From positions 1-37,404 of IMG/VR virus record IMGVR_UViG_3300025697_000069: DNA of 37,404 nt. One strand, given 5' to 3'. Both the position numbers and the translations under genes were made by a program. Shown in pieces: positions 1-37,404 of the stretch (positions within the stretch are counted from its first letter, which is position 1; every line of letters starts with the position of its first letter). This stretch comes from a virus. Under the pieces are notes generated by a model. That model had not been told where the DNA came from. It searched no databases and was given only the letters and a program-made list of their open reading frames with translations.

Positions 1-100
1 AGTTGAATTACATACTGTTAAAGGAAAAAAATATGGAAGCGATGAATTCTTCAGTATACTTAAAAGAATCAGTATAGAATTTAAAAACAAAGAAGATTAA
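1..100 (+). CDS. C-terminal end of a truncated gene upstream of the scaffold gene
   Basis: An open frame enters from the left edge (first full codon at base 2) and stops with TAA at 98-100, giving a 32-residue tail rich in Lys and Glu (it ends EFKNKED). No family can be recognised from so short a piece. By position, just before scaffold and capsid genes, it could be the end of the portal gene or of a small head gene. It is not the direct continuation of the portal frame that leaves the right edge of the window, because joining the two ends creates an in-frame TAG. Confidence 0.6.
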   Translation, partial: VELHTVKGKKYGSDEFFSILKRISIEFKNKED

Positions 101-105
101 ATCGA

Positions 106-167
106 AGGTTCAGGTAGAACAAACTCTACTGTCCTGAACTTCTGATATAAGGTCGAAAGGAGGTTCA
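106..167 (+). promoter_or_regulatory. Two mutually exclusive hairpins around a displaced SD sequence
   Basis: GTTCAGG (108-114) pairs with CCTGAAC (133-139), extended by a G-T and an A-T pair, and encloses a TAGA/TCTA helix (115-118/125-128). The 3' arm can instead pair as TGAACTTCT (135-143) with GGAGGTTCA (159-167), nine pairs including two G-U. That second hairpin would cover the perfect SD AAAGGAGG (156-163). The SD lies about 32 nt before the next start (196), too far for normal initiation, and an in-frame TAA at 169 excludes an earlier start. This could be a translational switch or a ribosome standby site. Pairing was found by eye. Confidence 0.4.
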
Positions 168-195
168 TTAACAAATCAATAATCAATCACAAAAC

Positions 196-912
196 ATGGA
201 TACTAATGAAAATAGTGAACCCGTAGGGGGTGCTGACGTTACAGCCTCTCAGGATACTTCTCAAGAAAACATTACCCAACCTGTTGAAGAAACAACCGAG
301 GCTACTAACGAAAGCGAAGTTGTTGAAGAAACAGAGAAAGCTAAGTTGGCAGGCAAATATGAAACTGCTGAAGACCTTGAGAAGGGTTACAAGGAACTGG
401 AATCTAAACTAGGAGAGCAAGGGCAAAAATCCGAACTCGTTAATAGGTTAGAGAAACAGACTGGTAAATCTGCTCAGGAAATCTCAGACTTCATGGAACG
501 CCAAGAGCAAGAACAGGCTCAACGTAACATTCAGGATAATCCTGGTATGGCAGCGTATGAGAAAGTTCAAGGTCTCGAACAGCAAATAGCCTTACAGAAT
601 GAAGAAAAGGAATTGGACTCATTTATTAAGGAAAACCCACAGTATGAACCCCAAAGAGATAAGATACTGAAACTAGGTCTTAACATCGAAAGGGACAAGC
701 CGTATGCAGATATTGCAAAGGAATACTTTGGAGAACCTATTGCTCAAGGTCAACAAGACGCTTACAAAAAGATTGACCAAAAACAAAAGACTCAGGCTAC
801 TGGAGTATTAAGCACTCCTTCTAAGAAATTCACGGAAGAAGATATGGCAAATATGACTGCATCCGAATTGGAAGCGATATTACCTAAAGCTGATATCTCA
901 GGTCGAGTCTAA
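196..912 (+). CDS. Putative capsid scaffolding protein
   Basis: The protein has 238 residues, is strongly acidic and rich in Gln and Glu, and has no membrane segment. The first 50 residues are disordered and full of Glu, Thr and Ser. Residues about 60-180 look helical and coiled-coil-like (for example the YKELESKL and QGLEQQIALQNEEKELD stretches). The C-terminal part is more mixed and ends near a helix (TASELEAIL). An acidic, helical, low-complexity protein directly before the major capsid gene is the usual signature of a phage scaffold, which lines the inside of the procapsid and leaves during maturation. No protease motif is visible, so a scaffold-protease fusion is unlikely. Only 8 nt separate it from the capsid gene. 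Confidence 0.65.
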   Translation: MDTNENSEPVGGADVTASQDTSQENITQPVEETTEATNESEVVEETEKAKLAGKYETAEDLEKGYKELESKLGEQGQKSELVNRLEKQTGKSAQEISDFMERQEQEQAQRNIQDNPGMAAYEKVQGLEQQIALQNEEKELDSFIKENPQYEPQRDKILKLGLNIERDKPYADIAKEYFGEPIAQGQQDAYKKIDQKQKTQATGVLSTPSKKFTEEDMANMTASELEAILPKADISGRV

Positions 913-920
913 AAAAGAAC

Positions 921-1919
921 ATGGCAACTACAGAAACGAATGGTCTTTTGCAAGGAACAGCTGCAATCTCCACTGGAGGTTTGGCTTCTGCAATGCAGAT
1001 TTATTACGATAAAGTTTTCCTTGAAAGACTACAGAATAGCAGAAAGTATAACTTTCTAACTGTTCCTAAATCTATACCTAAGAACTCTGGAGAAGTAGTT
1101 TACTTCACACGTTTCAACCAAATGACTGCTAACACTACTGCTTTAGTAGATGGTGCTACAGTTACAGCTATCAACACATCTGCAAGCAGAATTATAGCTA
1201 CAGCTAAACCTTATGGTGCTGCTGAAATAGTTGGAACATTGTATGAACTAACAACTATGGATTCAGGTCTTAAAGAACATTCTGAACTGATGGGACAGAA
1301 TGCTGGAGAATCAATGGACATCGTTCTGGGAACAGAACTAAACTCATCTGCTACTACTCAATGTGGTGGTGCAACATTCACAGCTCAAGCAAGTGCTATT
1401 GCAAGTTCTGACACTTTGTCAGTATCTGGCATTAGAAAAGCTGTATCTACTCTTAAGAAAGCAAAAGCTCCTAAATGGGAAAATGGCAACTATCGTGCTG
1501 TTGTAGACGTGGACGGATCTTATGGACTTCAAGGTGATACTGCTGCTGGAAATTGGGTTAACATCGGTCTTTACAATAGTAAGGAAAATGCAGAAATGCT
1601 TAAAAAAGGTGTTATCGGAAGTTTATATGGTGTTGACATCGTAGAAACTAACCAATCCTTCAGTGCTTCTGGTGTAATTGGAACTGCTGCTCCGTCAGCT
1701 CGTTCCAACTTTATCGCTGGTAAAGGTGCTGTTGCAGAAATTGCTATCGGTAGCAAAGACGCTTCAATCATCTACAAACGATCAGGACCGAACGATACTT
1801 CTAATCCGTTGAATATGTATTCAACAATAGGTTGGAAAGTAGACGCTTATGCCGCTAAGGTATTACGAACAGATTGGGTCGTAAACGTACACGCTTACGG
1901 CTCAGGAACTGCAAACTAA
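921..1919 (+). CDS. Major capsid protein, N4-gp56 family
   Basis: The 332-residue protein matches the N4-gp56 branch of HK97-fold capsid proteins in its N-terminal half: a short leader, then the helix around residues 22-40 (AMQIYYDKVFLERLQNS), the phrase KNSGEVVYFTRF near residue 60, and a later segment with ATAKPYGAAEIVG and YELTTMD. The length is normal for the family and no N-terminal protease domain is present. It would form the capsid shell together with the upstream scaffold. There is no SD sequence; the start follows an A-rich stretch (AAAAAAGAAC). The strongly expressed late gene is followed by a structured spacer (1935-2029). I am confident of the capsid role, less of the exact subfamily. 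Confidence 0.9.
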   Translation: MATTETNGLLQGTAAISTGGLASAMQIYYDKVFLERLQNSRKYNFLTVPKSIPKNSGEVVYFTRFNQMTANTTALVDGATVTAINTSASRIIATAKPYGAAEIVGTLYELTTMDSGLKEHSELMGQNAGESMDIVLGTELNSSATTQCGGATFTAQASAIASSDTLSVSGIRKAVSTLKKAKAPKWENGNYRAVVDVDGSYGLQGDTAAGNWVNIGLYNSKENAEMLKKGVIGSLYGVDIVETNQSFSASGVIGTAAPSARSNFIAGKGAVAEIAIGSKDASIIYKRSGPNDTSNPLNMYSTIGWKVDAYAAKVLRTDWVVNVHAYGSGTAN

Positions 1920-1934
1920 TCAGAATGATTATTT

Positions 1935-1970
1935 GGGATAACAACCTCACGAAGTTATCTCAAAGTGAGG
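1935..1970 (+). promoter_or_regulatory. Interlocked inverted repeats after the capsid gene (pseudoknot-type)
   Basis: GGGATAAC (1935-1942) pairs with GTTATCTC (1954-1961), eight pairs with one G-U. CCTCAC, in the loop of that hairpin (1945-1950), pairs perfectly with GTGAGG just outside it (1965-1970). The two helices are therefore either alternatives or an H-type pseudoknot with very short loops (2, 3 and 3 nt), which is sterically tight. No T-run follows, so it is not an ordinary terminator. It may protect the 3' end of capsid mRNA or limit read-through to the next gene. Confidence 0.45.
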
Positions 1971-1993
1971 AAATAATTAAATAACAACTCTAT

Positions 1994-2029
1994 ATGCGAA
2001 CTCTACACAGTTCGTTTACAAGAGAATAA
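1994..2029 (+). promoter_or_regulatory. Leader hairpin with possible 11-codon upstream reading frame
   Basis: CGAACT (1997-2002) pairs with AGTTCG (2009-2014) around a 6-nt loop. The hairpin sits inside a tiny frame, ATG at 1994 to TAA at 2027-2029 (11 codons), that starts two bases after AACTCTAT. It ends five bases before the start of the GroES-like gene at 2035. A leader peptide or a translational coupling element is possible; a chance reading frame is equally possible. Confidence 0.3.
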
Positions 2030-2034
2030 AACAA

Positions 2035-2301
2035 ATGAAACCATTTTTAGAGAGATGTATTATCAAAGTAGACAAAAAATACATTAAAGACGAGAACGGA
2101 AAACCAGAATTAAATGATATAGGTGAACCAACTTACGAAGCTGTGCAAGAAGCAACAGTTACGAAGTCAAACATCGAAGGAGTAAAGAAAGGTATGAAAG
2201 TTGTGCCACTACTAAGAGGTGGAGTTCCTATCATTAAAGAAGAAACTAAAAAGTATACAATAGTAGTATTAGATAAAGAAGAAATATATGCCATTGAATA
2301 A
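2035..2301 (+). CDS. Small GroES-like protein, possible capsid co-chaperonin
   Basis: The 88-residue product resembles a GroES-type beta-barrel in outline. It opens with KPFLERCIIKVDKK, comparable to the RPLxDRVxVK start of GroES. It has a loop in place of the mobile loop (about residues 18-40), a KKGMKVVPL segment where GroES has VKVGDxVxF, and a close with VVLDKEEIYAIE, comparable to the terminal strand of GroES (ESDILAIV). Known phage co-chaperonins (T4 gp31 family) replace GroES to fold the major capsid protein. This gene stands directly behind the capsid gene, which fits that role. The similarity is judged by eye and is weak in the middle. It could also be an unrelated small head protein. 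Confidence 0.4.
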   Translation: MKPFLERCIIKVDKKYIKDENGKPELNDIGEPTYEAVQEATVTKSNIEGVKKGMKVVPLLRGGVPIIKEETKKYTIVVLDKEEIYAIE

Positions 2302-2545
2302 AAGGTTTGAAAAGCTAGTTAATAAGTTTGGCTGTCAAATCACCCCAGTTTCTTGTTGGATAGATGGAACTGTAAGCAGACGACCAGACATAATGGCAGT
2401 AACTAGATACGGACAATATGTTATGACGATACCTGCAAAGATGTTTGCCCTAAAAAATATAGGGCATAGAGATTTAATCAATAATGTTCACCCAGATTAC
2501 TATGAATGCGAAAGACAATTCTATTTCAAAAAGTTTAAAGCCTAA
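2288..2545 (+). CDS. Hypothetical 85-residue protein
   Basis: The frame starts inside the end of the GroES-like gene (14-nt overlap) and runs 44 nt into the first glycosyltransferase gene, suggesting translational coupling on both sides. The product has a basic start (NKRFEKLVNKFG) and a middle with CQITPVSCWIDG and RYGQYVMTIPAKMF, but no motif I recognise and no membrane segment. It is probably real because it fills the gap between two coupled genes. Its role is unknown. Confidence 0.5.
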   Translation: MPLNKRFEKLVNKFGCQITPVSCWIDGTVSRRPDIMAVTRYGQYVMTIPAKMFALKNIGHRDLINNVHPDYYECERQFYFKKFKA

Positions 2546-4232
2546 AGTTTTCGGTATAACAACTGACACTATTATGAAGGATGGAAAGATAGTCCTTCAT
2601 AAAGGTAAACGCCAATGTGGTGCTATTGGATGGTATCGTGTTATGAGTCCTTTAAAGGAATTAGGATACGAAGTCCAAGTAGGAATGACTATAAAGGCTA
2701 AAGCTGAAGATGCTATTGCTCTTAAAGAGAGAGGAGATATTTGGTTTAGTAAAATGTCAGACAACGAAGGAATAGATAATATGTATGCAGCTCACAAAGA
2801 GTTTACAGGTTCTAAGTTCGTATTAGACTTAGATGACGACCCTGACCACGTAAACCAAGACCACCCTGATTTAAAGGCATTAGACGACAGAAAAGAAATG
2901 CGAATGAGAATGATTAAGATGGCTGACCACGTAGTATGCTCAACTGACTTGATTAAAGAATCTATCAAACACTTGAATCCTTATGCAACTGTTATTCCTA
3001 ACGCAATGAACCCTAAGATATGGAACTTCAAGAATCAGATTAAAGGAAAGAAAATTAAGATTGGCTGGATAAGTTCAGGCTCACATTTTGCAGACGTTCC
3101 TATCATTCAACCAGTAATGGATGCGATATTAGCTAAATACCCTAACGTAGAATTTCACTTCGCAGGAATGACTTGGGATGAAGTAAAGGAAGAAGGATAT
3201 TATCACCATGTAGGAGTAAGAGCTTATAAAGACTTCCCTAAGTGGTATTCCGAACAAGGATATGATATTGCTATTGCACCTCTAAAAGACACACAGTTTA
3301 ACCGAGCTAAATCCAATATTAAATGGATGGAAGCAGCTATGCTAGAAATCCCTTGTGTAGCGAGTGATGTAACACCTTATAGGTGCATAAAACACGGAAA
3401 AGATGGCTTCTTAGCCTCAAGCACAGAACAATGGGTTAAATACCTATCATTACTAATAGAAGACAAGCAGAGACGAATAGATATAGGAAAAAATGCAAAA
3501 GACTCAGTATTAAAAGATTGGCATATTGATAAGTTCTTACCTGAATACGTTAAGTTGTTTGATAAGTTAGATGATAATAAAAGTATCTCAGTAGTTACAG
3601 CGATCACAGCAGGAAAGGATAAACTGATAGAACAACCTCAATACAAAGGAGTTGAATACCTAGCATTTACTAAACAGAAATCAGAGACTTGGAATACTCA
3701 ATTACCTTGCGATAAGTTCAAGAAAGGAGTAATGAACGCTAAGATTCATAAGATACTGACTCACAAATACACAGACAAAGAATTTATAGTTTGGATAGAT
3801 GGAAACCTAGAACTAAAGGCTGACCCACACGAACTGGTTAAACTATTGGGAAACAAAGACTTTGCTTTCTTTAAACATCCTGGAAGAACTTGCCTATACC
3901 AAGAAGCAGAAGCCTGTGTAGAATATGGAAAGGTAGACCCTCGAGTAGTAGCTGAACAGATTAAGGAATACGCTAAGGAGGAGTTTCCAGTAGGAGCAGG
4001 GCTAAGTGAATTGACTTGCTTTGTTAGAAGGAATAATCCTAAGACTAACTTATTATTTGAACAATGGTGGGCTGATATATGCCGATATTCACACAGAGAC
4101 CAAGTAAGTTTTCCTAAAATATTTAAAGGACAGAAGTGGAATGTAATACCTGGAAGCGTAGCTTACCTAGAAGGAAACGAAAACTTTGTAGGAAACGACT
4201 ACTTTGATTATAAGAAACATAAAAAACTCTAA
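2502..4232 (+). CDS. Two-domain glycosyltransferase: GT-B domain fused to a TOD1/MUCI70-like domain
   Basis: I place the start at ATG 2502 (the in-frame ATG at 2484 lies deeper in the upstream gene); this gives 576 residues. Residues about 10-350 form a GT4-like GT-B fold: the linker into the second Rossmann domain reads KIKIGWISSGSH, and the donor-binding region has KWMEAAMLEIPCVAS followed by KHGKDGFLASS. Residues about 360-570 look like the DUF616 (TOD1/MUCI70) glycosyltransferase domain: VWIDGNLEL, KHPGRTCLYQEAEAC, a Gly-Leu-Ser-Glu segment, and WWADICRYSHRDQVSFP. It probably transfers sugars made by the downstream cassette to a virion protein or a host surface glycan. The stop overlaps the next start (4232). 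Confidence 0.8.
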   Translation: MNAKDNSISKSLKPKVFGITTDTIMKDGKIVLHKGKRQCGAIGWYRVMSPLKELGYEVQVGMTIKAKAEDAIALKERGDIWFSKMSDNEGIDNMYAAHKEFTGSKFVLDLDDDPDHVNQDHPDLKALDDRKEMRMRMIKMADHVVCSTDLIKESIKHLNPYATVIPNAMNPKIWNFKNQIKGKKIKIGWISSGSHFADVPIIQPVMDAILAKYPNVEFHFAGMTWDEVKEEGYYHHVGVRAYKDFPKWYSEQGYDIAIAPLKDTQFNRAKSNIKWMEAAMLEIPCVASDVTPYRCIKHGKDGFLASSTEQWVKYLSLLIEDKQRRIDIGKNAKDSVLKDWHIDKFLPEYVKLFDKLDDNKSISVVTAITAGKDKLIEQPQYKGVEYLAFTKQKSETWNTQLPCDKFKKGVMNAKIHKILTHKYTDKEFIVWIDGNLELKADPHELVKLLGNKDFAFFKHPGRTCLYQEAEACVEYGKVDPRVVAEQIKEYAKEEFPVGAGLSELTCFVRRNNPKTNLLFEQWWADICRYSHRDQVSFPKIFKGQKWNVIPGSVAYLEGNENFVGNDYFDYKKHKKL

Positions 4233-5071
4233 TGAAAATACACATTGTAAATTACGAACAGAACTTTGGGACAGACGCTATCCTTACCAAGTATGCCAGA
4301 ATGTTAGAAAGAGAACTGATAGACTTAGGACACGTTGTATCTGTATCAGGTAAATCAGAGAAGGCAGACATTAACCATCATATCAATTTCAATTCTTATA
4401 AGCCGAGTGGAGGAAAAGACTCGATGATGATAGCTCATATATCAGGAGACAAGACTAATAGCAAAGAAACTAAGATTAAGATGGTAAAGAAAGCTCTAAA
4501 GACAGCTCACGGAATAACATTTAATCCTGGCATAATGAACGACCTTATAGAAGAAGGTTGCGACAAGAATAAACTAGACTATGTAATGCACGCTCACGAT
4601 GGAATGATAAGAAGACCTAAAATAGTAGCAATAGTTTCTAAAAACTATGAGGACGGAAGAAAGAACCCTGAAATGTTTACCAAACTATTCAAGAGCTTAG
4701 GAGATAAGAAAAGCGTTATCTTTAGGATAATGGGAGCAGGTTGGATTAAAGTATTAAAGAAATTGAAAGGAATACAAGTTCAATATACAGACGAGTTTTC
4801 AATGGACTTATACGAGCAGTTTCTTAACACCTCAGATTACCTACTATATACAGGAGATGAAGATTCACTAGGACAAAGCCAAGTAGACGCTAAGAACGCA
4901 GGACTAAGAATAATCTCAAGACCTAACCCAGACCTAGAGATAGAATTACCATTTAATAACCAGAAAGAGTTAAATAAAATCTTTGCAGACTTTGAAGACA
5001 ACCCAGTAAAGGACTGGACTTGGGAGAACTACGCTAGAAAGCACATAGAGATATGGTCAAAATTAACTTAG
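4232..5071 (+). CDS. GT-B-like glycosyltransferase
   Basis: This 279-residue protein is shorter than typical GT4 enzymes. The N-terminal part has MKIHIVNYEQNFGTDAILTKYARMLERELIDLGH, a typical opening for a GT-B fold (split here in words: first strand, then a helix ending in ELIDLGH). A second Rossmann-like half begins near residue 130 (RPKIVAIVSKNYEDGRK), and residues about 185-225 hold YEQFLNTSDYLLYTGDED and GQSQVDAKNAGLRIIS, equivalent to the donor-binding region. Its start codon overlaps the upstream stop, and it is preceded by AAAACTCTA, the recurrent start motif. It overlaps the next methyltransferase by 19 nt. It is probably the second transferase of the sugar cassette; the acceptor is unknown. 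Confidence 0.7.
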   Translation: MKIHIVNYEQNFGTDAILTKYARMLERELIDLGHVVSVSGKSEKADINHHINFNSYKPSGGKDSMMIAHISGDKTNSKETKIKMVKKALKTAHGITFNPGIMNDLIEEGCDKNKLDYVMHAHDGMIRRPKIVAIVSKNYEDGRKNPEMFTKLFKSLGDKKSVIFRIMGAGWIKVLKKLKGIQVQYTDEFSMDLYEQFLNTSDYLLYTGDEDSLGQSQVDAKNAGLRIISRPNPDLEIELPFNNQKELNKIFADFEDNPVKDWTWENYARKHIEIWSKLT

Positions 5072-5598
5072 GATCAGGAAAAAGATTAGTTAAAGGATTT
5101 ATAAATGTAGATTCGATAGATTTTTCTAAAAGTGGTTTCAAATTTGTTAAAGCAGACGTAAGGAAATTACCATTTAAAGATAATTACGCAGATTACATTA
5201 TAGCTCCACAAGTATTAGAACACTTACCAATGAAAGATGTCGTTCCTGCATTAAAGGAATGGTCAAGAGTTTTAAAAAAGAAAGGAAAGATTATTATAAC
5301 AGTTCCAAACTTCCTAGAACTAGCAGAAGAATTTGCTAATGAGATGACTGACAAGATAGACCTCAAAGAATATGTAAGACTAGCTCAACACATTTACGGA
5401 AACCAATTACACGAAGGAGAGTTTCACAAGACACCATTTACCCCTCCATTTCTGAATTACCTATTATCAGACTCAGGACTAAAGACTTGGAAAGTATATG
5501 GTTATCCTAAAGGAGGAATTGCTAAAAGTTATCCAGGACTAGATGAAACTAATAGAGCTTACTCAGTAGGTCAAATTCACGTAGAAGGAATAAAATAA
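5053..5598 (+). CDS. Class I SAM-dependent methyltransferase
   Basis: The protein has 181 residues. The SAM site is visible at the very start: INLGSGKRLVKGFINVD (motif I LGSG, then the acidic end of strand 2), followed by DNYADYIIAPQVLEHLP (motif II area) and ALKEWSRVLKKKGKIIITVPN (motif III), the standard Methyltransf_11 order. The middle region FHKTPFTPPFLNYLLSDSGL is typical of small phage or polysaccharide-cluster methyltransferases. In this context it probably methylates a sugar or the glycan end. The start lies within the previous gene (ATATGG), so the two are co-translated. Confidence 0.8.
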   Translation: MVKINLGSGKRLVKGFINVDSIDFSKSGFKFVKADVRKLPFKDNYADYIIAPQVLEHLPMKDVVPALKEWSRVLKKKGKIIITVPNFLELAEEFANEMTDKIDLKEYVRLAQHIYGNQLHEGEFHKTPFTPPFLNYLLSDSGLKTWKVYGYPKGGIAKSYPGLDETNRAYSVGQIHVEGIK

Positions 5599-5599
5599 T

Positions 5600-5773
5600 A
5601 TGACACCAGAAGAATCTAAAAAAATGATGACTAAGCACATAGAAGATAATAGGAAAGAAGTTAATAGAATTTTAAATAAGGAAGAAAAGATAACAGACGA
5701 AGAAGCTTACACGCTTGGCTTGGTAGCAGCTTATATGATTATGCTGGAATATATTATGCCAACATTAAATTAA
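5600..5773 (+). CDS. Hypothetical 57-residue protein
   Basis: The frame runs from ATG right behind the methyltransferase stop (TAATATG) to TAA 4 nt before the next start. The product is helical and charged in the first 40 residues (MTPEESKKMMTKHIEDN onward) and more hydrophobic near the end (LGLVAAYMIMLEYIMP). There is no recognisable domain. Exact fit between two coupled genes supports a real gene. Confidence 0.55.
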   Translation: MTPEESKKMMTKHIEDNRKEVNRILNKEEKITDEEAYTLGLVAAYMIMLEYIMPTLN

Positions 5774-5777
5774 CTCT

Positions 5778-6707
5778 ATGAAACATAAAGAAGATTGCAC
5801 ACTCGGAAGAAGAGCTTTAATAACAGGAATAAATGGACAAGACGGAAGCTATTTAGCTGAACTCTTATTAAAGAAAGGATATGAAGTCCACGGACTTGTT
5901 AGAAGAGCATCAACCTTTAACCGAGACCGAATAGAAGGACTAGACATTAAACTCCATTATGGAGATATGACTGATCCCTACTCATTACTCTGGGCGTTAA
6001 AAGAAAGCCAACCAGACGAAGTTTACAATCTAGCTGCTCAATCACACGTTCAAGTTAGTTGGGAAACACCTTGGTATACAGCACAAACGACTGGCATTGG
6101 AGTACTGAACCTCTTAGAGGCAATCAGGGTACTCGGAATAAGACCAAAGATTTACCAAGCCTCAACAAGCGAATTATTTGACGGACTAAGTAAGGAGACA
6201 TACACAGAAAAATCAAGAATGAATCCAGTAAGTCCTTATGGAACAGCAAAACTCTATGCCTACCAGATATGCAAGAATTATCGAGAAGCTTATGGAATGT
6301 TTATCTGCAATGGAATTTTATTTAATCACGAAAGCAAAAGGAGAGGAGATAACTTCGTAACCAAGAAGATTATAAACGAAGCACCAACAGGACAGGTTTC
6401 ATTAGGAAATACAGACGCTTCAAGAGATTGGGGATATGCACCTGAATATGTAGAAGGAATGTGGAGGATGCTCCAACAAGAAAAACCTGACGACTATATT
6501 CTAGCCACAGGACAAACCAACACAGTTAAGGAGTTCGTTAAGTGGGTGGAGGAAGAAACAGGGAGACCAATCAAGATTATCCACCAAGATGACTACAATA
6601 GACCAACAGACGTGCCAATGCTAAAGGGCAACCCTGCTAAGGCTAAAGAGAAGCTAGGGTGGGTAGCAAAAACAAAAGGAAAAGATTTAGTTAATAAAAT
6701 GATATAA
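5778..6707 (+). CDS. gmd: GDP-mannose 4,6-dehydratase
   Basis: This enzyme converts GDP-mannose to GDP-4-keto-6-deoxymannose, the entry point to perosamine, rhamnose or fucose nucleotide sugars. The 309 residues show the extended SDR signature: NADP-binding GINGQDG at 17-23, STSE at 129-132, and the catalytic pair Tyr154 and Lys158 in SPYGTAK. The family phrases FNHESKRRGDNFV and VEEETGRPIKI are also present. It is somewhat shorter than bacterial Gmd (usually about 340-370), with a compact C-terminal region. The start is preceded directly by AACTCT. The paired DegT aminotransferase at 8366 fits a GDP-perosamine route. Confidence 0.93.
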   Translation: MKHKEDCTLGRRALITGINGQDGSYLAELLLKKGYEVHGLVRRASTFNRDRIEGLDIKLHYGDMTDPYSLLWALKESQPDEVYNLAAQSHVQVSWETPWYTAQTTGIGVLNLLEAIRVLGIRPKIYQASTSELFDGLSKETYTEKSRMNPVSPYGTAKLYAYQICKNYREAYGMFICNGILFNHESKRRGDNFVTKKIINEAPTGQVSLGNTDASRDWGYAPEYVEGMWRMLQQEKPDDYILATGQTNTVKEFVKWVEEETGRPIKIIHQDDYNRPTDVPMLKGNPAKAKEKLGWVAKTKGKDLVNKMI

Positions 6708-6712
6708 ACTCT

Positions 6713-6904
6713 ATGAAAAGAAGAAAACTAGAAGTTATTATAACTGGTCCTACATCTACAAGAAGACACCACAGAGTCTTAGTAAATGAAATAGTTGATG
6801 GAAAAGGAGTAGGAGTATTAAAGACAATATACAAAGAGAATAATATAGCAAAAGAAGCTGGAGAATTACTAACAAAAATTTTAAATAAAACAAATGAAAT
6901 GTAG
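6713..6904 (+). CDS. Hypothetical 63-residue protein in the sugar cassette
   Basis: The start follows AAACTCT directly and the gene overlaps the next methyltransferase by 11 nt, so both ends are typical of this operon. The product begins MKRRKLEVIITGPTSTRRHH and looks like a small alpha/beta protein with basic residues. It has no motif of a known sugar enzyme and no membrane segment. Function unknown. Confidence 0.5.
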   Translation: MKRRKLEVIITGPTSTRRHHRVLVNEIVDGKGVGVLKTIYKENNIAKEAGELLTKILNKTNEM

Positions 6905-8099
6905 ACTCTGCAAAAGTGATAATTTATATAAGTTTCTGGACTTAGGTTATCACCCTCATTCGGACCAATTCCGAAAAACAAATGACGAACCAGAGACAAG
7001 GTATCCATTAGTTCTTATGATGTGTCCAGATTGTGGACTAGCTCAACTATCTTACAACGTTGAGAAAGAAGTAATGTATACAGAAGATTATTTATATGAA
7101 GCCTCAATCACAGATACAGCAGGGAAGCATTGGGGAGACCTAGCAGACGAAGTGATAAAGGAATCAGGAGTTAAGAAAGGACTAGCGATTGATATTGGAG
7201 GAAACGACGGAACACTATCACTTAAATTTAAAGAAAGAGGATTTGAAGTTTTAAATATAGACCCCTGTAAAGAAGTAACTGACATCTCACGAGAAAGAGG
7301 AGTCGAAACAATGACGGAGTTCTTTGACAGCAAGTTAAAATTACCAAAGGCAGATATTATTACAGGAACGAATGTGTTTGCTCACGTTCACGATCACGAT
7401 GACTTTGTAAGAGGTCTGAAGAAGATAATGAAGACAAAGAGTGTATTTGTATTTGAATCACCTTATTTCGGAGAGTTTCTAAAAGGATTAGAATACGATA
7501 CAGTTTACCATCAACATTTATTATACCTATCACTAAAACCAGTAATGAAGTTTCTAGAGAAACACGGACTAGAAGTATTTGATGTAAAGTTTAGTGAATT
7601 ACACGGAGGAGCTTTCAGATGTTATATCGCAAGAAAGGGAGAACACGTTGTTAAGCCAATAGTAAAAGAAAGTGCTGATAAAGAAGACTGGAAAAAGAAA
7701 GACTTAATTGAATGGGGAAAGCAAGCAGAGAAACACGCAAAGGAATTATTCGATATGATTTACTGGATGAAGACTCAAGGCAAGTCAATCTGTTGTGTAA
7801 GTTCTCCAGCTAAAGGTCAGACACTACTGAATTACACAGGCATAGGAAGATTCATAGATTTCGTAACAGAGAAAAGTAAATTAAAAATTGGAAGATATAC
7901 TCCAGGAACAAAGATTAAGATTGTTAGCGATAAAGAGCTAATAGAAAAGCAACCAGACTTTGCTCTAATACTAGCTTGGAATTTCGCAGAAGAAATAATT
8001 AAAAATAACACTGGCTATAAAGGAACTTGGATTGTTCCGTTGCCAGAAATAAAACTCTATGAAACTCGAAATACACAAGGACAAAAGAGGAACGATTAA
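6894..8099 (+). CDS. Zinc-binding sugar C-methyltransferase-like protein
   Basis: The 401-residue protein has the three-part layout of the deoxysugar C-methyltransferases (Methyltransf_13, Methyltransf_23, Methyltransf_14; TylC3 and EvaC type). A zinc site comes first, with Cys3, Cys6, Cys44 and Cys47 (CRLC and CPDC). The SAM-binding site AIDIGGNDGT is at about 98-107. The conserved YHQHLLYLSL stretch at 205-214 matches the YHEH segment that carries the catalytic His in relatives. A C-terminal domain follows (KGQTLLNYTGIG, then a Rossmann-like part). Known relatives methylate carbon atoms of nucleotide-linked keto sugars. Here the substrate would be a GDP-linked 4-keto or amino sugar, but that is inference. 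Confidence 0.82.
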   Translation: MKCRLCKSDNLYKFLDLGYHPHSDQFRKTNDEPETRYPLVLMMCPDCGLAQLSYNVEKEVMYTEDYLYEASITDTAGKHWGDLADEVIKESGVKKGLAIDIGGNDGTLSLKFKERGFEVLNIDPCKEVTDISRERGVETMTEFFDSKLKLPKADIITGTNVFAHVHDHDDFVRGLKKIMKTKSVFVFESPYFGEFLKGLEYDTVYHQHLLYLSLKPVMKFLEKHGLEVFDVKFSELHGGAFRCYIARKGEHVVKPIVKESADKEDWKKKDLIEWGKQAEKHAKELFDMIYWMKTQGKSICCVSSPAKGQTLLNYTGIGRFIDFVTEKSKLKIGRYTPGTKIKIVSDKELIEKQPDFALILAWNFAEEIIKNNTGYKGTWIVPLPEIKLYETRNTQGQKRND

Positions 8100-8403
8100 A
8101 GACTTAATGGTAGGAAAAGATTTCTCGATAACTCATATAACCTTTAAAAAGGGAGCTATAAGAGGAAACCACTATCATAAAGAAACAGAACAAACAGATA
8201 TTATATTAAAAGGAAAGCTACTATGTTCTGAAAAGAAAGGAAGCGAAGAAATTTTAAAAAAAGGAGATGATATTTGGTTTTTAAGAAGAACTCCACACGC
8301 TTACAAAGCCCTAGAAGATAGTGAAATGGTATCAATATGTATAGGTAAAAGAATTGGAAAAAATTATGCTAAAGACACCTACAAATGCGAACTCATCAGT
8401 TAA
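8059..8403 (+). CDS. Cupin-fold protein, possible sugar isomerase or epimerase
   Basis: The 114 residues form one small cupin: KDKRGTIKDL at the start, cupin motif 1 as GNHYHKETEQTDIILKG (about 36-52, two His and a Glu for metal), and motif 2 as the FLRRTPHAY segment near residue 78. This resembles the WxcM/FdtA-like cupins of sugar clusters. It overlaps the methyltransferase by 41 nt and the aminotransferase by 38 nt and starts right after AAACTCT. A role in isomerising or binding the keto sugar is likely, but the reaction cannot be read from the sequence. Confidence 0.7.
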   Translation: MKLEIHKDKRGTIKDLMVGKDFSITHITFKKGAIRGNHYHKETEQTDIILKGKLLCSEKKGSEEILKKGDDIWFLRRTPHAYKALEDSEMVSICIGKRIGKNYAKDTYKCELIS

Positions 8404-9325
8404 TAAGTTTGAAAAAGCTTGGGCTAAAGAAAACTCTTATGATTATGGGGTATCTTGTAATAGCGGTACTAATTCTCTGTTTCTCGCCCTCAAGGCATGC
8501 GGAATAGGAAAAGGAGACGAGGTTATTGTTCCTGAGTTCACAATGATAGCAACAGCTTGGGCTGTAAGCTACACAGGAGCTACACCAGTATTCGTAGACT
8601 GCAAAGACGACCTAAATATTGATTTAGACAAGATAAAAATAACAAAGAAGACAAAAGCTATTATTCCAGTCCATATATATGGAAGACAATGCGATATGAC
8701 TGAAATAGTGGATAGATTCAAACACAAACTCTATATAATTGAAGATATGGCAGAAGCTCACGGAATTAAGCCAGAAGGAGACATAGCTTGCTATTCATTT
8801 TACGGAAATAAGATTATAGAGACAGAAGAAGGTGGGATGTGCTTAACAAATGACCATAATGTAGCAGATGAGATTAGATTACTGGCAAATATGTATTTTG
8901 ATGAAGAAAGAACTCTAATTCATCCAAAAATGGGGTATAACTTCAGAATGACCAATATGCAGGCTGAAAAAGGACTAAAACAAGTAAAGAAGTTTAAAAA
9001 GATAATAAAAGACCGACGACAGATAGAACATTGGTGGAATAAGTACCTACCAAAAGAGATACAAATGCCTGAAAGAGATACAGTATGGATGTATGATATA
9101 GATTGTGGAGATAAGCAAGAGGAAATCAAGAAAGCAATTCCAATGACAAGGTATTTCTTCAAGCCGATGAGTATGCAACCAATGTATAAAGGAAAGTATA
9201 AAAAGTTAAATGCTTTCAAGTGGTCAAAACGAGGACTCTACTTACCACTCAAAGACCTAACAGAAAAAGAAGTAATTAAAGTAAGTAAACAAATATGTCG
9301 GATTCTTTCAGAGAACCAGTTGTAG
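8366..9325 (+). CDS. DegT/DnrJ/EryC1-family sugar aminotransferase, perosamine synthase-like
   Basis: I choose ATG 8366 (an in-frame TTG exists at 8354), giving 319 residues, at the short end for the family. It is a PLP enzyme adding an amino group to a keto sugar nucleotide. Visible are the SGTNSLFLAL segment that holds phosphate, GDEVIVPEFTMIATA, IIEDMAEAHG with the Asp that contacts the PLP ring nitrogen (about 127), and YSFYGNKII with the Schiff-base Lys (about 149), followed by EEGGM and GYNFRMTNMQAE. The YGNK and EDMAEAHG forms are close to GDP-perosamine synthases. With gmd it would give GDP-perosamine or a close relative. Confidence 0.85.
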   Translation: MLKTPTNANSSVNKFEKAWAKENSYDYGVSCNSGTNSLFLALKACGIGKGDEVIVPEFTMIATAWAVSYTGATPVFVDCKDDLNIDLDKIKITKKTKAIIPVHIYGRQCDMTEIVDRFKHKLYIIEDMAEAHGIKPEGDIACYSFYGNKIIETEEGGMCLTNDHNVADEIRLLANMYFDEERTLIHPKMGYNFRMTNMQAEKGLKQVKKFKKIIKDRRQIEHWWNKYLPKEIQMPERDTVWMYDIDCGDKQEEIKKAIPMTRYFFKPMSMQPMYKGKYKKLNAFKWSKRGLYLPLKDLTEKEVIKVSKQICRILSENQL

Positions 9326-9762
9326 AAGCACCAGAAGCCCCTACAAGCTCACAGGAGTCGCCACAAGCCGTTTCACTACCTGAAGGGGATAAACTGCAGG
9401 GTAATGAAAGTCCTGCCACAGACCCACTTACAGTTGATGAAAAGAATGTAGAAGTTTGGGAAGGATTAAACAGAACTAAATTCATTGAAGACCATTTTAA
9501 CATAAAAGAATACGCTGGTGAGTTTCCTCTTAAAATGCAGGTCTCTCATATAGATAAATATATAAAAAACGAACTCTCAACAAGAGAATATGAACCAAAT
9601 ATTGATAATTATCAGAAAATTCTACAAGAAATCGAAGAAGAAGCTGGCTCAGAAAGGCTCGAAACTTTTACACGCCTTAAAAGAATATCTGAGTATCTTA
9701 AAGTCTTAAACAAATTTGAATCATTAAAAGAAAAAAAAGCATCGTTTAAAGCTCTACTTTAG
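9295..9762 (+). CDS. Hypothetical acidic protein between sugar and neck genes
   Basis: The 155-residue product has a disordered, acidic first third rich in Pro, Ser and Glu (residues 1-45), then helical segments including YQKILQEIEEEAGSERLETF and a basic end. It starts 31 nt before the aminotransferase stop. The shape (acidic low-complexity arm, helical body) recalls small virion or scaffold-type proteins, but there is no identifiable domain. It is followed by a strong hairpin (9771-9805), so it may close the head and sugar transcript segment. Confidence 0.5.
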   Translation: MSDSFREPVVEAPEAPTSSQESPQAVSLPEGDKLQGNESPATDPLTVDEKNVEVWEGLNRTKFIEDHFNIKEYAGEFPLKMQVSHIDKYIKNELSTREYEPNIDNYQKILQEIEEEAGSERLETFTRLKRISEYLKVLNKFESLKEKKASFKALL

Positions 9763-9770
9763 ATTGTTTT

Positions 9771-9805
9771 GTTCTGCCTGTTTATGTAGAGTTGGCAGGC
9801 AGAAT
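9771..9805 (+). promoter_or_regulatory. Nine-pair perfect hairpin between sugar and tail genes
   Basis: TTCTGCCTG (9772-9780) pairs perfectly with CAGGCAGAA (9796-9804) around a 15-nt loop, with a flanking G-T pair. Only TTAAG follows, so it lacks the T-run of an intrinsic terminator on the + strand. It may act as a weak or partial terminator, an RNA-processing site, or a 3' stabiliser separating the two transcript parts. Confidence 0.55.
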
Positions 9806-9823
9806 TAAGTAATTTATAATTAT

Positions 9824-10417
9824 ATGGCATACGCAAAATCTACGTTAGCAGACCTAAAGCAATCGCTTGCGGATCGGCATAACTCGGGAACACTACCAAC
9901 AAAAGCAACAACTCTATCACTTTGGACAAGACTTTTTAACAAAGGTCAAGACTATTGTGCAAGGAAAACAAACCTACAAACAAGCACTTCGCTTACAACA
10001 GCAAGTGGAACAATAGCTCTACCAGAGAACTTTAAAAGCATATTTAGAGTGTTTTTAGACGATACAGAGATGGTTCAAGTAGGACAAGACGACCTAGACC
10101 AACAAAATGGTTATGTTTATTGGATAAGTGGCGACCATTTTAACGGATTCTACTTAAATACTGCTGACGACCAAGAATATGAAGTTCAATACTACTACTA
10201 TCCTTCACCTATGTCTGCTGATGCTGACGAATGTTTTGTAACAGACCCAGAAGCACCAGTAGCTTATGCTTACGCAATGCTTAGAAGAAGTGAGTCAGAC
10301 CCATTTGAAGATGCTGATGACGCTTTAAGAGAAGTAGATTCAAGAATAGTAGAAATGAATAACGATAGAATGAAGAATGACGATAATTTAGATTTTTTAA
10401 TGGTTCAAGGATCATAA
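9824..10417 (+). CDS. Putative head-tail adaptor (neck) protein
   Basis: The protein has 197 residues. The first 60 are helical (STLADLKQSLADRHNSG, then LWTRLFNKGQDYCARK). A beta-rich middle follows with IALPENFKSIFRVFLDD and YYYYPSPMSADADE, and the last 50 residues are helical again and acidic (DDALREVDSRIVEMNNDRM). This order (helices, beta sandwich, helices, with a substrate-like PENF turn) matches adaptor or gatekeeper proteins such as those placed between portal and nozzle in podoviruses. It precedes the nozzle-like gene by 4 nt. The assignment rests on layout and position, not on a diagnostic motif. Confidence 0.55.
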   Translation: MAYAKSTLADLKQSLADRHNSGTLPTKATTLSLWTRLFNKGQDYCARKTNLQTSTSLTTASGTIALPENFKSIFRVFLDDTEMVQVGQDDLDQQNGYVYWISGDHFNGFYLNTADDQEYEVQYYYYPSPMSADADECFVTDPEAPVAYAYAMLRRSESDPFEDADDALREVDSRIVEMNNDRMKNDDNLDFLMVQGS

Positions 10418-10421
10418 CAAT

Positions 10422-12035
10422 ATGGCAACTAAAGGAATAAAGACATTTCATCAAGACGATCTTGGAAAGGGAATAAACCTCTTTACTAGAGATACAATGA
10501 TAGCCGACAACGAGTGTATGGATGGTTGGAATGTTTGGGCTGTCGGAAAAAACTCTGTAGCAAAAAGACCTGGAGTAGTTCTCTTTGGAGAAGTAGCAGG
10601 CGATAAACCTATTGACGGACTGGGAACTTATTATAGTGGCTCAACTCGTAAGCTTTTAGCAATGAGTAATGGTTCTTTGACAGATATGTCTACTGGAACT
10701 TCTGTCGCTTTATCGGCTGTTCCTGCTTCTAGTAATGTTTTCTCAACAGCACAGAGAGCAGATTTCTCACAAGCTGGTGGTAAAACCTTTGTAGGAAATG
10801 GAGTAGAAAACATTAGATACTTTGATGGAATTACAATGAGAGAAGAGACTGGTTCAATTAAAGCTAGATACCTTATCTTTTATAAGTCTTGTTTATGGGC
10901 TTGTGGAAACACAACTTCAGGAAATGAGACAAAACTTTATAGAAGTGGAGACGGAGCAACAGGAACTCCACCAGACGCGATAGGAAACTTTACTTATCAC
11001 GCTACAACTAATCCGTTAGCAACAACTAAATATGTATCACAATCAGACGGACAAAATTTGAATGGATTTTTTAAACATCAAGATTATTTATATCCTGTTA
11101 AGGAACGAAGTCTATGGAGAGCCACAGTAGGCTCAGACGCAGCTCAAGCAATCTCATTAGAATTAGTAGACCCTTCTAGAGGAACAGATTCACATCATTC
11201 TATTGACACAGTTGAAAATGATAACTTTATGTTTAATGAGGTTGGAGTATTCGCTACTGGATATGAACCAAATATTTTAGACCAGATTAGAACAAACATA
11301 GTTTCATTAAGAGTAGACCCAAAACTTAAAGCAATTCAAAAAGACAGACTGGATGATGTTGAAGGAGTTTTCTTTGAAAATCATTATTATCTTTCTTATA
11401 CATCGGCTGGTGGAACTTATAATGATACTTTCCTAGTATATGACAGACAACGATTAGGTTGGTGGGAATTTCAAGTAGCTGGAGGAACTGGAACTTACAT
11501 AGGAGCAAATTGTTTCTGTGAATGGAAAAACCCTTCTGGAGAAACTAAACTATACTTTGGCTCACCTGTTGATGGAAAGATTTATTACTTCGATGAAGAT
11601 ATTAAACAAGACCCTGGATATAATATTACTACTAGCTTTGTTTCTAAAAAATATGGAATAGAAAAAAACCTTTCTCAAGTTAAATTCTTTTTAGACGCTG
11701 AACTATATTTTGGTAAGACTGCTGGAGATGTAACTATAAATGTAAAGATAGACGGAGAAGTTGCTGAAAGTTTAGACGTTTTAATCGGAAACACAGGAGC
11801 AGCAGGAATAGGACTTGGAGCAATAGGAACTTATCCTATCGGTGTTGAAACAGGCTCTTTAAGCCTCGCTGATAGTGGGGGAGGGGATTGGGTAAAAATA
11901 CCTATAAATAAACAAGGAAGAAACATTGAAATAGAAATAACTGATACAACTTCAACAAAGAGTTGGGAGCTTAATGCGATAGTGGCTCACTACAAACCTT
12001 TGAACGAATTATATCAGCCAAATGTTAAAACGTAA
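10422..12035 (+). CDS. Putative tail nozzle or tail-hub protein with beta-propeller-like body
   Basis: The 537-residue protein begins with a passage common in phage nozzle-type proteins: a short helix, then NECMDGWNVWAVGKNSVAKRPG (residues about 27-48), followed by many short beta strands with Gly turns and aromatic residues (YYSGSTRKLLAM, RYLIFYKSCLWACG, LYRSGDGATG). The repeated strands look like propeller blades up to about residue 390. A beta-sandwich end follows. In podoviruses a protein of this size after the adaptor forms the tail nozzle that closes the DNA channel. No enzyme motif is visible. Alternative: another large neck protein. Confidence 0.6.
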   Translation: MATKGIKTFHQDDLGKGINLFTRDTMIADNECMDGWNVWAVGKNSVAKRPGVVLFGEVAGDKPIDGLGTYYSGSTRKLLAMSNGSLTDMSTGTSVALSAVPASSNVFSTAQRADFSQAGGKTFVGNGVENIRYFDGITMREETGSIKARYLIFYKSCLWACGNTTSGNETKLYRSGDGATGTPPDAIGNFTYHATTNPLATTKYVSQSDGQNLNGFFKHQDYLYPVKERSLWRATVGSDAAQAISLELVDPSRGTDSHHSIDTVENDNFMFNEVGVFATGYEPNILDQIRTNIVSLRVDPKLKAIQKDRLDDVEGVFFENHYYLSYTSAGGTYNDTFLVYDRQRLGWWEFQVAGGTGTYIGANCFCEWKNPSGETKLYFGSPVDGKIYYFDEDIKQDPGYNITTSFVSKKYGIEKNLSQVKFFLDAELYFGKTAGDVTINVKIDGEVAESLDVLIGNTGAAGIGLGAIGTYPIGVETGSLSLADSGGGDWVKIPINKQGRNIEIEITDTTSTKSWELNAIVAHYKPLNELYQPNVKT

Positions 12036-12051
12036 TAAATAAATTAAAAAT

Positions 12052-13206
12052 ATGACAAAAATTTCACATGAAGATAATTTCGCTAGTAATCTCTCTGCCA
12101 ATATAAGTGCAGCAGTAACTACTAGCACTCTAACTGATACACCTAGTGCATCAGCACCATTTTATCTAGCATTTGATGCTACTGATGTAAATGGAAACTA
12201 TGAAGTGCATAGAATTTTAACTTCCCCTGGACTTGGAGTAGTAACTCACGCAGCTCTAGCAAATGCTCATACAACTGCTGAAGAAGTAAGAATGGTATGC
12301 CCTGGAAAAGAGCTAGACCTTATGTATCAAGTCCCAGAAGGAACAATGCTAAATGGAAAGATAACTCCAACTGACGCAGCAGGATTAACTTTAACCCTAC
12401 AAACTCAAGCAGGAACAGCACCATCAGCAACTGACCCTGTTTATGTAATGATAGGTGGAACTTTAAGAAGTATTACAGCAGCTTTAAGCGTAGCAAAAGC
12501 AGACGCTACTAACTGGTGTAATTCAGGAGCAACTGAACTAGCTACCAAAGAAATTGATTACTTTGCTTACTTAGGATACAACGCAACTGACGGAGTGGTA
12601 TTAGGATTCTCTAGAATTCCTTCAGCTAATATTTATTCAGACTTTTCAGCTACTACTACTAACGAAAAGTATTGTGCTATCTCAGACATTTCAAATGCAG
12701 TCGCAGGAGACAACTATGTAAATATAGGAAGATTCGCCGCTACTCTTTCAGCAGGAGCAGGATATACTTGGAGCGTCCCAACTTACACAACTAAAAACCT
12801 TATTCAAAGACCTATTTATGAAACTAGAGTATTAGATTATATTCCAACTCTATATGGAACTGGTGGGTCTATTGGTTCAGCTACGACAGTCATAGAGTTT
12901 GCTGATTATAAAATTGAAATGGATAAGTGTTTTGTACAAGCACAAGCAAGAGTTACTAATAAGGGTAGCTGGGCAACTGATTTTGTTATGAAAACTCCCA
13001 TGGGGTTTGCTAGTGTAGGAGAATTTCTTACTAATGGATACGTGACTGCAAATGGTTCTACTCCTGGAGCAGCATCAAGGGCAATGGCAATGCAAAAGGG
13101 AGCTGACTATTTTGGATTTCAAACTTCATTAGACACTAATAATCTTAGTTGGACAACAATAGCAACAGGAGATGTAGCTCACGTTAATTGTAATTACGAA
13201 ATTTAA
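12052..13206 (+). CDS. Virion structural protein, unknown class
   Basis: The 384 residues are rich in Ala, Thr and Ser with alternating beta strands, few charged stretches and no membrane segment. It resembles secreted or virion-surface beta proteins more than an enzyme. Pieces such as SHEDNFASNLSANISAAVTT at the start and TYTTKNLIQRPIYETRVLDY in the last third carry no known motif. Its place between the nozzle gene and the two long internal proteins suggests a tail or capsid-decorating component. It starts behind AATTAAAAAT, without an SD sequence. Confidence 0.55.
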   Translation: MTKISHEDNFASNLSANISAAVTTSTLTDTPSASAPFYLAFDATDVNGNYEVHRILTSPGLGVVTHAALANAHTTAEEVRMVCPGKELDLMYQVPEGTMLNGKITPTDAAGLTLTLQTQAGTAPSATDPVYVMIGGTLRSITAALSVAKADATNWCNSGATELATKEIDYFAYLGYNATDGVVLGFSRIPSANIYSDFSATTTNEKYCAISDISNAVAGDNYVNIGRFAATLSAGAGYTWSVPTYTTKNLIQRPIYETRVLDYIPTLYGTGGSIGSATTVIEFADYKIEMDKCFVQAQARVTNKGSWATDFVMKTPMGFASVGEFLTNGYVTANGSTPGAASRAMAMQKGADYFGFQTSLDTNNLSWTTIATGDVAHVNCNYEI

Positions 13207-13230
13207 TAACTAAAAACTCTCTAAAAAATT

Positions 13231-15360
13231 ATGTCAACAGCAAGAGAAAGGTACAAACGTAACCAAGCTAAAAAAGCTAAAAAGAAATCAAGCTCTAAAA
13301 GTAAACTATCTAGTATAGATTATTCTAAGCGTAAGAAAGGAACTTCTAGGAGAGAGTACGCAGCTCAACAACTTGGAGGAACGCTAGATTACGATAAGAA
13401 CACTATTACAGTTAAAAGTAAAAAACCAAGTTCTAGTAGTGGAACAAAATCTGGTCCAAGTAGAGCTGGGGAAGTTAATCCTGGATATTACAATCCTTAT
13501 ACTCAACAAGTCCAAACAACTAAAGTGTCAGATTATGATACTGATAAAAAAGCTCAATCTAATAGGAGCAATGCTTCAAAGATTTATAACGCTAGGACTG
13601 GTAGTGGAAGTAAGGGAAATGCATCAGGTGGAAAAATTGGTGGTTCTAATATAAGAGTATCCGACCAAAACCCATTTGGTAAATTCGCACAATGGGGAAA
13701 TGAAGCTCTTGGATATGGTTATGGAAAACTTACTGGTTCTGAAGACAAAATGCTTGGTTTAACTCAGCAATTATTTGGTGGAGATACAGGAATTACAGAA
13801 AGTCCTTGGGTAAAAAGGGCAACTGATTTATTTGGAGTGCCTACTGCCAATGCTTTTTTAAGAGATGACCCTGAAGCTGGAGGACATTTTAGAGACCCCA
13901 GCACAGTTTCTCCTCTAAGCCCTCAGGATATAGGAACATCTAAAGAAAATCTGGCTATTTCAAATCAGATTGCTGCAGGAAATAAACCAGTTACTAATTA
14001 TCGTTCTAATAATCCTGAAGCTACTTATGAAAAAGATATTTACGGCACAAGTAATATAAGTGTAGATGATGATACATATAGACCAGACCCAACACCAACA
14101 GACGGAGGTAGTGATATATCTACTCCAAGCTTACCAGAGATTTTTCAAACTAAAGATAATCCTTTTTCATTACCTGAATCTGCTGACGGAGGAGCTATCC
14201 AATATGATAACCCTACTATTAGTAGAGTAGCTGGAAAAGGAAACTTTGCTAGAGGTTTAGGATATGACCAAATGGGAACAAATAATCTAGGACTAGGAAT
14301 GGATGACAAAGAGAACTGGTTACAAAACTTATTGAGTTCTACTGGAATTGTAAATTCAGCACAAGCTTCTGAAATACCACAAAACAACGGAGGATTTAAT
14401 GGAAATACTAGATACGCAAATAACCAACAAAGTAGTGGGTCTTTCGCTGATTTACCAGATAATTACCTTAGTGATTCTGGTATGGGATTACTAGGAAGAC
14501 AACGACAAGAACAAACTCCACAACCAGAAGATAAACAAATAACAGATAATTATGAAGATGATTACACAGGAGGAGGTGGTAATGTGCCACAGATAAATAA
14601 CGGACAACAACCAGAGAGGGGTAAACTAAGTAGACGAGAGTATAAGGCTAAGTATGGAATAGATTATGACCCAACTGGAGGCTTAGGAGACTTTGGCTAC
14701 GCAGGAGACGACTCTTTTAAAGACCAAGGTAATGAAATTCAAGACCAACTAAAGAATATGATTAAGGGAATTGAAGCTCAATATGCTACTGCTCAGACTA
14801 AACAAACAGGAGACCTTGAAAGACAAGGAAGACAAAACTTGAATCAATTAAATTCACAGTTTAGTTTTGGAAATTCAGACCCTAATGACGAACAAAGAAT
14901 CCAATACCAACAAAGACTACAAAACGATCAAGGAAGAAATTTAGCTGAATTGCTAAGTTCACTGCAAGCCTCTAAAGGTCAAGACATTCTAGGAGCAAGA
15001 AATCAAGGTTCTACAAATATGCAGAACTTAATGAACCAGCAAAGGACTGCTCGTTCAACAGCTCAAGGGAATCAAAGAGATTATCAGACTGAACTTGCTA
15101 AGGCTAGGAGTGGGAGTAGAACTAAAGGAATATTCGCAGGATATAATCAAGACGGAACAAAGAAATATGTAAATCCTTATACAGGAGAAGAGATGTTTTC
15201 AGGAGGTCAAGGAACAGACCCAACAAAGGTAAATAATAGACAACCAGATGGAGGAGTAGTAAGGGAGAAACATCCTGAAACAGGAGAAATGGCAGCTTTC
15301 CAATATTATACTGACGGATCAAAACAAGATATGGACGGAAATTTATTTCAACAACAATAA
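13231..15360 (+). CDS. Large disordered virion protein, possibly internal or ejected
   Basis: The 709 residues are low in complexity: a very basic start (RNQAKKAKKKSSSKSK), then long Gly-, Ser-, Asn- and Gln-rich stretches, and a helical, Gln-rich segment near the end (about 500-620, with IEAQYATAQTKQTGDLERQG). A SRREY motif appears twice, near residue 39 and near residue 470, each followed by a Tyr-Asp containing segment, suggesting an internal duplication. No catalytic motif is seen. Position between tail genes and the 1069-residue protein fits an internal head or ejection protein of a podovirus. Confidence 0.55.
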   Translation: MSTARERYKRNQAKKAKKKSSSKSKLSSIDYSKRKKGTSRREYAAQQLGGTLDYDKNTITVKSKKPSSSSGTKSGPSRAGEVNPGYYNPYTQQVQTTKVSDYDTDKKAQSNRSNASKIYNARTGSGSKGNASGGKIGGSNIRVSDQNPFGKFAQWGNEALGYGYGKLTGSEDKMLGLTQQLFGGDTGITESPWVKRATDLFGVPTANAFLRDDPEAGGHFRDPSTVSPLSPQDIGTSKENLAISNQIAAGNKPVTNYRSNNPEATYEKDIYGTSNISVDDDTYRPDPTPTDGGSDISTPSLPEIFQTKDNPFSLPESADGGAIQYDNPTISRVAGKGNFARGLGYDQMGTNNLGLGMDDKENWLQNLLSSTGIVNSAQASEIPQNNGGFNGNTRYANNQQSSGSFADLPDNYLSDSGMGLLGRQRQEQTPQPEDKQITDNYEDDYTGGGGNVPQINNGQQPERGKLSRREYKAKYGIDYDPTGGLGDFGYAGDDSFKDQGNEIQDQLKNMIKGIEAQYATAQTKQTGDLERQGRQNLNQLNSQFSFGNSDPNDEQRIQYQQRLQNDQGRNLAELLSSLQASKGQDILGARNQGSTNMQNLMNQQRTARSTAQGNQRDYQTELAKARSGSRTKGIFAGYNQDGTKKYVNPYTGEEMFSGGQGTDPTKVNNRQPDGGVVREKHPETGEMAAFQYYTDGSKQDMDGNLFQQQ

Positions 15361-15364
15361 CAAA

Positions 15365-18300
15365 ATGGTTTGGAAACGAGTAGAAAACAATCAAATAAAT
15401 CAGACTAGGAAACCTAAAAAATGGGTAAAGGTTAGTAGCCAACCACAACAACAGCAACAACCTAAAAAGTGGGTTAGAGCTGGTGGTGGTAATCAACAAC
15501 CTAAACAGCAAATACAGCAACCTAAGAATCAACCTGTAAAATATTCACGGAAGTTCAACTACAAAAATCCTATTTTACGAGGTGTGGATGATAGTCTTAG
15601 AAGTTTTTCACAGGCTGCTGATAATATACCTAAGTTTAGCTTTGCTGATAAGATACAAAACCCAGCAGGAAAATTTGCTGCAACAATACCACAGACATTT
15701 TTAAATATTCCTTCTAATGTTATTGACCCTGTTTTTCAAGGTTATGGTGAAGACCAAAGCTTTGATGACATTAAGAGAAGAGCAGCAGGATCAGCTGAGG
15801 TTGGTTTAGATATTGCTTCGTTTGGAACTGGAAGCTCTTTACTAAAAAACTTAGCAAAACAAGGAGTAAAAAATCCTAAACTTTGGCAATTAGTTAAAGA
15901 AGGTTTTAAATCTGGAACTAAACAAGGAGTTGGTTATGGTGCTGGTTTTGGAGCTACAAACGCTATACAGGAAGACAAGCCTATTATCCCAGAAACACTA
16001 AAGGGAGCTGCTTTAGGTTTATTAGGTGGTCCGATAGGAGCAGCCATACCTGTTGCTGGAAACTTATTTGGTAAAGTATTTGGAAAGGGAAAAGTTAAAC
16101 CTAAAGTTAAACCTAGAGAATTAGCAGCTGAAGAATTTAATACTATTGGACAACTAAAGAAACAAGGAGAAACTAAAGCTACAAAGACTGTTACTCCAAC
16201 TGGAGTAGCCGAAGGACAGTTAGATGTGTTTGGAAATAGACAGAAAGCTAACGAGGTTAAGTTCAAGTTTAAAGGACAAGAGAAAACAAAGATACCTATT
16301 AAGGTAACAAAGAATGAATTTCAAAAGGTAACTGATGCTCTTGATATAGAAAATGTAAATGAAATTGGAAATATTGGAAAAGGTTTTAAAGATGTTTATA
16401 GAACATTCCAGAAAGTATTTGGAAAGGAATTTGGAGCTATTAAGAAAACTATCCTTGACCCATTTGATAAGTCAAAAGGGAATTTAGTTAAAGATAAAGA
16501 TAAATGGACAAAAGCATTAGATGGATTAACTAAAAGATTCAAGATGGATAGGGGTAGTAAGAAGAGTGCTGCCGTTCAACAATTTGGAGAGGGTAATAAA
16601 AGCTACAAAGAATTAGTTAAAGAGTTTGGAGAACAAGGTGCTAAGGAAATAGTTGAAGCTAATGGTTGGTTTAGAAAATCATACAATCAATTATTAGATG
16701 AAGTTAATGCAGCAAGAGCTAAAATTTATCCTGGACAATCTAAAAAACAAATACCAAAACGAAATGATTATTATAGACATTTTACAGAAATGAAAGAGGG
16801 TATTGGTGGGCTTAAAAATATATTTGATGCTCCATCTGGTATCTCTGCTGAGATGGCTGGTGTTTCATCTCAACTCAAAAAACCAAAATCAAAATGGTTA
16901 TCTTTTGCACAGAAGAGATTAGGGAATAAGACTGATGAAGATGCTGTCGGTGGATTTATTGATTATTTGCAGTCAGGTTTATATGCTAAACATATTGATC
17001 CTCACATACCTGTTTTTAGGAAATTAGGAGAATCAATAAAGAAGAAAATAACAGGAACATCTTTAGATCAAGAAAGAAATAATATACAAGAATTTATTAC
17101 TGATTTTGCTAATGATTTAGCTGGAGATACTAACCCATTAGATAGAGCAGCTCAAAAATATATTCCAGGTGGAAGAAAAGCCTTCGCTCTTTTAAATTGG
17201 ATTAACAGAAGAGTAAAGGCAAATGTAATTTTAGGAAATGCAAAATCTTCAGTAGCACAGTTCTTTAATATTCCACAAGGAATAGCAAATGCTGGAGTGG
17301 CTAATTCAACAAAAGGTTTTGGAAGAACATTAGCTTCAATATTCAAAAGGAAAAATAATCCAATGAATAAGTCTGATTTTATAGCTGAAAGATATTTTAA
17401 AGGGTTTGATAAGTTTGATAAAGGAATGTTAAATAATGCTAGAAAATTTACAGTCTGGTTTGTTACAGCTGGAGATGAAATTGGAACTAAATATATTTGG
17501 AACTCTCATTACGAAAAAGCATTAAAAGAAGGAATTAAAAACCCAATTAAATATGCTGATGATTTTACACGAGAAATGGTAGCAGGTCGTGGTATAGGAG
17601 AAGTCCCACTAATACAGAAATCAAAGTTATTTCAATTAGTAGCACCTTTTCAATTAGAGGTTACTAATGTATGGCACGTTATGAATAAATGGGCTGGAGA
17701 AAAGGCTGCTAATAAATTTGTAACATTTGCTCTAGCATCTTATGTAATGAATAAAGGTGCAGAGAAGGTTAGAGGTTCTGGTGTATCACTAGACCCACTA
17801 GAAGCTATGATAGACGCTTATAAAACTTGGAATGATGGAGAACCTAATGCTAAATTAAGAGCTGGTGGAAGGATAGCTGGAGAAGCATTATCTAACTTAC
17901 CATTCGGTCAAACATTGGCAGGATTATACCCTAAATATGGAACTGAAAACTTACCAAGTAGAGAAGCATTATTTGGAGACGAAGACCCAACAAGGTTTGG
18001 TAGTGGATTATTAACTACTAAGGGATTACAAGACCCACTATACAAAGTCTTGCCTCCATTTGGTGGACAACAATTCAAACGAAGTAAGGAAGGTATAGAA
18101 TCTTATGCACAAGGATTTTCAGAATCAAGAGGTGGAGATGTACAATACCCAATAGAACAAAACCCACAGAACTTATTACAGAGTTCTATATTTGGTAAGT
18201 ATGCTGTGCCAGAAGGTAGAGAGTTCTTTGACGAAGACAGAAGACCGCTAGGAGACAAGCAAACAGAATTATTCAAACAGCTATCTCCAGAACAAAGAAA

Positions 18301-18574
18301 TGAATATTATAATATGCTTTTAGAGAAACGAGGATTAGATGCTGAACAATCTGCAAGACATAAACAACAGGCAGAGATGCTACAACAAGGACTAGCAAAT
18401 GATGACTCAGCTTTAATGTCAGAAGCCTTTGCCCTAGACCCACAATACGCACAGACTCATTTTCAGGAATTATTAAAGTCTACATCTATGTCTCCAGAAT
18501 ATAAATTGCTTAAAGAACAACTAGATTTTCAGATGAAGAAGTTTGACCCATTTTATTCTACATCACCAAGATAG
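15365..18574 (+). CDS. Very large putative ejection (internal virion) protein
   Basis: At 1069 residues this is the largest gene. The N-terminal 60 residues are Gln-rich and contain PKKWV twice (PKKWVKVSSQ and PKKWVRAGGG). Residues about 190-240 form a Gly/Ala-rich hydrophobic hairpin (AALGLLGGPIGAAIPVAGNLFG) that could insert in a membrane. A long helical core runs from about 280 to 830, with a NYYRHF-like segment (KRNDYYRHFTEM) and VILGNAKSSVAQFFNIPQG, similar in feel to the large helical domains of polyvalent or ejection proteins. The end is a charged helical tail. No lytic motif is visible. It is probably ejected with the DNA; a tape-measure role is less likely because no long tail genes are present. 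Confidence 0.55.
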   Translation: MVWKRVENNQINQTRKPKKWVKVSSQPQQQQQPKKWVRAGGGNQQPKQQIQQPKNQPVKYSRKFNYKNPILRGVDDSLRSFSQAADNIPKFSFADKIQNPAGKFAATIPQTFLNIPSNVIDPVFQGYGEDQSFDDIKRRAAGSAEVGLDIASFGTGSSLLKNLAKQGVKNPKLWQLVKEGFKSGTKQGVGYGAGFGATNAIQEDKPIIPETLKGAALGLLGGPIGAAIPVAGNLFGKVFGKGKVKPKVKPRELAAEEFNTIGQLKKQGETKATKTVTPTGVAEGQLDVFGNRQKANEVKFKFKGQEKTKIPIKVTKNEFQKVTDALDIENVNEIGNIGKGFKDVYRTFQKVFGKEFGAIKKTILDPFDKSKGNLVKDKDKWTKALDGLTKRFKMDRGSKKSAAVQQFGEGNKSYKELVKEFGEQGAKEIVEANGWFRKSYNQLLDEVNAARAKIYPGQSKKQIPKRNDYYRHFTEMKEGIGGLKNIFDAPSGISAEMAGVSSQLKKPKSKWLSFAQKRLGNKTDEDAVGGFIDYLQSGLYAKHIDPHIPVFRKLGESIKKKITGTSLDQERNNIQEFITDFANDLAGDTNPLDRAAQKYIPGGRKAFALLNWINRRVKANVILGNAKSSVAQFFNIPQGIANAGVANSTKGFGRTLASIFKRKNNPMNKSDFIAERYFKGFDKFDKGMLNNARKFTVWFVTAGDEIGTKYIWNSHYEKALKEGIKNPIKYADDFTREMVAGRGIGEVPLIQKSKLFQLVAPFQLEVTNVWHVMNKWAGEKAANKFVTFALASYVMNKGAEKVRGSGVSLDPLEAMIDAYKTWNDGEPNAKLRAGGRIAGEALSNLPFGQTLAGLYPKYGTENLPSREALFGDEDPTRFGSGLLTTKGLQDPLYKVLPPFGGQQFKRSKEGIESYAQGFSESRGGDVQYPIEQNPQNLLQSSIFGKYAVPEGREFFDEDRRPLGDKQTELFKQLSPEQRNEYYNMLLEKRGLDAEQSARHKQQAEMLQQGLANDDSALMSEAFALDPQYAQTHFQELLKSTSMSPEYKLLKEQLDFQMKKFDPFYSTSPR

Positions 18575-18594
18575 AAGTTTAACCCATTTTATTC
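18538..18594 (+). repeat. 21-nt near-perfect direct repeat at the end of the ejection-protein gene
   Basis: GAAGTTTGACCCATTTTATTC (positions 18538-18558, in the last codons of the gene) recurs at 18574-18594 as the same sequence with one change (G to A), 36 nt further on and outside the gene. The gene stop lies between the copies, right at the start of the second. This looks like a small duplication or the scar of a recombination that created the present 3' end. Confidence 0.75.
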
Positions 18595-18603
18595 AAACTA
18601 ATT

Positions 18604-18717
18604 TTATTTAGGCATGTAGCCCATAATATCCATAACGATACAAAGTCCAGCAAGAGCTGCTAGAAGAATTATCGTACCGGCTACTATAGCTACCAAGAAT
18701 TTTAAGAGTTTTCTCAT
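18604..18717 (-). CDS. Small single-span membrane peptide, the only gene on the minus strand
   Basis: On the minus strand a 37-residue frame reads MRKLLKFLVAIVAG, a long hydrophobic stretch and then MDIMGYMPK: a basic start, a 20-residue membrane span and a short tail. A perfect TATAAT lies about 20 nt before its ATG on that strand (in the reverse complement of 18733-18742), and AACTCT, the recurrent start motif of the phage, is 9 nt before the ATG. The + strand here has no gene. It may be a small membrane toxin-like or lysis-modulating peptide. A chance frame cannot be excluded because of its size. Confidence 0.45.
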   Translation of the reverse strand: MRKLLKFLVAIVAGTIILLAALAGLCIVMDIMGYMPK

Positions 18718-18755
18718 AAGAGTAGAGTTAATTATTATATCTAAGTATTATCATA

Positions 18756-18953
18756 ATGGAAGAAAAAAGTCAAGAAAACAATTTAGACCCACAAGAAGTA
18801 TTCAGAGCAACTAACGCTGAGATGGCTCAGACTCGAGTTACCCAATGCAAAGAGCATAAGTGGGAGAAACTCTCTGAGAACGAACTGTACTGCCCTGTAT
18901 GCCAATCTGGTGCAATTATAAATCCTAAAGATATGAAACTATATGTCAAATAA
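18756..18953 (+). CDS. Small zinc-finger-like protein
   Basis: The 65-residue product has an acidic, helical first half (MEEKSQENNLDPQEVFRATN onward) and a compact second half with Cys31, His34 and CPVC at about residues 47-50, enough for a one-zinc ribbon. It overlaps the next structural gene by 11 nt, so it is co-expressed with fibre genes. It may be a small assembly factor; function not known. Confidence 0.55.
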   Translation: MEEKSQENNLDPQEVFRATNAEMAQTRVTQCKEHKWEKLSENELYCPVCQSGAIINPKDMKLYVK

Positions 18954-19392
18954 TACAATAGGCTCAACTAAACATACTGAACAAGCAATTCAAAATAGGT
19001 CTTTTGATGCTGAATTTGATATAGCTACTAGGGAAATTGTCGGATATGACGGATCTAATTTGCAAAGAATTAAAGTTAATACTGATGGCTCTTTAGTAAC
19101 TGATACTAAAGAAACTACTGATTTAGAGGGTAATGGGATAGTGTCAGTAGGCGTAACAGCAGTAGAAATACCTTTTACTGGAACTACTCAATCTATAAAT
19201 ATAGAATCTGTAATGGGAAATTCTGGAATTCTTTATATAGGAAAATCTGATGTAACTAATTTAGGAGCTAATGCTTTGACTTCTTTACAGCCAGGAGCAA
19301 GTGTTCAAATGGATTTTAATGATACAACTAACGCTTTATTCGTAGTATCTGATACTGCGGCTCAAAGCTTCATAGCGGGATGTCTATTATAA
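18943..19392 (+). CDS. Putative fibre-region structural protein
   Basis: The 149 residues are beta-rich with many Thr, Ser and Gly (FDAEFDIATREIVGYDGSNL, then TEEIPFTGTTQ-like strands) and end in a hydrophobic strand (AQSFIAGCLL). The pattern matches small head- or tail-surface proteins and the N-terminal anchors of phage fibres. It overlaps the next gene by 13 nt. Probably a tail-fibre connector or decoration protein. Confidence 0.5.
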   Translation: MSNNTIGSTKHTEQAIQNRSFDAEFDIATREIVGYDGSNLQRIKVNTDGSLVTDTKETTDLEGNGIVSVGVTAVEIPFTGTTQSINIESVMGNSGILYIGKSDVTNLGANALTSLQPGASVQMDFNDTTNALFVVSDTAAQSFIAGCLL

Positions 19393-20525
19393 AAACAAAC
19401 CCTCAATATTTAAAAAGAAACGGAACAGTCCTTAGTCCTATTATTAGTGGTGATGATTTTACTACTACGGGTAAAGGGACTTTCGGAGATTTAACAGTAG
19501 GATTATTTCATACTCCTTACACAAATACAATTACAGTATCACATACTAGTGGTGGAGATTATGCTACTATTCAAGCTGCTTTAAATGATAATGCAACAGC
19601 AAATACTTTATTTTTAGTTTATCCTGGGACTTATACTGATGATACAATACATTTCACAGCTAACAATCAAGAAATCAGAGGTATGGGAATTAGTCCCTCG
19701 AGTGTTAAGATTACTACAGCTAGCTCAAACATAGTAGATTACGGAGACTTTACTAGATGCAGAATAAATAGAATGAAAATGGAAGTTACGGCTGGAACAA
19801 CTCTTGTCCATACGGTTACCGGTGCAGCAGGAAGTTGTAATTTAGTAAAATGTCATACAGTTATGACGACTTCTTATGCGACAGCAGGAGTTCAACCATC
19901 TTGTATCCATAGCGAAGGAGCGGGGACAGTCAAAGTTTCAGAAGGAACGGTAGAATATAATAATTCAGGAAGCAACGCCGCCATAGCCAAAGCTCTGTTA
20001 AATTGTGAAGCAAACGATTGTTCTACAACGTTCGAACTTGCCAATATAAACATTACTTGTTCAGGTGCTTCTTTTGTAAGCGGTTTATCCTTCGGGACTG
20101 GTGCTACGGAAATCTATATGGACAGATGTTTTTATGATATTGAAGATAACGGAACAGCGATAGTAGTAGGTTTATATGTTGGAGGAGCTGCCACTAGTGA
20201 ATTTTTATACAACTCAGTCCATATTAAAGGGACTGGAATATTGGCTGTAGGAATGTATATTAATGCGGCGGGAGCAGACGTTAGAAGTATGTATAATCAT
20301 ATTCATGTTGAGGGAGCAACAACTAACAATTCATTTTTCCTTAATAATTTTGCTTCTACTTTGACATCGCAATTTGATGACATTATTGCAGCGAATGGGA
20401 TAAATAACGTGGGAGCAGCGACAGTAGTCCAAGTTAATTCAGAATCAGATGGAGAATTTAATGCTAGTGGTTCAATATCAGCATACGATAGAGACATTTT
20501 AAGATATAATTTTTTAATTTCATAA
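19380..20525 (+). CDS. Tail spike or fibre with right-handed beta-helix
   Basis: The 381-residue protein shows a pectin-lyase-like opening: TVSHTSGGDYATIQAALND (about residues 48-66), then LVYPGTYTDDTIHF and the periodic short strands of a parallel beta-helix (IRGMGISPSSVKI, INRMKMEVTAG, VEYNNSGSN). Such proteins bind or cut surface polysaccharide. I cannot identify catalytic acids, so enzymatic activity is open. An N-terminal 40-residue anchor precedes the helix. There is no clear chaperone domain at the end. Confidence 0.7.
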   Translation: MSIIKTNPQYLKRNGTVLSPIISGDDFTTTGKGTFGDLTVGLFHTPYTNTITVSHTSGGDYATIQAALNDNATANTLFLVYPGTYTDDTIHFTANNQEIRGMGISPSSVKITTASSNIVDYGDFTRCRINRMKMEVTAGTTLVHTVTGAAGSCNLVKCHTVMTTSYATAGVQPSCIHSEGAGTVKVSEGTVEYNNSGSNAAIAKALLNCEANDCSTTFELANINITCSGASFVSGLSFGTGATEIYMDRCFYDIEDNGTAIVVGLYVGGAATSEFLYNSVHIKGTGILAVGMYINAAGADVRSMYNHIHVEGATTNNSFFLNNFASTLTSQFDDIIAANGINNVGAATVVQVNSESDGEFNASGSISAYDRDILRYNFLIS

Positions 20526-20526
20526 T

Positions 20527-20868
20527 ATGGCAACATTTACAGAAAAAAGACTATTGACTGGCGATGGCTCAATCAATACAGCAGAAACAACAGTCTATAC
20601 AGTTCCAGCAGCTACAACTGCTATTGTTAAGACTATAATAATTACTAATGTAACTGGAACAGATGTCGAGATAGACCTTTGGAATCCAGTAGTAGCAACA
20701 ACTGGTGTGGCTACAAAACTCTTACACGAAAGGACTATTCCAGCTAATGATTTTGTTCAGATTATTACCTATATTCCAATGGCAACTACTTCAACAATAA
20801 TTGCTCAAATGACTACTGGAGCTAATGATTCAGCTACAGTATCTCTTTATGGAGCAGAAATAACATAA
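20527..20868 (+). CDS. Small beta-sandwich structural protein
   Basis: The 113 residues begin MATFTEKRLLTGDGSINTAE and continue as alternating beta strands (TVYTVPAATTAIVKTIIITN, then VEIDLWNP), like phage decoration, fibre-tip or tail-associated proteins. Its stop overlaps the next ATG (TAATG at 20866-20870). No catalytic motif. Probably a virion surface component. Confidence 0.5.
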   Translation: MATFTEKRLLTGDGSINTAETTVYTVPAATTAIVKTIIITNVTGTDVEIDLWNPVVATTGVATKLLHERTIPANDFVQIITYIPMATTSTIIAQMTTGANDSATVSLYGAEIT

Positions 20869-21020
20869 TGGAAACTAAAGAACAAAAGTTAATATCTGTT
20901 AGAAAGCAAATAAAAAAAGCTGAAAAATTTGCTAAAGAAACTAGAATTGAAGTTAAAATCGGAAAGAAAACTAAACTTTTAGATTTAGAAAAATTTTATC
21001 AATATAAGAAAAACAAATGA
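20868..21020 (+). CDS. Small basic helical protein, 50 residues
   Basis: The product is Lys-rich and helical (METKEQKLISVRKQIKKAE onward, ending YQYKKNK). Both ends are coupled: TAATG with the gene before and ATGA with the gene after. It probably assists fibre assembly or is a minor virion protein; nothing more can be said. Confidence 0.55.
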   Translation: METKEQKLISVRKQIKKAEKFAKETRIEVKIGKKTKLLDLEKFYQYKKNK

Positions 21021-21157
21021 CATATACAGAAGAAGAAATAGATAATATTCTGAGCAATCTTAATATATCTCTTGATACATTCATTGGGAGAATTTCTGCA
21101 CAGACAGGAATATTATTAAAACAAAAAAGTGATTTAGCTAAGGAGCTTGAAAAATAA
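21017..21157 (+). CDS. Small helical protein, 46 residues
   Basis: It begins MTYTEEEIDNILSNLNISLD and ends in LLKQKSDLAKELEK, a probable coiled-coil. The start overlaps the previous stop (ATGA) and its stop overlaps the ATG of the large fibre gene (TAATG), so it belongs to a tightly coupled fibre operon and may be a fibre assembly chaperone. Confidence 0.55.
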   Translation: MTYTEEEIDNILSNLNISLDTFIGRISAQTGILLKQKSDLAKELEK

Positions 21158-22965
21158 TGGCATTATCAATATCAAAACTTAACAGTTACCAAAGTTGGTC
21201 AGCTACATCTCCAGTAGACCCTATTGTTTTAGGAAGTGGTGTTACAAATACTGCTGGAGCTAAAGGAATGATAGTCTCTACTGCAAGGTCTTTTTTTGGT
21301 CTTGGTCCAGTTAATAGAGTAAAGTTTATAGTATACAGTGGAACTTTTACTACAGGAGAAACTCTTACAACAACTGATGGTGGAACATTTGTAATTGGAA
21401 CAAATACAGCTACAACAGAAGAAACAGTTATAGTTGAAGGCGAAATGCCAACAACAAACATAACAACAGTTGCAGTTAATATGGATTCTTCTCAAAGAAG
21501 ATTATTAGTAGCATCTGCATCAATTGATAATGTATCACAATTCATTGAGATTGATTCTGAAAGAATGTTGACTCTTACATCATTTGTTAATACTGCTAGT
21601 TCTGGAACATTTACAGTTAATATTGCTAATGACCCAACTTGGTTAGTAAAAACAGCACACGGAATAAAAGATGGAAGTGTTTGTTATTTAACTACAACAG
21701 GAACTCTACCTGCACCTCTTTCAACAAGCACATTGTATTATGTTAATTCTTTGTCTCGTGATATATTTGGAGTTAGTGAAACTTATCTTGGTCCTTCTAT
21801 AGAAATGACAGACAACGGTTCAGGAACTCATACAGTTATACCTTATTCATCTTATGATGTTCAGAGAGGAGTACTTGCTTCAACACCTGCATCTCATACT
21901 TCCACTACAAATGTAGATCAGTTTGATACAGATTTGTTTCAAAAACTTTATGATGAAGATGTTGCTCAAGGCTGGGGATTAATTACTGATGCAGATGGTA
22001 AGTTTAAACTTGATTGTCATTTATTTAGAGGAAGTTATGACCAATCAGCACAAACTTTACTTATATCAAGTTTAGAGAATTTTGAGTTTGTATATTCAGC
22101 TACAGTTAATAATTGTTATGGTTGTGGAAACACCACATACAGAACTTATGATATAGAAGGTCGTGGTTATATGGATAGTGGAACAAGAGTTTTTACAGGA
22201 TTTAATACTGGTGGAAGTGTTGGAAAATATAATAATTTTGTAAACTATGAAGGGCATTCTTATGAATGTTATGGAAGTATAATAGATGCTAATAATATTA
22301 CTTTATATGGTGCGGCAATTTTGAAAGAAGTTAATTTCTTTTCAGAATTATTCCTTGCTATGACTGAAGATAGTAAAATGTATAGAGCTACAGTTAATAG
22401 AGGTGCAGTAAACTTTATATCCTCAGTAACAGACATTTCGCAATTACAAATTAATTATGGAACACCACCTATTTATTTTGTATATTCACAAGGAGATGCT
22501 GATATTTGGGAACTTACAGTTACAGAAGGTTTTGACAACTTTAATGCTTTTATTGTAAGCGGAACAAAAACTATGATTAATTGTAAGTTTGTTCTAAACT
22601 CAGTTTACACTTTTGGTTCTAGTACATTATCAGTAAATAAAAAAACAGTTGATTGTAATGTTAAAGACCCATCTGGAAATCCTATAGAAAATGTACAGTT
22701 AAAACTTGATTATATAACAGAGGCTACTGGTAATGCTTTCACAGTTTTAACAGATTCAGACGGAGATATAGCACAACAACAAGTAGAGTTCGCAAGATTC
22801 TTAGAAGCTGATGGTTCTACTTATAAAAGATATTGGAGAATAACTGTTTCTAAATCTGGTTATAAAACTCAAGTAATAAATAGATATGTAAGTTTTATGG
22901 ACGACCCTATTTGTTTAACAATAGACTTAGTACCTAATAGATATATAGAACAAAAAAGTAAATAA
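21157..22965 (+). CDS. Large tail fibre or spike with C-terminal carboxypeptidase-regulatory-like domain
   Basis: The 602 residues start with a probable virion-binding part, then long beta-rich stretches with repeating short strands (about 260-480: SLENFEFVYSATVNNCYG, GSIIDANNITLYGAAI, and others), consistent with a beta-helix or beta-prism shaft. Residues about 505-590 look like an Ig-like CarboxypepD_reg or CnaB-type fold (VDCNVKDPSGNPIENVQLKL and ITVSKSGYKTQVINRYV). Such domains often mediate adhesion. It is the likely main receptor-binding protein, sitting last in the fibre cluster before the lysis genes. Confidence 0.65.
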   Translation: MALSISKLNSYQSWSATSPVDPIVLGSGVTNTAGAKGMIVSTARSFFGLGPVNRVKFIVYSGTFTTGETLTTTDGGTFVIGTNTATTEETVIVEGEMPTTNITTVAVNMDSSQRRLLVASASIDNVSQFIEIDSERMLTLTSFVNTASSGTFTVNIANDPTWLVKTAHGIKDGSVCYLTTTGTLPAPLSTSTLYYVNSLSRDIFGVSETYLGPSIEMTDNGSGTHTVIPYSSYDVQRGVLASTPASHTSTTNVDQFDTDLFQKLYDEDVAQGWGLITDADGKFKLDCHLFRGSYDQSAQTLLISSLENFEFVYSATVNNCYGCGNTTYRTYDIEGRGYMDSGTRVFTGFNTGGSVGKYNNFVNYEGHSYECYGSIIDANNITLYGAAILKEVNFFSELFLAMTEDSKMYRATVNRGAVNFISSVTDISQLQINYGTPPIYFVYSQGDADIWELTVTEGFDNFNAFIVSGTKTMINCKFVLNSVYTFGSSTLSVNKKTVDCNVKDPSGNPIENVQLKLDYITEATGNAFTVLTDSDGDIAQQQVEFARFLEADGSTYKRYWRITVSKSGYKTQVINRYVSFMDDPICLTIDLVPNRYIEQKSK

Positions 22966-22977
22966 TTAAAAATAAAA

Positions 22978-23238
22978 ATGGACAACAAAGAGATATACAA
23001 CCTAATAAAAGACTTCAAGCTAGAGAATAAAGAGCAGCACAAGTCAATAACTGATAAACAAGACTTTACCAATGGAAGCGTTAGAAAGCTCCAACAATGG
23101 AAGAGCTTTATGGTAGGTGGTATGACTGTTATCTCAATGTTTTTAATCCCAATCATTATTTATCTGGTTGTGAATATAAACACAGAGATAAAAGAATTGA
23201 AAAATATAACAATTTGTGATAACTCGCTTGACAAATAA
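22978..23238 (+). CDS. Holin-like or XhlA-like membrane protein
   Basis: The 86-residue protein has a hydrophilic helix of about 50 residues (FKLENKEQHKSITDKQDFTN and further), a membrane span at about 52-72 (MVGGMTVISMFLIPIIIYLVV) and a short tail ending NSLDK. This order resembles XhlA-type hemolysin/holin proteins and small phage holins. The last five codons and the stop form the -35 box of the downstream promoter (TCGCTTGACAAATAA). It opens a lysis-type cluster with the next small membrane protein and the endolysin-like gene at 24340. Confidence 0.5.
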   Translation: MDNKEIYNLIKDFKLENKEQHKSITDKQDFTNGSVRKLQQWKSFMVGGMTVISMFLIPIIIYLVVNINTEIKELKNITICDNSLDK

Positions 23239-23256
23239 TCAATAATTTGGTAAAAT
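23227..23256 (+). promoter_or_regulatory. Sigma-70-type promoter with CTTGACAAATAA box
   Basis: TTGACA at 23228-23233, a 17-nt spacer and TAAAAT at 23251-23256. The -35 region lies in the last codons of the upstream gene. The box CTTGACAAATAA (23227-23238) is identical in three more promoters (25041, 28066, 31639). Transcription would start about 23263, 20 nt before the ATG at 23283. Confidence 0.75.
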
Positions 23257-23282
23257 ACAAGTATAATTAATAACTTTATAAT

Positions 23283-23381
23283 ATGAAAAACAAACCAAAA
23301 AGAGATGGTTCTGGAAAAGGTAAAAGAGCCAACAAAGGTAGAGGGGGATGTAAAAAAACTAGAGTAACTGGTAAAAAATAA
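23283..23381 (+). CDS. Small basic Gly-Lys-rich peptide (32 residues)
   Basis: The product MKNKPKRDGSGKGKRANKGR continues with GGC and basic residues. A short protein with the pattern KPKRDGSGKG, then RGGC, occurs in phages and mobile elements as an unnamed family, which I recall but cannot verify here. The CDS follows the promoter by about 20 nt and is joined to the next gene by one base. RNA binding is a reasonable guess from its charge. Confidence 0.5.
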   Translation: MKNKPKRDGSGKGKRANKGRGGCKKTRVTGKK

Positions 23382-23382
23382 T

Positions 23383-23574
23383 ATGAATAAAAATTTAAAG
23401 AAAGCTTTAATTAGTTTCGCTTGGAGACTAGGAGGAATGATTGCAGTAGTAGTCTTAAATGAACTTTCAAAGGAGATGACATCTTTTGGATTTAGCACTG
23501 CAACTGTTGGAATCTTAAGTCTAGCAACAGGTGAGCTTACAAAATATATAAACGTAAATATTTTACAGAAATAG
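23383..23574 (+). CDS. Small membrane protein, possible holin component
   Basis: The 63 residues show a short basic start and one or two hydrophobic segments: ALISFAWRLGGMIAVVVLNE (about 8-27) and VGILSLATGELTKYI (about 42-56). The size and membrane pattern fit a small holin or antiholin-type protein, and it lies in the lysis cluster. There is no diagnostic motif. Confidence 0.45.
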   Translation: MNKNLKKALISFAWRLGGMIAVVVLNELSKEMTSFGFSTATVGILSLATGELTKYINVNILQK

Positions 23575-23600
23575 TAGTTTAACAATAGAATAAGGAGGCA

Positions 23601-23735
23601 ATGTGGATTATGATAAGAAAATTACTTTATTGGTATCGTGCAGTAAATGTGACCAGACTATCTCTTGTAATCGTGGATATTGTTCTGTTTGTATGGCTCG
23701 TAATATTTGCGTGTTCCGTGTTTCCAAAACAATAA
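23601..23735 (+). CDS. Nested frame for a small membrane protein
   Basis: In another frame inside the Cys-rich gene at 23603, ATG 23601 (or ATG 23610) to TAA 23733-23735 encodes 44 (or 41) residues: MIRKLLYWYRAVNVTRLSLV, then a hydrophobic stretch to FPKQ. This looks like a one-span membrane peptide with a basic N-terminus. The shared SD AAGGAGG (23592-23598) lies 11 nt before ATG 23610. It uses unusually many G- and C-ending codons. It may be a chance reading frame. Confidence 0.3.
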   Translation: MWIMIRKLLYWYRAVNVTRLSLVIVDIVLFVWLVIFACSVFPKQ

Positions 23736-23929
23736 AAAGAATCGTAGGGGGAGTTTGTTGGCAGTGTGATTCAATAGAAAAGTTGAGAAGTATTAGCTCT
23801 CAAAAACAATCTAAAAAAAAGACACTTATTAACAACTTCCCTTACAACAAACATAAACGAAAGAAGAAAAGGAGGAAGCGAAATGGCAGAAACATACAAA
23901 GTAAAAATACTTCGATGTCCTCAATGTAG
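23603..23929 (+). CDS. Cys-rich small zinc-binding protein (start GTG)
   Basis: The 108-residue product starts with GTG 4 nt after the SD AAGGAGG (23592-23598), one of the few clear SDs here. It has CSKCDQTISC (residues about 13-22), CSVCMARNIC (about 27-36) and CWQC (near 51), sufficient for one or two zinc ribbons, and ends in a very basic tail (KHKRKKKRRKRN). A nucleic-acid-binding regulator is likely. It overlaps the next gene by 47 nt. Confidence 0.5.
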   Translation: MDYDKKITLLVSCSKCDQTISCNRGYCSVCMARNICVFRVSKTIKRIVGGVCWQCDSIEKLRSISSQKQSKKKTLINNFPYNKHKRKKKRRKRNGRNIQSKNTSMSSM

Positions 23930-24071
23930 GCGAATTAAGATTTATGGTAAATGGTATTATGCTACTGAACTTTCAAATGATGTCATAATAGACCTTATGA
24001 GACAAAGAAAAAAATGGAAATTTCTATTCCAAATTTGTGATAAGTACCCAGAATGTAAGCCAATAAAATAA
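23883..24071 (+). CDS. Small Cys-pair protein
   Basis: The 62-residue product starts behind a strong SD (AAAAGGAGG, ending 5 nt before ATG at 23883). It contains CPQC at 12-15 and a second Cys pair near the end (CDKYPEC), a treble-clef-like pattern, with the helix DVIIDLMRQRKKWKFLF between. Probably a small zinc-binding regulator. Confidence 0.55.
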   Translation: MAETYKVKILRCPQCRRIKIYGKWYYATELSNDVIIDLMRQRKKWKFLFQICDKYPECKPIK

Positions 24072-24108
24072 CCTCCAAACAGTTATGGAGTTCTGTCTAA
24101 AAACTCCA
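24072..24108 (+). promoter_or_regulatory. Alternative hairpins with shared TGGAG arm
   Basis: TGGAGTT (24086-24092) can pair with AACTCCA (24102-24108), seven pairs. Its TGGAG part can instead pair with the upstream CTCCA (24073-24077). The two states exclude each other and lie between the Cys-pair gene and the TTG-started gene at 24127. Such an arrangement can make translation or read-through conditional. No T-run follows. Confidence 0.4.
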
Positions 24109-24126
24109 CCATTAAACAACTAAAAT

Positions 24127-24288
24127 TTGCGTATCGGTAACAAAATATCTGATTTCTCACTAGGTTTAGTTGCAGGAATCTTACTAGGTATATTGATATT
24201 ATACTTTATAGTATCAGGGTTAGTCGGCTGGATAACAAAAGCTGAACTACCACCAAGACCAGATAATAGAATAAATCAAATTAAATAA
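24127..24288 (+). CDS. Small membrane protein with TTG start (53 residues)
   Basis: An in-frame TAA at 24121 and no in-frame ATG make TTG 24127 the only usable start. The product begins MRIGNKISDFSLG, has a strong membrane span at about 12-33 (VAGILLGILILYFIVSGLVG), and ends in a hydrophilic tail with KAELPPRPDN. It may be a spanin-like or holin-associated protein, since the endolysin follows. Confidence 0.45.
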   Translation: MRIGNKISDFSLGLVAGILLGILILYFIVSGLVGWITKAELPPRPDNRINQIK

Positions 24289-24289
24289 C

Positions 24290-24330
24290 AGTTGTACACT
24301 ACTTTAAAAGTTGTAGTATAGTTGTACACT
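24290..24330 (+). repeat. Operator-like direct repeat AGTTGTACACT, two copies 30 bp apart
   Basis: AGTTGTACACT at 24290-24300 and at 24320-24330, exactly 30 bp (about three helical turns) apart on the same side of the DNA, in the leader of the endolysin-like gene. A third copy with one change, AGTTGTGCACT, lies at 25032-25042 and overlaps the -35 box of the promoter at 25042. Sites of this kind are typical of a regulator acting on neighbouring promoters. A TTGTAC-type -35 and TAGTAT (24314-24319) may also form a weak promoter here. Confidence 0.5.
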
Positions 24331-24339
24331 TTAAACAAT

Positions 24340-24906
24340 ATGTCAAAAACTATTTCGCAGTGCCAATCGCCGTGGGGAGCAATGAAACTAGAGCCAAGCA
24401 ATTCAACTTGTTGTCATATAGGTTGTGTTACTGTAGGATTATGTTGGCTTTCAGATTGGTATGGTAGGTATGTAAATCCTGCTAAAGCTATTCCTAAACT
24501 AAGCTACACCAGAGAGGGATATTTATTTTGGAAGTCTGTAGATAAAGTATTTCCTTTTAAGTTTGTTTATCGTTATTACAAAAGAGATGATAAAAAGATT
24601 CAAGAAATTCTAAACTCAAAAGATGGCTCTTGTATCTTACAGGTAAACAATAAAAAACATTGGGTAGTTGGATTAAACTATTCCAAGTTAAAAGGTTATA
24701 GAGTCTTTGATCCTTTAAAGGGAGACACCTGTTGGCTAACGCTAAGATACGGGAGAGGCATTCAAGGCTTCTCAGAATTTACTAGAGATGAAACTCCAAG
24801 TGTGATAGAATGTGAAGAAGTAGAACAAGAACTGAAAGACTGCCAAGACGAAAACAAAGACCTAAAGAAAAGATTAAAAGAAATTGGAATATTAGCTGAG
24901 GTATAG
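24340..24906 (+). CDS. C39-like cysteine peptidase, probable endolysin
   Basis: The best start is ATG 24340 (a TTG at 24322 is in frame), giving 188 residues. It resembles C39-like papain-fold peptidoglycan peptidases: Gln7 or Gln9 and a WG near residue 12, then Cys29 in CCHIGCVTVGLCW as the likely nucleophile, His in KKHWVVGL (about residue 105) and Asp in FDPLKGD (about 122). The last 40 residues form a charged helix. In this cluster it is probably the endolysin that cuts cell-wall peptides, with the membrane proteins upstream releasing it. Operator-like repeats lie just before the start. Confidence 0.65.
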   Translation: MSKTISQCQSPWGAMKLEPSNSTCCHIGCVTVGLCWLSDWYGRYVNPAKAIPKLSYTREGYLFWKSVDKVFPFKFVYRYYKRDDKKIQEILNSKDGSCILQVNNKKHWVVGLNYSKLKGYRVFDPLKGDTCWLTLRYGRGIQGFSEFTRDETPSVIECEEVEQELKDCQDENKDLKKRLKEIGILAEV

Positions 24907-24935
24907 AGGAACTCATATCTTCGCACCATATATAT

Positions 24936-25018
24936 AAAGACCTTAAAACGAGAAAATGGATATATTATATTTAGCATTTTATTCTCAACCTAGGTCTTTT
25001 TTGGTTATAAACCTTTTT
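24936..25018 (+). terminator. Two successive intrinsic terminators ending the late/lysis region
   Basis: AAAGACCT (24936-24943) pairs perfectly with AGGTCTTT (24992-24999), with a further GAGAA/TTCTC helix inside, and the T-run spans 24997-25002. Right behind it GGTT (25003-25006) pairs with AACC (25010-25013), followed by five Ts (25014-25018). The 70-nt stretch in front of it has no gene. The pair separates the late transcript from the early promoters. Confidence 0.65.
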
Positions 25019-25031
25019 AAAGTGGTATCCT

Positions 25032-25069
25032 AGTTGTGCACTTGACAAATAATATCAGTATGCTAAGAT
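25032..25069 (+). promoter_or_regulatory. Promoter with CTTGACAAATAA box, extended -10 and operator-like site
   Basis: TTGACA at 25042-25047, a 16-nt spacer, and TAAGAT at 25064-25069 preceded by TGC (extended -10). The box CTTGACAAATAA (25041-25052) is shared with three other promoters. AGTTGTGCACT (25032-25042) overlaps the -35. The transcript would begin with the structured RNA at about 25076. Confidence 0.7.
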
Positions 25070-25075
25070 AGATAT

Positions 25076-25243
25076 AGTTATTTATTTGTAAGGGATGATT
25101 GATAGCGTAGGGTTGTACCGAGACGATACAGCGTTTCTAGATAACGTGGGATAAAATCACAACCAAAGTCCATCGTCAATCTATCAATCTTCCTTATAAG
25201 TAAATAATATAAATATATGAAGGAAGAATAGTTTCGTTTTTTT
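25076..25243 (+). ncRNA. Structured non-coding RNA with internal pseudoknot
   Basis: No gene lies here. Starting near the predicted transcript start, an outer helix GATTGATAG (25097-25105) pairs with CTATCAATC (25181-25189), extended loosely by TAAGG/CCTTA. Inside it, GGTTGT (25111-25116) pairs with ACAACC (25159-25164) and GACGAT (25122-25127) with ATCGTC (25172-25177), which cross each other, plus CGTT/AACG (25132-25135/25143-25146). A last hairpin TCTTCCTT (25188-25195) with AAGGAAGA (25220-25227) is followed nearby by T7 (25237-25243) and may end the RNA. All helices were found by eye. The sequence matches no family I know. Confidence 0.6.
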
Positions 25244-25317
25244 ATTTATTTTGAGGAGAGAGGGAACAGGACTAGCTAGAAACCACCCTCCTCCTCTAAG
25301 TAAGTAATATAAATATA
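25197..25317 (+). repeat. Two 21-nt direct repeats exactly 100 bp apart
   Basis: TAAGTAAATAATATAAATATA at 25197-25217 recurs at 25297-25317 with one mismatch (A to G). Each copy follows a structured element (the ncRNA at 25076 and the hairpin at 25253). The AT-rich repeats beside the replication-initiator gene could also be part of a replication origin. Confidence 0.6.
25253..25296 (+). promoter_or_regulatory. GC-rich long hairpin between the repeats
   Basis: GAGGAG-a-GAGGG pairs with CCCTC-CTCCTC: 25253-25264 against 25286-25296, eleven pairs with a one-base bulge, around a loop holding the palindrome CTAGCTAG. It is strikingly GC-rich in an AT-rich region. It may be a second small RNA or an origin element. 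Confidence 0.55.
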
Positions 25318-25320
25318 GAT

Positions 25321-25349
25321 TTGACAACCTTTAAAAAATTTGCTAGAAT
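25321..25349 (+). promoter_or_regulatory. Promoter of the replication-initiator operon
   Basis: TTGACA at 25321-25326, a 17-nt spacer and TAGAAT at 25344-25349 with TGC before it (extended -10). The transcript would start at about 25356 and run through the attenuator-like leader at 25372-25467. Confidence 0.75.
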
Positions 25350-25371
25350 AGATATAGATAGTAACAAAAAT

Positions 25372-25467
25372 ATGATGAAAATGTTTAAACAATTAGATAA
25401 CCCAATGAGTTCGCCCTTCATCAGGCTTTTGTTTCTCGTTGGGTTTTTTAATTGCCTAAAAATATGA
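25372..25467 (+). CDS. Possible leader peptide (31 residues) in front of the replication gene
   Basis: ATG 25372 to TGA 25465-25467 encodes MMKMFKQLDNPMSSPFIRLL and ten more residues; the stop overlaps the next ATG. The terminator-like hairpin at 25399-25445 lies inside this frame, so translating ribosomes would disrupt it. No runs of a single regulatory codon are present. The frame could equally be chance. Confidence 0.3.
   Translation: MMKMFKQLDNPMSSPFIRLLFLVGFFNCLKI
25399..25449 (+). terminator. Intrinsic terminator-like hairpin in the leader (attenuator candidate)
   Basis: AACCCAATGAG (25399-25409) pairs with CTCGTTGGGTT (25435-25445), eleven pairs with one G-U, and ends in six Ts (25444-25449). 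A small GCC/GGC helix lies inside. It stands 15 nt before the replication-initiator start, so transcription from 25321 would have to read past it. Confidence 0.65.
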
Positions 25468-26192
25468 GTAACGAAACAGCAAAAATTCCAGGAGGAGCAA
25501 CTATCTGGGCTAGGAAAACAACAGATAGTGAAATATTCTACAACAAGCCAGATAAGTGGTTTAAGATTTGGTTTTATCTAGTTAATAGAGTAAACCATAA
25601 GACAGTTAAAAAATGGAGTAGAGGAGAGTGCTTTATAATATATACCGAGATAGAGCAACAAACAGGAGCTACCCCAGATCAGGTTAAGAAATGTTTACAG
25701 TATTTAAACAAAATGGAGATGATAGACACCACCAGAAGCACTAGAGGTGTAACGCTAAAAATCCTTAATTACAGCCATTATCAGAGCCTAGACAACTATG
25801 AATCTAAGACCAAAAGCACTACAACAGGCACTAGAGAAGCACCAGAGAAGCACCAGAGAAGCACTCCGATAAACAAGAATGATAAGAATGTAAAGAATGA
25901 TAAGAATAACAACCTATCGGTTGTAGGTGTTCAAGAGGTAATGAAAGTATTTGATAAAATTAACCCTACACTTAATTGGGGAAATAAAACATCTAGGAAG
26001 GCTGCCGAATTTATGATTAAGAAGTTTACCTTAGAAGGAACTCTCACAATGGCTGAACAGATTGTTTCCGTACTTGGTAAACCTTATGCACCAGTAGCAA
26101 CTACCCCCTACCAAATGAAAGAAAAACTAGCCCAATTTAAGATATACTTTGATAATCAAAAAACTAATAAATCTAATTTCACACAATTATGA
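25464..26192 (+). CDS. Winged-helix replication initiator or replisome organiser
   Basis: ATG 25464 is preferred over the in-frame TTG at 25452, giving 242 residues. The first 100 form a winged helix with the family phrases KWFKIWFYLVNRVNHK, SRGECFIIYTEIEQQTGA, VKKCLQYLNKMEMID and RGVTLKILNYSHYQ, typical of phage replication initiator proteins that bind the origin and load the helicase. A disordered Lys/Asn/Thr-rich linker (about 115-150) leads to a helical C-terminal domain (VQEVMKVFDKINPTLNWG onward), which may contact the host replicative helicase. It is the first main gene of the early operon. Confidence 0.75.
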   Translation: MSNETAKIPGGATIWARKTTDSEIFYNKPDKWFKIWFYLVNRVNHKTVKKWSRGECFIIYTEIEQQTGATPDQVKKCLQYLNKMEMIDTTRSTRGVTLKILNYSHYQSLDNYESKTKSTTTGTREAPEKHQRSTPINKNDKNVKNDKNNNLSVVGVQEVMKVFDKINPTLNWGNKTSRKAAEFMIKKFTLEGTLTMAEQIVSVLGKPYAPVATTPYQMKEKLAQFKIYFDNQKTNKSNFTQL

Positions 26193-26506
26193 CAAAACAA
26201 ATAACAATGATGAGTAAAAGAGGTTTCTTGATCTCTGATGAAGAAATGGAAAAACTAAGATTACTCCTACAAAAAGGAGAAATGAAAGGGCTTATAGGAT
26301 TAAAGAGTGGGGACATGATAAATGTCAGCTCGATTGAAAGTATTGGTGAGCCTGATATGGAAGCTTACTTAGGTGGAAGTTTACTCAATAAAGCTCATAC
26401 TAAAGTTTTCACACAAGGAGAATGGAAGTGGTGCAGTCCTAAAAAAGACCAAATAGAGTATAAATATAAAATTAAACAAAATGATGAAACCAGATTGCTA
26501 CAATAA
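26189..26506 (+). CDS. Hypothetical early protein, 105 residues
   Basis: The start overlaps the initiator stop (ATGA) and the end overlaps the next gene by 26 nt. The product is a mixed alpha/beta protein with a helix (EEMEKLRLLLQKGEMKG) and strands around NVSSIESIGEPDM. No motif is recognised. Probably an accessory replication or regulatory protein. Confidence 0.5.
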   Translation: MTKQITMMSKRGFLISDEEMEKLRLLLQKGEMKGLIGLKSGDMINVSSIESIGEPDMEAYLGGSLLNKAHTKVFTQGEWKWCSPKKDQIEYKYKIKQNDETRLLQ

Positions 26507-26711
26507 ATTTAATAAGAACAGCGAATTTTGCACTAAGGTATGTAAAAGTGGCTATGAGTGTGGAGGAGCAGAAAAAAGAGATGAGATAGATGAAATAAAA
26601 CACGCAGGAAAAACTGGCATACTTTCGATGAAAGAAATGTGTATCGCTGGAATGAAAGCTATAGAGAAAAGATGTGAGAATAAATTAAAGAACCCTAAAG
26701 AAGATAATTAA
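26481..26711 (+). CDS. Hypothetical Cys-rich early protein, 76 residues
   Basis: ATG 26481 (or 26484) opens inside the gene before. Cys at about 5, 17, 21 and 27 (KFNKNSEFCTKVCKSGYECG) may bind a metal. The rest is helical and charged. Function unknown; it precedes the DNA methyltransferase by 10 nt. Confidence 0.5.
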   Translation: MMKPDCYNKFNKNSEFCTKVCKSGYECGGAEKRDEIDEIKHAGKTGILSMKEMCIAGMKAIEKRCENKLKNPKEDN

Positions 26712-26721
26712 TAATAAAAAT

Positions 26722-28062
26722 ATGAAAATAATTCAAGGAGATTCACTAGAGGTATTAAAAAGAGCTACACCTAATTCAGTAGACTCAATCGTAACTGACC
26801 CCCCTTATGGTATTTCCTTTATGGGTAAGAAATGGGATTATGATGTTCCTAGTGTAGAAGTTTGGAAAGAATGTTTAAGAGTCCTAAAGCCAGGAGGACA
26901 CGCTCTCGTAGCTTGTGGAACTAGAACTCAACATAGAATGGCTGTAAACCTTGAAGACTCTGGATTTGAGATAAGAGATATTGTCGCTTGGGTTTATGGA
27001 AGTGGATTCCCAAAATCTCATAACATATCTAAGGCACTTGAGGGAGTATTAGGTAAACAATCAACTGGATTTTTGACTGCTGGTGATGACGGAAGAAAAG
27101 CAAAGTTTAATCAAGACCATAACAAGAGAAGTGATTATGGTTATAAATGGAATCCTACAACAGAAGAAGCTAAAAAATACGAAGGATGGGGAACAGCGTT
27201 AAAACCAGCTATGGAATTATGGACTCTCTGCCGAAAACCTTTAGAAGAAAAAACAATAGCCTCAAATATATTAAAATATGGAACAGGTGGAATTAACATA
27301 GATGAGTGTAGGGTTGGGAGTGACAAGATTAAGATAAACGGTGGTGGTAAAAAATGGAGAAACAACGGAGAATATACAGAAGAAGTTGAACCAATAAACG
27401 AAGAAAGAACTGGTCGTTTCCCTGCTAATCTAATCCATTCAGGAGAAGATGAAGTAGTAGAGGGGTTTCCAGATACAAAGAGTTCAACTGGTAAGCGTGG
27501 TGGTCAAGGGTTTCATAATGCCTTTGGAAGACCAGATAGGGAAAGAAAAGACGGAGCTACTATATCTGGACATAACGACTCTGGCTCTGCATCAAGATTC
27601 TTTAAACAATGCGAGATGGATGAAATACAAGAAGATACAACTTCAATGGAAGAAAAAATAGAATCGCTAGAAGAAATATCTGGAAGTAGAATAATATACC
27701 AAGCGAAAGCTAGTAAGAGTGAAAGAAATCGTGGTTTAGAAGAATTTGAAGAAAAGGAAGGAACAACTAGAATGAACGCATCAGAATTTAGATTTGAAGA
27801 AGGGAGAGAGCCAACTCCAAGAGCAGAACAATCAGTAAAGAAAAATAATCACCCAACTGTTAAACCTATAAAGCTAATGCAATACCTAGTAAGACTAATA
27901 ACTCCTAAAGGTGGAACAGTCCTGGACCCCTATATCGGAAGTGGTTCGACAGGAATAGGTGCTAAATTAGAGGGCTTTGACTTTATCGGAATAGAACGAG
28001 AACAGGAGTATTGCGAGATAGCAGAAGCTAGAATTAAATCTTACAACCAAGATAAAGAATAA
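26722..28062 (+). CDS. DNA methyltransferase, beta class (adenine-N6 likely)
   Basis: The 446-residue enzyme has the catalytic motif DPPY at 26-29, early in the protein, and the SAM motif DPYIGSGSTG at about 402-411, late. This order (motif IV before motif I) defines the beta class, and DPPY favours adenine-N6 over cytosine-N4. The CRVLKPGG and AWVYGSGFPKS segments are typical of phage enzymes. About 200 residues between (residues 150-370) are a variable target-recognition part with acidic and Gly-rich loops. It probably protects phage DNA against host restriction. No cognate nuclease is seen nearby. Confidence 0.88.
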   Translation: MKIIQGDSLEVLKRATPNSVDSIVTDPPYGISFMGKKWDYDVPSVEVWKECLRVLKPGGHALVACGTRTQHRMAVNLEDSGFEIRDIVAWVYGSGFPKSHNISKALEGVLGKQSTGFLTAGDDGRKAKFNQDHNKRSDYGYKWNPTTEEAKKYEGWGTALKPAMELWTLCRKPLEEKTIASNILKYGTGGINIDECRVGSDKIKINGGGKKWRNNGEYTEEVEPINEERTGRFPANLIHSGEDEVVEGFPDTKSSTGKRGGQGFHNAFGRPDRERKDGATISGHNDSGSASRFFKQCEMDEIQEDTTSMEEKIESLEEISGSRIIYQAKASKSERNRGLEEFEEKEGTTRMNASEFRFEEGREPTPRAEQSVKKNNHPTVKPIKLMQYLVRLITPKGGTVLDPYIGSGSTGIGAKLEGFDFIGIEREQEYCEIAEARIKSYNQDKE

Positions 28063-28065
28063 GGA

Positions 28066-28095
28066 CTTGACAAATAATATGAAATAATATAGTAT
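28066..28095 (+). promoter_or_regulatory. Promoter with CTTGACAAATAA box
   Basis: TTGACA at 28067-28072, a 17-nt spacer and TAGTAT at 28090-28095 (4 of 6). The box CTTGACAAATAA is at 28066-28077. The structured leader begins 8 nt after the -10. Confidence 0.65.
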
Positions 28096-28102
28096 AGTAA
28101 AT

Positions 28103-28184
28103 GTAGTAGTAATGCAACGAGCTAAGGGATTCGCTTCCGAAGCAGTCTGGCGGACTTGACTACTACCACAAAGAACTCCGCCAG
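28103..28184 (+). ncRNA. Structured leader or small RNA with an H-type pseudoknot
   Basis: GTAGTAGT (28103-28110) pairs with ACTACTAC (28159-28166), and CTGGCGGA (28147-28154), inside that loop, pairs with TCCGCCAG (28177-28184), outside it: eight perfect pairs each, with an A-rich 10-nt joining loop. A GCTT/AAGC hairpin (28133-28143) sits in the first loop. This is a well-formed pseudoknot by geometry. It ends about 46 nt before the gene at 28231, which has its own SD, so it may be a riboswitch-like leader or an independent RNA. It matches no class I can name. Confidence 0.65.
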
Positions 28185-28230
28185 TCTATACCAACATCAA
28201 TTAAATTTTAACTAGAAGGGAGAGTGAATT

Positions 28231-28416
28231 ATGAGAATAACAGATAACTTTAGACTAAGGGCTTGTTTCGATTCAGGAATGATAATCGTAGGAGATGGAG
28301 CATACTTACAATGGATGGGAACAGACAAGCAAAGAAAAAACGCTAATATGCTTACTAGCGATTATATCGACTTAAAAAAACAAGAAGCAAAGGAAAGAGA
28401 ATACATTAATAAATAA
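28231..28416 (+). CDS. Hypothetical 61-residue protein under the pseudoknot leader
   Basis: ATG 28231 follows the SD AAGGGAGAG (28216-28224) by 6 nt, unusual in this phage. The product starts MRITDNFRLRACFDSGMIIV and looks like a small alpha/beta protein with a charged end. No motif recognised. It is the first gene after the pseudoknot and so the most likely regulated product. Confidence 0.5.
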   Translation: MRITDNFRLRACFDSGMIIVGDGAYLQWMGTDKQRKNANMLTSDYIDLKKQEAKEREYINK

Positions 28417-28466
28417 AAGGTGAAGACTTTCCACTATCAGTGAACACCTTTGCTGGTAGTTGGAAG
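28416..28466 (+). promoter_or_regulatory. Interlocked pairing between two early genes
   Basis: CTTTCCACTATCAG (28427-28440) pairs with CTGGTAGTTGGAAG (28453-28466), fourteen positions with one mismatch and two G-U. AAAGGTG (28416-28422), just upstream and SD-like, is complementary to CACCTTT (28445-28451) in the loop. The loop may mask or expose the AAAGGTG box. A full pseudoknot would be tight because the joining loops are short. Confidence 0.45.
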
Positions 28467-28481
28467 CCTAAGAAAAATTTT

Positions 28482-28679
28482 ATGGAAAAATATTCAAATT
28501 GTTGTGGAGCTGAAATTATCAACGAAGACATAGAAGTCTGCCCACAATGTAAAGAACCTTGCGAATTTATAGATGGAGAGGAAGAAGAAATAGAACACGA
28601 ACAAAACGAAAGGTGGGCTAATGTAGTAGAAGAACAAACTTTAATTGAATTAGAAAAAAAAGATGCTAGTACAAATTAA
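28482..28679 (+). CDS. Acidic Cys-pair protein
   Basis: ATG 28482 is preferred over the in-frame GTG 28440, which sits inside the structured element. The 65-residue product has SNCCGAEI and CPQCKEPC, a zinc-ribbon pattern, and then a long acidic helix (EEEEIEHEQNERW). Overlap of 17 nt with the next gene. Probably a small regulator; unknown target. Confidence 0.5.
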   Translation: MEKYSNCCGAEIINEDIEVCPQCKEPCEFIDGEEEEIEHEQNERWANVVEEQTLIELEKKDASTN

Positions 28680-28899
28680 AGAGCCAATCTGGAATACTGA
28701 AAGCGTAGGAATAAAAACTTCAAGCATAAAGGAAGACCTAGAAGTAGAAATCCTATACACAAACCTAAAAGGAGAGAGAACATTTCCAGGGATATATAAA
28801 ATGTCTAAAGGTCGAGCATTAAACTATCCAAGTAAGAAATTTGGAAACACACCTAAGCTAACGATAATTCCAATAAGTGCATTTGAACTAATAAATTAA
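28663..28899 (+). CDS. Hypothetical 78-residue protein
   Basis: The frame overlaps its neighbour by 17 nt. The product begins MLVQIKEPIWNTESVGIKTS and alternates charged strands with a basic middle (KGERTFPGIYKMSKGRAL). No family recognised. The basic patches and position before the SSB-like gene hint at nucleic acid metabolism only weakly. Confidence 0.45.
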   Translation: MLVQIKEPIWNTESVGIKTSSIKEDLEVEILYTNLKGERTFPGIYKMSKGRALNYPSKKFGNTPKLTIIPISAFELIN

Positions 28900-28909
28900 A
28901 ATAATAATT

Positions 28910-29464
28910 ATGGGATGGTTACCAAAAGGTGCTGAGACACCAAAAAACTCAAATTACATGAAGTTAACAGAGGGAGAGATTAAGTTTAGAATCGTAAGTG
29001 AGCCTATTTATGGCTACGTATATTGGACTAACGAACCAAAACCAGTAAGAACTCACGAAGAACCACAAGGAAAACCTGAGAATGTTCAGATAAAAGAAGA
29101 TGGCTCTTACGATGTTAAGCATTTCTGGGCTTTCAAAGTATTAGACAGAGAAGATGATAAGGTTAAAATCTTTGAAATAACTCAAATGGGAGTTAAGGGA
29201 CAAATTGAAGAATTGAATCAAGACGCAGATTGGGGAGATCCAACAGCTTACGACATTAAAATTACAGGAAAAGGAAAAGGAAAGGAAAGACGATACACTG
29301 TAAACCCTTGTCCTGCTAAACCTTTAACAGCAGAAGAAGAATCTGTAATCGCTAGAACAGAGATTGATTTGAATGCATTATTTGAAGGAGCAGAACCTTT
29401 CTCTAAAGAAGGAGAGAAACCTAAAGGCTCAGAGGAGATAAAAATCTCAGACGTGCCTTTCTAG
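28910..29464 (+). CDS. Putative single-stranded DNA-binding protein with SSB-type acidic tail
   Basis: The 184 residues begin with a beta-rich part (YMKLTEGEIKFRIVSEPIYGYVYW) and continue with KHFWAFKVLDREDDKVKIFEITQ, an OB-fold-like layout known from phage ssDNA-binding proteins. The end is a flexible acidic stretch closing in SEEIKISDVPF. That terminal hydrophobic DVPF after acidic residues copies the C-terminal tip of bacterial SSB (DDIPF), the docking site for replication partners. It follows the early genes by 10 nt and precedes small membrane genes. Family membership is inferred from fold pattern and tail. Confidence 0.6.
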   Translation: MGWLPKGAETPKNSNYMKLTEGEIKFRIVSEPIYGYVYWTNEPKPVRTHEEPQGKPENVQIKEDGSYDVKHFWAFKVLDREDDKVKIFEITQMGVKGQIEELNQDADWGDPTAYDIKITGKGKGKERRYTVNPCPAKPLTAEEESVIARTEIDLNALFEGAEPFSKEGEKPKGSEEIKISDVPF

Positions 29465-29481
29465 CACTAAAGCGTATAAAC

Positions 29482-29514
29482 AGCTCTATGGGCTTCGTGT
29501 AAGCTCGTAGGGCT
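29482..29514 (+). promoter_or_regulatory. Stable 14-position hairpin after the SSB-like gene
   Basis: GCTCTATG (29483-29490) pairs with CGTAGGGC (29506-29513), then GCTT (29492-29495) with AAGC (29501-29504) around a 5-nt loop, with flanking A-T and a central G-U. No T-run follows. It may stabilise the upstream mRNA end. The next gene starts 30 nt later. Confidence 0.5.
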
Positions 29515-29543
29515 ATCTAAGTTAATCAATTAAGTTTAAATAA

Positions 29544-29627
29544 ATGGAAGTAAGAACAACAACAGGTATCGTAATAATCGTAATAGTCGCTACGATTGCA
29601 ACAATGTTAATTTTAAGAGCAATCTAA
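29544..29627 (+). CDS. Single-span membrane micro-protein (27 residues)
   Basis: MEVRTTTGIVIIVIVATIAT and seven residues more: nearly all of it forms one membrane span. The stop (TAATG) overlaps the next start. Small membrane peptides in early phage regions often act on host membrane enzymes; the target here is unknown. Confidence 0.5.
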   Translation: MEVRTTTGIVIIVIVATIATMLILRAI

Positions 29628-29782
29628 TGATAGAATTACTAGGATTAGCAATAATGGCTTCGTGGGTATGGAGTGTAGTAATTATTGTAAGAAAGACAAA
29701 GGAAACTCTACCATACGAAAAAGCCATTTTAATTGGTGGATTGATAACAGCAGTATTGTGCTTTATTGGTTTGATGGAATAG
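29627..29782 (+). CDS. Two-span membrane protein (51 residues)
   Basis: It begins MIELLGLAIMASWVWSVVII, continues through a basic loop (RKTKETLPYEK) and a second span (LIGGLITAVLCFIGLM). ATG overlaps the previous stop, so the two are translated together. Function unknown. Confidence 0.5.
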   Translation: MIELLGLAIMASWVWSVVIIVRKTKETLPYEKAILIGGLITAVLCFIGLME

Positions 29783-29790
29783 ATTATTTA

Positions 29791-29816
29791 CTCAATCCTT
29801 GAGGAGGAGGATTGGG
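29791..29816 (+). promoter_or_regulatory. Hairpin presenting an SD sequence in its loop
   Basis: CTCAATCCT (29791-29799) pairs with AGGATTGGG (29808-29816), nine pairs with one G-U. The 8-nt loop is TGAGGAGG, an anti-SD binder. The next start (29837) is about 30 nt away, too far for that SD to serve in the normal way. This resembles the displaced SD at 156-163. Confidence 0.5.
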
Positions 29817-29836
29817 ATAAGTAAATTATTAAAAAT

Positions 29837-30064
29837 ATGAAATACAAGCACACAAAAAATCAATGTAAATTCACTGGAGGTTGTCCAGAATGTACAGAGC
29901 AGGAAGGAGTTTACTACAAAATAACTGACGAAAGTGATGATTATATAACTTTGCTTGAAATAAAAAATTGGAGAGAACAACTAAAAACCGATATAACATT
30001 ATCTTTATCTTGCTTTTGTTTCGGCTCAATATTAGCATATATATTTTATAAACTAACCCATTAA
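29837..30064 (+). CDS. Membrane protein with Cys-pair head (75 residues)
   Basis: The N-terminal part has CKFTGGCPECTEQEG (three to four Cys, about residues 10-21), then a hydrophilic helix and a membrane span near residues 54-72 (SLSCFCFGSILAYIFY). It may be a membrane-anchored redox or metal-binding protein. Start behind AATTATTAAAAAT, no SD. Confidence 0.5.
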   Translation: MKYKHTKNQCKFTGGCPECTEQEGVYYKITDESDDYITLLEIKNWREQLKTDITLSLSCFCFGSILAYIFYKLTH

Positions 30065-30083
30065 ATTATTAAAAATAAGTATT

Positions 30084-30257
30084 ATGGAGAAAACTATTAT
30101 TGATTTACGAAAAAACATTATTTATTGGATAAACAATAAAGATATTAGCGACTTACAACAAGCAGATACGATAATTGACTTTATGTTTGGAACATTAAAT
30201 TTTAGAGAAAGAGCAAAAATACATAAAGAATGGATTAAATTAAGAAAAGAAGAATAG
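30084..30257 (+). CDS. Hypothetical 57-residue protein
   Basis: MEKTIIDLRKNIIYWINNKD begins a helical, charged product ending KEWIKLRKEE. Both flanks are short non-coding gaps; the downstream gap carries a complex structure (30263-30315). No motif recognised. Confidence 0.45.
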   Translation: MEKTIIDLRKNIIYWINNKDISDLQQADTIIDFMFGTLNFRERAKIHKEWIKLRKEE

Positions 30258-30262
30258 AGTAT

Positions 30263-30315
30263 TTAGATGTTGGTAGTGAGTAACTGATAAAAAGCTCACT
30301 ACTAGCTCTAAGTTA
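30263..30315 (+). promoter_or_regulatory. Interlocked hairpin before the 30321 gene
   Basis: GTAGTGAG (30273-30280) pairs perfectly with CTCACTAC (30295-30302), enclosed by TTAGA/TCTAA (30263-30267/30307-30311). TAACT in the loop (30281-30285) can pair with AGTTA (30311-30315), which directly precedes the next start at 30321. The pairing would cover the start region, a plausible translational control. Confidence 0.5.
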
Positions 30316-30320
30316 TTTAT

Positions 30321-30665
30321 ATGAAAGAACTAAAAAAATACGCAGAAGAAATATCAAAAGCTCAACCAACACAGTTAGTTAATATCTTAATTGAGATGAC
30401 TGCTGATTATGGAGAGGTTTGTGATTTACTATTACCTGTTAGACACGCTAAGAGTAAGTTCTGGCTAGAACATAAGAAAATAGATAGCGACAAGCCACTA
30501 TCAGACACAACTCTTGGAATGATGTGGATGGCAGAAGATGATGAAAAACTCAATGGACTTATTCAAGAAAGAATGGAATTGTATGAAAAAGCTTTAAGCA
30601 GAATGATGAGTAATGTAAAATCTATTTTAAGAGAAAAAGAAAATGAAGCTCGTAATTTAATGTAA
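30321..30665 (+). CDS. Hypothetical helical protein, 114 residues
   Basis: The product is helical throughout (KELKKYAEEISKAQPTQLV, then DEKLNGLIQERMELYEKAL and SRMMSNVKSILREKENEAR). A family of such proteins lies next to recombination genes in phages, which I cannot name. It is followed at 1 nt by the resolvase-like gene and may assist it. Confidence 0.5.
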   Translation: MKELKKYAEEISKAQPTQLVNILIEMTADYGEVCDLLLPVRHAKSKFWLEHKKIDSDKPLSDTTLGMMWMAEDDEKLNGLIQERMELYEKALSRMMSNVKSILREKENEARNLM

Positions 30666-30666
30666 T

Positions 30667-31104
30667 ATGAAAAACACAAAAGAAAAAGGAAAAAAACTTG
30701 AGAATTACGTAGCAGATAGATTAGTAGAAACTGGTCTTGATCCAAGAGCTAAAAGAGATGGTGCTAGTGGTGCAGGAACAAGAGAGAAAGGGGATGTATC
30801 AACTGCTGTGGCTATCAATGGAAGAAACTTAGGGATAGAATGTAAAAATCATAAGAACGTAGCAATCCCTGAATGGTGGAAACAGACTAAGAAGCTAGAA
30901 GAACTAGGGAGAGAGCCAATCCTAGTATTTAAAATGAATAGAGAACCATTAGAGGGAAGTCTAGTATGTATATATTTTGAAACACTATTAGAACTATTAT
31001 CAGGAAACGCAGAAGAACTAAAATCTATAACTGAAAAACCTGAAATACAATATAAGGCTAAGAGAGCTAAGGAAGCAATAAATGATTTAATAAAAGTATT
31101 ATGA
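30667..31104 (+). CDS. Hjc-like Holliday junction resolvase or related PD-(D/E)XK nuclease
   Basis: The 145 residues begin with a helix (KEKGKKLENYVADRLVETG), with Glu12 as the first acid, then GDVS with Asp43 and IECKN with Glu58 and Lys60, the D-(E/D)XK core in the right spacing and order for archaeal-type Hjc resolvases. A C-terminal helix follows (LEGSLVCIYFETLLELLSG). Phage resolvases trim branched DNA before packaging or help recombination. The 4-nt overlap with the next gene (ATGA) shows co-translation. Confidence 0.65.
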   Translation: MKNTKEKGKKLENYVADRLVETGLDPRAKRDGASGAGTREKGDVSTAVAINGRNLGIECKNHKNVAIPEWWKQTKKLEELGREPILVFKMNREPLEGSLVCIYFETLLELLSGNAEELKSITEKPEIQYKAKRAKEAINDLIKVL

Positions 31105-31454
31105 GAATAATCAAGTTTCGTGCTTGGGATAAAAAATTAAAAGCTATAAGAGAAGTTGTTAGTATTTGGATGTCTGAAAATAAAGTAATAGATATAGTAG
31201 TTAGAAATGGCGAAAGTGTTAATACTTTATTTGATAGTTATGATCTAATGCAATACACAGGAATAAAAGACAAGAATGGCGTTAGCATTTACGAAGGGGA
31301 TATAGTTAAGTACACTGATGAAGGAAATGAAGGAAAACAAGAGGTTAAGTGGCTAGAGGCATTTTTAGCATTTGATTTTCCACTAGGAGCTGTTGATTGT
31401 GAAGTTATAGGAAATATATATGAGAATAAAGAATTATTAAAAACAAATGAATAA
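31101..31454 (+). CDS. YopX-family protein
   Basis: The 117 residues carry the family phrases of phage YopX proteins: IIKFRAWDKKLKA at the start, MQYTGIKDKNGVSIYEGDIVKY in the middle and VIGNIYENKELL near the end. The function of the family is not known; it appears in many early or accessory phage regions. It overlaps the resolvase gene by 4 nt and the next gene by 8 nt. Confidence 0.85.
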   Translation: MRIIKFRAWDKKLKAIREVVSIWMSENKVIDIVVRNGESVNTLFDSYDLMQYTGIKDKNGVSIYEGDIVKYTDEGNEGKQEVKWLEAFLAFDFPLGAVDCEVIGNIYENKELLKTNE

Positions 31455-31650
31455 TCACACAAAGAGATGGGAAAGATGCAGAATAGATGAAAACAAATTA
31501 GTATCTGACGAGAAAAAGAAACTAATTGTTGGACTGTTTAAAGATGACCCTAAGAGATACCATAAGGCTAGATTGGGGCGTATCTTCTCAGTTGAGAGAG
31601 AATATGTAGGGCAACTCATTAAGGCTGTGGATAAGTCGCTTGACAAATAA
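31447..31650 (+). CDS. Small HTH-like regulator
   Basis: The 67-residue product has DEKKKLIVGLFKDD followed by KRYHKARLGRIFSVEREYVGQLIKAV, a helix-turn-helix-like pattern. The last five codons plus the stop read TCGCTTGACAAATAA (encoding SLDK), identical to the end of the gene at 22978, and form the -35 box of the next promoter. It may regulate that promoter; this is inference. Confidence 0.55.
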   Translation: MNNHTKRWERCRIDENKLVSDEKKKLIVGLFKDDPKRYHKARLGRIFSVEREYVGQLIKAVDKSLDK

Positions 31651-31668
31651 ATAGTATGGGTGTATACT
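31639..31668 (+). promoter_or_regulatory. Strong promoter with CTTGACAAATAA box
   Basis: TTGACA at 31640-31645, a 17-nt spacer and TATACT at 31663-31668. The -35 box is inside the last codons of the HTH-like gene. Transcription from here would make the structured RNA next described. Confidence 0.8.
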
Positions 31669-31674
31669 GTATAC

Positions 31675-31994
31675 AGGTAAATAGAAACAGCTAGATTTCA
31701 AATCAGCGAACTATAAGCCTAATAGGGTGAGGGTGAACATTAAAAATTATATACATAGTTATCGAAGCCACTTATCTCTACAGGAGATTGCAATCAAATG
31801 TAGGAGGGCGAATTGACGCCAGATGATAGATTCCTAGAAATATATAGCAAACACTAGCTCGAGTGGTGGGAGTTGAGGATAGAAGTAATCCTTCAAAAGT
31901 AGGCTCTCGAAAGTATTTCCCCGAGTGTTGGTAGGGTGCTGGAAGGCATAGAATCCAATGCTTCTGCTGTTGGCTTCGGAAGCTATGTATATAA
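31675..31994 (+). ncRNA. Large structured non-coding RNA closed by a 24-position helix
   Basis: From the promoter to the next gene (about 350 nt) there is no plausible gene. TTATATACATAG and on to CCA (31747-31770) pairs with its partner at 31971-31994: 23 of 24 positions pair (one A-A mismatch, two G-U). Inside are ATCTC/GAGAT (31774-31778/31784-31788), GGCG/CGCC (31807-31810/31817-31820), AGGAT/ATCCT (31876-31880/31888-31892), CTCG/CGAG or AACACT/AGTGTT as alternatives, and GAAGGCAT/ATGCTTC (31942-31949/31958-31964). The body is more GC-rich than its surroundings. It matches no class I recognise, and I see no group I intron, tmRNA or RNase P signature. Confidence 0.7.
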
Positions 31995-32029
31995 TATGGG
32001 TGAAAACCTTAACTAATAAAAACAAAAAG

Positions 32030-32589
32030 ATGGAAAACATCAACAATGTGCCAAAAGCACAAAAGAAAACAAAAAAGAAATCAGGAAATTTAAAAGTAAT
32101 CAGTCTAGTTGTACTAGGTGCGATTATAGGATGTAGTTATCTCTACGCCTATCAAACTTATGTAGAGCTATCAGGTTTTATTCAATAGTCGGTGGTGTTG
32201 TCTCTAACGAGGCTTCTAAACAGGACACTTCTGAGAACACTGATGTTGGAGTTTCGCAAGATTCTCCAACACAGACTCAGGAGGAAACAGTTGAAAATAC
32301 AATTAAAAGAGTAGCAAAAGAAAAGAACTTTGAAGATGTAGATTTACTTTTACGAATAGCAAAGTGTGAAAGCACATTCAGAGCGTGTGCAAAAAATCCT
32401 AATTCAAGTGCAACAGGGACATTTCAATATCTAATTGGAACTTGGAACGAAGGTGTTAGAATTAGAGGATTAGATTGGACACCAGAAGATAGATGCGACC
32501 CTGAAAAAGCAACTGATATGATTATATGGCACATCAATAGAGGAAATATAAGTAAATGGAATGAATCTAAATTTTGTTGGAATAAATAA
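32030..32589 (+). CDS. Membrane-anchored lysozyme/transglycosylase, requires a -1 frameshift
   Basis: ATG 32030 opens a frame with a basic head, a membrane span at about 22-41 (KVISLVVLGAIIGCSYLYAY) and stops at 32186-32188 after 52 codons. In the -1 frame, reading on from TTTT at 32176-32179, the sequence continues YSIVGGVVSNEASKQD, a disordered linker, and then a lytic transglycosylase-like domain: LLRIAKCESTFRACAKNPNS with catalytic Glu (about 114 of the 186-residue fusion), then TGTFQYLIGTWNEG. That second frame has no ATG, GTG or TTG start before the domain. A shift or an extra T would make a signal-anchored cell-wall hydrolase with the domain outside. Either programmed frameshifting, a real mutation, or a homopolymer sequencing error explains it. 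Confidence 0.6.
32176..32179 (+). other. TTTT slip site between membrane anchor and lysozyme domain
   Basis: The run TTTT (codon GGT TTT ATT in frame 0) lets a Phe tRNA move back one base onto another TTT. The downstream hairpin TGTTGGAG/CTCCAACA lies about 60 nt further, not at the usual 5-9 nt, so the site is not a textbook programmed signal. Confidence 0.35.
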
Positions 32590-32590
32590 T

Positions 32591-32770
32591 ATGAAAATAA
32601 GCACTTACACAAAATCCCATAAAAAATCCCATTGGAAGAAAATGGTAAAGAAAGGCTTTAAAGCTATGTCTCCATTATTCTGTTATACCTATAATGAGTT
32701 TAAAAAGAAAAGTGGACTAGATAATAAAGAAGCCTCATCTATTTGGATGGACTTTAAATTAAAACAATGA
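32591..32770 (+). CDS. Small basic protein, 59 residues
   Basis: ATG 32591 is preferred (an earlier ATG at 32561 would overlap the lysozyme domain). The product starts MKISTYTKSHKKSHWKKMVK and is very basic, with a helical end (NEFKKKSGLDNKEASSIW). Its stop overlaps the next start. No family recognised. Confidence 0.5.
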   Translation: MKISTYTKSHKKSHWKKMVKKGFKAMSPLFCYTYNEFKKKSGLDNKEASSIWMDFKLKQ

Positions 32771-32859
32771 AATATCTTATAGGAACAATCTTAATAATCA
32801 TAATTATCTATTGGGTTTGGATTATCCAAGTATGTGAACAAATAGACAAACTAATATGA
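32767..32859 (+). CDS. Single-span membrane micro-protein (30 residues)
   Basis: MKYLIGTILIIIIIYWVWII and ten residues more: a membrane span with a short hydrophilic tail (CEQIDKLI). ATGA couples it to both neighbours. Function unknown. Confidence 0.5.
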   Translation: MKYLIGTILIIIIIYWVWIIQVCEQIDKLI

Positions 32860-33008
32860 GCAAAGCTAAAATAATATGTGAATGTGGTGGTGAAATGAAA
32901 TTTGTTGCAGATATAGCCAAGCCATTATTATTTGTTTGTGAAAAATGTGGAAAAGAAATGCAAGCAACTTATAAAAACCCAGAAGATTTAATAGACGCAA
33001 TAAAATAA
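32856..33008 (+). CDS. Zinc-ribbon micro-protein (50 residues)
   Basis: Two pairs, CECGG at 8-12 and CEKCGKE at about 28-34, form a clear four-Cys ribbon (CxC and CxxC). A short acidic helix ends the protein. Start overlaps the preceding stop (ATATGA). Possibly a regulator or an RNA polymerase-binding protein. Confidence 0.6.
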   Translation: MSKAKIICECGGEMKFVADIAKPLLFVCEKCGKEMQATYKNPEDLIDAIK

Positions 33009-33012
33009 ATAT

Positions 33013-33150
33013 ATGGAGAAAGAAATAGACAAAAGAATAGAAGAACTAAAAGATTCTCTTGAAAACTATGGATCAGGCGAAGAAACAAGAGAGGAAAAAA
33101 GAGAGCAACTTGAGCTTTTGCGAAAGTTTAGAGATGCTATGGGATATTAA
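33013..33150 (+). CDS. Charged helical micro-protein (45 residues)
   Basis: MEKEIDKRIEELKDSLENYG opens an all-helical, coiled-coil-like product ending RDAMGY. It lies 4 nt after its neighbour. No known family. Confidence 0.5.
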   Translation: MEKEIDKRIEELKDSLENYGSGEETREEKREQLELLRKFRDAMGY

Positions 33151-33168
33151 ACTAACCCCCTAAACTTT

Positions 33169-33345
33169 ATGAGTAGAAAAAAATTATTAAAATATACAAA
33201 TGTGATGCTTTTGGAAAGGTTAAAAAGACTAGCAAGACTAGAGATGATTTTAACAAACAGGAAAGAAATAGAAGAAAATGAAGTTGATTTAAATAATACG
33301 CAGGGAATGATTGAAGATAAAATGATGGGAATTAAACTTAAATAA
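33169..33345 (+). CDS. Charged helical protein (58 residues)
   Basis: MSRKKLLKYTNVMLLERLKR continues as one long charged helix with EEIEENEVDLNNTQG and ends MMGIKLK. The start follows a C-run (ACCCCCTAAACTTT) without an SD sequence. Unknown function. Confidence 0.45.
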   Translation: MSRKKLLKYTNVMLLERLKRLARLEMILTNRKEIEENEVDLNNTQGMIEDKMMGIKLK

Positions 33346-33350
33346 CCCTT

Positions 33351-33701
33351 ATGAACAAAGAAAACAATTGGAGAGAGAGATTTGATAAAAAGTTTCCAGA
33401 AATGGAAAAGTTTAGAGTAGATGAGAATGATAAATATAATGGAGAAATTGAAAACTTCATAGAACAAGCTATAAAAGCAGAAAAGAAGAAGTGGGAAATT
33501 AATAGAGAAGTAGGAGTATCAGAAGTGTTAGCTTTTGAAGCTGGACAAAAAGATGCAAGAGCTGGTTTACTAGAAAAGATAGAGGAGAGAATTGAAGCAG
33601 AAGAAGAAAAGAATGACGAACACTCACAAGAAACCATAGATATTTTAGAAGACTTTAAAGAAGAAATTATATTAAAATTTAGAATAGAAGATTGGTTTTA
33701 A
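33351..33701 (+). CDS. Acidic coiled-coil protein, 116 residues
   Basis: The product is helical and rich in Glu and Lys (NNWRERFDKKFPEMEKFRVD, then LLEKIEERIEAEEEKNDE). It has no Cys and no membrane span. It sits in the chain of small early genes; role unknown. Confidence 0.5.
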   Translation: MNKENNWRERFDKKFPEMEKFRVDENDKYNGEIENFIEQAIKAEKKKWEINREVGVSEVLAFEAGQKDARAGLLEKIEERIEAEEEKNDEHSQETIDILEDFKEEIILKFRIEDWF

Positions 33702-33704
33702 ATT

Positions 33705-33761
33705 ATGGAAGGATATAACCAAGCAATAGAAGAAATAATTAAACTAATAAAAACACAATGA
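33705..33761 (+). CDS. Very short frame (18 residues)
   Basis: MEGYNQAIEEIIKLIKTQ fits exactly between two genes, with stop and next start overlapping (ATGA). It may be a real micro-peptide or a coupling element; too short to judge. Confidence 0.3.
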   Translation: MEGYNQAIEEIIKLIKTQ

Positions 33762-33829
33762 AGACAATATTATTTTTCTTTACTATGTGGGTATTAATGA
33801 TATTTTACTTATTCTTAAAAACTATATGA
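33758..33829 (+). CDS. Single-span membrane micro-protein (23 residues)
   Basis: MKTILFFFTMWVLMIFYLFL followed by KTI is essentially one membrane span. It is coupled by ATGA overlaps to the frame before and to the HTH-like gene after it. Confidence 0.45.
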   Translation: MKTILFFFTMWVLMIFYLFLKTI

Positions 33830-34140
33830 CAGACAAAAAAACAAAAATAGAAAACTTATATAAACAAGGATACAGCCAACAAGCTATAGTAGATAAGCTA
33901 GGTATGGACACAGGTTATACATTAAGGATTATAAACGATATAGAAAACCAAAAGAAAAGAGGGAATACTGATATAGGAAAGGCTAAAGAAGACAAGAGAG
34001 TAGAGATGGTTAGACTACAAAACAGACAAAAGGATCTGATGCCTTTCGAGAACGAAAGAGCTAGAGAAGAGTTCCATAGACTAGATAAAGAACTAACAGC
34101 ATTAAGAATGGAATACTGTTATTTAGAAAGAATTAAATAA
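33826..34140 (+). CDS. HTH-like DNA-binding protein, 104 residues
   Basis: I choose ATG 33826 (an in-frame upstream ATG lies in the gene before). The first 45 residues form a helix-turn-helix of the homeodomain-like or resolvase-tail type: KIENLYKQGYSQQAIVDKLG, then GYTLRIINDIEN. The rest is a long charged helix ending YCYLERIK. It is the last early gene before the strong promoter at 34144 and may control it. Inference from fold pattern only. Confidence 0.6.
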   Translation: MTDKKTKIENLYKQGYSQQAIVDKLGMDTGYTLRIINDIENQKKRGNTDIGKAKEDKRVEMVRLQNRQKDLMPFENERAREEFHRLDKELTALRMEYCYLERIK

Positions 34141-34143
34141 AAT

Positions 34144-34173
34144 TTGACACGTTCTCTATTATCATGCTATAAT
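34144..34173 (+). promoter_or_regulatory. Near-consensus promoter before the packaging genes
   Basis: TTGACA at 34144-34149, an 18-nt spacer and TATAAT at 34168-34173 with TGC in front (extended -10): the best promoter in the window. Transcription would begin at about 34180. Confidence 0.85.
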
Positions 34174-34185
34174 GTAAATACAATA

Positions 34186-34229
34186 AAGATAACTAATCTC
34201 TTTTTAAAAGAGAAACGCATAATTATCTT
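34186..34229 (+). promoter_or_regulatory. 5'-end hairpin of the packaging transcript
   Basis: AAGATAA (34186-34192) pairs with TTATCTT (34223-34229), enclosing CTCTTTT/AAAAGAG (34198-34204/34206-34212). It starts only a few bases after the predicted transcript start and so may stabilise the RNA. No SD follows. Confidence 0.6.
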
Positions 34230-34309
34230 GAGCATAAAACAAAAATTGATTTTAGACAATGTAAATGTAGGATAGAATAATCTGGAATTTTTTGCGTTAT
34301 AATAACTCT

Positions 34310-34381
34310 ATGAATGATTTAGATTATGTAATAATGTTAATAGGGGCTACAATAATATCAGTTGTACTAATAATGGCTTAA
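34310..34381 (+). CDS. Membrane micro-protein (23 residues) behind the AACTCT motif
   Basis: ATG 34310 stands directly after AACTCT. The product MNDLDYVIMLIGATIISVVL plus IMA is a single membrane span. The motif shared with other starts supports it being a real gene. Confidence 0.5.
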   Translation: MNDLDYVIMLIGATIISVVLIMA

Positions 34382-34760
34382 CAAAAAGCGACACTGGGGG
34401 TTTTAGCTTAAATAAAGCAAATAACCTGATTTCCACAATTTTAGACAATGCAATAACGGAGTTTCTACGAGGCTAACTTCTATAACAACATAGTCCGAGG
34501 TTTACAAATAACAATAGTATATTTCCGCACAGGAGGTTAATAGTAGATAGATCAAAACTGCTGGTAAAGCTGACAACTTGCTCCCAGCACCTGTAATCTG
34601 TCTAGTAGTATAATATTAAACGTTATTAAAGTATTGCTACATAACTTGACTCAGGTAATAGTATTACAGGGGGAAAGTTGAAGACTAGCAATGTCGCACA
34701 ATATAACAATAGGCGACGCTTGAAGTAAAAAGAATAGCTTATCTAAGCACTAACTAGATT
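34382..34760 (+). ncRNA. Long structured untranslated RNA in front of the terminase genes
   Basis: No gene fits in these 380 nt. Helices by eye: GGTT/AACC (34399-34402/34423-34426) around GCTT/AAGC; TAGATAGAT (34544-34552) with ATCTGTCTA (34596-34604), nine pairs; TGCTGG/CCAGCA (34559-34564/34584-34589) inside it; ACAGG (34529-34533) with CCTGT (34590-34594), crossing the former (pseudoknot); ATTGCTA/TAGCAAT (34633-34639/34686-34692) enclosing AACTT/AAGTT and GTAAT/ATTAC; GTCGC/GCGAC (34693-34697/34713-34717); GCTTA/TAAGC. The 13-nt ATTTTAGACAATG occurs at 34249-34261 and 34438-34450. It may be a packaging-related, origin or regulatory RNA. No class is recognised. Confidence 0.6.
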
Positions 34761-34772
34761 TTAATAAGAACT

Positions 34773-35054
34773 ATGGCAAGTGGAAGAAAAGGATTTTACG
34801 AAGAATTAAATATAAAGAAATATTTATCAGAACTAACACCTAAGATGTTTGCTTATGTAATGGAAGTAATGAACGGAGAAGATAACAAAGCTAAAGAAAG
34901 AATGGTGGAAAGGATATTACCTAAGATAGTTGAGAAAGGAATGCCTACTCAGATAACAGGAGAAGAAGGAGGAGCAATTATAATTCAAGTAGCCAGCGAG
35001 ATTAAGGATAAAAACTCTAATGAGACTTCACGAAAGCCAATCAGTAATAGCTAA
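34773..35054 (+). CDS. Putative small terminase subunit
   Basis: The 93-residue protein lies directly before the large subunit with a 35-nt overlap. It is helical (GFYEELNIKKYLSELTPKMF), with KERMVERILPKIVEK in the middle and a variable C-terminal part (GGAIIIQVASEIKD). Small terminases bind the packaging site and regulate the motor. It is shorter than usual (often 110-190), so it is assigned by context as much as by shape. Confidence 0.6.
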   Translation: MASGRKGFYEELNIKKYLSELTPKMFAYVMEVMNGEDNKAKERMVERILPKIVEKGMPTQITGEEGGAIIIQVASEIKDKNSNETSRKPISNS

Positions 35055-36213
35055 AGACACTTCTAGGTTTAGAGTGATAAACTGTGGGAGAAGGTTCGGG
35101 AAAACTATATTAGCCTGTGAAGAAATAAAAGGTAAAGCTCTTTATAAGAATACTAGAATATGTTACATAGCACCTACTTACCAACAGGCAAGAGATATAG
35201 CTTGGCAAACGCTAGTAAAGGAATTAAAGCCAATCATAAAGAAAGTAAACGAAAGCAGACTAGAACTAACAGTTAATAACTTAGTAAAAGGAACTTCTCT
35301 AATTCAGTTAAGAGGATGGGAAGCAATAGAAACTCTAAGAGGACAGCACTTTGATTTCATTGTAATAGATGAGGTCGCTATGATGAGAAACTTTAACATT
35401 AACTGGGAAGAAGTAATAAGACCTACGCTTACAGATACAAGAGGAGAGGTAATGTTTATCTCAACACCTAAAGGATTCAATCACTTCTACGATTTATATA
35501 ACCAACAAGACGAAGACCCTGACTTTAAATCATTTCATTATACCTCATACGACAACCCATACATTCCTAAAGACGAGATAGACAAAGCTAAGGCACAACT
35601 AACAGATGATAGATTCGCACAAGAATACTTAGCTGACTTCCGTAAGACACAAGGATTAGTATATAAAGAATTTAATAGAGAAAAAGATGTTACAAAAGAG
35701 AAGCCTTCCGAAACAATCGACAAAATCCTTGGTATCGACTTTGGCTACACGAATCCAGCGTCAATTATCTCCATTGAGATTGATAGCGACAGCCATTACT
35801 GGATACAAGAAGAATGGTATAAAACAAAACAAACGACAGACCAAATCGCTGAACAAGCGAACCTATACAAATCAACGAAGGTCTATGCCGACTCAGCTGA
35901 ACCAGACAGGATTGAAATCCTTAAAAAAGCAGGACTCAACGTCAGACAAGTTAGTAAAGATATAGTCGCAGGAGTAGATCACGTTAGAGAATTGTTTAAA
36001 CAAGGAAGAATACATATAAGCCCAGACTGTAAGAACTTAATACACGAACTCGAAACTTATAGATACCCTGATAAGAAACCTGAAAAGAATGAGGAGGAGA
36101 AACCTATAAAGGAAAACGACCACGCATTAGATGCATTAAGATACGCTCTCTACACACATAAGCCAACTATAAGACAAACAGACTCAACAGTAACTTATTA
36201 TTCTGACTACTAA
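35020..36213 (+). CDS. terL: Large terminase subunit (packaging ATPase and nuclease)
   Basis: The 397 residues hold the Walker A form GRRFGKT (23-29), Walker B VIDE with Asp117 and Glu118, then the coupling segment STPKGFNHFY (148-157). The C-terminal nuclease shows Asp240 in GIDFGYTNP, Asp291 in YADSAEPD and Asp367 in ENDHALDAL. It pumps DNA into the procapsid and cuts it. The start ATG 35020 is preceded by AAAACTCTA, the recurrent motif. Length is at the short end of the family, and no intein or intron is seen. Confidence 0.92.
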   Translation: MRLHESQSVIAKDTSRFRVINCGRRFGKTILACEEIKGKALYKNTRICYIAPTYQQARDIAWQTLVKELKPIIKKVNESRLELTVNNLVKGTSLIQLRGWEAIETLRGQHFDFIVIDEVAMMRNFNINWEEVIRPTLTDTRGEVMFISTPKGFNHFYDLYNQQDEDPDFKSFHYTSYDNPYIPKDEIDKAKAQLTDDRFAQEYLADFRKTQGLVYKEFNREKDVTKEKPSETIDKILGIDFGYTNPASIISIEIDSDSHYWIQEEWYKTKQTTDQIAEQANLYKSTKVYADSAEPDRIEILKKAGLNVRQVSKDIVAGVDHVRELFKQGRIHISPDCKNLIHELETYRYPDKKPEKNEEEKPIKENDHALDALRYALYTHKPTIRQTDSTVTYYSDY

Positions 36214-36221
36214 TAAATAAT

Positions 36222-36262
36222 CTAATCACCTCCGAATTGCCAGTGACTGTGATTAGCACTGG
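36222..36262 (+). promoter_or_regulatory. Two competing hairpins between terminase and HNH gene
   Basis: CTAATCAC (36222-36229) pairs perfectly with GTGATTAG (36249-36256), and CCAGTG (36240-36245) with CACTGG (36257-36262). The partners interlace without any base between the 3' arms, so only one helix can form fully at a time. CTCCGA occurs on both sides (36230-36235 and 36266-36271). It may be a bistable switch or part of the insertion scar of the HNH gene. Confidence 0.5.
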
Positions 36263-36282
36263 TAACTCCGAGCCATAAACAA

Positions 36283-36744
36283 ATGGAGTATAAAAAATGC
36301 CTAGAATGTGGCAAAACCTTCTATAAGAAGAAGAATCATTCAAAGAAGTATTGGCTAACAGCTAAGTTTTGCAGTAGTAAATGCAATGCAATCTATAACA
36401 AACTTGGTGACCATAAACAACAAACAGGAAAAGACAATCCAAGATGGGTAGGAGACAAGATACAGAAAGACTCAGTACATTGTTGGGTAGCGAGAGTATG
36501 GGGAAGCCCAAAGAAATGTGAAGTATGTGGTACTACTACAGCTAAGAAGTTTGAGTGGTCAAATAAATATCATACATATACAAGAGATAGACAAGATTGG
36601 CAAAGACTATGTACTAAATGTCATTTCAAATATGATGTGAAACATAATGGTAAAATAGTATATAGATTTAAAAAGGGGAATACTTACGCCAAAAGACAGT
36701 TAGTTAATTTAGAACAATTAAAGGTAAATTATCAAGATATATAA
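36283..36744 (+). CDS. HNH homing endonuclease, free-standing
   Basis: The 153 residues have two metal-binding parts: N-terminal CLEC and CSSKC (Cys6, Cys9, Cys30, Cys34), and the nuclease core with DNPRWVGD (about 51-58), CEVC (79-82), NKYHTYTRD (His97) and LCTKCHFKYD (110-118, His114). This is the HNH pattern of phage mobile endonucleases. It sits between terminase and portal genes, a favoured site for such elements, and has a structured spacer before it. It may cut homologous phages lacking it to spread. Confidence 0.85.
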   Translation: MEYKKCLECGKTFYKKKNHSKKYWLTAKFCSSKCNAIYNKLGDHKQQTGKDNPRWVGDKIQKDSVHCWVARVWGSPKKCEVCGTTTAKKFEWSNKYHTYTRDRQDWQRLCTKCHFKYDVKHNGKIVYRFKKGNTYAKRQLVNLEQLKVNYQDI

Positions 36745-36761
36745 TAAAATAATAAAACTCT

Positions 36762-36845
36762 ATGGAATTTGGAATAATAGGTAAAATAGTAATCATTATA
36801 CTATTTATCATTTCGTTAAGTTCGGTTATGTATATTAGTAAATAA
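36762..36845 (+). CDS. Membrane micro-protein (27 residues) behind the AACTCT motif
   Basis: ATG 36762 follows AAACTCT. The product MEFGIIGKIVIIILFIISLS plus SVMYISK is a single membrane span. It lies between the HNH gene and the next small gene, with no overlap. Confidence 0.5.
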   Translation: MEFGIIGKIVIIILFIISLSSVMYISK

Positions 36846-36855
36846 TACAAACTCT

Positions 36856-37044
36856 ATGATTAACTGGTTTGGAAAAACATATTACGGAACTGATAAAGAA
36901 TACAAAAGACCTGTAAAACACGCTTTTGACCTTTGGTTTAGCGAACATATACTAAGAATAAGATATAGACCAGATGGTAAAGGCAATTTAATTAAATATA
37001 TATTATGGAACAAGAATACGCAGAAACCTCTACTGAAGAAGTAA
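36856..37044 (+). CDS. Hypothetical 62-residue protein overlapping the portal gene
   Basis: The start follows AAACTCT directly and the last 40 nt overlap the portal gene in another frame. The product begins MINWFGKTYYGTDKEYKRPV and has basic residues with DLWFSEHILRIRY in the middle. Probably a small protein coupled to portal synthesis. Confidence 0.5.
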   Translation: MINWFGKTYYGTDKEYKRPVKHAFDLWFSEHILRIRYRPDGKGNLIKYILWNKNTQKPLLKK

Positions 37045-37404
37045 AAGAAGTTGATGAGAAACAAATCATTGACCAACTCTTTAAAGAAAAAGACAATTAC
37101 CAGAAGACTAACGAAGACTCAAGGAATGAGGTAAACGACATCTATAATGCTTATATGGGTAGAATGGATGAAGTTAAGAAAGTTCCTTACTTTGAGCCTA
37201 TCTCTATACCTAAGCTAAGAACAGAGGTAGCCTACATTGTTCCCTTTATCTATTCAGGACAACCTGAAATAGAGATTGAGCCAGTAGGAGAAGAAGATAA
37301 AGCTATCTCACAAGTATTAGAGAAGATAGTAAACTACCGAATCTCTCAATCAATACCACAAGCCTATGAGAAGATAGAATCTTGGGTAAAACAATCAGTA
37401 ACCT
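37005..37404 (+). CDS. Portal protein, N-terminal part (runs off the window)
   Basis: The frame starts at ATG 37005 and leaves the window after 133 codons. The visible part has an acidic helical start (ETSTEEVKEVDEKQIIDQLF), then a segment typical of podovirus portals: YNAYMGRMDEVKKVPYFEPI, then SIPKLRTEVAYIVPFIYSGQ with PEIEIEPVG. It follows terminase, HNH and micro-genes and would be followed by scaffold and capsid in the genome order. The full protein (likely over 450 residues) is not in the window. Confidence 0.75.
   Translation, partial: MEQEYAETSTEEVKEVDEKQIIDQLFKEKDNYQKTNEDSRNEVNDIYNAYMGRMDEVKKVPYFEPISIPKLRTEVAYIVPFIYSGQPEIEIEPVGEEDKAISQVLEKIVNYRISQSIPQAYEKIESWVKQSVT

Follow-up and report, generated by a model that had tools for sequence, protein, structure and literature searches.

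An inverted-repeat segment upstream of a phage lysis gene

Positions 31746-31995 of the window, which is the 37,404-nt IMG/VR virus record analysed here over its whole length, may well represent a lineage-specific, noncoding DNA insert of ~250 bp that carries 25-bp imperfect inverted repeats, is MITE-like (non-autonomous) and lies in the transcribed leader of a lysis gene. This is the best supported reading, which we hold with modest confidence because other copies are missing, multiple copies at unrelated sites being the usual proof of a MITE. It is favoured by the empty sites in relatives, the terminal inverted repeats (TIRs), the terminal TA, the outlying GC content and an excess of folding that is confined to the arms on both strands. 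The inverted-repeat segment is real as a sequence feature; in its make-up it resembles a mobile element that arrived in the leader, and it would be transcribed as part of that leader from the predicted promoter.

The genes of the record include those for a phage terminase, a capsid protein, a RusA-like resolvase, a YopX-like protein and a transglycosylase, and the GC content of the phage is 35%. A search with the terminase yielded 80 viral relatives and a few matches in metagenome-assembled genomes (MAGs), and since one of the latter is labelled Candidatus Nomurabacteria, a host from the Patescibacteria is possible for this phage. The lysis gene is kept in four relatives, L002, L008, L009 and L010. 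The features of the locus are the following.

31640-31668, + strand: sigma-70-type promoter TTGACA-17-TATACT, 11/12 consensus match (promoter scan; equivalent in L002, L008, L009 and L010)
31661-31675, no strand assigned: 15-bp palindrome TGTATACTGTATACA, perfect and operator-like, overlapping the -10 box (exact match nowhere else in the window; L008 conserves it)
31675-31720, + strand: 5' leader hairpin of 15 pairs (z -2.82; L008 counterpart z -3.22)
31746-31770, + strand: left arm of the TIR, 5' strand of the closing helix (repeat search, folding)
31771-31970, + strand: insert interior, noncoding, 44% GC, no excess structure (folding against shuffles, GC scan)
31971-31995, + strand: right arm of the TIR, 3' strand of the closing helix (repeat search, folding)
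31996-32029, + strand: native 3' leader, A-rich translation start region common to relatives (L002 leader alignment)
32030-32188, + strand: first lysis-gene ORF, 52 aa, one transmembrane-like stretch, ending in TAG (ORF list, comparison)
32182-32589, + strand: lysozyme (SLT) domain in the -1 frame, no ATG, GTG or TTG start at its head (Pfam SLT, E 1.3e-4; PHROG transglycosylase)

The arms TTATATACATAGTTATCGAAGCCA (31747-31770) and TGGCTTCGGAAGCTATGTATATAA (31971-31994) pair at 21/24 positions by Watson-Crick rules and at 23/24 when two G-U pairs are included, leaving a single A.A mismatch, so that the closing helix of 23 out of 24 positions described in the initial annotation is confirmed. Repeat finding lengthens the arms to 31746-31770 and 31971-31995, which are 88% complementary and separated by a 200-nt spacer. 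This is the sole 24-mer inverted repeat with at least 20/24 pairs within 400 nt in the whole window and the best of its kind there. Among first-order Markov genomes with the same dinucleotide make-up, 21/24 was reached in 2/160 runs (and in 0/60 of another set), which corresponds to a window-wide p of ~0.01. Related phage loci, amounting to ~1 Mb, contain six sites with 21-22/24 and spans of 80-412 nt, and the repeat is thus unusual rather than extraordinary. An unlikely explanation is that a repeat of this kind arose by chance in an ordinary leader whose sequence has diverged so far that relatives no longer show the similarity. The simulated genomes that reach 21/24, the several equally good repeats in related phage loci and a leader that is variable anyway are consistent with it; however, the repeat is the best of the window, lies at or near the edges of a non-homologous segment and encloses a stretch of outlying GC content.

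The enclosed region was described as devoid of genes and we also find no plausible ORF on either strand. On the + strand, the ORFs inside the segment measure only 26-29 aa, and the 76-aa ATG frame from 31958 is a mere upstream extension of the lysis ORF; the 70-aa TTG frame on the - strand looks spurious. A tRNA search found no tRNA in the region. With 44% GC, the interior falls within the top 0.4% of the 200-nt windows of the phage.

Promoter and lysis gene

The sigma-70 promoter claimed for 31640-31668 is borne out, with 11 of the 12 consensus positions matching. A 15-mer identical to the palindrome TGTATACTGTATACA over its -10 box is also found just after a short gene in two unrelated viral contigs, L127 and L128, which suggests a common operator type. 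The hairpin at 31675-31720 is formed by the 46 nt with which the predicted transcript begins. In L008, its pairing is kept through the changes U-A to G-C and U-G to U-A, and L002 has a similarly laid-out hairpin at the matching place. Comparison of these two to three sequences provides modest, suggestive support for a conserved 5' leader hairpin. A second leader hairpin of L002 is not convincingly kept in the window or in L008.

The lysis gene is split into two frames that overlap in the conserved DNA TAGTCGGTGGTGTTGTCTCTAAC. We compared this split in the window (32030-32589), L002 (from 2843), L008 (from 1581), L009 (from 7513) and L010 (from 3488). The frame relation is identical in all relatives checked, though the lysozyme domain differs among them. 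Because the relation stays constant while the domains differ, a programmed -1 frameshift yielding a membrane-anchored lysozyme is likely.

Leader organization in related phages

In L002, L008, L009 and L010, a promoter starting with TTGACA lies upstream of the common start ACAAAAAGATGGAAAAC. L009 and L010 have a leader of 45 nt between this promoter and the lysis gene, against ~100 nt in L002 and ~480 nt in L008. The segment of the window is absent from all four of these relatives. In L008, two small ORFs (L008:1171-1536) stand in its place, downstream of the promoter and ahead of the lysis gene. Since relatives hold nothing or something else at this place, the segment occupies a slot, and the leader acts as an insertion slot that contains nothing, two small genes or this inverted-repeat segment, depending on the phage.

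The boundaries of the segment were located by comparison with L008 and L002. The 90% match between L008 and the window breaks off at 31724 and is found again from 32018; the match to L002 resumes at 31997, directly outside the right arm. Thus, the right breakpoint coincides with the repeat end within two bases, whereas on the left the repeat end lies 22 nt inside the L008 breakpoint at 31724. The alignment of 31996-32029 to the L002 leader scores 54, a value reached in 0/2000 shuffles. Both flanks of the segment align to one empty-site stretch of L002, the right one with this score of 54 and the left one weakly, with gaps and a score of 28 (p ~0.006).

Folding of the segment

The initial annotation considered the 'density of specific pairing' here hard to ascribe to chance. 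Compared with shuffled sequences, the whole domain does fold better than expected (z -3.66 on the + strand), and the reverse complement does likewise (z -4.65). Without the arms, the interior 31771-31970 has a z of +0.10 on the + strand and -0.79 on the other, and 102/200 shuffles fold at least equally well. The pairing inside the helix is therefore no more than chance; the excess comes entirely from the inverted repeat, a feature that belongs to the DNA no less than to any RNA. According to the folding model, the pairs of the closing helix have probabilities of 0.78-1.00 in context, the mismatch aside, and a transcript of the segment would almost certainly adopt this helix. Such a helix, however long, is not enough to establish an RNA when homologues are lacking.

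Rfam 15 covariance models found no family in the region, either at gathering or at E 10, and none in the relatives at gathering. An ornate, highly structured RNA is unsupported, given the interior that folds like its shuffles, the equally folded minus strand and the lack of an Rfam match; nothing points to a host-interfering RNA. Of the RNA reading as a whole, what stands is a noncoding region behind a strong promoter in the lysis leader, with a long helix if transcribed; the ornate RNA, the riboregulator and the host role are not supported. The large-RNA interpretation of the segment is possible but unsupported. One version of it is an orphan structured phage RNA, acting as a functional leader or a processed small RNA that would be abundant late in infection and have a host or phage target. 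Such an RNA is conceivable, if on the improbable side. It would accord with the strong promoter directly upstream, the GC content well above that of the genome (structured RNAs in AT-rich genomes are often GC-richer), the z of the whole domain and the fact that two of the three departures from a perfect Watson-Crick repeat are G-U pairs that keep the RNA helix. Arguments against it are the average folding of the interior, the equal folding of the reverse strand relative to shuffles, the empty Rfam result, the failure to find a homologue in the relatives or collections searched and the lack of a predicted terminator on the + strand. The bolder proposal of an orphan phage RNA class of ~250 nt, with a 24-position closing helix and its own strong promoter, carried as cargo between the lysis promoter and the lysis gene and serving a function in infection, appears decidedly improbable. 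If the segment were a functional RNA, it would constitute a new class.

Regulation of the lysozyme gene, also proposed initially, is very doubtful. A riboregulator would time translation or transcription of lysozyme through the structure of the leader, and the position in that leader, the operator-like palindrome over the promoter and the conserved 5' hairpin agree with such a role. However, 34 nt separate the closing helix from the start region, neither an alternative structure nor a + strand terminator was found, and the expression platform expected of a riboswitch or attenuator, be it a terminator or a sequestered start site, is thus not seen. The same gene also operates in four relatives that lack the segment.

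Folded segments also occur elsewhere in the relatives. At L019:2495-2702, a different GC-rich inverted-repeat segment lies between genes and is strongly folded on the two strands (z -4.98 and -6.51). Most other GC-rich gaps in relatives fold no better than expected or have a coding-derived look. A structured noncoding stretch precedes seemingly coding sequence at L064:15364-15640; by eye it is reminiscent of group I introns, yet it matches no Rfam model.

Searches for copies and homologues

No second copy of the segment was found within this genome or in 40 related phage records, and the viral and genome collections searched did not reveal several copies either. DNA similarity searches of phages and plasmids gave nothing above chance; a match to a phiR1-37 terminator was rejected, having an E of 3 and covering the left arm only. 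In 380 genomes of the phylum of the possible host, DNA matches of 17-39 bp were spread over the query in a chance-like manner. Scans of viral and genome collections with the TIR pattern gave 20 one-armed matches in which the second arm reached at most 12/17, as expected by chance; many of them share a motif in seemingly coding stretches. An RNA covariance model (R1) was made from one sequence entered twice, so that its empty results say little on distant homologues. Only weak matches to it were obtained over the ~1 Mb of related loci and the 40 whole records, as well as in a few Patescibacteria-like MAGs and 287 genomes of that phylum, the best over all sets searched having an E of 0.05. Group I and II introns, retron RNA, tRNA-like RNA and omega-RNA were considered and dismissed, there being no Rfam match and no reverse transcriptase or TnpB-like protein among the proteins searched.

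A possible origin as a MITE-like insert

The segment has several properties of MITEs. Its 25-nt arms, 88% complementary, form terminal inverted repeats, and it encodes no protein, with ORFs of 26-29 aa only (+ strand), its ~250 bp being somewhat long for the class. Palindromic TA is present at the termini (TTATATAC...GTATATAA), although the AT-rich flanks weaken its weight. The alignment of the flanks to the L002 empty site has the pattern that a target duplication would leave, the left side being weak and gapped. Against this origin, there is no clean target-site duplication around the insert, and the divergence of L008 sets in at 31724, 22 nt before the left arm begins. The segment also exceeds most bacterial MITEs in length and is GC-rich whereas they are A+T-rich. 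We know of no transposase with matching ends. Should the segment prove mobile, a phage would here be the carrier of a miniature element.

As a MITE-like insert, the segment would have entered the leader between the promoter and the lysis gene, and transcription from 31640-31668 would carry it within the 5' UTR of the lysis mRNA. A factor binding the palindrome over the -10 box probably controls this transcription. The leader RNA would then begin with the small hairpin, continue with the insert closed by pairing of its ends and finish in the A-rich, unstructured lysis start, with the long closing helix surrounding an interior predicted to fold like random RNA of the same composition. With the A-rich start region of the lysis gene retained 34 nt further on, any effect of the insert would be limited to adjusting the stability or spacing of the mRNA, for example if double-strand cleavage occurred in the long stem.

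Comparison with known systems

Like the GOLLD and ROOL RNAs, the candidate is phage noncoding sequence near genes used in lysis (PMC12286853). Unlike them, it has no nearby tRNA and no Rfam match, no homologues were found that would show a conserved covarying structure, and it is a third or less of the length of GOLLD, many members of which exceed 800 nt (PMC12286853). The small hairpin at the predicted transcript start (31675-31720), whose pairing is kept in L008, is akin to phage 5' leader structures such as the stabilising hairpins of late mRNAs; in contrast to those structures, a large insert, absent from relatives, comes on top of it.

Bacterial MITEs, mostly 100-200 bp long and described as A+T-rich, have terminal inverted repeats (24 bp in Correia elements), TA ends and transcripts whose 5' and 3' ends pair (PMC2229807). 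These transcripts can influence the mRNAs that carry them (PMC2229807), and double-strand cleavage has been proposed for NEMIS transcripts of Neisseria. Unlike Correia/NEMIS, RUP and ERIC, the segment is single-copy as far as searched, ~250 bp long, GC-richer than its genome and located in a phage, without a known parent transposase or a clean target-site duplication. With Correia/NEMIS (Neisseria), RUP and ERIC it shares its noncoding nature, terminal repeats of ~24 bp, TA ends, an intergenic leader position and an end-to-end fold of the predicted transcript (PMC2229807).
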